A stretch of DNA of 43,402 nt, from assembly GCA_017452545.1 (NCBI GenBank), contig JAFTME010000083.1, positions 1-43,402 of the forward strand, given 5' to 3'. Made by a program: the position numbers and the translations under genes. The notes below the pieces were generated by a model that did no database searches, was not told the DNA's origin, and saw only the letters and a list, made by a program, of their open reading frames with translations. Below, piece after piece: positions 1-43,402 of the stretch (position 1 is the first letter of the stretch; each line of letters begins with the position of its first letter). The DNA comes from Clostridia bacterium. Lineage in GTDB: Bacteria; Bacillota; Clostridia; Oscillospirales; CAG-272.

Positions 1-1
1 G

Positions 2-742
2 AATATGTTTTGCGGCTTGCTTTATTGTGCCGATTGCGGCAGCCCCTTATGGTTCAACGTCAATCATCCTAACACGGCGATTCAGTACTTCAACTGCTCC
101 AATTACAGAGCCAACCGAGGCACTTGCCCGTCAACGCACTATATCCGCGCCGATTCGATTGAGCAGGTGGTGATCGCGGAACTGCAAACCATCGCAAAAT
201 TTCTTGACGAAGAAGAGGACGAGTTTGTCGAAATGCTTGAAAGCAAAACCAACAAGGATATTGCCACCGAGCAAAAGCTTGCCGAATCTCAACTTGCCAC
301 GGCAAGAGCGAGAGTCAAAGAGATCGAACGCTTATATGAAAAGATTTATGAGGACAACGTAAACGGCAAGGTTTCGGACGAATGGTTTATGAAGCTCTCT
401 CACAAGTACGAGGTGGAAATGGATGAAACCAAGAAAAATATCCTTGCTTTGCGTGAGAAGCTCGATAGCCTTGCGGAGAAGCGCCAAACCAAGGAGAACT
501 TTGTCAAGGCGGTACGAAGCTTTATGGAGATGAAAACGCTGAACCCCGTGATCCTTCGTGAGCTTGTCGAAAAGATCGAGGTTTATCAGATCGAGGGAGC
601 AGGTAAGAACCGCACACAGCGCGTGGTTATCCATTACCGTTTCGTAGGTTGTCTGCAAATTCCCGAATGGTACAAAAAGCGTAAGGTCACCCTTGAAAGC
701 AGACAAGGTGTAGCGGTAAACTATCTGCCAACAACGGCATAA
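2..742 (+). CDS. Large serine recombinase, C-terminal part (5' truncated by window edge)
   Basis: The frame is open from the first bases of the window, so the catalytic resolvase domain lies outside it and the first ATG here is internal. What remains begins with a recombinase zinc ribbon (CADCG, then a second Cys pair around FNCSNYRANRGTC). A long charged alpha-helical coiled-coil stretch follows (about residues 75-165). The end matches the DUF4368-type tail (ELVEKIEVYQIEG ... VVIHYRFVG). This order is typical of TndX/TnpX-like recombinases of clostridial integrative elements, which excise and integrate DNA. Base composition is more AT-rich than the downstream host genes. Its stop is about 95 bp from the 3' end of tRNA-Leu, so it probably marks the end of an integrated element. 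The family call is firm; the element type is inference. Confidence 0.85.
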   Translation, partial: NMFCGLLYCADCGSPLWFNVNHPNTAIQYFNCSNYRANRGTCPSTHYIRADSIEQVVIAELQTIAKFLDEEEDEFVEMLESKTNKDIATEQKLAESQLATARARVKEIERLYEKIYEDNVNGKVSDEWFMKLSHKYEVEMDETKKNILALREKLDSLAEKRQTKENFVKAVRSFMEMKTLNPVILRELVEKIEVYQIEGAGKNRTQRVVIHYRFVGCLQIPEWYKKRKVTLESRQGVAVNYLPTTA

Positions 743-743
743 C

Positions 744-771
744 AAAAGAAAAAAGAGCAGGAATCCTGCTC
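744..771 (-). terminator. Rho-independent terminator (minus strand)
   Basis: The inverted repeat gagcag / ctgctc (755-760 and 766-771) has a 5-nt loop. On the minus strand it is followed by a T-rich run (A-rich at 744-754 on the plus strand). It would stop transcription coming from tRNA-Leu, as a second terminator behind the one at 791-835, and protects the recombinase gene from antisense transcription. Confidence 0.6.
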
Positions 772-790
772 AAAATAAGAAATTATAGGC

Positions 791-835
791 AAAAAAATAT
801 CGAGTGTTCATCACTTTCGTTATGAACACTCGATA
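791..835 (-). terminator. Terminator of tRNA-Leu
   Basis: A near-perfect 14-15 bp stem (797-811 with 822-836) has a 10-nt loop. On the minus strand it is followed by seven Ts (791-797 on the plus strand). It begins directly at the encoded CCA end of the tRNA, so it is clearly the tRNA transcription terminator. Confidence 0.9.
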
Positions 836-920
836 TGGTGCGAGAGACGGGACTTGAACCCGTACGAAGTGAATCACACGCCCCTCAAACGTGCGCGTCT
901 GCCAGTTCCGCCACTCTCGC
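836..920 (-). tRNA. tRNA-Leu (anticodon GAG), CCA encoded
   Basis: Read on the minus strand, this 85-nt sequence folds as a class II tRNA. The acceptor GCGAGAG pairs with CUCUCGC, and the D-arm and variable arm are normal. The T-arm is GGGTTCAAGTCCC. The anticodon loop UUGAGGG (plus-strand 882-888) carries anticodon GAG, and the 3' end is discriminator A plus an encoded CCA. It reads CUC and CUU leucine codons. CUC is also the apparent specifier codon of the T-box at 34114-34393, so this tRNA is the probable sensor ligand of that leader. Confidence 0.95.
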
Positions 921-949
921 GTGGCTTGCTGCTTTTCAGCAACGCATCT

Positions 950-977
950 ATTATATCACAATTTCCAAAAATGTCAA
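950..977 (-). promoter_or_regulatory. Promoter of tRNA-Leu
   Basis: On the minus strand TTGACA (972-977) and TATAAT (950-955) match the sigma-A consensus exactly, with a 16-bp spacer. Transcription would start about 20 nt before the mature tRNA 5' end. Confidence 0.85.
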
Positions 978-1219
978 GCCTTTTTTCGGAAAAAGTGAAA
1001 AAAATTTATTGGAGCAAAATTTTGGCGGACCTGCGATCAAAATCGTGTTGTTTTGCGCGGAAGGAACTTGGATTTTTTTTCGAATGAGGGAGATTTTCGC
1101 ATCGATACGCGCAGAAACGGGAGATTTTTGGTGATTTTTTCAATCTAATGCCGAAAAATCGCCCCTCATCGCGTTTGATTGGGGATAATCACGAATTCAC
1201 AGAAATTATGCAAAATATA
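978..1219. other. AT-rich intergenic stretch, no gene seen
   Basis: This lies between the tRNA-Leu promoter and the pot operon promoter. The short open frames present have no ribosome binding site and no recognisable protein content. No repeat or stable hairpin stands out. Confidence 0.5.
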
Positions 1220-1248
1220 TTGCATTTTTGTTCATTTTCTGTTACAAT
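1220..1248 (+). promoter_or_regulatory. Promoter of potABCD operon
   Basis: TTGCAT (1220-1225) and TACAAT (1243-1248) are separated by 17 bp. A start near 1255 would give a leader of roughly 200 nt before potA. Confidence 0.75.
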
Positions 1249-1254
1249 AAGCAT

Positions 1255-1452
1255 AAGACTAATCGAAGTCTCTTTTTGCGTGCCAAAATGCGCCCTTTTT
1301 GGGGAGCAGATGGGGAAGCGAAGGACTTTTGCGTGAAATCTTCAAGAGATGTGCGGTGCGCATCTCCCATTTTCGAATGACTCGCGGCGCCAGCCCTGTG
1401 TCATTCCTTTTCAATTTGAGCCGCCGGGTACGGCATGGAGGTTTTATGTGGA
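1255..1452 (+). promoter_or_regulatory. Structured 5' leader of the pot operon
   Basis: The leader is long for this gene-dense region. It contains a 9-bp hairpin (GAGATGTGC at 1346-1354 with GCGCATCTC at 1358-1366, loop GGT) followed by a weak T run, and a possible outer pairing (aagtct with ggactt) upstream of it. I do not recognise a known riboswitch class. Attenuation or polyamine-responsive control is possible but unproven. Confidence 0.35.
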
Positions 1453-2589
1453 ATGAACAACGACATCATTATTCAACTCAAGGACATTGCAAAGACGTTT
1501 GACGGTGAGACGATCCTGCATCACATCAATCTGGACATCAAGGATAAGGAATTCGTAACGCTGCTCGGTCCCTCGGGCTGCGGAAAAACGACGACACTCC
1601 GTATTATCGGCGGCTTTGAAACGCCGGACACGGGTGACGTCTATTTTGACGGCAAGCGGATCAACGATCTGCCGGCGTATCAGCGCCCCGTCAACACGGT
1701 CTTTCAGAAATACGCACTGTTTCCTCACTTGAACGTATTTGAGAACATTGCCTTTGGCCTGCGCTTGAAAAAGCTTCCCGAGCGGGAGATCGTCAAGCAG
1801 GTCAAGGATATGCTTGCTATGGTCAACCTGCGAGGCTTTGAGCACCGTAAGGTCACCACGCTCTCCGGCGGTCAGCAGCAGCGTGTGGCGATCGCGCGCG
1901 CGCTGATCAATCATCCTAAGGTGCTGCTTCTGGACGAGCCGCTCGGTGCGCTCGATCTCAAGCTGCGTAAGGATATGCAGGTTGAGCTTAAGAATATGCA
2001 GAAGAAAACGGGAATTACCTTTATCTACGTAACGCACGACCAGGAGGAGGCACTCTCCATGTCCGATAAGGTCGTGGTCATGGCGGACGGCTGCATTCAG
2101 CAGATCGGTACGCCGACGGATATTTACAATGAGCCGATCAATGCCTTTGTTGCCGATTTTATCGGTGAGAGTAACATTGTCGACGGCGTTATGGTCAGCG
2201 ATTTCAAGGCGCGTTTTTCCGGACACACCTTTGATTGTGTGGACAGCGGCTTTGCGCCGGGCGAGCAGGTGGACGTGGTCGTTCGTCCCGAGGACGTGGA
2301 CGTGGTCACACCCGAGCGCGGAATGCTGCACGGCGTGGTCAGCTCGGTGACATTTAAGGGTGACTATTACGAGATCATCGTTGACGTTTCCGGCTTTAAG
2401 TGGATGATCGAAACCTCCGACTACGTCGCTCCCGAGGCGACCATCGGGCTGCATATTGAGCCGGATGCCATTCATATTATGAAGAAATCCGAATATTCCG
2501 ATCGTTTTGGCGATTATTCCTCGTTCTCTGATGAGCTGGACAAGCTGTCAGATCCCGAGCCCGAGGAAGAAGAGGAGGCGCAGCAATGA
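1453..2589 (+). CDS. potA: Spermidine/putrescine ABC transporter ATP-binding protein PotA
   Basis: PotA is the cytoplasmic ATPase that powers polyamine import through PotBC. Visible features are Walker [10 protein letters not shown] at residues 39-47, the signature LSGGQQQR, Walker B LLLDEP, the H-loop THDQEEAL and a C-terminal TOBE-type regulatory domain. The protein ends in an acidic tail. The length of 378 aa fits the family. The ATG at 1453 was chosen because GGAGG (1437-1441) lies 11 nt upstream. An in-frame ATG at 1435 overlaps that site and is unlikely. Another ATG at 1446, in a different frame, opens an 18-codon ORF across the potA start. The stop overlaps potB by 4 bp (ATGA), so translation is coupled. 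Confidence 0.95.
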
Positions 2590-3443
2590 ACCGTTCCGTC
2601 ACCTCTGTCCCCCCGCCCGCCAAGCGCTCCTCCTCAATACTGACGAAGGCCGCCTGCGCGCCGCACACGGTCTGGACGGTACTGTTTATCGTCGCGCCGC
2701 TGCTGTTCGTATGCTACTACGCCTTTACGACCGAGGACGGTACGCTCACGCTGGAAAATATCACGGCGCTGGGGGAGCACACCGACACCTTTATTCTCTC
2801 TGTCTGTATGTCCGTCATTGCGACGGTGCTGTGCCTTTTGATCGGTTATCCGTTGGCGTACTGCATTTCTAAATGCGGTCCGCGCACGCAAAAGGTGCTG
2901 ATCATGCTGCTGATGCTGCCTATGTGGATGAATTTGCTGATCCGCACCTATTCCATGATGGCAATTCTGGATGACGGCGGCTTTCTGAACCACATCCTGT
3001 CCGCGCTCGGCTTTGGTGAGCTTCACATCGTCGGTACGGCTCCTGCGGTTATTTTCGGTATGGTGTATAACTTTTTGCCGTACATGGTCATGCCCATTCA
3101 TTCGGTGATCTCAAAGCTTGACAAGCGCTATATCGAGGCTGCGAGCGATCTTGGCTGCAACGGCTTCCGTACGCTGACGCGCGTTATTCTTCCGCTGTCT
3201 GCCTCGGGTATCATTTCGGGTGTAACCATGGTGTTCGTGCCCTCAATCTCGACCTTCTACATTTCGCAGAAGCTGGGTGGCGGTACGTTTGATATGATCG
3301 GTGACACCATCGAGCGCCAGTTCCAGAACCCCAGCACCTATAACGTCGGTGCGGCGATCTCGCTGGTCATGATGATCCTCATCCTGATCTCGATGGCGGT
3401 TATGAACCGTTTCTCGGATGACGAAGGGACGGTGATCGTATGA
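2586..3443 (+). CDS. potB: Polyamine ABC transporter permease PotB
   Basis: PotB is one of the two inner-membrane permeases of the polyamine importer. The 285-aa protein shows about six hydrophobic segments. It has the ABC permease EAA loop in the form [21 protein letters not shown], which contacts PotA. A short cytoplasmic N-terminus precedes the first helix ([19 protein letters not shown]). It starts inside the potA stop (ATGA overlap) and ends overlapping potC in the same way. The order A-B-C-D and the spacing are those of the classical pot operon. The substrate could be spermidine, putrescine or both; sequence alone does not decide. Confidence 0.94.
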
Positions 3444-4297
3444 AAACACTGTCTAAGGTCTATATCTTTTTGATCCTTGCTATTCTGTATATCCCCATTC
3501 TTGTGCTGATGCTGTTTTCCTTTAACAGCACCAACAACACCGGTGTGTTTACCGGCTTTTCGACGTATTGGTACGAGGAGCTCTTCCGCAACGCGGAGAC
3601 CTTCAATGCGCTTAAGAATACACTGGTGCTTGCCATCACCTCGGCTGTCTGCTCGACGCTGATCGGTACGGCGGCAGCGCTGGGCCTGGACCGTATGCGC
3701 GGAAAATTCATGAAGAACACGCTGGTTTCGCTGACCAACATTCCCATGATGAATCCCGATATCGTGACGGGCGTTTCCATGATGCTGCTGTTTGTGTTTG
3801 TCGGTAATATGCTCGGACAGACCGAAAAGCTGAATTTCTGGACGCTGCTGATCGCGCACATTACCTTCAATCTTCCTTATGTGCTGCTCAACGTCACGCC
3901 TAAGTTCAAGCAGATGGACAGACATCTGCCCGAGGCTGCGTTGGATCTCGGCTGTACGCCGCTGCAATCCTTTTTGAAGGTAGAGCTGCCCAACATTATG
4001 CCCGGCGTGGTTACCGGCTTTATTATGGCGTTCACGCTCTCTCTTGACGATTTCGTGATCTCCTATTTCTGCTCGGGCAGCGAATTCCAGACGCTTCCCA
4101 TTCTGATCTACTCGATGACCAAGAAGGAGGTCAAGCCCGACATCTATGCGTTGTCCACGCTGATGATCGTGGCGATCCTGACGCTTCTCATCCTCTCCAA
4201 TATTTCGGGAGAGAAGGGGGATGTCGCGGAGCGCAAGTGGAATGATTTCCGCAGCCGCGTGCGCGAGAGAATGACGAGAGGCGGTGAGCAAAAATGA
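3440..4297 (+). CDS. potC: Polyamine ABC transporter permease PotC
   Basis: PotC is the second permease of the polyamine importer, pairing with PotB in the membrane. The 285-aa protein has about six membrane segments. Its EAA loop reads EAALDLGCTPLQSFLKVELP and is followed by the family-typical stretch GFIMAFTLSLDDFVISYF. It starts within the potB stop (ATGA) and overlaps the start of potD likewise. Its charged C-terminal tail (ERKWNDFRSRVRERM) should lie in the cytoplasm. Nothing is truncated. Confidence 0.94.
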   Translation: MKTLSKVYIFLILAILYIPILVLMLFSFNSTNNTGVFTGFSTYWYEELFRNAETFNALKNTLVLAITSAVCSTLIGTAAALGLDRMRGKFMKNTLVSLTNIPMMNPDIVTGVSMMLLFVFVGNMLGQTEKLNFWTLLIAHITFNLPYVLLNVTPKFKQMDRHLPEAALDLGCTPLQSFLKVELPNIMPGVVTGFIMAFTLSLDDFVISYFCSGSEFQTLPILIYSMTKKEVKPDIYALSTLMIVAILTLLILSNISGEKGDVAERKWNDFRSRVRERMTRGGEQK

Positions 4298-5520
4298 GAC
4301 GAATGCTTAGCAAAATCGTTTGTGTTCTGACGGTGGTGCTGCTGTTGGCTACGGTGCTGTGTGCTTGCGGCAATGAGGAGACTGTCACGCTCAACGTTTA
4401 CAACTGGGGACAGTATATTTCCGACGGCTCCGAGGGAACACTTGATGTCAATGGCGCCTTTGAGGAGTATTACTACGATACCTACGGTGTGCGCGTCAAG
4501 GTCAATTATACCAACTACGCCTCCAATGAGGATATGTACGCCAAGCTCCGCAGCGGTGCGACCGGATACGATATCGTTATCCCCTCGGATTATATGATCC
4601 AACGCATGATCAACGAGGGTATGCTGTTGCCGCTTGATTTTGACAATATTCCCAACTACCGTTATATTGCCGACGATATGAAGGATTTGTTCTACGATCC
4701 GGAAAACGCATACTCCGTGCCTTATACCTACGGCATGGTCGGCATTATTTATAATGAGACCATGGTGGATGAGGTGGATATCGGCTCGTGGGATCTGATG
4801 TGGAATGAAAAATACACGGGAAAGATTCTGCAGTTCAACAACGCAAGAGACGCCTTTGGTACGGCAATGTATCGCCTCGGTATTGACGTCAATACGACGA
4901 GTGAGGCCGAGTGGGGGCAGGCGCTTGAGCTGCTCAAGGCACAAAAGCCGTTGGTGCAGGGCTACGTAATGGACGAGATCTTCAACAAAATGAAGGGTGG
5001 CTCGGCTGCCATCTCCTCCTATTACGCCGGTGACTATCTGACCATGTACGACAGCAACAACGATCTTGCCTTCTATTATCCCGAGGAAGGAACCAATATT
5101 TTCATTGATGCGATGTGTATTCCCTCGTCCTCACAGCATAAGGAGATCGCCGAGGCGTATATTAACTTTATGCTGTCGGAGGAGATCGCCATTGCCAATG
5201 CGGAATACATCTGCTATGCAAGCCCCAACACGCAGGTGCGTGAGAGCGAAGAATACAGAGCGACGATGGAAGAATATCATGAGGATGCTTACGATATTCT
5301 TTATCCCGATCTCGACACACTTCCGACCTCCTTTTATCGGATGCTGGATACCGAAACGCAGAGCCTGCAGAACAGACTCTGGGAGGAGCTCAAGATCGAG
5401 TCCTCCGTGGGTGGCAGCATTTACGTGATCGCAACGGTCATTCTGATCGTGCTGGCACTGTTTTTTGCGTGGCGCTTTGCCGTCCGCAAGTACCGTGAGT
5501 GGTATCTCAAAAACGGATAA
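4294..5520 (+). CDS. potD: Polyamine-binding lipoprotein PotD with an extra C-terminal membrane segment
   Basis: PotD is the extracellular substrate-binding component. The N-terminus is a lipoprotein signal with lipobox LCAC (Cys near residue 27). The mature domain starts with the PotD-like VTLNVYNWGQYIS and contains GYDIVIPSDYMI and SVPYTYGMVGIIYNE, all conserved in periplasmic polyamine-binding proteins. Unusually, after the binding domain there is a hydrophobic helix (residues about 375-395, IYVIATVILIVLALFFAWRF) and a basic tail. The protein would therefore be anchored at both ends, by lipid and by helix. It is 408 aa, longer than the usual PotD of about 350 because of this anchor. It is the last gene of the operon and overlaps potC by 4 bp. 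Confidence 0.93.
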   Translation: MRRMLSKIVCVLTVVLLLATVLCACGNEETVTLNVYNWGQYISDGSEGTLDVNGAFEEYYYDTYGVRVKVNYTNYASNEDMYAKLRSGATGYDIVIPSDYMIQRMINEGMLLPLDFDNIPNYRYIADDMKDLFYDPENAYSVPYTYGMVGIIYNETMVDEVDIGSWDLMWNEKYTGKILQFNNARDAFGTAMYRLGIDVNTTSEAEWGQALELLKAQKPLVQGYVMDEIFNKMKGGSAAISSYYAGDYLTMYDSNNDLAFYYPEEGTNIFIDAMCIPSSSQHKEIAEAYINFMLSEEIAIANAEYICYASPNTQVRESEEYRATMEEYHEDAYDILYPDLDTLPTSFYRMLDTETQSLQNRLWEELKIESSVGGSIYVIATVILIVLALFFAWRFAVRKYREWYLKNG

Positions 5521-5566
5521 AAAATAACGGAGGAGAGTCATTTCCATAAGAAAGGACTCTCCTCCG
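5521..5566 (-). terminator. Terminator between potD and the M28 peptidase gene
   Basis: A perfect 12-bp stem (5528-5539 with 5555-5566) has a 15-nt loop. On the minus strand it is followed by TTATTTTTTA, so it terminates the convergent peptidase operon. It may also slow transcription from potD. Confidence 0.85.
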
Positions 5567-5571
5567 CTCGC

Positions 5572-6513
5572 TTATACGAGTTCGACCAGTCGTACGGCAC
5601 AGTCGGTCAGATATTCAATGTTTTCCTGTCGACAGACGGTATCGCGTGCTGTGTGGATGCGATCCATATACAGCGTGTGCAGCAGGCGGGAATGCTTGAG
5701 TGCAGCAACGCCGACACCGCAGGGAAAGCTGCTTTGATCCGAGGGGTAGAAAACGCCGTGCGTGCAAAGCTCAACCTTGACGGCTTCGGTCGTGGGGAAG
5801 GCCTGCTCCAATGCGGGAAGATAACGGCGAGCGCGCTTGCGGACGGCAAGCAGCATATACTCTCCGTCGGATACGCAGTCAAAATTAAGCAGCAGCTTTT
5901 GCTTCATTGCCTTCTTGTGGCGGGAGTGAAAGCCGGATGAGCCGAACAATCCCAGCTCCTCCAGATCGAAAAATACAAAGGCAACGCGGTCGCGCTGCTC
6001 CTCGGGGAGAGCGCACATGATCTCAAGCAGCGTAATGACGCCGGAGGTGTTGTCGTTGACCGTGTTTTTATTGGCAGGGCCCGCGACGATCATGACCAGT
6101 GCAGCGATCAGCAAGAGATACCATGCCCAAAACGCGATGAAAACGACGAGATCCGGATTGAGCGAGAGCAGCGTGCCGATGACATGGACGGCGACGGATG
6201 CCAGGGTTGCCGGTACGAACAACAGTACGGTGATCAGCAGCTGATAGAGAATATAGACGAACATGTTCTTCGGTGTGATGAAATTGGGAAAGGGAAGGCG
6301 CGCGCAGGTGTCGTAGTGCGCGGTGTAGACCACGCTTGCACGGTCGGGGTCTCCGACGATCAGATTGCGGGCGCCGAGTGCGCCGCTCTCCTCGGTCAGA
6401 GAATAGCCGTGTGACTGCGCGACGTCCTTGAGATACGCGGCAAAGGCTTGCTTTTGCTTTTTGCTTTTGCGGACCTGATAGGATTGGAGAATACCCCGGG
6501 CTTCACTTGTCAT
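5572..6513 (-). CDS. M28 family metallopeptidase with transmembrane segments inserted in the catalytic domain
   Basis: M28 peptidases are di-zinc exopeptidases. The metal-ligand set is complete: H66 and catalytic D68 in AHYDT, D154 in NDNTSG, E185/E186 in LEELG, D212 in NFDCVSDG and H287 in DRIHTARD. Between the first and second ligands lies a hydrophobic insert (about residues 84-145) that should form two or three membrane helices. The active site would be held close to the membrane surface. The start has GGAGG six nt upstream. The gene follows the 192-aa membrane protein gene with a 24-bp gap, so the two are probably cotranscribed. The substrate is unknown. The family call is strong; the topology is inferred from hydrophobicity. 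Confidence 0.88.
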   Translation of the reverse strand: MTSEARGILQSYQVRKSKKQKQAFAAYLKDVAQSHGYSLTEESGALGARNLIVGDPDRASVVYTAHYDTCARLPFPNFITPKNMFVYILYQLLITVLLFVPATLASVAVHVIGTLLSLNPDLVVFIAFWAWYLLLIAALVMIVAGPANKNTVNDNTSGVITLLEIMCALPEEQRDRVAFVFFDLEELGLFGSSGFHSRHKKAMKQKLLLNFDCVSDGEYMLLAVRKRARRYLPALEQAFPTTEAVKVELCTHGVFYPSDQSSFPCGVGVAALKHSRLLHTLYMDRIHTARDTVCRQENIEYLTDCAVRLVELV

Positions 6514-6537
6514 AAGTAACCTCCTGCAGTCGGACGA

Positions 6538-7116
6538 TTATTTTTTGTTTTTCTTACCCGTACCGTGCTGCAGCTCAAACAAGCGCGTGAACTTTTTTTC
6601 TTTCAAGCCGAAGTAATATGCGGCGGCGCAGGTCAGAATGGCGGGCAGGGGAATGATAAAGAACGAGATCCAATAGGAGTTCAGATGGGTATTGCCGATG
6701 CGCAACGCGAGCAGCCCGGAGTACATACCCTCGGCAAACAGCGCGATCATTTTACAGCTTGCGCCGAGATTGCCGAAGAAGGAGCTGTTGGGCAAAAGAT
6801 AGCCGAGCATGGTGCCGATCGCCAGAATGAAGTTGGGTACGGCAGCGAGCAGTCCGATCCAGAGTCCTGTCCAAGGCTTATATTCCTTGTGGCCGTATTC
6901 GACGGAAACCGAGTCCTTGGCGCCGATATCCCACACCTTGGTATAGACGAGGAAGAGATAAAATACTGTGGCGAACACGCTGCAAATGATGCGCAGCGTA
7001 TCGTTTCCCGCCATGCTGCAGGCAAGAGAGAGCGTCATGCCGACAATGGCAATGGCGATCTGGTTGACCAGCACGATCATGGAGGTGTAGGAATGGTCAC
7101 GTAAAAAGTTTTTCAT
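6538..7116 (-). CDS. Unknown small integral membrane protein
   Basis: This 192-aa protein has about four hydrophobic helices (for example SMIVLVNQIAIAIVGMTLSLAC, a second near LRIICSVFATVFYLFLVY, then two more) and a basic C-terminus rich in lysine. I do not recognise the family. The ATG at 7116 was chosen because AGGAG lies six nt upstream; a longer frame to 7200 lacks a ribosome binding site. It is the first gene of a two-gene unit with the M28 peptidase, which suggests a shared membrane role, though no function can be assigned. Confidence 0.75.
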   Translation of the reverse strand: MKNFLRDHSYTSMIVLVNQIAIAIVGMTLSLACSMAGNDTLRIICSVFATVFYLFLVYTKVWDIGAKDSVSVEYGHKEYKPWTGLWIGLLAAVPNFILAIGTMLGYLLPNSSFFGNLGASCKMIALFAEGMYSGLLALRIGNTHLNSYWISFFIIPLPAILTCAAAYYFGLKEKKFTRLFELQHGTGKKNKK

Positions 7117-7221
7117 AAAATCTCCTGTAGTTCCTTTGGTACAGTGTACGGCGCTGGGCGGTACACGGTGCATTCTATCAAGATTTTTTGATCTGATCAA
7201 GATTTTTATTTTGTTGCTAAT

Positions 7222-7250
7222 ATTATAGTAAAAAAAATGTCAATTTTCAA
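7222..7250 (-). promoter_or_regulatory. Promoter of the membrane protein / M28 peptidase operon
   Basis: On the minus strand TTGAAA (7245-7250), a 17-bp spacer and TATAAT (7222-7227) form a good sigma-A promoter. It leaves a leader of about 100 nt. The region 7250-7352 holds a weaker plus-strand -10 (TATAAT, 7303-7308) for the recombinase gene, with no clear -35. Confidence 0.75.
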
Positions 7251-7352
7251 GGTTTTTTTGAATTGTTTACAGTTTATCCACTAAAAAAATACGAACTGAT
7301 TATATAATATAGGTACGTCGGGGTATTTCCGACGGGAAAGGACGGTAATTTC

Positions 7353-8420
7353 ATGTCAGTTGAGGTATCTCCCGCAGAATTTTCCGCCATAGTTCAGGAG
7401 TTTGCATCCTATAAGCTGGGCATCCAGGGGTGCTCGCCAAAGACGGTCAACGAGTATCTGTTTGATCTTCGGACCTTTTTCCGTTATCTGCTTGCCAAGG
7501 AGCAGGACATCGCGCCTGAGTCCGATCTCTTTTTTGAGATCGACGTGCGTCCGATGGATCTTGAGCGCATTTCCAAGATCACCACGGCGCAGATCTACGA
7601 TTTTTTGATGTACACGGGCAACGTGCGCGGCAATCGCTGGTCTGCCAAGGCGCGCAAGCTGTCGGCGATCAAGGGGCTTTACGGCTACCTTGTCAATAAG
7701 CGTAATTATTTTGAACACAATCCCGCGCAGAATATTGAATCTCCCAAGCCCAAAAAGACGCTGCCTAAGGTGCTTTCGCTGGAGGAAAGCCTGGCGCTGT
7801 TGGAGGCGGTACAGAATGACGTTGAGTCCCCCAACCGTCAGCGCGATTTTGCAATGCTGACGTTGTTTCTCAACTGCGGTATCCGTCTGTCCGAGCTGGT
7901 CGGGATCAATCTGAATGATATTGATCCGCTGCTGCGCTCCATGCGCGTTCTCGGAAAGGGAAACAAGGAGAGGATCGTTTATCTCAACGGTGCCTGCCGT
8001 GATGCGCTGACAGCGCTGCTGGAGGAGCGCGGCTCTCCCAAATATGCCAACGTTCATACGCGCGCGCTGTTTTTGAGCAACCGCGAGCAGCGAATCAGCG
8101 TCAAGACGGTGCAGCACATTGTATATAAGTATCTGGATATGGCGGGGCTTCAGGCAAAGCACTATTCCGTGCATAAGCTGCGTCATACGGCTGCCACGCT
8201 GATGTACCAGTCGGGGCAGGTGGACGTGCGCGTGCTCAAGGATATTCTCGGTCACGAGCAGCTCAACACCACCCAGATCTATACCCACGTCAGCGACGCC
8301 AATATGGAACACGCCATGACCATGAATCCGCTGGCAAGCGTGCGGGCAGGCGCCGTGAGTGAGCAGCCGACCGTCTCGGCTACGGATACGACAAAGCAAC
8401 CGGACAATCAAGAGAAATAA
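7353..8420 (+). CDS. Xer-type tyrosine recombinase
   Basis: The protein is a site-specific DNA recombinase/integrase. It has an N-terminal SAM-like core-binding domain (about residues 10-130) and a C-terminal catalytic domain. The catalytic set is complete: R178 in GIRLSELVGI, a lysine in the GKGNKER beta-hairpin (about 202-205), H274 and R277 in HKLRHTAATL, H301 in LGHEQ and nucleophile Y310 in TTQIYTHV. The 355-aa length exceeds the roughly 300 aa of XerC/XerD because of an N-terminal extension and a low-complexity tail. No phage or transposon genes flank it, so a housekeeping XerC/D-like role in chromosome dimer resolution is plausible. XerC versus XerD cannot be decided here. Confidence 0.88.
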   Translation: MSVEVSPAEFSAIVQEFASYKLGIQGCSPKTVNEYLFDLRTFFRYLLAKEQDIAPESDLFFEIDVRPMDLERISKITTAQIYDFLMYTGNVRGNRWSAKARKLSAIKGLYGYLVNKRNYFEHNPAQNIESPKPKKTLPKVLSLEESLALLEAVQNDVESPNRQRDFAMLTLFLNCGIRLSELVGINLNDIDPLLRSMRVLGKGNKERIVYLNGACRDALTALLEERGSPKYANVHTRALFLSNREQRISVKTVQHIVYKYLDMAGLQAKHYSVHKLRHTAATLMYQSGQVDVRVLKDILGHEQLNTTQIYTHVSDANMEHAMTMNPLASVRAGAVSEQPTVSATDTTKQPDNQEK

Positions 8421-8423
8421 GAT

Positions 8424-8456
8424 AAGCCCTCGGCTTTTGCCGAGGGCTTGTTGCTT
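8424..8456 (+). terminator. Terminator of the Xer recombinase gene
   Basis: The stem GCCCTCGGC / GCCGAGGGC (8426-8434 and 8439-8447) has a TTTT loop. It is followed by a T-rich tail. Confidence 0.85.
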
Positions 8457-8474
8457 GATTTTGCGCGTCGTTCC

Positions 8475-10217
8475 TTATTTTATAACAAACGTAATCTCCT
8501 TTACCTCCGCCTTAAGCGTGAAGTCCATCATATAGCAGGGTTCACCTGTCGTGGTGAGGGGCTCGCTGTGCAACGCATAGTCGCAAGCATCGGGATCAAA
8601 GGTGACGATTGCCGTGCCGACGAGCAGCGTGCGATCGTCCAGCTGCTTTGGCTCGAACAGGGATATAAGACGGTCGATGATCGCGCCGTCGCCGGAATAC
8701 GCGAAGGAGTCGGTCAACGTGACGCAATCCTCCTCACAGACAAAGGTGCGCTGCAGACGCTCAAGCTCTGGGACGCGATAGGCGAGCGCGATGTCCATGG
8801 AGAAAACACCGTCCTCATAGCTGACGTCGCGCGCGTGTGCTGCGCCTCCGACGTACTGCTCCGACATTTGCAGCGCCTGTAGGTGTCCCTGTCCACTGAC
8901 GACCTGCTCACTGTCTGCAATCAGCGGCAGGCTGTGGCCTCGAGAGGAGCACTCAAGAATAGTATAGCGTAGCTTACCGTCAAAATACTGACGGGTGTAG
9001 GCGCCTGAACCAATGTCGCACAGACACTGCACGCCTTCCTTGGCAAAGATAAAGGAGCCGACGTCGTTGTGATTGTGCAGCTCGGCGTTGGAGCCGCCTT
9101 TGGCAGAGAAACCGTAGGTGGGGTGTTTGACGATCAGCCACTGCAAAATCGGCGCGTAGTAGGTCATGGGAGTGTCGATGGGGGCAGGGTGCTCATAGAT
9201 ATCCTCGTCAAGCCATGTCGCGCAGCGCAAAGCAAAGCAGAAACGGGCACAATGGTCGTAATTATAAGAATATTCGGGGGAGTAGACAAGAATATCCTCG
9301 GGATATTCCTTTTTTAAATAATGCAGCAGTCCCAGCAGATAGCGGTTGGAGCGAGAGCCGTCGGCGTAACTGACGGTCGCCATGCCGGACAGATACATTT
9401 TTTGCATAAAGGCAGAAACCAGCTTGACCTTTTCGTTTTTGAACCAGTCGACTGCGCCGTCCGTAAAGGTACGGATCATGTCGGCGTAGACGGTGAAAAA
9501 GCCGAAGCCGTAATGCCAGTAGCCGACGCCCTCGGAGCAGATGCCGTCATCGGACAATCCGCCGAGATAGGTCGTCATGGTGCGCTCAAAGCGATCAACA
9601 TTCGCCTTGGCATCGTCGGGGCGCAGAAGCATCATAGAGCAGGCAACGGAGCCCATGCAGACGGCAGCCCAGTTGTGAGGCGCGCCCTCCCAAAAGGCAT
9701 CACGATAGGGCTCTTTTTCTAAAAACGGCGCAAAAATACGGCGGTCGAGCTCGAGAAGAATGCGGTTTCTGATGAGCGGCTCCAGACGCTCGCCCAGCAT
9801 GGTGTAGATTTCTGACAGCATAAAGCCGGACTCTGCGGCAAACAGGTCGATGCGAGTGGAGTCTACCGTATTCAGCGCACCCTGATGTGCGGGCAAGCAC
9901 CAGGAATATTCGTTGCAAAGGCAGAAAAGCAGATCGTTGGTTTTCACGATATACTTTTCCTCATCGGGATAGATCAGAGAGAGCAGCGCCGAGGCAGAGA
10001 GCGCCAGGCGGCGATCGAAAAATTTACGCTCGTAGACCGAGCGGTTGCCCGTCTGCCAGTACAGCTTGTATTCGCTGTATTTGAGGTCGTAGATCTCGTC
10101 ATTTTCGCAGTGTTCGGTGTAGAGCTTCAGCAGCTCCTCGCGGTACGTGCGGTAGATATCCTTTTCACGGACACCCTGCCAAAAGGCGGCGTCCATCGCT
10201 TTCCCGAGTAAATGCAT
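8475..10217 (-). CDS. Heparinase II/III-like (alginate lyase fold) protein, apparently cytoplasmic
   Basis: The protein resembles polysaccharide lyases with an alpha/alpha toroid followed by a beta-sandwich. Family-typical stretches are HNWAAVCMGSVA, EGVGYWHYGFGFF and HNHNDVGSF. The last of these carries the conserved His/Asn group of the heparinase II/III domain. It is 580 aa from the ATG at 10217, which has AGGAGG seven nt upstream; a longer frame to 10286 has none. There is no signal peptide, so it should act inside the cell on an imported oligosaccharide, or on something other than a polymer. It is monocistronic with its own promoter, and no transporter or glycosidase genes adjoin it. The substrate is unknown. 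Confidence 0.8.
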   Translation of the reverse strand: MHLLGKAMDAAFWQGVREKDIYRTYREELLKLYTEHCENDEIYDLKYSEYKLYWQTGNRSVYERKFFDRRLALSASALLSLIYPDEEKYIVKTNDLLFCLCNEYSWCLPAHQGALNTVDSTRIDLFAAESGFMLSEIYTMLGERLEPLIRNRILLELDRRIFAPFLEKEPYRDAFWEGAPHNWAAVCMGSVACSMMLLRPDDAKANVDRFERTMTTYLGGLSDDGICSEGVGYWHYGFGFFTVYADMIRTFTDGAVDWFKNEKVKLVSAFMQKMYLSGMATVSYADGSRSNRYLLGLLHYLKKEYPEDILVYSPEYSYNYDHCARFCFALRCATWLDEDIYEHPAPIDTPMTYYAPILQWLIVKHPTYGFSAKGGSNAELHNHNDVGSFIFAKEGVQCLCDIGSGAYTRQYFDGKLRYTILECSSRGHSLPLIADSEQVVSGQGHLQALQMSEQYVGGAAHARDVSYEDGVFSMDIALAYRVPELERLQRTFVCEEDCVTLTDSFAYSGDGAIIDRLISLFEPKQLDDRTLLVGTAIVTFDPDACDYALHSEPLTTTGEPCYMMDFTLKAEVKEITFVIK

Positions 10218-10248
10218 AAGACATCCTCCTGTGATGATCGTTGAGAAA

Positions 10249-10277
10249 ATATTATCATAATTTGTTTGCGTTTGCAA
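10249..10277 (-). promoter_or_regulatory. Promoter of the heparinase II/III-like gene
   Basis: On the minus strand TTGCAA (10272-10277), a 17-bp spacer and TAATAT (10249-10254) lie about 30 bp before the ribosome binding site. Confidence 0.65.
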
Positions 10278-10372
10278 GCCTTTCACGAAAAAAGCCCGTC
10301 AGCCGTTTGCACAAAATCCATAGTCGTTTTTTGGCTAAATTGACAGTTGCTTTGCTGCGCGCGCGTTTTTTG

Positions 10373-10401
10373 TTGACATTCGTTTTGTTTTATGATATAC
10401 T
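10373..10401 (+). promoter_or_regulatory. Promoter of the SCP2-like / aminotransferase operon
   Basis: TTGACA (10373-10378), a 17-bp spacer and TATACT (10396-10401) form a near-consensus promoter about 50 bp upstream of the start codon. Confidence 0.85.
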
Positions 10402-10453
10402 GAATCATTCCATCCGATGCTGCGGCGCTGCCGCAAAAAGAAAGGAAATTGCT

Positions 10454-11227
10454 ATGAAAAATATGGATGCAAGAACGCTTGCACATATCAATTTGTTTGC
10501 GATCTTTGGTGTGATCCCCAAACTTTGTGAGCTGTCCGAGGAGGCGCGCGCCATCATTGCCGAGGACACTGTGTCGCTCAAGGTCGCCGTCAAGGGCGGG
10601 CCTGTGGGTGTGCTGCGCTTTGATCGCGGTGTGGTAAGCCTTGTGCCGGGCGACGGCCCCTGCAACATCTGCCTGCCGTTCTCCTCACCGGAGAAATTCA
10701 ACGGTATGATCGACGGTACCGTCACACCTATCCCCTCCAAGGGCTTTACCAGGATTGGATTTTTGCTGAAAAAATTCGTCAAGCTGACCGACGTTCTTTC
10801 CCGTTATCTGCGTCCGAGTGAGGAGGATCTGAAGGACGAGACCTTCTTCCGTACCAGTACCATTCTCATGTTCCACGTCATCACGGGTGCCATATCCCAG
10901 ATCGGCAACGAGGATCGCATCGGCCGTGCGAGCGCCTCCTACATCGTGGACGGCAACGTGCGTATGCTGATCTCCGAGGGCGATGAGGTGGTTGCTGCGG
11001 CGCACGTGTGTTCCAAGGATCATCGCCTGACCACCGTACCGACGGATACGGACAACGCTATGTCCATGATGGAATTTGTCGGTATACACAATGCGCGCGG
11101 ACTGTTTGACGGCACGGCGTCCTCCTTTACGCTGATCTGCGATTCCAAGCTGCATTTGAAGGGTATGATCTCGCAGCTGGACAACGTCAATCGCATTCTC
11201 GACCGTGTCGCGCTCTATCTTGCTTGA
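10454..11227 (+). CDS. SCP2 sterol-binding-like domain protein
   Basis: This is a 257-aa soluble protein. The segment from about residue 30 to 125 looks like an SCP2 fold: VAVKGGPVGVLRFDRG, then CNICLPFSSPEKFNGMIDGTV, then LLKKFVKL. That fold carries a hydrophobic ligand pocket. The C-terminal half (from about TSTILMFHVITGA) is a separate conserved alpha/beta region that I do not recognise. The ATG at 10454 was chosen because AAAGGA lies upstream and the promoter would fall inside the longer frame. It is followed 14 bp later by a class III aminotransferase, so the two form an operon. The SCP2 assignment rests on pattern resemblance only and could be wrong. The ligand is unknown. Confidence 0.5.
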   Translation: MKNMDARTLAHINLFAIFGVIPKLCELSEEARAIIAEDTVSLKVAVKGGPVGVLRFDRGVVSLVPGDGPCNICLPFSSPEKFNGMIDGTVTPIPSKGFTRIGFLLKKFVKLTDVLSRYLRPSEEDLKDETFFRTSTILMFHVITGAISQIGNEDRIGRASASYIVDGNVRMLISEGDEVVAAAHVCSKDHRLTTVPTDTDNAMSMMEFVGIHNARGLFDGTASSFTLICDSKLHLKGMISQLDNVNRILDRVALYLA

Positions 11228-11241
11228 TTTGGAGGTAAACT

Positions 11242-12492
11242 ATGCATCCCGTATATACGTTTGACAAAAGCATGGAAATGCTGCGCCGCGCGATGAATGT
11301 CATTCCCGCCGGCATTTACGGTCACCTCGGTCCTGCCGAGGGCTGCCACATTCCGATCGACGCTTACCCCAAGTATTCCTCCCGCGCCGAGGGCAGCTAT
11401 TTCTGGGATTTGGACGGCAACCGTTTTATTGACTATATGTGTGCCTACGGTCCCAACATTCTCGGCTACAACGATCCCGACGTCGAGGAGGCTGCTGCAC
11501 GTCAGAGAGAGAAGGGCAACTGTGTCACCGCTCCTGCGACGGTCATGGTTGACTTTGCAGAGCTGATGGTTGACACGGTCAAGAGTGCAGACTGGGCGTT
11601 CTTTGCCAAAAACGGTAACGACGTTACCTCGCTTGCCGTTATGACGGCGCGTGCCTTTACGCACCGTAAAAAGATCGTATTTTTCAAGGGCTACTATCAC
11701 GGCGTTTCTCCCTGGACGCAAAAGATCGATTATGCCGGCATCATGGAAGAGGACGTCATGCATAATATCTACGTCAACTGGAACGATGCCGAGGAGCTGG
11801 AGCAGGTCTTTGATCGCTATCGCGGTCAGATCGCGGCCGTCATCGGCCAGCCCTATATGCACGGTAACTTTGCTGATAACGTGCTGCCTGCCGATGGATT
11901 CTGGCAGAAGGTCCGCAAGCTATGCACCGACAACGGCTCGCTCCTGATCGTAGACGATGTGCGTGCCGGCTTCCGCCTGGATCTTGCAGGTTCCGACCAC
12001 TATTTCGGCTTCGAGGCGGATCTGATCTGCTTCTGTAAGGCGATCGCAAACGGTCACAACGTTTCCGCTCTTTGCGGAAAGGATTTCCTTAAGACGACCA
12101 TCTCCGGCCTGTCCTATACGGGCAGCTACTGGATGAGTGCGGTACCCTTTGCAGCAGGTATTGCCTGCATTGAAAAAATGAAGCGTATCGGTGCGCCGGG
12201 CATGCTGATTGAGAAGGGAACGAAGCTCAAGAACGGTCTGATCGCAGCCGCACAGAAGTACGGCTTTGACCTGCACGTTTCGGGTGTGCCCAGCTTGTTC
12301 TATCTGCGCCTTGCCGACGATCCTTCGCTTATGCTGCATCAGGAGTGGGTCGCAGAGTGCGTGCGCCGCGGTGTTTACTTTACCAATCACCACAACCACT
12401 TTATCAACGCAGCCTTGTCGGACGAGGATATCAAGGAAACGATTGAAATTGCAGATGAGGCGTTTGCCATCGTGCGCAACCGCCATTCATAA
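11242..12492 (+). CDS. Class III (HemL-like) PLP-dependent aminotransferase
   Basis: This is a fold-type I PLP enzyme of 416 aa. Features are YFWDLDGNRFIDYMCAYGP near residue 55, the cofactor stretch FFKGYYHG, the Asp-x-x-x-Gly-Phe segment IVDDVRAGFR, and the Schiff-base lysine in CFCKAIANGHNVSALCGK. It is closest in layout to glutamate-1-semialdehyde aminomutase-like proteins. It lacks haem-pathway neighbours, and the usual SGTEA motif reads NGNDVT, so it is probably not HemL. GGAGG lies six to seven nt before the ATG. It is cotranscribed with the SCP2-like gene and followed by a strong terminator. The amino donor and acceptor are unknown. Confidence 0.85.
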   Translation: MHPVYTFDKSMEMLRRAMNVIPAGIYGHLGPAEGCHIPIDAYPKYSSRAEGSYFWDLDGNRFIDYMCAYGPNILGYNDPDVEEAAARQREKGNCVTAPATVMVDFAELMVDTVKSADWAFFAKNGNDVTSLAVMTARAFTHRKKIVFFKGYYHGVSPWTQKIDYAGIMEEDVMHNIYVNWNDAEELEQVFDRYRGQIAAVIGQPYMHGNFADNVLPADGFWQKVRKLCTDNGSLLIVDDVRAGFRLDLAGSDHYFGFEADLICFCKAIANGHNVSALCGKDFLKTTISGLSYTGSYWMSAVPFAAGIACIEKMKRIGAPGMLIEKGTKLKNGLIAAAQKYGFDLHVSGVPSLFYLRLADDPSLMLHQEWVAECVRRGVYFTNHHNHFINAALSDEDIKETIEIADEAFAIVRNRHS

Positions 12493-12499
12493 GTATGCT

Positions 12500-12540
12500 A
12501 CGGGGGAATGACTCTTTTGTGAGCCTTCCCCCGTTTTGCT
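12500..12540. terminator. Bidirectional terminator
   Basis: The stem ACGGGGGAA / TTCCCCCGT (12500-12508 and 12526-12534) is followed by TTTT on the plus strand. It lies between the convergent aminotransferase and cysteine desulfurase genes. Confidence 0.8.
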
Positions 12541-13704
12541 TTATTCGACCTCGTGCAAAAATTCCATGCGGCGAAGCGTTGCGTACAACGTTTCGACGTC
12601 GCAGAGCGTATTGAAGGGGCCGAAGCTGATGCGGACCGCACCACCCTCCGGTGTTTGAAGAGTGCCGTGCCCCAAAGCAGCGCAATGATAGCCACTGCGA
12701 ACGCAGATGCCCCGATCACCGAGATATGCCCCGATGCGGTCTGCCAAAATACCCTGACGGGAAAACAACAGCGTTGATCCCGGAATATGCGGGAGATAGA
12801 TGTGATAACCGTCCAGCGCGTCAAGACGCTCGCAAAGCGCGCGGAAGAGCGCCTGCTCATGCGCGCCAATGGCTTCGAGCCCCAATCGTTCGACGGCGCC
12901 AATGCCTGCTGCAAGCGAGGTAATGGCGGGGGTGGGCAGTGTTCCTGCCTCACCGCGCTCGGGATATTCGTCGGGCATATCGGGGGAGAGCGATCGGTAG
13001 CCGCTGCCCCCCTCGATCAGCGTATCGGGATGAATGCGCTCTCCGAGCAGACAGAAGCCGCAGCCCTGCAATCCGAGCAGCCCCTTGTGTCCCGGTGCAC
13101 ACAGCGCATCGATGTGGGTTTCGCGCAATGAAATGGGCAAGTGCCCCGCAGACTGTGCCGCATCGACCAGAAAAAGCAGGTCGTGGCGGTGGCAGAATTC
13201 GCCGATCTCCTTGAGGGGAAGTGTGGCGGAGCACAGGTTGGATTGATGCGAGCATACGATGGCGCGGGTATTCGGTCGGCAGAGCTCCGCAATGCGCCCG
13301 CACAAACGCAGGGGGGCGCACATACCGCTATCCGACAGCGTGGAGAAGATGTCGTAGGTGATACGGCCGTCGGCGGAAAGCCGTTGCAGCGGTCGCAGCA
13401 CGGCGTTATGCTCCATATCCGAGATCAGCACGTGATCGCCCTGCTTGAGAATGCCCTTGAGCAAAAAGTTCAAGGCGTAGGTGGTGTTGAGCGTAAAGAC
13501 GACACGCAGCGGGTCGTCCGCGTCAAAAAGGCGACAGATCGCCTCTCGGCAATCGTAGATGCGCTTTGCAGAGGCGAGTGCCAGGGGATGGGAGCCGCGC
13601 CCGGCGTTTCCGCAATCCCGCTCGATGCATCGGATCGCTGCCTCGTAAACGCAATGGGGCTTGGGAAAGCTGGTAGCGGCATTGTCAAGATAGATGAGTC
13701 CCAG
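12541..13704 (-). CDS. Cysteine desulfurase-like class V aminotransferase (start codon uncertain)
   Basis: The protein belongs to the PLP-dependent cysteine desulfurase/selenocysteine lyase family, which releases sulfur (or selenium) from (seleno)cysteine. It begins with the classic IYLDNAATSFPKP. It contains VLISDMEHNAVLRPL, VDAAQSAGHLPI, the PLP lysine in APGHKGLLGLQG, and the substrate cysteine loop RSGYHCAALGH. No ATG, GTG or TTG occurs between the end of the upstream DUF3343 gene and this homology. The nearest in-frame standard starts are TTG 13794 and GTG 13818, both inside that gene. I give the CTG at 13702-13704 as a minimal start, with AAAGGA 12 nt upstream, at low certainty. Coupling to the upstream gene is likely. 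Confidence 0.82.
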   Translation of the reverse strand: MGLIYLDNAATSFPKPHCVYEAAIRCIERDCGNAGRGSHPLALASAKRIYDCREAICRLFDADDPLRVVFTLNTTYALNFLLKGILKQGDHVLISDMEHNAVLRPLQRLSADGRITYDIFSTLSDSGMCAPLRLCGRIAELCRPNTRAIVCSHQSNLCSATLPLKEIGEFCHRHDLLFLVDAAQSAGHLPISLRETHIDALCAPGHKGLLGLQGCGFCLLGERIHPDTLIEGGSGYRSLSPDMPDEYPERGEAGTLPTPAITSLAAGIGAVERLGLEAIGAHEQALFRALCERLDALDGYHIYLPHIPGSTLLFSRQGILADRIGAYLGDRGICVRSGYHCAALGHGTLQTPEGGAVRISFGPFNTLCDVETLYATLRRMEFLHEVE

Positions 13705-13721
13705 ATCTGACCACGATCCTT

Positions 13722-13958
13722 TCAGTCGGAACGGTAATGCGCGCGTATTCTTGCTGCGTCGAGCACGGTACGGACGTTGTTTTGCTGCGCACAAGGGTAC
13801 GCCAGCGAGTATACGCACCCACGGTGGGCGGCACTACCTTCCGTTTTTATAATATTGGAATGAATCGCGGCAGAGGCAAGCAGCTGCTGGGCGCGCATAG
13901 CGGCGGATACCGAGCCGATCGTGGCACTGCAAAGTCCGTGTTTGATATCAGCACCCAT
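13722..13958 (-). CDS. DUF3343 protein (putative Se/S carrier-like)
   Basis: This small 78-aa soluble protein has the DUF3343 pattern: a short beta strand, then VSAAMRAQQLL, then SNIIKTEG and the cysteine-containing GCVYSLAY. The family often sits next to cysteine desulfurase-like genes and has been proposed to carry sulfur or selenium. The ATG at 13958 has an extended Shine-Dalgarno, AAAGGAGGTGAT, about 6-10 nt upstream. The longer frame to 14033 lacks support. Its stop codon lies about 20 nt before the start of homology of the desulfurase, so the two act as a coupled pair. The function in sulfur or selenium transfer is family inference. Confidence 0.72.
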   Translation of the reverse strand: MGADIKHGLCSATIGSVSAAMRAQQLLASAAIHSNIIKTEGSAAHRGCVYSLAYPCAQQNNVRTVLDAARIRAHYRSD

Positions 13959-14003
13959 GCGGATATCACCTCCTTTTCTATCGGCGATCACACTTCCAAT
14001 GCC

Positions 14004-14033
14004 AGTATACGCCGCGGCGGGGGGATTTGTCAC
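14004..14033 (-). promoter_or_regulatory. Promoter of the DUF3343 / cysteine desulfurase operon
   Basis: On the minus strand GTGACA (14028-14033), an 18-bp GC-rich spacer and TATACT (14004-14009). The spacer is one base longer than optimum. Confidence 0.55.
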
Positions 14034-14134
14034 AATATGTCGAGAAAAAATAAAAAAATTTTTGAAAAACAGGGAACAAACCCCGATTTTTAACGTCTAT
14101 ATTATTAACAAAGCTTTCATGCAGGAGGTATGAC

Positions 14135-15121
14135 ATGAAAAAAACGAACGTAAAATGGTTAGCATTGGTGTTGTCCGCTTTGATGGTGGTGGCACTGGTG
14201 AGCTGCAGCGCATCCGGACGGTTGGATTCGGAGAGCATGAATTCCTCGGATAAATACTACGATGCGCCGAGCAGTGCGGGGGACTACGACTATGCAGAGG
14301 ACGAGATGGAGATGAAGCCCTCGGAGGAGAATGCAGATGGCTCAATGCCGCCCGTAGCGGACGATGCCGAGACGTCCTCGGACGGTAAGACCATTGAGGA
14401 AAAGATCATTCGCACGGTGGAGATTAACGCGCAGACCAAGGAGTTTGATCAGGTTACGGTTAAGCTTGAGAGCATGGTGCGTGAGCTGGGCGGCTATGTG
14501 GAGAGCTCGCGCAGCAACGGTGCGGGATATAGCTCTGGCAGCCGTTTTTCACGCAACGCCAATTACGTGATCCGCATTCCCGCCGAGCATCTGGATGAGT
14601 TTTTGACCAGAAGCGGCGAGCTTTGCCGTGTAACGAGCAGCTACTCCAACGTGTCCAACGTTACTGCTACCTACTACGATATGCAGTCGCGCCTGGAAAC
14701 GCTGCGTGCCGAAAAGGTCAGCCTGCAGGCGATGCTGGAAAAGGCAGAGGATATCGAAACCATGCTCCGTGTGCAACAGTATCTGTACGACGTAATCTCG
14801 GAAATCGAATCGTACGAAACGCGGCTGCGTGTGCTTGACTCCAAGGTTTCTTATTCGACGGTAACGCTGTACTTGAGCGAGGTCGTAGAGTATACGCAGG
14901 AGGTCGAGGAGGCAAGCTGGGGCGAGCGACTGGGTGATGCATTTGTGGAAAGCTGGTTGGATTTTGCCGACAATTTCCAGGGCTTTACCGTTTGGTTTGT
15001 CAATGCCATTCCGACGCTGCTGGTGCTGGGCGCGATTGCAGCAGTGGTCATCGTTCTGATTAAAAAGCGCGTAAATAAGCGCCGTGCAAAGCGCGAGCAA
15101 GATAAGGAGGAGAAATCGTGA
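14135..15121 (+). CDS. DUF4349 lipoprotein
   Basis: A lipoprotein signal ends at lipobox LVSC (Cys near residue 24). A low-complexity acidic linker rich in S, D and E spans residues 30-85. The DUF4349 domain follows, with IIRTVEINAQTKEFD, LGGYVESS, YVIRIPAEHLDEFL, a coiled coil (LETLRAEKVSLQAMLEKAEDIETMLRVQQYL) and VSYSTVTLYL. A transmembrane helix (IPTLLVLGAIAAVVIVLI) and a basic tail end the protein. It should be anchored at both ends, with the coiled coil outside the cell. AGGAGG lies upstream of the ATG. It overlaps the next lipoprotein gene by 4 nt. The biological role of DUF4349 proteins is unknown. Confidence 0.88.
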   Translation: MKKTNVKWLALVLSALMVVALVSCSASGRLDSESMNSSDKYYDAPSSAGDYDYAEDEMEMKPSEENADGSMPPVADDAETSSDGKTIEEKIIRTVEINAQTKEFDQVTVKLESMVRELGGYVESSRSNGAGYSSGSRFSRNANYVIRIPAEHLDEFLTRSGELCRVTSSYSNVSNVTATYYDMQSRLETLRAEKVSLQAMLEKAEDIETMLRVQQYLYDVISEIESYETRLRVLDSKVSYSTVTLYLSEVVEYTQEVEEASWGERLGDAFVESWLDFADNFQGFTVWFVNAIPTLLVLGAIAAVVIVLIKKRVNKRRAKREQDKEEKS

Positions 15122-15783
15122 AACGCTATGTAACTGTATTTCTTTTGCTTTGCTTGCTGTTATCCGTGTTCGCGTTGACCGCGTGTGAGCCGTGGAGAGA
15201 AGGTGATTTCCCGTTTCAAAACGATCTGCCTGCCCCGGAAAAGCCGGTCATTTACCTCTATCCGACCGAGGACACTCTCTGCTCGGTGACCATGGAGCTC
15301 AACGGCAGATTCACCTGCACTTATCCTGACTACGGCACAGAGGGCTGGCAGAATTTTGTCGCCGCGCCCGACGGCACACTGACCTTCCCCGACGGCAAAG
15401 AATACTACTGCCTGTATTGGGAGGGCGTGCTGGATATGCCTCTCGATCTTTCCCGTGGTGCTTGCGTGCGCGGTGAGGACACGGCGACATATCTGGAATG
15501 GGCGCTCTCTGAGATGGGTCTGACCGCACGAGAGGCGAACGAGTTTATCATCTACTGGCTGCCGCTGCTGCAGGAGAACGAATATAATTTGATCTCGTTC
15601 CAGGGCAAGGCGTACACCGACGCTGCAAAGCTCAACGTCACGCCTGCGCCCGACAGCGTGCTGCGCGTCTACATGGTAGCAAAACCCTTGACCGCGCCCG
15701 TGGAGGTCGAGCCGCAGAGTTTTGAGCCGTTCACTCGCGAGGGCTTCACCGTCGTCGAGTGGGGCGGAAGTATTCTTAAATAA
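15118..15783 (+). CDS. Conserved lipoprotein with KPVIYLYP motif, unknown function
   Basis: This 221-aa protein starts with GTG overlapping the DUF4349 stop (GTGA), with AAGGAGG upstream. The signal peptide ends in lipobox LTAC (Cys near residue 23). The mature part carries a segment seen repeatedly in secreted Clostridia proteins: EKPVIYLYPTED, then a beta-rich stretch with GRFTCTYPDY, PDGTLTFPDGKEY and YCLYWEG. The rest (GEDTATYLEWALSEMGL ... EFIIYWLPLL) looks like the same conserved family. I know of no described function. The translational overlap suggests that it works with the DUF4349 lipoprotein at the cell surface. Confidence 0.75.
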   Translation: MKRYVTVFLLLCLLLSVFALTACEPWREGDFPFQNDLPAPEKPVIYLYPTEDTLCSVTMELNGRFTCTYPDYGTEGWQNFVAAPDGTLTFPDGKEYYCLYWEGVLDMPLDLSRGACVRGEDTATYLEWALSEMGLTAREANEFIIYWLPLLQENEYNLISFQGKAYTDAAKLNVTPAPDSVLRVYMVAKPLTAPVEVEPQSFEPFTREGFTVVEWGGSILK

Positions 15784-15807
15784 GTCTGTACGAAGGATAG
15801 CTTGCAT

Positions 15808-15963
15808 GGCCTCCCTCCGGGAGGGAGGTGGCATTGCGGAGCAATGACGGAGGGAGAGCGTGGTACACACAGATATATGTTTATCATAACTATACAAATT
15901 AGGCTTAGTTGCGCACGCTCCCTCAGTCGCCTGCGGCGCCAGCTCCCTCTCGGAGGGAGCCTC
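15808..15963. repeat. Intergenic palindromic repeat element with roughly 50-nt inverted arms
   Basis: The left arm (15808-15862) and the reverse complement of the right arm (15912-15963) share the pattern GGCTCCCTCC-GAGGGAG-tGGC-GAGGGAGcGTG, with several mismatches. Each arm also contains its own small hairpin (CCTCCC/GGGAGG and CTCCCTC/GAGGGAG). About 50 nt of AT-rich DNA lies between the arms. This is the layout of a non-coding miniature repeat of the kind dispersed in clostridial genomes. It probably forms a large hairpin in RNA and may act as a terminator or processing site for the lipoprotein operon. Confidence 0.65.
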
Positions 15964-15981
15964 GCATCCCGTCGTTAATAA

Positions 15982-16020
15982 GCAAAAAGGTTGGTATCCC
16001 GGCGGATACCAACCTTTTGC
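15982..16020. terminator. Bidirectional terminator hairpin
   Basis: The 17-bp stem GCAAAAGGTTGGTATCC / GGATACCAACCTTTTGC (15982-15999 and 16004-16020) has one bulged A. The T-rich part of each arm provides the U run in either direction. Confidence 0.7.
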
Positions 16021-16021
16021 T

Positions 16022-16190
16022 ATGTGGGGTGGGGCGCTGCCCCAAGCCCCGGTCAAGAAACTTTTTGAAAAAAGTTTCTTAACGATCTTCAAAAACTTTT
16101 AGCAAAGTATATTCGGAAAACTTGATATAAATTGGTTAAAGTTTTTTGGAGGTGTCGGAACCTTTTTTTTAAAAAGGTTCTGACCCCGCG
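16022..16190. repeat. Second intergenic repeat with two A/T-rich hairpins
   Basis: Two hairpins, AAGAAACTTTTT/AAAAAGTTTCTT (16055-16080) and GAACCTTTTT/AAAAAGGTTC (16158-16180), flank about 75 nt. They are bordered by GGGGCGCTGCCCC on the left and GACCCCGCG on the right. The two ends resemble each other in inverted orientation, so it looks like another miniature element. It is directly downstream of tldE and probably supplies its terminator. No protein is encoded. Confidence 0.5.
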
Positions 16191-16195
16191 GAGCG

Positions 16196-17473
16196 TCACA
16201 CCACGGTGATGCCATCGAATGCAGCAAGGGCGGGACCGTAATAAGAGCGGCGTGCCGTTGCGCGGTTGGACAGGCGGACGGAGGAGAGGGCATCGGACAG
16301 CTTGCCGCTGATGGAAATACCGGTCATGGGGGTGACCGTTCCGTTTTCGACGTAGTATGCCAGACGAACCTCACCGCCGATATAATCGCTGTAAATATCC
16401 AGCTGCAAGCCCGACATGGAAACCACCAGGAAGTAGGGCTGCTCGGCAAGGGCCTCGTCGGTCAACGAGCCGCAATCCAACGCCAGGCAGGGAAGATCGC
16501 CCGTGATGGGCTCGCCCAGATACTGTGCAAAGCGATTGGAGCCGTAATACGCGATGGCCTTACCGTCGCGGATGATCTCGGTATCCTGCAGTGTGACACC
16601 GTCGCCGTCGAACACGGCACCGTCGCAGCAGCCTGCCTGCTCGCTTTTGAGTGTGATATTCAGTACATCGCCGCAGATCTCCTTTTGCAGGGCATCACCC
16701 TTGGAGAAGGCGTTGGAGTGCGCATAGACGGAGCCGTAATGCAGCTGATCTGCAAGCTCCCATGCGATGGTTGCCAGCTCCTCGGACTGCAGAACAACGC
16801 GACAGGAGGGCATGACCTCGGGCTTTTTGGCTGCCGAGCGGTAAGCGACCTCCTTCATCTTTCGGTCGATCTCTGCCGTGATCTCTGCCTCATCGGGCTC
16901 TGCGAAAACGTACTGCTCGTACAGCTCGACCGACTCCTCGGCGGTATTCCAGGTAGGAATTGCCTCGATCATGGCGTGATATTTGGTTTCGGTCTTGTCG
17001 ATTCCGCGGCTGTTCAGAATATGGGTGCGGGTCTTATAGAGGAAGACCTCCATGGCGTTGATCGAGCCGTTTTCATAGCAATCGGCGCGGAAGGCGGCAT
17101 TTGCTACGCGAGCGGCGAGCACGGACAGGGGCAGCTCGGAGAAGCCGGAGGCGATGGTGCGCTCCAGCGTTTCGTTTTCGGGCAGAGTGTAGTGCTGGTT
17201 TTCGATCATTTTTGCCTTTTCCACGGCCTGCGCGATCTTTTGACGCGCCTCCTCCTCGGTGGTGGATGCGTAGATCAGGAAGGAGGAGTCACCCTTGAAT
17301 TCGCCGTGATCAACGTAGACGGTGACGTTGGTTCGGGTGGTATCGGTGGTACGCACGGTTTCCAGCGAGCGATGAACGAAAAAGGCTTCGTAGGATTCAG
17401 TTTGCTTTTCGATAATGCGGAAATCGGTCACGCCCGTATTTTCGCGCAGCAGTTGTACAAGATCAAGCTTCAT
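16196..17473 (-). CDS. tldE: TldE/PmbA-family metalloprotease subunit
   Basis: This 425-aa protein is the partner of TldD. In the known TldD/TldE complex TldE lacks the zinc-binding motif, and none is present here. Family features include the N-terminal alpha/beta region (NTGVTDFRIIEKQTESYEAFF), the GSINAMEVFLYKTRTHILNSRGID stretch and the beta-rich C-terminal part ending near RLSNRATARRSYYGP. The start ATG at 17473 overlaps the tldD stop (ATGA), so expression is coupled. The longer frame to 17527 runs inside tldD and is not used. The complex is known to process small modified peptides; no such peptide gene is visible nearby. Confidence 0.85.
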   Translation of the reverse strand: MKLDLVQLLRENTGVTDFRIIEKQTESYEAFFVHRSLETVRTTDTTRTNVTVYVDHGEFKGDSSFLIYASTTEEEARQKIAQAVEKAKMIENQHYTLPENETLERTIASGFSELPLSVLAARVANAAFRADCYENGSINAMEVFLYKTRTHILNSRGIDKTETKYHAMIEAIPTWNTAEESVELYEQYVFAEPDEAEITAEIDRKMKEVAYRSAAKKPEVMPSCRVVLQSEELATIAWELADQLHYGSVYAHSNAFSKGDALQKEICGDVLNITLKSEQAGCCDGAVFDGDGVTLQDTEIIRDGKAIAYYGSNRFAQYLGEPITGDLPCLALDCGSLTDEALAEQPYFLVVSMSGLQLDIYSDYIGGEVRLAYYVENGTVTPMTGISISGKLSDALSSVRLSNRATARRSYYGPALAAFDGITVV

Positions 17474-18876
17474 GCCAGTTTCACCTTCACTTTCAATGCA
17501 GGGCCGCCATCCGAAACGCGGACCCATTCCTTATAGCCCTTGCCGCAGGAGCCCGAGCCGTAAACGATAAAGTCATCCGAAATCATGGAGATGGACTTGA
17601 GCAGATCGGGAACGTAGCCGCTCATAACGACGGGCGAAACGTAGTTTTCCGTCAGCTTGCCGTCGATGATCTCGATGCCGTGTTCAGCAGTGCACTGGAT
17701 CTGCCAGTTCTTGGGATCCTCCATGCCGTTGTTGGTTTCAAACAGCATATAACCGTGTTTGATGGAGGCGATCATGTCCTCCAGCTTATCCGTACCCTTT
17801 TCAAAGAAGGTGTTGGTCATGCGGGAATACGCCTTGCGCTTGTAGGATTCGCGTCTGCCGTTGCCTGTTGCCGTGGCACCGAGCTCGGCTGCGGCGGTCA
17901 GGTCGCACAGACCGTTGACGAGAATGCCGTCCTTGATGATCTGCGTATCCTGTGCAAGAACGCCGTCGTCATCAAAGAAATAGGAGGCAGCGCTGAGGAC
18001 AGCGGCTGCACCGTCGTGCATATTACAGATGGGAGAGGCTACGTATTGTCCCACATACTGCTTTGCCAGCGCACGGTCCTTGACGAACTGATCCATTTCA
18101 ACGCCGTGACCGAACGCCTCGTGTGCGATCAGACCCGTGATGGAGGGATCGGTGATGACATCGTAAACGCCGGGGGTGATGGGCTTTGCGTATGCCAGGT
18201 GATGTGCCTTGTCGATCAGTGGCGAGATCTTGCTCGGCATTTCGTCAAGAATGGTTTTCAAATCATTATAGCCGAGGAATTCGCGTGCGGAAACCATCTT
18301 ATCGTTTTCGCGCCAGACGACGACGGCAAAGCCGTTTGCCCAGCCGTAGGACTGATCCAGCTCACGGTTCTTGGACAGGAACAGCTTATTGACGCGCATG
18401 GTGGAGATGGCGGAAACGACGTTGAGGATATGCTCGCTGTCGCGGGCAAGAATTTCGTCCTTGGTCTCGCGGCAGAATTGCAGCAGCTGTGCGTCGCTGT
18501 AATCGTCATAGTCATTCTCGCGCAGGAAGGATTGCGTGAGCGGCTCGTCCGCAGGGATCGGAACAGAGATGGTCTGCTCGGCAAGCGCCGAGGGAACGGT
18601 AACGGTGGAGAGAATATGGCGGACGAGGGCGTCGGTATCGTCCGTGATGTCGTCAAGGGAGCATTCGAGGAACGCCTTGCCGTTGTGCAGCTTGATAACA
18701 AAGCCGCTCTCACAGTCGCCGCCCTCCGTGATAGAGGAGGTGTTTTTGTTGACCATGATGCGGTTTGCCCGCACGTCGGTGCCGAGAATGCTGACGTAGG
18801 CAAAGTGCCGGTCAAGTGCCCGGATCAATGCGCGGCAGGCAGCTCTTCTTGATTCGAGAAATTGAGAAAAAGCCAT
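17470..18876 (-). CDS. tldD: TldD-family zinc metalloprotease subunit
   Basis: This is the catalytic subunit of the TldD/TldE peptidase, 468 aa. The zinc motif HExxxH is present as H252-E253-A-F-G-H257 in AHEAFGHGVEMDQF, the signature of TldD proteins. Downstream are the family segments YFFDDDGVLAQDTQIIKDG, GRRESYKRKAYSRMTNTF and the C-terminal VYGSGSCGKGYKEWVRVSDGGP. The order tldD-tldE with a 4-bp overlap supports a heteromeric complex. It acts in the cytoplasm, since there is no signal peptide. It is transcribed divergently from ygjV. Confidence 0.92.
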   Translation of the reverse strand: MAFSQFLESRRAACRALIRALDRHFAYVSILGTDVRANRIMVNKNTSSITEGGDCESGFVIKLHNGKAFLECSLDDITDDTDALVRHILSTVTVPSALAEQTISVPIPADEPLTQSFLRENDYDDYSDAQLLQFCRETKDEILARDSEHILNVVSAISTMRVNKLFLSKNRELDQSYGWANGFAVVVWRENDKMVSAREFLGYNDLKTILDEMPSKISPLIDKAHHLAYAKPITPGVYDVITDPSITGLIAHEAFGHGVEMDQFVKDRALAKQYVGQYVASPICNMHDGAAAVLSAASYFFDDDGVLAQDTQIIKDGILVNGLCDLTAAAELGATATGNGRRESYKRKAYSRMTNTFFEKGTDKLEDMIASIKHGYMLFETNNGMEDPKNWQIQCTAEHGIEIIDGKLTENYVSPVVMSGYVPDLLKSISMISDDFIVYGSGSCGKGYKEWVRVSDGGPALKVKVKLA

Positions 18877-18912
18877 ACGAAAGAAATTCCTTTCTGTATT
18901 TTATTTGATACC

Positions 18913-18941
18913 ATTTTAACACAATTTTTCAGGAATTGCAA
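18913..18941 (-). promoter_or_regulatory. Promoter of tldD-tldE
   Basis: On the minus strand TTGCAA (18936-18941), a 17-bp spacer and TAAAAT (18913-18918). It is back to back with the ygjV promoter, with only 8 bp between the two -35 boxes. Confidence 0.7.
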
Positions 18942-18949
18942 TAGGGCAG

Positions 18950-18978
18950 TTGACTTTTTTACAAAGGTATGTTACAAT
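18950..18978 (+). promoter_or_regulatory. Promoter of ygjV
   Basis: TTGACT (18950-18955), a 17-bp spacer and TACAAT (18973-18978), about 28 bp before the ygjV start. Confidence 0.8.
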
Positions 18979-19006
18979 ATCCAGAAACATTCGCTTGGAG
19001 GCTTCC

Positions 19007-19531
19007 ATGGATTTTTACGATATCATTGCGCAGGCGTTCGGTATTCTTGGCACGGTGTCCTATCTGATTTCGTACCAGATCAAGAAAAACCGTATCTTTT
19101 TTATTTTTCAATGCTTTGGCAGCTTGTTTTTCGTGCTGAATTTTTTCATGCTCGGTGCGTATACCGGCTGCTTGCTCAATCTTGTCAATATTTTTCGTGC
19201 GTGTGCACTGGTGGCGGGTAAGCGCTTTCGCCATCCGATCGTTCATATCGCCGTACAGCTGCTTTACATTGCTGTGACTGTGGTTACCTTTGATGGCTGG
19301 CTCTCCTTGCTTGTGCTGGCACCACAGATCGTTATGACCTATATTATGTGGCAGGGCAACGGCAAGCATATCCGCTATACGCAGCTGCTGTTCGTTTCAC
19401 CTATCTGGCTGACGCACAACGTGATCGTTACCTCAATCGGCGGTATCGCCTGTGAGATCTTTACCATTACCTCCACGCTCATCTCAATCTTTCGCTTCCG
19501 TCGCAGCGGATACGATACGTCTGCAAAATAA
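19007..19531 (+). CDS. ygjV: YgjV family inner membrane protein
   Basis: This 174-aa integral membrane protein has about five to six hydrophobic segments. It begins AQAFGILGTVSYLISYQIKKNR, which together with FFVLNFFMLGAYTGCLLN matches the YgjV family. The function of the family is not established. The start at ATG 19007 is set by GGAGG a few nt upstream; the longer frame from 18950 overlaps the promoter. It is monocistronic, followed by a perfect palindromic terminator. Confidence 0.8.
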   Translation: MDFYDIIAQAFGILGTVSYLISYQIKKNRIFFIFQCFGSLFFVLNFFMLGAYTGCLLNLVNIFRACALVAGKRFRHPIVHIAVQLLYIAVTVVTFDGWLSLLVLAPQIVMTYIMWQGNGKHIRYTQLLFVSPIWLTHNVIVTSIGGIACEIFTITSTLISIFRFRRSGYDTSAK

Positions 19532-19547
19532 AGACAGAATGAAATAA

Positions 19548-19588
19548 ACATACGGGCTGCCCGATATCGGGCAGCCCGTATGTTTTGG
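19548..19588. terminator. Perfect palindromic terminator
   Basis: A 36-nt perfect inverted repeat (18-bp arms, 19548-19583) is followed by T residues on the plus strand. It separates the convergent ygjV and solute-binding protein genes and should act both ways. Confidence 0.88.
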
Positions 19589-21109
19589 TCAGGATTCACT
19601 CCATTTATCAATCAGATCATTGATGGTTTGCAGGGAAGAGTTCAACGTGGACTCCATGCTTGCGTAGAGAGAAGCGATGTTGGAGTCACGTTTGGTTGCG
19701 GCGTGGGTAACCAGCTGACCGTAGAAGCCGCCGAGACCATAGATCGCGCCAAGGTCATAGGTACGACTGTCAAAGACGATCTTGAGCATATCCTTGGACT
19801 GGGTATCGCGGGTGAATTTGCTCATCAGAACGACATCGTAGAAGGCGGGATATACGGTGTAATAGGACTCTGCGCTGAGCGCTTCGATCACAAGGGAAAC
19901 CATTTCGGTATTTCCGCAGGAGAGGGGAACGCCGATGACGCTGTCGCCGTCGGGCATGATCAGACAGTGGTAATCCTCCTGATATTCGTCATACTTCGGA
20001 ATGGGGAGGATACCGTAGTTGGTTTCCATGTCACGCAGGTTGTTGCTCATCTTGACCGAGTAGTAAATGAACAAAACCTCGTTGGATTCAAATTTCTTTT
20101 TGATACTGAAATCCTTGATGTAGTCAGAATGCGCGTGAGAATCGGCGTAGATCATGTTTTCATGGAGCTCGACCATCAAGGAGATGCTCTCCTCCTCGCC
20201 GAAGTTACTGATCATATAGCCGTCCTCGTCCAGCTCGGCAAAGGAATAGCCGGAGCCGCAGTACAGATATGCACCGGGGGCACGGTTACCTGCAGAGCCC
20301 CACAGGTCGTTTGCATCCATGGTGTCGTCACCGTTGAGGTCATCGACGCAGACGGAAGCGTTGGAGAGCAGTGCCTCCCACGTCCACGTACCTTCATTGA
20401 CGAGATCGTAGAAATTGTCCAGACTATGGTCTGCCTGCAGCACGGAGGAGAAGAAGACACAGCCGGTCTCACTTTTGTCAAGCAGCAGCATTTCAGAGGA
20501 GGCAAACTGCGTGTTGCCGCCCAGCGTGAATACGTTGACGGAATCCTGATTCCACCAAGGACGCGTCAGGTCGATATGATGCATCTCGTCGCCGCCCAGG
20601 TCGTGGAACAGCTCCTCCGTCCACATGCCGGTCAGGTTGGCGCTGCGCTGCACCATCATCTGGAAGCTCTTGTCGTCCGTTGCAACTGCGTTGCGGATCT
20701 TGGGCGCCATTTCGGTATGTGCCATACAATACTCGGTGGTGACGGTTACATCGTACTTTTCTTCAACGTAAGCGTTACGCTGATAGACCTGATCGACGAG
20801 CAGGTCACCGGTCGGCTCAGCAACGGCGATCTCCTCCCACGGAACCCAGCCGCCGCCAACGCCGGAATCCAGCGTCCAATGCAGGCAGTGGAATTCCTCG
20901 CCGCCAAAGGTGATATCGGGAAGGTTGGGAAGCAGCTTTTCCGGCTTTTCTTCCTCCCCGGGAGTTTCATCGTCGGGCTGCTCGGGGGTGTTGTCCTCGG
21001 GCTGCTCGGTGTCCCCCTGCGTGTCATCGGCGCAGGAAAGCAGTGTCGTTGCCGTCGTCAGCAAAAGAAGCAGAGCGAGCAGCAGAGAAAGGATCTTTTT
21101 CATTTGCAT
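19589..21109 (-). CDS. Extracellular solute-binding lipoprotein (orphan, no permease nearby)
   Basis: This 506-aa secreted lipoprotein has signal peptide MQMKKILSLLLALLLLL and lipobox LLSC. A P/E/D-rich linker spans about residues 30-60. The mature part resembles family 1 (carbohydrate-type) ABC substrate-binding proteins of Clostridia: DQVYQRNAYVEEKYDVTV, then a later NYGILPIPKYDEYQEDY and a typical C-terminal segment with YDVVLMSKFTRDTQSKDMLKIV. A calcium-loop-like motif, DLNGDDTMDANDLWG (about residues 254-268), recalls dockerin/EF-hand loops. No permease or ATPase gene adjoins it, so it relies on a distant transporter or works only as a binding or sensing protein. The ligand is unknown. 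Confidence 0.8.
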   Translation of the reverse strand: MQMKKILSLLLALLLLLTTATTLLSCADDTQGDTEQPEDNTPEQPDDETPGEEEKPEKLLPNLPDITFGGEEFHCLHWTLDSGVGGGWVPWEEIAVAEPTGDLLVDQVYQRNAYVEEKYDVTVTTEYCMAHTEMAPKIRNAVATDDKSFQMMVQRSANLTGMWTEELFHDLGGDEMHHIDLTRPWWNQDSVNVFTLGGNTQFASSEMLLLDKSETGCVFFSSVLQADHSLDNFYDLVNEGTWTWEALLSNASVCVDDLNGDDTMDANDLWGSAGNRAPGAYLYCGSGYSFAELDEDGYMISNFGEEESISLMVELHENMIYADSHAHSDYIKDFSIKKKFESNEVLFIYYSVKMSNNLRDMETNYGILPIPKYDEYQEDYHCLIMPDGDSVIGVPLSCGNTEMVSLVIEALSAESYYTVYPAFYDVVLMSKFTRDTQSKDMLKIVFDSRTYDLGAIYGLGGFYGQLVTHAATKRDSNIASLYASMESTLNSSLQTINDLIDKWSES

Positions 21110-21143
21110 GGTTGGTATCCTCGCTTTTTATTTTGATGCTTTC

Positions 21144-21172
21144 ATTATATCGGATTGAGAAGAAAATGTCAA
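21144..21172 (-). promoter_or_regulatory. Promoter of the solute-binding lipoprotein gene
   Basis: On the minus strand a perfect TTGACA (21167-21172), a 17-bp spacer and a perfect TATAAT (21144-21149). Confidence 0.88.
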
Positions 21173-21230
21173 TAGAAAGTTACGTAAATGGTGTGCTTTG
21201 CAGCCCGAAAACTGTCCGTGGCTTGCACGC

Positions 21231-21758
21231 TTATACAATCGTCGAGGGCAGCAGCGATGTCAGCATGACGCGGTAGGCGGGATGATAGAGGGCACGGTAG
21301 GTCGGGGAATGAGAGACCATGGGATAGCCCTGTGCGGCGTAAGCGACAAGATAATCGGAGAGCGCCGCGGGTGAAAAGGCGAACACGTCAGCCTCACATA
21401 ACTCTTGCAGCAGCTGTAGCTTTTCGAGAAAGCGGGGAAGTGTTCCTTTGACTGCTGCGGCAGAGCGGACAAAGCTGTCGTTGATCTGCTCTGCGGAAAT
21501 GCCGCAGGCGAGCGCAGCGGACAGTGAGAGCCGCACTAAGCCTCCGCCGATCGGCTCGGTGAGCGGCACATTCTCATCGGGCGGTGTTGTCTGCAGCTCA
21601 CGGCGCAGATAGGCAAGCGTGCGCGCAGGATCGGAGATCAGATGCCCACCGCCAAACTCGCTTTGATACAGCAGCTTGACCGCATCGGTCGGCTCCATGG
21701 CAGGGTAGCGTGCTGCATGGTACCTGAGAATATGAGAAAGCTCGGTTTCGTTTGCCAT
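21231..21758 (-). CDS. Conserved protein of unknown function
   Basis: This 175-aa soluble protein has no signal or membrane segment. Notable conserved-looking stretches are YHAARYPAMEPTDAVKLLYQSEFGGGHLI at the N-terminus (here split by a Gly-rich turn), GGGLVRLSL and the C-terminal MVSHSPTYRALYHPAYRV, with several histidines and arginines that could form an active or binding site. I have seen similar clostridial hypothetical proteins but know no function. AAGGAGG lies six nt before the ATG, and a consensus promoter precedes it. It stands alone in its own transcription unit. Confidence 0.75.
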   Translation of the reverse strand: MANETELSHILRYHAARYPAMEPTDAVKLLYQSEFGGGHLISDPARTLAYLRRELQTTPPDENVPLTEPIGGGLVRLSLSAALACGISAEQINDSFVRSAAAVKGTLPRFLEKLQLLQELCEADVFAFSPAALSDYLVAYAAQGYPMVSHSPTYRALYHPAYRVMLTSLLPSTIV

Positions 21759-21790
21759 GAGAATCCTCCTTGGGTTGCTGATGTGTCAGT

Positions 21791-21819
21791 ATTGTATCAA
21801 AATCCTCGAAAAATGTCAA
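21791..21819 (-). promoter_or_regulatory. Promoter of the unknown 175-aa protein gene
   Basis: On the minus strand TTGACA (21814-21819), a 17-bp spacer and TACAAT (21791-21796). Confidence 0.85.
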
Positions 21820-21856
21820 GGGGAGGAGATTTTTTTGCGAAAAAGCGAAGTTATCT

Positions 21857-21885
21857 TTGACAAGGCAGGGGAAGTGTGGTATAAT
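21857..21885 (+). promoter_or_regulatory. Promoter of the importer / molybdenum hydroxylase operon
   Basis: Perfect TTGACA (21857-21862), a 17-bp spacer and perfect TATAAT (21880-21885), about 40 bp before the first gene. It is the only strong promoter seen for all seven genes up to 28827. Confidence 0.9.
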
Positions 21886-21926
21886 ATGTTTATCTTTATT
21901 ATTTAACCCGAAAGGAACCGAACCCC

Positions 21927-22934
21927 ATGAAACGAACGCTTGTTGCATTTCTTCTTGCTTTTTGTATGCTGATCAATATCGTGGCGTGTACACCCGCTGC
22001 TCCCGAAAACGACGGGCCGATCACGCTGACCGACCAGTGCGGTGAGACGGTAACGCTGGATGCTCCCGCCAAGAGCATCGTCAGCTGCTATTACGTATCC
22101 TCCTATGCCGTTATGGCGCTTGGGCTTTCCGATCGCATGGTTGGCATAGAAAACAAAGCCAACACCCGTCCGATCTATCAGATGAGTGCGCCGCAGTTCC
22201 TTGAACTGCCTGCAGTCGGAACCATGAAGGAATGCAACGTGGAGCTGATCGCATCGCTTGCTCCCGATCTTGTGATCATGCCCAAAAAGCTTTCGGAGTC
22301 TGCCGCAACGCTGAAGGGGCTGGGACTGACGGTCATGCTGGTCAACCCCGAAAACCACGAGGATCTTTGTGAGATGCTTTCGCTGATCGGCGCGGCTTGC
22401 GGTGTTTCCGATATGGCAGAGGCGCTGATCTCTTACTATGACACTAAAAAGACCGAGTTGTCTGCGTTGACCGCCGATGCAAAAAAGCCGGTCGTATATA
22501 TGGGTGGTAACTCCTCTTATCTGACGACGGCACCTGCCGCCATGTACCAGAGCTCGCTGATCGCGCTTGCCGGCGGTACCAACGCAGCGGCTGCACTGGA
22601 GGGTGACTATTGGACTGAGGTTTCCTATGAGAGCATTCTTGCTTATAATCCCGATGTGATCGTCATTCCCTGCGGTGCAGATTATACGGCGGATGATATT
22701 CGTGCAGACGCACAGCTGGCGGCGCTTGCTGCCGTCAAGAATAACGCCATTTATACCATGCCCTCGGGGATCGAGGAGTGGGATTCTCCCATCCCTTCGG
22801 GTATTCTCGGCGCGATGTGGCTTGCGAGCGTGCTGCATCCGACGCTGTATACGGCAGATGCGTTTGTGGCAGATGCTGCTGAATTTTATCAGACCTTCTA
22901 CGGCTTTACCCCCGATGCCGCTTTGCTGAAATGA
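21927..22934 (+). CDS. BtuF/FecB-type ABC importer substrate-binding lipoprotein
   Basis: This is the ligand-binding component of a type II ABC importer. The signal peptide ends at lipobox IVAC (Cys near residue 22). The mature domain starts ITLTDQCGETVTLDAPAKSIV, typical of the TroA-like BtuF/FepB/FhuD superfamily. It continues with VELIASLAPDLVIMP and SYESILAYNPDVIVIP, the usual two-lobe pattern. It is 335 aa, of normal length. The 3' end overlaps the permease gene by 4 bp. The ligand could be a siderophore, haem, cobalamin, or molybdate/tungstate as in MolA; the context (molybdenum enzyme genes in the same operon) makes a molybdenum-related ligand attractive but unproven. Confidence 0.88.
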   Translation: MKRTLVAFLLAFCMLINIVACTPAAPENDGPITLTDQCGETVTLDAPAKSIVSCYYVSSYAVMALGLSDRMVGIENKANTRPIYQMSAPQFLELPAVGTMKECNVELIASLAPDLVIMPKKLSESAATLKGLGLTVMLVNPENHEDLCEMLSLIGAACGVSDMAEALISYYDTKKTELSALTADAKKPVVYMGGNSSYLTTAPAAMYQSSLIALAGGTNAAAALEGDYWTEVSYESILAYNPDVIVIPCGADYTADDIRADAQLAALAAVKNNAIYTMPSGIEEWDSPIPSGILGAMWLASVLHPTLYTADAFVADAAEFYQTFYGFTPDAALLK

Positions 22935-23950
22935 TTGGAAACAAATGCTGCAAGGGCAAGCTGTTGCTTGCCCTTGCGTTATTAACGACCGTGCTTGCCG
23001 TTGCTGCCGTGCTGCTCGGCAGCTATCCGCTGACGCTTCCTGATATGCTGCGGGGCTTGCGTGAGCTGCCGCTTTCCCGTGAGGAGCAGACGATGGCAAC
23101 GCGGGTGCTCTGGCAGCTTCGCATTCCCCGTATGCTGATGGCGCTTTTGACGGGGGCGGTGCTCGGTGTGTGCGGCGGCGTATATCAGATGCTGTTTCAC
23201 AGCCCGCTGGCCTCGCCCGATCTGACCGGCGTTGCATCGGGTGCCTCGCTGGGGGCAGCCGTTGCCATCGTGCTGGGGGTGGGCAGCTCTGCTGCCCGTA
23301 TGGGCTTTGCTTTCTTTGGGGGCGTTCTGTCGCTACTTTTGGTTATGCTGCTGGTACGCTTTGCCGGCGGCGAGCGTGTGGGAACGTACATTCTTGCAGG
23401 AATTGTTATTTCATCTCTGGCAGATGCCGGGCTGATGGTAATGAAAACAGTTGCCGATCCCGAGCGGCAGCTGGCTGCCATTGAATTCTGGACGATGGGC
23501 AGCTTTGGTGCGGCTTCAGCTGACAAGCTGCTGCCCTTTGCCGTGATCGTTTTACCGACACTTCTGCTTTTGCTGCTGCTTCACCGACCGGTTTCCATGC
23601 TGTCTCTTGGCAACGATGCTTGCCGTGCCATGGGGCTTTCTCCCAACGTGTGGCGCACGCTGCTTCTGCTGTTGGCAACGTTGTCGGTCTCCGCTGCCGT
23701 TTCGGTCAGCGGTGTGATCGGCTTTGTCGGCCTGACGGCACCGCATATTGCAAGGCTGCTCTACAAAAGACGAAGCGGTGCCTTTTTGCTTGTTTGCGCC
23801 CTGATGGGCAGCAGCCTGTTGCTTGCTGCCGATATCGCGGCAAAAACGCTGGTGGCGGGGGCGGAGCTGCCGATCAGTATCTTTACGGTCGCAGCGGGAG
23901 TACCCGTGCTGGTGGTGTTGCTTTGCAGCAGAGGGAGGCGGGAGGCATGA
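22931..23950 (+). CDS. FecCD/BtuC-type ABC importer permease
   Basis: This 339-aa integral membrane protein has about nine to ten hydrophobic helices. FecCD hallmarks are IPRMLMALLTGAVLGVCGGVYQMLFHSPLASPDLTGVASG near residue 60 (shown here only by position and sense), VSVSGVIGFVGLTAPHIARLL, and the C-terminal ELPISIFTVAAGVPVLVVLL. It should form a homodimer in the membrane. It starts overlapping the binding-protein gene (ATGATTGG) and ends overlapping the ATPase gene by 4 bp. Confidence 0.92.
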   Translation: MIGNKCCKGKLLLALALLTTVLAVAAVLLGSYPLTLPDMLRGLRELPLSREEQTMATRVLWQLRIPRMLMALLTGAVLGVCGGVYQMLFHSPLASPDLTGVASGASLGAAVAIVLGVGSSAARMGFAFFGGVLSLLLVMLLVRFAGGERVGTYILAGIVISSLADAGLMVMKTVADPERQLAAIEFWTMGSFGAASADKLLPFAVIVLPTLLLLLLLHRPVSMLSLGNDACRAMGLSPNVWRTLLLLLATLSVSAAVSVSGVIGFVGLTAPHIARLLYKRRSGAFLLVCALMGSSLLLAADIAAKTLVAGAELPISIFTVAAGVPVLVVLLCSRGRREA

Positions 23951-24741
23951 GAATAATGTTAGAGGTTCGAGACCTCAGCATCGGTTATAAGGGAAAATCG
24001 CTCCTTGAAGGCGTGAGCCTTTCTGCCTGCGCGGGGGAGATGATCGCTGTGCTTGGTGAGAACGGCTGCGGTAAAACGACGTTGTTGCGCACCCTTGCGG
24101 GAAATCTTGCGCCGCTTGCGGGCAGTATGACTCTCAATGGAATACCGCTGAACAGTCTGAATGTCAGACGGCGTGCCTCGCTTGTTTCCTACATGGCACA
24201 GGATATCGTTCCCGAGGCGGGACTTTGCGGCATGGACCGCATCGAAATGAGCTTTTACCATCAAAAGGGCCTGTTTGGCAAGCTGACGCACAAGGAGCGC
24301 GCTGACGTTTATCGCTTGGCAGAGCGCTTCGGCATCGCGCATTTGCTGGATCGGGATCTTGTCGAGATGAGCACCGGCGAGCGCCAGACCGTGATGCTGC
24401 TGGGGGCCGCGCTGCAGGATACGCCCCTGCTACTGCTGGATGAGCCTGCTTCGGCGTTGGACTTTAACCGAACGGAGCAGCTGTTCTCGCTGCTGCGCTA
24501 TCTTTGCTCGCAGGGGAGGACGGTCGTGATCGTATTGCACGATCCCACGCAAGCGCTGCGGTACGCAACAAAACTATGTAAAATATCCGCAGGGCGCGTC
24601 GATCTGCTGGATCCGACACGGATGGATACGGCACAGCTCGAGTGCTCCTTGCGGGAGATATACCCAAATTTGAGAATTCATACCGATCCGCTGTTCTGCT
24701 ATACAGACGGACGGGAAGGAGAAGAAAATGCTGACCTTTAA
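23947..24741 (+). CDS. FecE/BtuD-type ABC importer ATPase
   Basis: This 264-aa cytoplasmic ATPase has Walker A GENGCGKTT near residues 37-45, Walker B LLLLDEPAS and the H-loop VLHD. The ABC signature is degenerate: MSTGERQT in place of LSGGQ. The conserved serine and the second glycine remain. The ATG at 23947 overlaps the permease stop (ATGA). A much longer upstream frame is a shadow of the permease gene. The 3' end overlaps the FAD-subunit gene by 14 bp, which ties the importer genetically to the hydroxylase. The last residues (GREGEENADL) are read across that overlap. Confidence 0.9.
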   Translation: MRIMLEVRDLSIGYKGKSLLEGVSLSACAGEMIAVLGENGCGKTTLLRTLAGNLAPLAGSMTLNGIPLNSLNVRRRASLVSYMAQDIVPEAGLCGMDRIEMSFYHQKGLFGKLTHKERADVYRLAERFGIAHLLDRDLVEMSTGERQTVMLLGAALQDTPLLLLDEPASALDFNRTEQLFSLLRYLCSQGRTVVIVLHDPTQALRYATKLCKISAGRVDLLDPTRMDTAQLECSLREIYPNLRIHTDPLFCYTDGREGEENADL

Positions 24742-25510
24742 TCGTTATTTGCGTGCCACGTCGCTGGAGGAGGCATATACGGAGGCGCAAAAGAAAAGCA
24801 GTGTTGTCCTTGGCGGCGGCATGTGGCTCCGCCTCGGAAAGCGCCGTATCGGTACGGCGATCGATCTGTCCGACCTGGGGCTTTGCGGCGTGGAGGAGAC
24901 GGAGGATTCCTATCGCATCGGTGCCTATACAACGCTGCGGGATCTGGAATGCCATGCTGCGCTGAATACGCAGTACAGCGGTGTGCTGCGAGAGTCGCTG
25001 CGCGCCATCGTCGGCGTTCAGTTTCGTAATCTTGCCACGGTCGGCGGCAGTGTGTTCGGTCGCTTTGGCTTTTCCGACGTCGTGACCGTGCTGCTTGCGC
25101 TGGATGCGTCGGTGGAGCTGTATAAAGCGGGTGTCGTGTCGCTTGAGCGCTTTTGTACCATGGGGCGCGTCAACGATATTTTGACGCACGTAATCATTCC
25201 CAAGCGCAGCCTTTCCGTCAGCTATCACGCGCAGCGCAATTCGGCAACGGATTTTCCCGTGCTTAACGTTTGTGCAGCACGCAACGGGGAGCAGGTGACG
25301 GTCTGCGTTGGTGCGCGTCCTGCCCGCGCTGTGGCATACCGCTACACGCTTGACGGTACTGCAGGGAAGGCGGAGCGCATTGCAAACGAGATCGCCTCGC
25401 GTGCCGTGTTTGATTCCAATACCCGTGCGACGGCGCGCTACCGCCGGCACCTGTGCTGCGTCCTCGTTCGTCGGGCGCTTGATGACATTTTGGAAAAGGA
25501 GGAAGCATGA
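24728..25510 (+). CDS. Molybdenum hydroxylase FAD-binding subunit (XdhB/CoxM-like)
   Basis: This is the electron-transfer flavoprotein subunit of a xanthine-dehydrogenase-family enzyme. It has an N-terminal FAD-binding segment (VVLGGGMWLRLGKRRIGTAIDLSDL), the second FAD loop ATVGGSVFGRFGFSDVV and a small C-terminal domain. It is 260 aa, slightly short for the family (about 280-300). The first loop reads GGGMW where AGGTD is usual, so flavin contacts may differ. GAAGGAGAAGAAA precedes the ATG, inside the ATPase gene. It overlaps the iron-sulfur subunit gene by 4 bp. Confidence 0.88.
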   Translation: MLTFNRYLRATSLEEAYTEAQKKSSVVLGGGMWLRLGKRRIGTAIDLSDLGLCGVEETEDSYRIGAYTTLRDLECHAALNTQYSGVLRESLRAIVGVQFRNLATVGGSVFGRFGFSDVVTVLLALDASVELYKAGVVSLERFCTMGRVNDILTHVIIPKRSLSVSYHAQRNSATDFPVLNVCAARNGEQVTVCVGARPARAVAYRYTLDGTAGKAERIANEIASRAVFDSNTRATARYRRHLCCVLVRRALDDILEKEEA

Positions 25511-25974
25511 TGGAGATCACCTTGACTCTCAACGGCAATAAGATCACCGCATCGGTGGCGCCTGATACCGTATTGCTGGATTTTCTGCGTGAGCACGGCT
25601 GTGCCAGCGTCAAATGCGGCTGTGAAACGTCAGGCTGCGGTCTGTGTACAGTCTTCCTTGATGATAAGCCCGTGCTTTCCTGCTCGGTGCCGGTCGTCCG
25701 CGCAGACGGCCATAAAGTGACGACGCTGGAGGGGCTGCAGGAGGAAGCGGCGGAATTTATCGGCTTTATTGCCGATCAGGGCGCGGAGCAGTGCGGCTTC
25801 TGTAATCCCGGCTTTGTTATGAATACCATCGCGCTTTTGCGTGAAAATCCCGATCCGACCGACGATGAGATCCGCGCTTATCTTGCGGGAAATCTATGCC
25901 GTTGCTCGGGTTATGAGGGACAGACGCGCGGTATTCGCGCTTATCTCAACGCAAAAAAGGAGGGAAGACTTTGA
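25507..25974 (+). CDS. Molybdenum hydroxylase [2Fe-2S] subunit (XdhC/CoxS-like)
   Basis: This 155-aa protein carries two iron-sulfur clusters. The N-terminal ferredoxin-like domain has the ligands C39, C44, C47 and C59 (CETSGCGLC ... LSC). The C-terminal helical domain has QCGFCNPGF and LCRCSGY. These clusters pass electrons from the Mo centre to FAD. The length and motif set are complete. The gene begins in the FAD-subunit stop and ends overlapping the large subunit gene (TTGA). Confidence 0.95.
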   Translation: MMEITLTLNGNKITASVAPDTVLLDFLREHGCASVKCGCETSGCGLCTVFLDDKPVLSCSVPVVRADGHKVTTLEGLQEEAAEFIGFIADQGAEQCGFCNPGFVMNTIALLRENPDPTDDEIRAYLAGNLCRCSGYEGQTRGIRAYLNAKKEGRL

Positions 25975-28262
25975 AACAGGAATTGAAGTCTGTGGGCAAG
26001 GGCGTCCGTAAAAAGGACGCGATGCAGCTGCTGCTCGGTAAGCCTGCCTACGTGGATGACGTTACTCCCTCGGATTGCTTGGTTGTTAAGGTGCTGCGCA
26101 GCCCGCACGCACACGCGCTGATCGAGGAGATCCATACCGACGTGGCAATGCGTGTGCCCGGCATCGTTGCCGTTTATACCTACCGTGATGTGCCGCAAAA
26201 GCGATTTACTATGGCGGGACAGACCTATCCCGAGCCCTCCCCCTATGACAGATTGATTCTTGATCGCCGTCTGCGCTTTGTCGGCGATGCGGTTGCCATT
26301 GTTGCCGGTGAAAATGAGGCGGCGGTGGATAAGGCGCTGCGTCTGATCAAGGTCAGATACGAGGTGCTGACGCCGCTGCTTGATTTTCGCAGTGCGTTGG
26401 ATCACGAGATCCTGGTGCACCCGGAGGAAAGCTGGCACGCGCTGTGCGATGTAGGAGCGGACAACCGCCGCAATCTTTGCGCACAGGGCATGGAGTCGGA
26501 CGGTGATGTGGAGCAGGTGTTTGCTGATTGCGACGTCGTTCTGGAGCGCACCTTCCACACCAAGGCATGCCATCAGGCGATGATGGAAACCTTCCGTACC
26601 TATACCGAGATCGATACCTACGGTCGCTTGCACGTGATCAGCTCGACGCAGATCGTATTCCATGCGCGCCGCATTCTTGCCAACGCGCTGGATATTCCCA
26701 AATCCAAGATCCACGTTGAAAAGCCGCGCATTGGCGGAGGATTCGGCGCCAAGCAGACGCTGGTGGCGGAGATTTATCCTGCCTTTGTCACCTGGAAAAC
26801 CGGACGTGCTGCCAAAATGATCTACACGCGGCGCGAATGTCAGATCGCGGGATCTCCGCGCCACGAGATGGAGGTCAAGGTCAAGTTGGGTGCCGACCGC
26901 GACGGAACGATTCGTGCGCTGGACGTGCATACGCTGTCCAACACAGGTGCCTACGGTGAGCACGGCCCGACGACGGTCGGTCTGTCGGGGCATAAATCCA
27001 TTCCGCTGTACACCGGCTCACTCGAAGCATTCCGCTTTGCGTGGGACGTCGTGTATACCAACGTTGAGTCCGCCGGTGCCTACCGCGGCTACGGTGCAAC
27101 GCAGGGCATTTTTGCGGTGGAATCTGCGGTGAACGAGCTCTCTGAAATGCTGGGACTGGATCCCGTTGCCGTCCGTATGAAGAATATGGTAAAGCAGGGG
27201 CAGATCATGCCCGCCTATTATAACGAGCCCGCCTCCGCCTGTGCGCTGGATCGTTGTATGCAGCAATGTGCGGATGCCTTCGATTGGGCGAAAAAATATC
27301 CCGTGCGTGTGACGGAGAACGGAAAAATCAGAGCGGCGGGCGTTGCCATGGCAATGCAGGGCTCGGGTATTTCGGGCGTTGACGTCGGCTCGGCATCGGT
27401 CAAGCTGAACGACGACGGCTTTTACGTTCTTCGGATCGGCGCTGCCGATATGGGCACGGGCTGTGATACTATTCTTGCGCAGATGACGGCAGAGTGCATG
27501 GATTGCGCAATCGAGGACGTGATCGTGTTCGGCGCGGATACCGATGCCTCACCTTACGATTCGGGCTCATACGCCTCCTCAACGACCTACGTCACGGGAC
27601 GTGCGGTTGAAAAGGCTTGCCTTGAGCTGAAAGAGAAAATGTGTACGGTGGCAGCAGAGCTGCTTGACTGCCCGACTGCGGACGTCGTCTTTTGCGGACG
27701 TGAGATCTCACGCGCAGACGGCACGGCCTCGGTCAGCCTTACGGACGTTGCCAACAAATCCATGTGCAGGAATAATATTGCCCTGGAGGCGACCTGCTCG
27801 CACTCCTCGCCGACCTCGCCTCCTCCCTTTATGGTGGGTATGGTGGAGATCGAGCTGGATAGGGAAACCGGCACGGTCGAGGTGCTGGATTACCATGCGG
27901 TGGTCGATTGCGGAACGGTCGTCAATCCCAATCTTGCCCGCATTCAGACCGAGGGCGGTCTGGTGCAGGGAATCGGCATGACGCTGTACGAAAATATTCA
28001 ATATGACGAACGGGGGCATTTGAGCGAAAATTCGCTGATGCAATATCGAATTCCGACACGTCTGGAAACGGGACGGCTGCACGTCAGCTTTGCGCCCAGC
28101 TACGAGCAGAGCGGTCCGTTTGGTGCCAAGTCCGTCGGTGAGATCGTCATCAATACGCCGGCACCTGCCATCGCGCATGCTATTTACCGTGCAACGGGAC
28201 GCTGGTATCGTGAGCTGCCCATCCTGCCGGAGCACGTCGCACTGGGTGATACGGTGAAATGA
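25971..28262 (+). CDS. Molybdenum hydroxylase molybdopterin-binding subunit (XdhA-like)
   Basis: This 763-aa subunit binds the molybdenum cofactor and the substrate. It has an N-terminal a/b hammerhead domain (residues about 15-120) followed by the Mo-binding halves. Pterin-contact motifs are RIGGGFGAKQ, AGAYRGYGATQG and AADMGTGCDTILAQ. The catalytic glutamate is in GAKSVGEIVI near the C-terminus. The arginine in AYRGYG matches the xanthine dehydrogenase type rather than the CO dehydrogenase loop. The start is TTG (25971) with AAGGAGGG upstream, overlapping the previous stop. The exact substrate (xanthine, another purine, nicotinate or an aldehyde) cannot be read from the sequence. No purine-degradation genes follow. 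Confidence 0.92.
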   Translation: MKQELKSVGKGVRKKDAMQLLLGKPAYVDDVTPSDCLVVKVLRSPHAHALIEEIHTDVAMRVPGIVAVYTYRDVPQKRFTMAGQTYPEPSPYDRLILDRRLRFVGDAVAIVAGENEAAVDKALRLIKVRYEVLTPLLDFRSALDHEILVHPEESWHALCDVGADNRRNLCAQGMESDGDVEQVFADCDVVLERTFHTKACHQAMMETFRTYTEIDTYGRLHVISSTQIVFHARRILANALDIPKSKIHVEKPRIGGGFGAKQTLVAEIYPAFVTWKTGRAAKMIYTRRECQIAGSPRHEMEVKVKLGADRDGTIRALDVHTLSNTGAYGEHGPTTVGLSGHKSIPLYTGSLEAFRFAWDVVYTNVESAGAYRGYGATQGIFAVESAVNELSEMLGLDPVAVRMKNMVKQGQIMPAYYNEPASACALDRCMQQCADAFDWAKKYPVRVTENGKIRAAGVAMAMQGSGISGVDVGSASVKLNDDGFYVLRIGAADMGTGCDTILAQMTAECMDCAIEDVIVFGADTDASPYDSGSYASSTTYVTGRAVEKACLELKEKMCTVAAELLDCPTADVVFCGREISRADGTASVSLTDVANKSMCRNNIALEATCSHSSPTSPPPFMVGMVEIELDRETGTVEVLDYHAVVDCGTVVNPNLARIQTEGGLVQGIGMTLYENIQYDERGHLSENSLMQYRIPTRLETGRLHVSFAPSYEQSGPFGAKSVGEIVINTPAPAIAHAIYRATGRWYRELPILPEHVALGDTVK

Positions 28263-28263
28263 T

Positions 28264-28827
28264 ATGATTCATATAATTTATATGGCAGCGGGGCAATCCC
28301 GTCGCTACGGCACAAACAAACTGCTGGAGCAATACGAGGGCCGTCCGCTGTATGAGCACGGACTTGACGCGCTGCTGCGAGCAACGGACGGCAGACAGGA
28401 CTGCTCACTGATCGTAGTGAGCTGCTGGCAAGAGATTGAACGCTCGTTGCGTGCCGGGGGTATTCGCTGTGTCATGTGTCCGGACAGTCATCTCGGTGTG
28501 TCGTACACCATACGGGCCGGGATCGCTGCCTGCGGTACGCTTGCATCCGGAGATTATCTCTGCTTTTGTGTGGCGGATCAGCCGCTGCTGCGCGCGGAAA
28601 CGATTGCGCGGTTGCTGGATGCGACACAGCAGACACCGCTGACGGCTTGTCTTTGTGCGGACGGGGAGCAGGGAAATCCCGTGCTGTTTTGCGCAAGCCT
28701 TGCGGAGGAGCTGTGCGCCTTGGATGGCGATCGGGGCGGAAAAGCTGTGATGCGTCGCCATCCGGAAAGGCACGTTGATGTTCCGTGTGCTGCCGAGGAA
28801 CTGCACGACATAGATATACGGGCATAA
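28264..28827 (+). CDS. mocA: MocA-like molybdenum cofactor nucleotidyltransferase
   Basis: This 187-aa MobA-like NTP transferase has the nucleotide loop AAGQSRRYGTNKLL near the N-terminus, the metal-binding VADQPLL, and GNPVLF and GDRGGKAVM, which are typical of the MocA/YgfJ type. MocA converts Mo-molybdopterin to the cytosine dinucleotide form used by xanthine dehydrogenase-family enzymes. YgfJ homologues also go with selenium-dependent hydroxylases. Its position directly after the large subunit (2-bp gap) supports a maturation role for this enzyme. The canonical GxSxRMG reads GQSRRYG, a modest departure. Confidence 0.85.
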   Translation: MIHIIYMAAGQSRRYGTNKLLEQYEGRPLYEHGLDALLRATDGRQDCSLIVVSCWQEIERSLRAGGIRCVMCPDSHLGVSYTIRAGIAACGTLASGDYLCFCVADQPLLRAETIARLLDATQQTPLTACLCADGEQGNPVLFCASLAEELCALDGDRGGKAVMRRHPERHVDVPCAAEELHDIDIRA

Positions 28828-28831
28828 AAAG

Positions 28832-28867
28832 AAGCTGCGACAGACGTGCATCTGTCGCAGCTTTTTT
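28832..28867. terminator. Terminator of the importer/hydroxylase operon
   Basis: A 13-bp stem (28832-28844 with 28851-28863) has a 6-nt loop and a T run. It lies between convergent genes and also serves the PHP gene. Confidence 0.92.
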
Positions 28868-28877
28868 ATGAATTTTT

Positions 28878-30212
28878 TCAGTTCAAGCCGAAAAAGCCTT
28901 TTGCATAGCGCTCACTTCTTGCATTGTGTGCGCGCAGAAGCTCGACGCATTCGGCATCGTTTCCGCCGTGCAGCGACCACTCGGAGAGCAGCATACCCTG
29001 CGGGCGGCAAAGCTCCTCGTACATGGGATAGAAGGCATCCAGCGCAAACTGTACGAATTTGACCATGCGGTAGGGGCCGTAGATGCGGGGACGGCCGCTG
29101 GTGCAATCAACAGCCACACAGTTGCCCGCGCGGATGGCTGCGGCGATGTCCTCATAGCTGCGGCTTTTGGCAACGACAACGGTGTGGAGAACGCCGGGCA
29201 TTCCGGATACGGTGTCGGTATTGTGGCTGTCGCTGACACCGACGACGGGGATGTGCAGTCCTTGCGCACGCAGATCCGCCCACAGCGCTACGATGGTGTC
29301 AAGGCTGGTTTCGTCATTGAATTCCAAGGCGTCGTAGAGTCCCTCACGCAGCATTTGCTTGGTGGTCGGATCTGAAACAAAGTAGGTGTAATTCCATACC
29401 CAGTGCGGATGCGCCAAAAACGAAACGCCGCCAAGCTCCTTGGCACGACGGGAGATCCATACGTTCCATGCGTAATCCTCGGGATTTACGCCCTCATCAA
29501 CGGTCAAGCCCTCCATGATCTTTGCCACCTCGGCGCGGATCTCATCGGGGCGGGAGCGCCAATCAGCGTTGATGCTCTCTCTGCCGCCAAAGTGCAGGGC
29601 GTGGATGCGCTCGGTGGGCAGGTGTACCTCCTCACCAAAGAGCAGCGTCATATCCACCGGGGCATTGGCAAACAGCTTCATCGCCTTTTCGGAGGCGAAA
29701 TGGATATAGTGGTCGGTGATGGCAAGAAAATCGTGACCCCAGGCGCGATAGTTGCCGACCGTGCGGGCGGCGTCCTGCCGTCCGTCGGACTCCCAAGTGT
29801 GGCAGTGCAGCTCACCGCGCAGCGTGCGGCAGCCGTACAGATCGGGCGCCAGGGAGTACAAGTAAAAGTGATAGGTCATATCGTGATCGTAACGAACGCG
29901 ATGGTTGATGTCGTAGTGCATGCCGTGGCGCTCGTCCTCCGGACGCTGAACGCTGACAGCGTGCTTTTGCTCGCCCTTGAAGAAGTGAGTGAAGGACAGA
30001 GAGCCGTCCTCCTTCGCCACGCATCTGTAAACGGCGGCAGGGAAGTCACTATAGTGCGCGCAGGCGTGCTCGACCTCGCGAATGAACACCGAATAGGTCT
30101 TGCCGGGGATAAAGCGAGCGTTCTCACCCTGCGGATGCATGGTGATCGTGCTTTCCTGATCGGCAGGAACAACGGACGGAATAATGCGGAAATCTCGGGA
30201 GAATTGCTTCAT
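28878..30212 (-). CDS. PHP-domain metal-dependent phosphoesterase-like protein
   Basis: This 444-aa protein has an N-terminal beta-rich domain (about residues 1-125) of unknown role and then a PHP (polymerase and histidinol phosphatase) domain. Metal-binding motifs are ELHCH (H136, H138), AITDH (D167, H168), FLAHPHW and GVSDSHN. It probably hydrolyses a phosphoester, but the substrate is unknown. The ATG at 30212 was chosen because AAAGGA lies about 10 nt upstream; the longer frame overlaps the promoter. It is monocistronic and lacks a signal peptide. Larger two-domain PHP proteins of this layout occur in Bacillota and Bacteroidota. Confidence 0.82.
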   Translation of the reverse strand: MKQFSRDFRIIPSVVPADQESTITMHPQGENARFIPGKTYSVFIREVEHACAHYSDFPAAVYRCVAKEDGSLSFTHFFKGEQKHAVSVQRPEDERHGMHYDINHRVRYDHDMTYHFYLYSLAPDLYGCRTLRGELHCHTWESDGRQDAARTVGNYRAWGHDFLAITDHYIHFASEKAMKLFANAPVDMTLLFGEEVHLPTERIHALHFGGRESINADWRSRPDEIRAEVAKIMEGLTVDEGVNPEDYAWNVWISRRAKELGGVSFLAHPHWVWNYTYFVSDPTTKQMLREGLYDALEFNDETSLDTIVALWADLRAQGLHIPVVGVSDSHNTDTVSGMPGVLHTVVVAKSRSYEDIAAAIRAGNCVAVDCTSGRPRIYGPYRMVKFVQFALDAFYPMYEELCRPQGMLLSEWSLHGGNDAECVELLRAHNARSERYAKGFFGLN

Positions 30213-30249
30213 GGCGCAGCATCCTTTCCTGAATAATATGGTTATTCGC

Positions 30250-30278
30250 ATTTTAACACGGTAAGTGTTTTTTGTCAA
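30250..30278 (-). promoter_or_regulatory. Promoter of the PHP-domain gene
   Basis: On the minus strand TTGACA (30273-30278), a 17-bp spacer and TAAAAT (30250-30255). Confidence 0.85.
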
Positions 30279-30300
30279 TGGGCATATGCAAAAAAGTGTA

Positions 30301-30334
30301 AAAAATCTGCGGTAGGGGAGGATCCTTACCGCAG
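30301..30334 (-). terminator. Terminator of the HAD phosphatase gene
   Basis: The stem CTGCGGTA/TACCGCAG (30307-30314 and 30327-30334) encloses a loop with extra pairing. On the minus strand it is followed by ATTTTTT. It separates HAD transcription from the PHP promoter. Confidence 0.8.
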
Positions 30335-30337
30335 TAT

Positions 30338-31165
30338 TTATGATTGAATCGGCAGGTTGCCCTGCTCGAGGTCGGCGACGATACGGGCAATGGCATGCTC
30401 GTCATTGGTAACGGTCAGCATATCGGCGGCAGCCTTGGTCTCGGGGGTGGCGTTTGCTACGGCGATGCCGAGTCCTGCGCTTTGCAGCATACCGATGTCG
30501 TTGTTGTAGTCACCGACGGCAATCGTTTTTGCTTGCGGAATATGGAGGATGCTTGCCAGCTGCGTCAACGCGATGCCCTTGTGAATGCCGCGAGGAAGGA
30601 TCTCGTACAGAGTAGCCTCGGAGCGAATAAAATCGTATGCGTGTGCGCGCGGATGGGCGTTGAGCAGCGCTTCGAGACGGCGGATATTTTCCTCGTTTTT
30701 GTCTGCGAAAACGATCTTGGCAATCGGCTCGGTGACGTCTGCGTAGTGGCAGGTGATGTTGGGAAGCCCGGTGATACGGCGAAAATCGCGCATGGCCTCG
30801 TTTTCGGTGCAAAAATACAGCGTATCAAACGTGTTGACCTGAATGCCGATGCCGGGGATATGCTCGTCAGCATAGCGAACCAGCTCCAGCACGTCGCGCG
30901 AGAGCTCTTGCGCCCAAAGATAGCTGCCCGTGCGGAAATCGTACAGACCGCCGCCGTTGATGCAGCCGATGGGAGCATTGGTGCGGACGCGCTGATAAAT
31001 GTCAGCAACGAAATAGGGCATTCGTCCGGTAATAAAGGTAAAAATACCGCCCTCTGCCATAAAATAATCGATGGCGTCGAGGTTTTCTTTGGATACCGTA
31101 TGATCGCTTGCAAGCAGTGTTCCGTCAAGGTCGGTGCAGAGAAGCACCCCTTCAAATCGTTTCAT
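30338..31165 (-). CDS. Cof-type HAD-IIB family hydrolase
   Basis: This 275-aa HAD superfamily phosphatase has motif I DLDGT (residues 12-16), motif II ITGR, and motif IV GDYNNDIGML with the metal-binding aspartates. The large cap between motifs II and III is of the C2B type found in Cof/YidA sugar phosphatases. The ATG at 31165 with AAGG upstream was taken as start; two earlier in-frame ATGs (about 31186 and 31183) are possible. It has its own promoter and terminator. The likely substrate is a small phosphorylated metabolite that cannot be named. Confidence 0.88.
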   Translation of the reverse strand: MKRFEGVLLCTDLDGTLLASDHTVSKENLDAIDYFMAEGGIFTFITGRMPYFVADIYQRVRTNAPIGCINGGGLYDFRTGSYLWAQELSRDVLELVRYADEHIPGIGIQVNTFDTLYFCTENEAMRDFRRITGLPNITCHYADVTEPIAKIVFADKNEENIRRLEALLNAHPRAHAYDFIRSEATLYEILPRGIHKGIALTQLASILHIPQAKTIAVGDYNNDIGMLQSAGLGIAVANATPETKAAADMLTVTNDEHAIARIVADLEQGNLPIQS

Positions 31166-31199
31166 TTTGTTTAACCTTATCATCATAAAATTCGGGAAT

Positions 31200-31228
31200 A
31201 GTATAGCATAAAAGGAGCGTACTGTCAA
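31200..31228 (-). promoter_or_regulatory. Promoter of the HAD phosphatase gene
   Basis: On the minus strand TTGACA (31223-31228), a 17-bp spacer and TATACT (31200-31205). Confidence 0.85.
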
Positions 31229-31269
31229 TGCAAATTTCATTTGGCGAACCGTAATTTACATACGAACGA

Positions 31270-31299
31270 TTGACAAAACGGTTGCCGTTGTGTTACAAT
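31270..31299 (+). promoter_or_regulatory. Promoter of the SGNH hydrolase gene
   Basis: TTGACA (31270-31275), an 18-bp spacer and TACAAT (31294-31299). It is divergent from the HAD gene promoter. Confidence 0.75.
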
Positions 31300-31350
31300 A
31301 TAGCAGTGAAAAACGCATGGCTTGCCCATGCGAATTCTCGGAGGTGTTTT

Positions 31351-31995
31351 ATGCAAGCGCCCGTTCTTGCTATTTACGGTGACAGCATTTCGCTTGATTC
31401 CTACCCGCAGGGAGGATGGCCCTGTCGCGTTGAGGCTGTGCTCAAGCCTGCTAAAATTTACAATCACGCCATTGGTGCCAGCGGCTTATCGGGCACGACA
31501 CCGAACAATACGGTCACATTTTTGGATCAGCCGCAATGGCAACATCCGGATGCGGAGATCGCGCTGATCTGGCACGGAACCAACGATTGGTACTGGGGCG
31601 CGCCTCTCGGAGAGGTCGGACAGGCGGATGAGAGCACTTATGCCGGCGCGATCGAGAGCACGGTGCATAAGCTGCGCACGGTCAATCCGCAGGTCAAGCT
31701 TGTTTGGATGACGCCGATTTTTCGCTGCCAGCCGCCGCACGGAATTGAGACGTATTCCAAAGAGGAGGCATGGGTCACCAAAAATCAAGTTGGCGCGACG
31801 ATGCGGGAGTATGTCGACATTCTTTTCGCACAAAGCCGAAGACTGTGTTTTCCCGTGATCGATCTTCGTGTGCTGACCGGCTTTTCGGCAGAAAACAAGC
31901 ACCTATATTATCGTGATATTGCTCACCCCTCCGCGCAGGGCTTTGATCGGATCGCCGATCTGATCGTTCGCCATTTGCGGCTGTGGTATTTGTAA
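31351..31995 (+). CDS. SGNH/GDSL-type esterase or lipase
   Basis: This 214-aa protein has the SGNH hydrolase blocks. Block I is YGDSIS, with the nucleophile Ser at residue 12. Block II is the Gly in HAIGASG, block III is the Asn in HGTND, and block V is DIAHPSAQG with the catalytic Asp and His. It has no signal peptide, so it should be cytoplasmic; deacetylation of sugars or hydrolysis of small esters are the usual roles. The ATG at 31351 has GGAGG six nt upstream; the longer frame from 31270 covers the promoter. A 201-aa membrane protein gene follows 32 bp later in the same direction. Confidence 0.88.
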   Translation: MQAPVLAIYGDSISLDSYPQGGWPCRVEAVLKPAKIYNHAIGASGLSGTTPNNTVTFLDQPQWQHPDAEIALIWHGTNDWYWGAPLGEVGQADESTYAGAIESTVHKLRTVNPQVKLVWMTPIFRCQPPHGIETYSKEEAWVTKNQVGATMREYVDILFAQSRRLCFPVIDLRVLTGFSAENKHLYYRDIAHPSAQGFDRIADLIVRHLRLWYL

Positions 31996-32027
31996 TTCCT
32001 TTGGCTTTTTGACAACGGAGGAGTAGA

Positions 32028-32633
32028 ATGAAATTATATCTTTTGACGATAGGCATTGCCATGGCGCTGATCTCTGGAGTAAATATCGCTTTTGGGGTGG
32101 CATCCTGGTATTACGTTGTGCTTTCCGTGATCTGGTGTACTGCGTTGCAATTTGCGCTGGACGGTGCCATTGCGATTATCATTCGGTTAACGCCGGATCG
32201 ATATTATGGGGTCGATCACCCTGCGTTTTACGTTTCTGCTGCCGAAAAAAAGCTGCTCGGACGGCTGCGGGTTCGTCGGTGGAAGGATAAGGTGTGGGAG
32301 CTTGGCGGTCTCGGTGGCTTCAGCAAAAAGCATTTGGATGATCCGACAAATCCCGTGTACATCGAAAAATTTATCATTGAATGCAATAAGGGAGTCGTTA
32401 CTCACCGCCTCAGCTATCCGATTGGCTTTTTGGCAATGCTGACCTTGAGCGGAGCGTGTATATTTACGGTTGCGCTTCCTGTTGCGATTGTGAATTTGTA
32501 TTTGAATATTCTGCCGACAATGGTTTTGCGGTACAATACTCCGGCGTTGAAGCGGCTTTTGACCCATATGCGAAAAACTGCCGCGTATTGCTCCGCGGAG
32601 GAGCAGCCGATATCTCATCAAAACGGGAACTGA
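32028..32633 (+). CDS. Membrane protein, possibly CrtO-like acyltransferase family
   Basis: This 201-aa protein has about four hydrophobic segments: two at the N-terminus (YLLTIGIAMALISGVNIAFG, then YYVVLSVIWCTALQFAL) and two near residues 130-165. Between them lies a conserved-looking cytoplasmic stretch, LRVRRWKDKVWELGG and YIEKFIIECNKGVVTHRLSYP. This recalls the glycosyl-4,4'-diaponeurosporenoate acyltransferase (CrtO) family, but no carotenoid genes adjoin it. GGAGGAGTAGA precedes the ATG. It follows the SGNH hydrolase and may be cotranscribed. The last codons form the 5' arm of the terminator, and the stop codon lies in its loop. The family assignment is tentative. Confidence 0.6.
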   Translation: MKLYLLTIGIAMALISGVNIAFGVASWYYVVLSVIWCTALQFALDGAIAIIIRLTPDRYYGVDHPAFYVSAAEKKLLGRLRVRRWKDKVWELGGLGGFSKKHLDDPTNPVYIEKFIIECNKGVVTHRLSYPIGFLAMLTLSGACIFTVALPVAIVNLYLNILPTMVLRYNTPALKRLLTHMRKTAAYCSAEEQPISHQNGN

Positions 32634-32656
32634 GCTTCGGTTCCCGTTTTGATGCT
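32616..32656 (+). terminator. Terminator overlapping the end of the membrane protein gene
   Basis: A 15-bp stem (32616-32630 with 32640-32654) has a 9-nt loop containing the TGA stop (32631-32633). The 5' arm encodes the last residues (HQNGN). Confidence 0.8.
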
Positions 32657-32748
32657 TGTTGATTTTCCGCTATTCGTGCGAAATCGACAAACTTTCATAT
32701 ATATGACCGGACTTGTAAAAAAGAAAATTTTTTATTTTTGGAAATCTC

Positions 32749-32777
32749 TTGACAAACGCGTGTCGTTGTGATATAAT
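32749..32777 (+). promoter_or_regulatory. Promoter of tRNA-Ser
   Basis: Perfect TTGACA (32749-32754), a 17-bp spacer and perfect TATAAT (32772-32777). The interval 32657-32748 is AT-rich with nothing recognised. Confidence 0.9.
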
Positions 32778-32819
32778 ATCGCCCGTGAGCGGATGCAAAC
32801 GGCAGCTCACAGAGTATAC

Positions 32820-32911
32820 GGAGATGTACTCAAGAGGCCGAAGAGGCGCCCCTGCTAAGGGTGTAGGCCGGTTATCCCGGCGCGAGAGTTCAAATCTCTC
32901 CATCTCCGCCA
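32820..32911 (+). tRNA. tRNA-Ser (anticodon GCU), CCA encoded
   Basis: This is a class II tRNA of 92 nt. The acceptor GGAGATG pairs with CATCTCC, the anticodon stem is CGCCC/GGGTG and the loop CTGCTAA has anticodon GCT. A long variable arm (GGCCGG...CCGGC) and T-arm GAGAGTTCAAATCTCTC follow, with discriminator G and encoded CCA at 32909-32911. It reads AGC and AGU codons. Confidence 0.96.
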
Positions 32912-32914
32912 AAG

Positions 32915-32956
32915 AATAACTGTCATTCTGATACATCGGAATGACGGTTATTTTAT
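32915..32956 (+). terminator. Terminator of tRNA-Ser
   Basis: A 14-bp stem with one G-T pair (32915-32928 with 32939-32952) is followed by TTATGTTT. Confidence 0.82.
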
Positions 32957-33005
32957 GTTTAAAACACCATTTTGGGGAGCTTTTTGGGAGAGAAATCCCA
33001 AAATT

Positions 33006-33115
33006 GATTGTTTAAGCCTGTTTCAAATCGTTAAAAGACAAGTAATCGTTAAAATGTAGGTATAATCGTTGATTTGTTGGGGTAATCGTTAAATGATAGG
33101 CAACAATCGTTGACA
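33006..33115 (+). repeat. Direct repeat array AATCGTT, about 20-bp period, upstream of an unknown gene
   Basis: The core AATCGTT begins at 33026, 33044, 33064, 33084 and 33105 (steps 18, 20, 20, 21). A degenerate sixth copy (GATTGTT) is at 33006, again 20 bp away. After the core, R-A and a TAGG-like tail are partly kept. All copies lie on the same face of the helix (two turns apart), and the last runs into the -35 box of the downstream promoter. This is the look of a multi-site activator operator. The boxes resemble the LytTR consensus (CGTTNA core) more than any other family I know. Confidence 0.8.
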
Positions 33116-33138
33116 GATAGTGATCTTTATGGTATAGT
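33110..33138 (+). promoter_or_regulatory. Promoter of the orphan 179-aa protein gene
   Basis: TTGACA (33110-33115), a 17-bp spacer and TATAGT (33133-33138). The -35 overlaps the last copy of the direct repeat array. Confidence 0.8.
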
Positions 33139-33158
33139 ATACTTAAGGTGGTGATTAT

Positions 33159-33698
33159 ATGACATTGAACGATGCGAAGATCCTGTTATCGGAAAACAAC
33201 ATTGTTTTCGATGTGCGCGAATTTGAAAATGAAACAGCATATTGGCGCCATGTGTCAATGTTCCCTTATACGAAAAATGCAAAAACTTGTAAAGTCATTG
33301 CCTTGATCATTCGAAGCAATAATGGAAGAAACGATATTGAACTCCAGTTCAATGCTGTTGATAGCACCTTTCATTTTGAAGAACTGTGGTTTGGCAGTTA
33401 TAGTTTTGAAATGTTTGATTATAACAAAGAAATGCTTGCTGACGATTTGTTAGATCGCATAAAGGAGATTCAAAGCGGCCAGTTCGTTGTAATTATTGCA
33501 AACGACCTCAAGAAGAGAACTTGGCTTGGGGATGCTTGTTTTGATCTGAACGATGATGACGATGCATTTGGACGAAGCGGTTTCGATAAAGCAATGGAAC
33601 GAATCAATAAACCCAAGGGGCTAATCTCAAGATTGTTAAGAACGCAAAAACAATACGATATTTACGATTGGAATACTTATCGGTGCATAGTGAAATGA
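33159..33698 (+). CDS. Unknown protein in AT-rich island downstream of tRNA-Ser
   Basis: This 179-aa soluble acidic protein has no signal peptide or membrane segment, and I do not recognise the family. AAGGTGGTGATTAT precedes the ATG. It starts MTLNDAKILLSENNIVFDV, contains the beta-rich region CKVIALIIRSNNGRNDIEL and later a basic helix (GLISRLLRTQKQYD). Codon use is much more AT-rich than in the genes on both sides, which suggests recent acquisition. It stands alone between the repeat array at its promoter and the C-rich repeats and terminators behind it. A regulated accessory function is possible, but nothing in the sequence names it. Confidence 0.75.
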   Translation: MTLNDAKILLSENNIVFDVREFENETAYWRHVSMFPYTKNAKTCKVIALIIRSNNGRNDIELQFNAVDSTFHFEELWFGSYSFEMFDYNKEMLADDLLDRIKEIQSGQFVVIIANDLKKRTWLGDACFDLNDDDDAFGRSGFDKAMERINKPKGLISRLLRTQKQYDIYDWNTYRCIVK

Positions 33699-33700
33699 TT

Positions 33701-33770
33701 TGCACCCCCTTATCCTAAAAATGCACCCCCTAAAATGACTTTGCACCCCCTAACCTTAAAAGGGGGTGCA
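33701..33770. repeat. Three direct TGCACCCCCT repeats plus one inverted copy
   Basis: TGCACCCCCT occurs at 33701-33710, 33722-33731 and 33742-33751 (steps of 21 and 20). Its exact reverse complement AGGGGGTGCA follows at 33761-33770. Any of the three direct copies could pair with the single inverted one. Confidence 0.8.
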
Positions 33771-33776
33771 TTTGTA
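33742..33776 (+). terminator. Terminator formed by the last direct and the inverted C-rich repeat
   Basis: TGCACCCCCT and AGGGGGTGCA form a 10-bp stem (9-nt loop), followed by TTTGT. It probably ends the orphan gene transcript. Confidence 0.6.
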
Positions 33777-33798
33777 TCAAAATTAGGGTTAGTCTTCA

Positions 33799-33840
33799 GA
33801 AAAAGACCGATGCTTTGTATCAAAGCAACGGTCTTTTTCA
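33799..33840. terminator. Strong bidirectional hairpin terminator
   Basis: GAAAAAGACCG / CGGTCTTTTTC with an inner ATGCTTTG/CAAAGCA pairing forms an almost continuous stem. The T runs at either end allow termination in both directions. Confidence 0.75.
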
Positions 33841-34078
33841 ATAAAATAAATCCCTTGCCGGATTTGTGAAATACGCTATGCGTGGTGTAATACGGCTTCG
33901 TCATGTGAATTGCGCTGCGGCGCGTGAGGGGCTTTTTTTCATTTCACTTGATGCGGTTTTTAAATGATATTTACTCTTGACAAACGAGGATGCCGCCGTC
34001 GGAATTTCTTTGCGCTATATATGTATGTTATCAATAAAAACAGAGACTATTTGGCAACATATTTTAGAAGTTTGATGC
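33841..34078. other. Intergenic stretch without a supported gene
   Basis: This lies between the orphan gene's terminators and the T-box promoter. It holds a GC-rich patch (33910-33935) with a T7 run behind it, and an isolated TTGACA near 33975 without a matching -10. A 64-codon minus-strand frame (33710-33904) covers the repeats and terminator and has no ribosome binding site. Confidence 0.5.
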
Positions 34079-34107
34079 TTGACAAAAATGCAGAAAAATG
34101 ATATAAT
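34079..34107 (+). promoter_or_regulatory. Promoter of the branched-chain amino acid operon
   Basis: Perfect TTGACA (34079-34084), a 17-bp spacer and perfect TATAAT (34102-34107). A start near 34114 places the whole T-box in the leader. Confidence 0.92.
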
Positions 34108-34113
34108 ACCTCA

Positions 34114-34393
34114 TATTTATTGAAATGCGTTGAAGAGGACACGCAGGCATGGTTCCGATGCAGAGAGTTGACGGGGGGTGCAAGTCAACGAGGAGAATGT
34201 CTGTAGCTCACCTCGGAGCAGCTGCGCTGAACGGTTTTCTTGGCTGAGTAGGGGCAGACGGAGGCTGACCGTTACAGCGGCTGTGTATATTCACGTTGAG
34301 TGGTCGCGCAAGCGGCAAAAAGAGTGGTACCGCAAGATTTTTGTATGAAGATCCTGTCTCTTTCATTTGGGGAAGAGGCGGGCTATTTTTATA
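34114..34393 (+). promoter_or_regulatory. T-box leader, leucine (CUC) specifier
   Basis: The T-box core GAGTGGTACCGC is at 34322-34333, with TGGT ready to pair with an ACCA tRNA end. Stem I contains the distal GAGAGTTGAC...GTCAAC arm (34163-34190). The specifier region reads CTC at 34207-34209, followed by ACCTCGGAGC, the arrangement seen in leucine T-boxes. A terminator (CCTGTCTCTT with AAGAGGCGGG, 34353-34382) precedes TATTTTTAT. Uncharged tRNA-Leu(GAG) should stabilise the antiterminator and switch on the operon. The element type is certain; leucine specificity is read from the CTC position. Confidence 0.92.
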
Positions 34394-34433
34394 TCTGCCC
34401 TCGTTCATAGATGGTCAAAGGAGGATATTTCCT

Positions 34434-35636
34434 ATGCTAACACTGGATAAAATCTTTCACGCATCAGTTGTGCTGAAGGACATCGTTCGCAAAACGACGG
34501 TGGTCAATTCTGTTGGAATTGCGCCTGAATGCGAGCTGTTTCTGAAGCCTGAAAACCTACAAAATACCGGCTCGTTCAAGCTACGCGGCTCGGGCTATAA
34601 AATTGCAATGCTTTCCGAGGAAGAAAAAAAGCGCGGCGTTATTGCTTGCTCCGCAGGAAACCACGCACAGGGTGTTGCGCTGGCAGCGGCAAAATGCGGT
34701 ATTCCTGCATTGATCTGCCTGCCGGACAGTGCCCCCATCTCCAAGGTCGAGGCGACCAAGGCGTACGGCGCGCAGGTTTGCCTGGTCAAGGGCTGCTACG
34801 ACGATGCTTATCAAAAGGCGCTGCAGCTTAAGGATGAGATGGGCTATACCTTCGTGCATCCCTTTGATGACGAAAACGTTATCGCAGGTCAGGGAACCAT
34901 TGGTCTTGAGATCACGCGCGATCTTGACGACGTGGATGCCATCATCGTTCCCATCGGTGGTGGCGGTCTGATCTCGGGTGTGGCATATGCCATCAAGTCG
35001 ATCCGCCCCTCCATCAAGGTATACGGTGTGCAGGCAGCGGGAGCGCCCAGTATGTACAATTCCATTCGCAGCGGTAAGATCGAAACGCTGTCCTCCGTTT
35101 CCACCATTGCCGACGGTATTGCCGTCAAGCAGCCCGGTGAGAATACGTTCAAGCTGATCAATGATTACGTAGATGATATTGCGCTGGTGACCGAGGACGA
35201 GATCTCCTCCGCCATCCTGGCGCTGATTGAAAAGCAAAAGATGATCGCAGAGGGCGCGGGTGCTGTTTCCGTGGCGGCTGCCATGTTCAATAAATTCCCC
35301 ATCCAGGGCAAGAAGGTCGTCAGCGTGGTCTCGGGCGGTAACATTGACGTAACCAGCCTCTCCCGCGTCATCGAACGCGGCTTGATCAAGTCGGGACGCT
35401 CGTCCTCGCTGCTGATTGAGCTGATCGACAAGCCCGGACAGCTCAAGGACGTTTCCCGTATTATTGCGGACTGCGGCGGTAACGTTACCAGCGTCCATCA
35501 TGAACGGGCAGGGGATACCGAGAGCGTCAACGGCTGCTATCTGCGTATCGCTATGGAAACGAGAAATTACGAGCACGTACAGCAAATCATGGAGGCACTT
35601 CGCGCAGAGGGCTTCAAAATCGTGGAAAATCGTTGA
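34434..35636 (+). CDS. ilvA: Threonine ammonia-lyase (threonine dehydratase)
   Basis: The enzyme converts threonine to 2-oxobutanoate and ammonia, the first step of isoleucine synthesis. The 400-aa protein has the PLP lysine K49 in TGSFKLRG, the phosphate-binding glycine loop IGGGGLISG and a single C-terminal ACT domain (from about residue 325, LLIELIDKPGQLKDVSRII). The short form with one ACT domain is common in Clostridia. The ATG at 34434 has AAAGGAGG upstream; the longer frame covers the T-box. It is the first gene of the operon and therefore directly under leucine T-box control. It is followed by ridA 18 bp later. Confidence 0.93.
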   Translation: MLTLDKIFHASVVLKDIVRKTTVVNSVGIAPECELFLKPENLQNTGSFKLRGSGYKIAMLSEEEKKRGVIACSAGNHAQGVALAAAKCGIPALICLPDSAPISKVEATKAYGAQVCLVKGCYDDAYQKALQLKDEMGYTFVHPFDDENVIAGQGTIGLEITRDLDDVDAIIVPIGGGGLISGVAYAIKSIRPSIKVYGVQAAGAPSMYNSIRSGKIETLSSVSTIADGIAVKQPGENTFKLINDYVDDIALVTEDEISSAILALIEKQKMIAEGAGAVSVAAAMFNKFPIQGKKVVSVVSGGNIDVTSLSRVIERGLIKSGRSSSLLIELIDKPGQLKDVSRIIADCGGNVTSVHHERAGDTESVNGCYLRIAMETRNYEHVQQIMEALRAEGFKIVENR

Positions 35637-35654
35637 ATTGAAAAGGAGACTATC

Positions 35655-36032
35655 ATGAGTAAGATCGTATATACAAGCAATGCGCCCGATGCCATCGGCC
35701 CCTATTCCCAGGCGGTCGTGACGGGAAATCTGGTGTTCACCTCGGGACAGATCGCCATCAATCCCGCAAGCGGTGCGGTTGAGGCTACCACCATTGAGGC
35801 ACAGACCGAGCAGGTTTGCAAAAATCTGTCTGCCGTGCTGGAGGCAGCCGGCTCCTCGCTGGACAAGGTCGTAAAAACCGTTTGCTTCCTTGCCGATATG
35901 AACGATTTCGCCGCCTTCAATGCGGTGTACGCCACCTACTTTACCGGTAAGCCTGCGCGCTCCTGCGTAGCGGTCAAGACGCTGCCCAAGAACGTGCTGG
36001 TTGAGATCGACACGGTCGCAGAGATCGGATAA
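35655..36032 (+). CDS. ridA: RidA family 2-iminobutanoate/2-iminopropanoate deaminase
   Basis: This 125-aa protein of the YjgF/RidA family hydrolyses the reactive enamine/imine released by threonine dehydratase, which speeds 2-oxobutanoate formation and avoids damage to PLP enzymes. Family motifs are IGPYSQAV near residue 15, VFTSGQI, and the catalytic arginine in RSCVAVKTLPKNVLVEID. AAGGAGA precedes the ATG. Its place right after ilvA matches its known job. Confidence 0.94.
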   Translation: MSKIVYTSNAPDAIGPYSQAVVTGNLVFTSGQIAINPASGAVEATTIEAQTEQVCKNLSAVLEAAGSSLDKVVKTVCFLADMNDFAAFNAVYATYFTGKPARSCVAVKTLPKNVLVEIDTVAEIG

Positions 36033-36042
36033 GGAGAGCAAC

Positions 36043-37716
36043 ATGGACGCAAGTAAGTACAGCGCGGGGTATTATATGCCCCCCGAGGTGTGTCTTGATT
36101 GGACGCGCCGCGAACGCATCGAAAAAGCGCCTGCGTGGTGCAGCGTAGATATGCGCGACGGAAACCAGTCGTTGGTCATCCCCATGAGCCTGCAGGAAAA
36201 ACTGGAATTTTACAAGGTTCTGCTTGAGGTTGGCTTCAAAGAGATCGAGGTCGGCTTTCCCGCTGCCTCCGAAACGGAGTACGAGTTTCTCCGCACGCTG
36301 ATCGAAAATGACATGATCCCCTCGGATGTGTCGGTACAGGTGCTGACGCAATGCCGTGAGCACATCATCCGCAAGACGTTTGAGGCGTGCAAGGGCGCAC
36401 CCAGCGCGATCATTCATTTCTATAACTCCGTCAGCGTAGCGCAGCGCGAGCAGGTGTTCAAGAAGTCCAAGGAGGAGATCAAGCAGATCGCCATTGAGGG
36501 CGCCAAGCTGGTCAAGCAGTTGGCGTCGGAGTACGAGGGCAACTTCCGCTTTGAATACTCTCCCGAGAGCTTTACCGGCACCGAGCCCGAATATGCGCTT
36601 GAGGTTTGCAACGCCGTGTTGGATATTCTGGAGCCCTCCGAGGACAACAACGTCATCATCAATCTGCCCGTGACCGTCGAGATGAGTCTTCCGCACGTAT
36701 ACGCGTCGCAGGTGGAGTACATGCATAAAAATCTCAAATATCGTGAGCACGTGACCATCAGCCTGCATCCGCACAATGACCGCGGCACGGGCGTGGCAGA
36801 CACCGAGCTTGCACTGCTTGCCGGTGCAGACCGCGTCGAGGGCACGTTGTTTGGCAACGGTGAGAGAACGGGTAACGTGGATATCATTACGCTGGCGATG
36901 AATATGTACTCGCACGGTGTCAATCCCGGGCTTGACTTCTCCGATATGAACAAGCTGGTCGAGGTCTACGAGCGCTGCACCAGAATGCACGTGTACGAGC
37001 GCTCTCCTTACGCAGGCGCGTTGGTATTTGCCGCCTTCTCGGGCAGCCATCAGGATGCCATCGCCAAGGGTATGCACTGGCGCGAGGACCACGATCTGCA
37101 TCAGTGGACGGTCCCCTACATTCCGATCGACCCCAAGGACATCGGCAGAACCTATGACGCCGACGTCATCCGCGTCAATTCCCAGTCCGGCAAGGGCGGT
37201 ATTGCCTACCTTCTGGAGCAGACCTACGGCTACGTGCTGCCTGCAGCGATGCGGGAGCATTTGAGCTACGCTTGCAAGGGCGTGTCCGACCACGAGCACC
37301 GCGAGCTTAAGGTATCCGACGTTCTGGAAATTTTCAAAAAGGAATATTTCGATTGCAACAGCCCGATCAAGCTGATGGATGTTCAATTTACCCAGCACGG
37401 CGAGGAAGTTGAAGCAGACGTTACCTTCTACGATACGGCGACCAACGATCACGGCACCATTCATACCATTGGTAACGGTTCATTGGATGCCGTCAACAAC
37501 GCGTTGTGTGTCTTTACCGGTAACCGTGATTTCCATTTGGCTGTCTATTCCGAGCACAGCCTGCAAAACAGTGGCGCGGGCTCCACGGCTGCGGCGTATA
37601 TCTGTCTGGAGTGGCCCGACGGTGCCAAGAGCTGGGGGGCTTGCACCAACAACGATATCATTCGCGCGGGTGCCGAGGCACTGGTCTGCGCATTCAATAA
37701 CAGAAATAAGCATTGA
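36043..37716 (+). CDS. leuA: 2-isopropylmalate synthase, long form
   Basis: The enzyme condenses acetyl-CoA with 2-oxoisovalerate in the first committed step of leucine synthesis. It is 557 aa, of the long LeuA type (as in Actinobacteria and some Clostridia). It has a TIM-barrel with DMRDGNQSL near residue 37 (metal-binding Asp and catalytic Arg), HPHNDRGTG with the metal-binding histidines near residue 243, and [10 protein letters not shown]. The C-terminal LeuA allosteric domain contains GAGSTAAAY, the usual leucine-feedback region. The ATG at 36043 with AAGGAG upstream was chosen; the longer frame overlaps ridA. Confidence 0.95.
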
Positions 37717-37733
37717 TTTGGAGGAACAATCCC

Positions 37734-38990
37734 ATGGGAATGACCATGACACAAAAGATCCTCGCCGCACACGCAGGTCTTGATAGCGTGGTGGCAGGAC
37801 AGCTGATCAACGCCAAGCTGGACATCGTTCTCGGTAACGACATTACCACGCCCGTGGCAGTCAACGAGTTCAAGAAGGCAGGCTTTGACGGCGTATTTGA
37901 TAAGGATCGCATTGCGATCGTACTGGACCACTTCGTTCCCAACAAAGACATTAAGGCTGCCGAGCAGTCCAAACAGTGCCGTGAGTTTGCTTGTGCACAT
38001 TGCGTCAGCCATTTCTACGACGTCGGCAAGATGGGCATTGAGCACGCGCTGCTGCCCGAGCAGGGTGTCGTTACGGCAGGTGACTGTATCATCGGTGCGG
38101 ACAGCCATACCTGCACCTACGGCGCGCTGGGCGCATTTTCCACCGGTGTCGGTTCGACCGATATGGCGGCCGGCATGGCTACCGGTATGGCTTGGTTCAA
38201 GGTTCCCGCAGCCATCAAATTTGAGCTGTCCGGCAAGCTTCCCGCCAACTGCAGCGGTAAGGACGTTATTCTGACCATCATCGGTATGATCGGCGTGGAC
38301 GGCGCGCTGTATCGCAGCATGGAATTTTGCGGCGAGGGCGTTGCCAATCTGAGCATGGACGACCGTTTGTGCATTTGCAACATGGCGATCGAGGCGGGTG
38401 CCAAGAACGGTATCTTCCCGGTTGACGATATCACCAGAGCCTATATGGCAGGGCGCTGCGAGCGCACACCTGTGGAATATACGGCAGACGACGATGCGGA
38501 ATACGAGCAAATCATCAAGATCGATCTTTCGACCATTGTTCCCACCGTTGCTTGTCCTCATCTGCCAGAGAATACGCATCCCGCGGCAGAGCTGACCGAC
38601 ATCAAGGTCGATCAGGTCGTCATCGGCTCCTGCACCAACGGTCGCATGGAGGACATGGAAACGGCGTATCGCATTCTGAACGGGAAGAAGATTGCTGACG
38701 GTATTCGCTGCATCATCATTCCCGGAACCATGCAGATCTACCGTGATTGCGTGGAAAAGGGCTACATCACCTCCTTTATCGACGCCGGTGCGGTCGTCTC
38801 TACGCCCACCTGCGGTCCGTGCCTTGGCGGTTACATGGGTATCCTTGCTGCAGGCGAGAGATGCATCGCCACGACCAACCGTAACTTTGTCGGTCGTATG
38901 GGTCACGTGGAGAGCGAGGTATACCTTGCCAGCCCCGCAACCGCAGCCGCAAGCGCGCTGACCGGCTACATTACCAATCCGGAGGTGTGA
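37734..38990 (+). CDS. leuC: 3-isopropylmalate dehydratase large subunit
   Basis: LeuC is the iron-sulfur subunit that, with LeuD, isomerises 2- to 3-isopropylmalate. The 418-aa protein has the aconitase-type cluster cysteines in SCTNGR and TCGPCLGG, and the substrate region [15 protein letters not shown]. It is the short LeuC type of Bacillota/archaea. TTGGAGGAAC lies upstream of the ATG at 37734; a longer frame start at 37713 overlaps leuA and has no ribosome binding site. The gene abuts leuD with a one-base gap. Confidence 0.95.
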
Positions 38991-38991
38991 T

Positions 38992-39477
38992 ATGAACACG
39001 CAGGGTCATGTTTTTAAATATCCCGACAACGTCGATACCGACGTTATCATTCCCGCTCGTTATCTGAATACTGCCAATGCAAAGGAGCTGGCGCTGCATT
39101 GCATGGAGGATATCGATACCGAGTTTGTAAAAAAGGTGCAGCCGGGCGATATTATGGTCGCAGGCTGGAACTTTGGCTGCGGATCCTCCCGTGAGCACGC
39201 GCCTCTGGTCATCAAGACCTGCGGTACCGGCTGCGTCATTGCCAAGAGCTTTGCCCGTATTTTTTACCGCAACGCCATCAACATCGGACTTCCCATTCTG
39301 GAATGTCCCGAGGCGGCGGATGCCATTGAAGCAGGCGATGAGGTCAGCGTAGATTTTGATACCGGTGTGATCACCGATATCACCACGGGCAAGACCTGGC
39401 GCGCACAGCCGTTCCCGCCCTTTATTCAGAATATCATTGCCAAGGGAGGCCTGCTTGCCTCTCTCAAGCAGGATTGA
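38992..39477 (+). CDS. leuD: 3-isopropylmalate dehydratase small subunit
   Basis: LeuD is the partner of LeuC, 161 aa, of the short swivel-domain type. It has [12 protein letters not shown] near the N-terminus, the conserved [10 protein letters not shown] loop and [23 protein letters not shown] precedes the ATG, inside the end of leuC. Its stop lies about 11 nt before the start of leuB. Confidence 0.95.
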
Positions 39478-39488
39478 GAGGTGCCTCC

Positions 39489-40583
39489 ATGCAGAAAAAT
39501 ATTGCAGTCATCCGCGGTGACGGCATCGGTCCCGAAATCGTGGAGCAGGCACTGAAGGTGCTGGATAAAATTGCAGAGATGTACGGTCATACCTTCGTTT
39601 ACGATGACGTAGACATGGGTGGCTGTGCCATTGATAAATGGGGCGATCCGCTGCCGCAGGTGATGCTGGACAAATGTCTTGCATCGGACAGCGTGCTGAT
39701 GGGCTCGGTTGGTGGTCCCAAGTGGGACGGCGTTCCCGGTCCCATGCGTCCCGAGAAGGGCTTGCTTCGTCTTCGTGCCGGTATGGGCGTGTATTCCAAT
39801 AATCGTCCTGCAAAGATCTGGCCGCAGCTGGCAAGCGCATCACCGCTTCGTCCTTCCATCGTTGAGAAGGGAATTGACTTTATCATCGTCCGTGAGCTGA
39901 TCGGCGGTGTTTACTTCGGTAAGCACGAGACCGAGGAGCAGGACGGTCAGCTACTTGCCACCGATACGATGAGCTATTCCGAATCGGAGATCGAGCGCAT
40001 CGGACGCATCGGCTTTGAAACGGCGCGTAAGAGAGGCAAGAAGCTGTGCTCGGTGGAAAAGAGCAACGTGCTGGATTGCAGCCGCCTTTGGAAAAAGGTG
40101 ATGCACCGTCTGGCTGCAGAATATCCCGACGTTGAGCTGTCCGATATGCTGGTTGATAACTGCGCGATGCAGATCGTCAAGAATCCTGCACAGTTTGACG
40201 TGATCGTGACCGAGAATATGTTCGGTGACATTCTTTCCGACGAGGCTTCTATGATCACCGGCTCGATCGGTATGATCCCGTCCTCCAGTCTGGGTGCGAC
40301 GACGTGTGGCTTGTACGAGCCCATTCACGGCTCTGCGCCTGACATCGCAGGCATGGATATTGCCAACCCCATCGGAACCATTCTTTCGGCAGCCATGATG
40401 CTGCGCTACAGCTTCGATATGGCAGAGGAGGCAGATGCCATTGAGCGTGCCGTTTCCGCCGTGCTGGATGCCGGCTGGCGCACGGGTGACATTATGCCCT
40501 CGGATGCCGAGGAGGTGGCTGCTTGCCGCAAGGTCGGCTGCTCCCGTATGGGTGAGCTGATCATTGAACAAATCGCAAAATAA
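39489..40583 (+). CDS. leuB: 3-isopropylmalate dehydrogenase
   Basis: LeuB oxidises and decarboxylates 3-isopropylmalate with NAD to 4-methyl-2-oxopentanoate. The 364-aa protein starts IAVIRGDGIGPEIV. It contains the arginine substrate-binding region (RLRAGMGVYSNNRPAKIW), VRELIGGVYFG, the metal-binding aspartates in VTENMFGDILSDEAS, and the NAD-binding EPIHGSAPDIAG. The ATG at 39489 follows GAGAGGTG; an in-frame TTG at 39474 inside leuD is less likely. Confidence 0.95.
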   Translation: MQKNIAVIRGDGIGPEIVEQALKVLDKIAEMYGHTFVYDDVDMGGCAIDKWGDPLPQVMLDKCLASDSVLMGSVGGPKWDGVPGPMRPEKGLLRLRAGMGVYSNNRPAKIWPQLASASPLRPSIVEKGIDFIIVRELIGGVYFGKHETEEQDGQLLATDTMSYSESEIERIGRIGFETARKRGKKLCSVEKSNVLDCSRLWKKVMHRLAAEYPDVELSDMLVDNCAMQIVKNPAQFDVIVTENMFGDILSDEASMITGSIGMIPSSSLGATTCGLYEPIHGSAPDIAGMDIANPIGTILSAAMMLRYSFDMAEEADAIERAVSAVLDAGWRTGDIMPSDAEEVAACRKVGCSRMGELIIEQIAK

Positions 40584-40599
40584 GAAAAGGAGAACCTAT

Positions 40600-42267
40600 A
40601 TGCTTTTATCCGGCGCTGATATTATTGTCAGAACCATGATCGAGCAGGAATGTAAGACCATTTTCGGATACCCGGGCGGTCAGATCATTCATGTTTACGA
40701 TTCTCTTTATAAATACCGCGACGAGATCGATCACGTGCTGACGGCACACGAGCAGGGCGCGGTGCACGCTGCCGACGGATATGCACGTGCGACGGGTAAG
40801 GTTGGCGTTGTCTTCGCAACCTCGGGACCCGGCGCGACCAATTTGGTGACGGGAATTGCTACTGCATATCTGGATTCCGTTCCGCTTGTTGCCATCACGG
40901 GTAACGTTATGAGCTCGCAAATTGGTACGGACAGCTTCCAGGAGATCGATATTACGGGTATTACGCTGCCCATCACCAAGCACAATTATTTTGTCAGCTC
41001 GGTGGAGCAGCTGGCTGACACCATTCGTGAGGCATTCCGTCTTGCCGCCTCCGGGCGTCCCGGTCCTGTGCTGATCGACGTTCCCAAGGACGTTCAGATC
41101 GCAAAATGTGAATACGAGCCGCAGCCTCCGGTGCAAAAGGATGAAAAGTTTGCGGCAAAGGACATCCGTATAGAGGCTGCTGCTGCTTGTATCAATGCTT
41201 GTGAGCGTCCTTATCTGTATTTCGGCGGTGGCTTGATCTCTTCCGATGCGACGGACGAGCTGCTGGCGCTTGCCGAGCTGATCGATGCGCCGATCGGCTG
41301 CTCGATGATGGGACTTTCCGGTGTTCCCACCGATCATCCGCGCTATCTCGGTATGCAGGGTATGCACGGTCATTACGCTTCTTCTATGGCGATGCACCAT
41401 GCAGATTGCATCATCGCACTCGGCGTTCGCTTCAACGACCGTGTAACGGGCAACCGTGCCAAGTTTGCGCGCGGTGCCAAGATCGTACATATTGACATTG
41501 ACGGCGCTGAGTTGTCCAAGACGGTTACGCCGATGCACGGCTTGCGCGGCGACGTAAAAGAGACGCTGAAAAAGCTGCTGCCGCAGCTGAAGGCGGTCAA
41601 GCGCCCCGAGTGGCAGGCAAAGATTGCGCAGTTTAAGGTGGAGGAGGAGCAAACGCTGGATCACCGCGAGGGCATGACGCCCCGCCGTGCGCTGCTGACG
41701 CTCAACCGTCATCTTGGCAACAACACGCCCGTAGCAACTGACGTCGGTCAGCATCAGATGTGGGCGGCACAGACGGTGAAATTTAAGAACACGCGTCGCT
41801 TTATTTCCTCGGGTGGTCTTGGAACCATGGGCTTTGGTATGGGTGCTGCCATCGGTGCGCAGATGGGCACGGGGGAGCACGCCGTACTGGTAACCGGTGA
41901 CGGCAGCTTCGGTATGTGCCTCAACGAGATGGCGACTGCCGTATCCCGCCGCGTTCCGCTGGTCATTCTGCTGCTCAACAACGGTGTGCTGGGTATGGTA
42001 CGCCAGTGGCAGACGCTGTTCTTCGATAAGCACTACTCCCACACGGTGCTGGACCGCAAAACGGATTTCGTTGCGCTGTCCCATGCCTTCGGTGCTGAGG
42101 GCGAGCTGGTACAGACGCCGGAGGAGCTGGATGCAGCACTGACGCGTGCGTTTGCATACGACGGACCTTATCTGATCGATTGCCGTATTGACAAGGATGA
42201 ATTCGTGCTTCCCATGCTGCCTCCCGGAGGCTCCATGGATGATATTATTGTAAAGGTGGGTGACTGA
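40600..42267 (+). CDS. ilvB: Acetolactate synthase large (catalytic) subunit
   Basis: This thiamine diphosphate enzyme makes acetolactate and acetohydroxybutyrate, the shared step of valine, leucine and isoleucine synthesis. The 555-aa protein has FGYPGGQI at the start, the ThDP-activating glutamate in LTAHEQGAVHAADGYARA, and the ThDP/metal motif GDGSFGMCLNE ... LLLNN. Three-domain length is normal. AAAAGGAG precedes the ATG at 40600; the longer frame overlaps leuB. It partners with the small subunit immediately downstream. Confidence 0.96.
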   Translation: MLLSGADIIVRTMIEQECKTIFGYPGGQIIHVYDSLYKYRDEIDHVLTAHEQGAVHAADGYARATGKVGVVFATSGPGATNLVTGIATAYLDSVPLVAITGNVMSSQIGTDSFQEIDITGITLPITKHNYFVSSVEQLADTIREAFRLAASGRPGPVLIDVPKDVQIAKCEYEPQPPVQKDEKFAAKDIRIEAAAACINACERPYLYFGGGLISSDATDELLALAELIDAPIGCSMMGLSGVPTDHPRYLGMQGMHGHYASSMAMHHADCIIALGVRFNDRVTGNRAKFARGAKIVHIDIDGAELSKTVTPMHGLRGDVKETLKKLLPQLKAVKRPEWQAKIAQFKVEEEQTLDHREGMTPRRALLTLNRHLGNNTPVATDVGQHQMWAAQTVKFKNTRRFISSGGLGTMGFGMGAAIGAQMGTGEHAVLVTGDGSFGMCLNEMATAVSRRVPLVILLLNNGVLGMVRQWQTLFFDKHYSHTVLDRKTDFVALSHAFGAEGELVQTPEELDAALTRAFAYDGPYLIDCRIDKDEFVLPMLPPGGSMDDIIVKVGD

Positions 42268-42268
42268 T

Positions 42269-42775
42269 ATGGAACGATTTTTGCTTGCCGTTCTGGTTCG
42301 CAACGAATTGGGCGTTCTGAACCGTATCACCAGCATGTTCCGCCGCAGACAGTTCAATATCTGTTCTTTGACTGTTAGTGAGGCGGAGTCCTCCGAATAC
42401 TCCCGCATTACGCTGCAGGCGGACGGCGAGGAGAGTGCAAAGGAGCAGCTGATCAACCAGCTTTACAAACTGCCCGACGTTGTTTCCATCAAGGAGTTGC
42501 ACGAGCACGAGTCGGTCAGACGGGAGCTTGTACTGATCAAGATCAAGAACGATCCGACAACACGCAACGATGCGCGCGCGGCTGCGGAGGCGTTTGATGC
42601 GACGATCCTGGACTACACCAAGGATTCCATTATTTATCAGCTGACTGACGACAGCCGACGGATCGATGATTTTATCGATTTGATGCACGATTTCGGAATT
42701 ACTGAGATCTGCCGCACCGGTATCGTTGCTCTGGACCGCGGTGAAAATACCATCCGCAAGGTCAATTATCTTTGA
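42269..42775 (+). CDS. ilvN: Acetolactate synthase small (regulatory) subunit
   Basis: This 168-aa regulatory subunit has an N-terminal ACT domain (LLAVLVRNELGVLNRITSMF and FNICSLTV) that binds valine for feedback, and a C-terminal IlvH-type domain (VRRELVLIKIK ... TEICRTGIVALDRG). The ATG at 42269, one base after the ilvB stop, was preferred; GTG 42260 would sit inside the ribosome binding site AAAGGTGG. A 67-nt AT-rich gap separates it from ilvC. Confidence 0.93.
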   Translation: MERFLLAVLVRNELGVLNRITSMFRRRQFNICSLTVSEAESSEYSRITLQADGEESAKEQLINQLYKLPDVVSIKELHEHESVRRELVLIKIKNDPTTRNDARAAAEAFDATILDYTKDSIIYQLTDDSRRIDDFIDLMHDFGITEICRTGIVALDRGENTIRKVNYL

Positions 42776-42842
42776 TTATTTATTGTACGTTCATCACTTA
42801 TTCACTTACTAATTATATTTTTAAGAAAGAAGGAACACTATC

Positions 42843-43402
42843 ATGGCAAGAATTTTTTATCAGCAGGATTGCGATCTGCAGAAGCTCAGCGGCAAGACCG
42901 TTGCAATTATCGGTTACGGCTCTCAGGGCCACGCACACGCGCTCAACCTCAAGGACAGCGGCGTTAACGTTATCGTCGGTCTGTACGAGGGCTCCAAGAG
43001 CTGGGCGAAGGCTGAGGCACAGGGCCTGAAGGTTATGACCTCTGCCGAGGCCGCAAAGGCTGCAGATCTGATCATGATCCTGATCAACGACGAGAAGCAG
43101 GCGGCTCTGTACAAGGAGTCCATCGAGCCCAATCTGACCGAGGGCAAGACGCTGGCATTCGCACACGGCTTTAACATTCACTTCGGCTGCATCAAGCCTC
43201 CGAAGAACGTCAACGTTATCATGATCGCTCCCAAGGGCCCCGGTCACACCGTTCGTTCCGAGTACCAGGCGGGCAAGGGCGTTCCTTGTCTGATCGCTGT
43301 TGAGCAGGATGCTACCGGCGATGCATGGGATATCGGTCTGGCTTACGCGCTGGGTATCGGTGGTGCGCGTGCGGGCGTTCTTGAGACCAACTTCCGTACC
43401 GA
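42843..43402 (+). CDS. ilvC: Ketol-acid reductoisomerase, N-terminal part (cut by window end)
   Basis: The enzyme converts acetolactate to 2,3-dihydroxyisovalerate with NADPH. About 186 codons are present. They include the N-terminal [12 protein letters not shown], the nucleotide-binding [13 protein letters not shown] near residue 24, and AHGFNIHF and [11 protein letters not shown], which are characteristic of class I IlvC. AAGAAGGAACACTATC precedes the ATG. The frame stays open to the last base, so the gene continues outside. The operon probably continues with it; ilvD has not been seen in this window. Confidence 0.95.

Follow-up and report, generated by a model that had tools for sequence, protein, structure and literature searches.

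The strict consensus of the sites bound by LytTR-family response regulators is [TA][AC][CA]GTTN[AG][TG]. These sites are 9-bp direct repeats with 11–13 bp between them (mostly 12), and they lie 4–11 bp upstream of the −35 element (PMC6193735). BldC, a MerR-like protein of Streptomyces, binds cooperatively and head to tail at AT-rich direct repeats, the number of which varies (PMC5859096). At the locus described here and in its relatives, direct repeats of AATCGTT leave 9–12 bp between copies when these are counted as 9-bp units, and the last copy overlaps the −35 element in some cases and stops about 3 bp short of it in others. The locus lies in a window of 43,402 nucleotides, the whole stretch of Clostridia bacterium DNA that was analyzed, and all positions below are those of the window. 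Its features are as follows.

32820–32911, + strand: tRNA-Ser(gct) with encoded CCA, found with ARAGORN; the cassette begins directly 3′ of it
32912–33798, + strand: one-gene cassette, between the tRNA CCA and what formerly came next
32910–32936, + strand: left terminal inverted repeat, whose core CA (32910–32911) is common with the tRNA CCA
32915–32951, + strand: left-end hairpin, terminator-like, 96% column identity in 12 cassettes
32952–33024, + strand: connecting segment, poorly conserved (71%)
33026–33111, + strand: array of five AATCGTT direct repeats, with copies starting at 33026, 33044, 33064, 33084 and 33105
33110–33138, + strand: promoter TTGACA-17 bp-TATAGT in a TATGG extended −10 context; the −35 begins 4 bp past the start of the last ATCGTT
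33159–33698, + strand: cargo gene of 179 amino acids, no family, with relatives in six MAGs
33702–33769, + strand: right-end region with a hairpin, three GCACCCCC direct repeats and an inverted GGGGGTGC (33762–33769)
33772–33798, + strand: right terminal inverted repeat TTGTATCAAAATTAGGGTTAGTCTTCA, the cassette end

Judged from comparison of the loci, the array is part of a mobile, non-autonomous family of one-gene cassettes with varied cargo. Relatives were searched for with the array itself and then with a sequence model made from eight copies, and the strong array matches that were readable are located in cassettes. In the strong loci these follow a common plan. In the left half, the tRNA CCA is followed by the hairpin AAGAATAACCGTCATTCTGATACAACGGAATGACGGTTATTTT, a loosely conserved stretch of about 65 bp, the array and the promoter. 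In the right half, one small gene is followed by the GCACCCCC repeats with the inverted GGGGGTGC, then by TTGTATYAAAATTAGGGTTAGTCTTCA and a new terminator-like stretch. In the window the GCACCCCC repeats start at 33702, 33723 and 33743, which are 21 and 20 bp apart; covariation gave no support for the right-end hairpin. The Gut-1 RNA (RF01706) has a match directly after the cassette, at 33839–33916 of the window; in relatives, similar sets of heptamers between mini-hairpins (TGAAAT, ATATCAT, and ACATCGTT in G072) come after tRNA terminators. Further on in the window (34121–35636) a T-box leader precedes a PLP-dependent enzyme with an ACT domain, which is threonine dehydratase-like.

The two cassette ends are terminal inverted repeats of about 26 bp that surround a common CA. 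The window's left end equals the inverted right end at 19 of 27 positions, and the match is 18–21 of 27 in most cassettes with both ends located, while random pairs average 6.9; two pairs scored 7 and 10 after being mis-anchored by the script. The junction of the tRNA CCA with AAGAATAAC is identical in 7 other loci, and CA is the sole stretch common to the cassette junction and the tRNA end. When the cassette ends are joined they form the inverted-repeat junction TTGTATCAAAATTAGGGTTAGTCTT-CA-AAGAATAACCCTAATTTTGATACAA, so that the deduced junction of a circular cassette is a long inverted repeat around CA.

The host tRNAs are those for Ser (gct, gga, tga, cga) and Ala (cgc, ggc), and some cassettes lie behind other sites that likewise end in CA. 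An alternative CA-ended target, which finishes in GTAGCCCATAGACA or TTTACACA, is found to the left of the cassette in L268, L271, L274, L006 and L007; it represents the beginning of a further small divergent gene, or a relic of one. Two cassettes stand head to tail in L268, where ATCTTCA joins AAGAATAACC, and array-less cassettes are arranged head to tail in L327 and L340. The tRNA-Ser(gct) gene is free of a cassette in three genomes of the same genus (L224, L225 and L228). Between genomes G004 and G221, which belong to different genera, the left arm and array are identical at 196 of 201 positions, while upstream of the tRNA the two sequences cannot be aligned (171/346). MAG contamination is a caveat on this identity, but the copies in G221 are spread over separate contigs. 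Across the order, the right-end motif occurs in 31 of 394 genomes with one mismatch allowed, some of these by chance, compared to 0 for the reversed control. The genomes are nearly all MAGs, and contigs frequently end within cassettes.

Partial duplications of the tRNA 3′ end (TTCAAATCTCTCC..CTCCGCCA) are also seen downstream of the real tRNA in L285, L319, L230, L233, L268 and L272, with three in tandem in L272 and inverted T-arm relics in some loci. We read these as traces of another process by which DNA is inserted there.

The cargo differs from cassette to cassette and forms 14 groups with no mutual similarity. Most of it belongs to no family; the families that were found are DUF4304 (6e-25, one cargo), HTH_3 and several lipoproteins, with weak matches to SUKH-1 and DUF4303, and PADLOC gave HTH-type matches only. 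These assignments suggest a pool of immunity genes. The 179-aa protein of the window has no Pfam family, and its gene was found in only this genome among the 59 whole genomes searched, so its distribution is patchy. As to a plasmid or phage origin, tblastn with this protein gave no match in PLSDB or INPHARED. Its AlphaFold2 model (pLDDT 77) has no confident PDB match: the best VIA-align hit, a P1 head protein (Z 6.9, 92 residues), is at the level of unrelated matches. Therefore we make no functional claim from the fold, and the missing match is itself no evidence.

The array is exact. The initial annotation had reported five identical 7-mers with the last one overlapping a TTGACA −35 box, and both hold: all five copies are perfect on the + strand, at spacings of 18, 20, 20 and 21 bp, and TTGACA occupies 33110–33115. 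It had also counted a degenerate sixth copy at 33006 (ATTGTT), which we do not retain because this part of the left arm is poorly conserved in relatives (71%, compared to 98% for the cores, in 12 aligned relatives). Chance was rejected as the origin of the array: 60 windows were simulated with matching dinucleotide content, and the maximum in them was 2 copies per 107 bp. A CRISPR or a simple tandem repeat was likewise rejected, since the sequences between the copies are not unique inserts and do not repeat exactly either. Elsewhere in the genome there is a single further pair of AATCGTT with 9–15 bp between copies. A scan of IMG/VR for the pattern with ATCGTT triplets returned matches that are mostly chance.

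Other Oscillospirales genomes contain the same five-copy array, in 14 distinct versions that precede 11 or more unrelated families of small genes. In the canonical class the spacing is 18/20/20/21, and apart from losses of whole units the sole change is 20 for 21 in one array. Column identity among the 14 distinct five-copy arrays is 98% in the AATCGTT cores, 80% in the spacers and 71% in the connecting segment.

The position of the array relative to the promoter is fixed as well. Counted from the start of the last ATCGTT, the −35 element begins at exactly 4 bp in 6 families and at exactly 12 bp in 5, with promoters called by consensus and the values for L286, L287 and L274 (three in all) read by eye, as automatic chaining of the repeats is wrong there. 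The distance from the −35 to the extended −10 is 17 bp throughout, and the bases between them vary among families. In the window the −10 TATAGT is at 33133–33138, ahead of the ATG at 33159. More distant variants (L278, L279, L282, L013) have a promoter about 35–70 bp from the array, and the HTH-type cassettes L273 and L281 carry partial arrays. At the level of sequence, comparison establishes the cassette ends, the array, its geometry and its independence from cargo.

It is probable, at roughly 0.55, that the array is a cassette-borne cooperative operator for a regulator encoded outside the cassette. The proposed binder is a host protein that recognizes direct repeats spaced by two helical turns. 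It would fill the five sites cooperatively, each proposed site consisting of AATCGTT plus roughly RAWTTAYAG, about 16 bp in total. The bound protein would then control RNA polymerase at the −35 next to the array, activation being the most likely mode, and any captured gene would come under one common regulator. The binding protein, the sign of regulation and the signal are what we infer here. The fixed geometry could instead reflect common ancestry and too little time, though the spacers have diverged. The remote promoters of the distant variants, the partial arrays of L273 and L281, and the recombinase gene that takes the place of a promoter after the related array in L363 and L364 also count against an operator. 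The initial annotation had proposed an operator for the 33159–33698 gene. Its core stands in that the array is conserved, constrained and fixed to a promoter, but an operator dedicated to a single orphan gene gives way to one that travels with a mobile cassette family and precedes many genes.

The array might alternatively be a set of recombinase sites, either the arm-type sites of a tyrosine integrase or the subterminal sites of a transposase, that serve cassette movement and merely adjoin the promoter. Subterminal repeat arrays are known in the ends of Tn7-like and Tn402-like elements, and the array is at a fixed 110–111 bp past the tRNA CCA in 8 loci, a distance of 207 bp being found where a set of ATATCAT palindromes lies in between. 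Moreover, the right end likewise has direct repeats about 20 bp apart, those of GCACCCCC, and in L363 and L364 a tyrosine recombinase gene has a related five-copy array directly at its 3′ end. However, the motif at this other cassette end is a different one, the strict 4 or 12 bp to the −35 would be left without reason, and the recombinase of L363 lies within an hsdS cluster of type I restriction and resembles the invertase of that cluster. The array-less cassettes also speak against it. In seven of them (L319, L321, L322, L326, L327, L007 and L011) the −35 is part of the left hairpin, TTGCGG in its 3′ arm, and a related right end is kept in L319, L321, L322, L326 and L327. Having related ends and a different promoter, these cassettes indicate that the array is tied to expression and is not needed for mobility. 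Recombinase sites are therefore a fairly unlikely account of the array.

Recombinase genes do occur near related ends and arrays, as associations only. Paired large serine recombinase genes begin just inside a related end in L330 and L332, which are contigs from viral collections. In L346 the 3′ end of a serine recombinase gene adjoins a left end, and in L280 a broken serine recombinase gene follows a variant array. In L363 and L364 the related array is followed by the convergent tyrosine recombinase gene, with no promoter. The sharing of CA may be analogous to that of large serine recombinases or to a 2-bp target duplication. As for the enzyme that moves the cassettes, large serine recombinases are the candidate class, given the 2-bp core and the presence of such genes next to two related ends. 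Cassettes may also be larger: in L332 (1246–4234 of this IMG/VR contig) a right end comes after cargo of several genes. The type I restriction locus of L363 (6200–16960) has several hsdS-like genes in both orientations along with the tyrosine recombinase, adjoins a tRNA-end copy and a Tn916-like integrase, and is likely a phase-variable shufflon.

As to what might bind a cassette-borne operator, the initial annotation had favored a LytTR-family response regulator of the AgrA/ComE/VirR kind, possibly under a peptide quorum signal, that activates the gene. The period of 18–21 bp is close to the spacing of LytTR sites, the GTT core is common to both, and a scan of the genome does find four LytTR genes. 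None of these four loci has such an array, however, and positions 33001–33140 contain no match to the strict consensus, all five copies having T at position 2. Neither a linked regulator nor a peptide gene was seen in the cassettes. We regard a LytTR regulator as an unlikely partner.

It is very unlikely that the array has no sequence-specific partner at all, being an AT-rich phased stretch that is bent or resembles an UP element, or an ancestral repeat of the left arm. The spacers are indeed AT-rich, and copy number has fallen from five to one in L006, to three in L020 and to two in L009 without loss of the gene. The single copy in L006, whose protein is 99% identical, is chimeric, as if the DNA from the first to the last repeat had been deleted. 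L007, L010 and L011 have no copy, so that homologues without the repeats, which the initial annotation had named as evidence against its proposal, exist in part; in L008 and L009 the array is kept, and its distances to the start codon are unchanged. The retention of the gene in relatives with one copy or none counts against an operator too. On the other hand, if the DNA were neutral or simply AT-rich, one would not expect 98% identity in the 7-bp cores compared to 71% just outside them.

Literature searches of partial coverage found no published description of such cassettes. We tentatively propose, at somewhat less than even odds, a new cassette system of Oscillospirales that combines CA-core insertion at tRNA CCA ends, tandem one-gene units, a common cooperative operator and an exchangeable, perhaps immunity-related, gene pool. 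If this is true, gut Clostridia maintain single-gene cassettes at the ends of tRNA genes as a pool like that of integrons, with a common operator built in, and this would explain the orphan genes found behind their tRNA genes. It would also offer a route to find and express many uncharacterized, fast-moving genes together, as well as a testable object for how a regulator follows mobile cargo.

The cassettes and their array share features with several known systems and differ from each of them. The operators of LytTR regulators (AgrA, ComE, HdrR/BrsR) are alike in having direct repeats about two helical turns apart near the −35 with a GTT core. They usually consist of two 9-bp copies with 12 bp between them, whereas the array has five copies with T at consensus position 2, is found with varying cargo and has no linked regulator. 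The repeats bound by BldC have a period of about one turn and lie at host genes, while those of the array are two turns apart and lie on cassettes. Mobile insertion cassettes (MICs) have terminal inverted repeats around a passenger gene with no transposase inside, and inverted ends matching at 18–21 of 27 positions do flank a passenger gene without a transposase in most of the present cassettes; MICs have IS ends, and what sets these cassettes apart is that they target the tRNA CCA end, carry a common control array and have only the CA dinucleotide at their junctions. Islands of the SCC or large-serine-recombinase kind have att sites with a 2-bp core, for which the CA of the cassettes is a candidate counterpart. 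They also resemble the cassettes in tandem insertion at the 3′ end of a gene and in the serine recombinase pairs, which in L330 and L332 adjoin related ends, but a cassette measures only about 0.9 kb and has one gene, no recombinase and a tRNA target. The acquired interbacterial defence (AID) arrays of Bacteroidales also consist of small genes that are exchanged, lie close to sites of recombination and in part resemble immunity genes. For the cargo described here an immunity role is only putative, and the present cassettes have one gene each, lie at tRNA ends and come from another phylum. Integron cassettes are also one-gene units with a hairpin after the stop codon, interchangeable cargo and tandem junctions; the cassettes described here differ in carrying a promoter and a control array of their own, in the inverted repeats that bound them on either side, and in having a tRNA CCA instead of attI.
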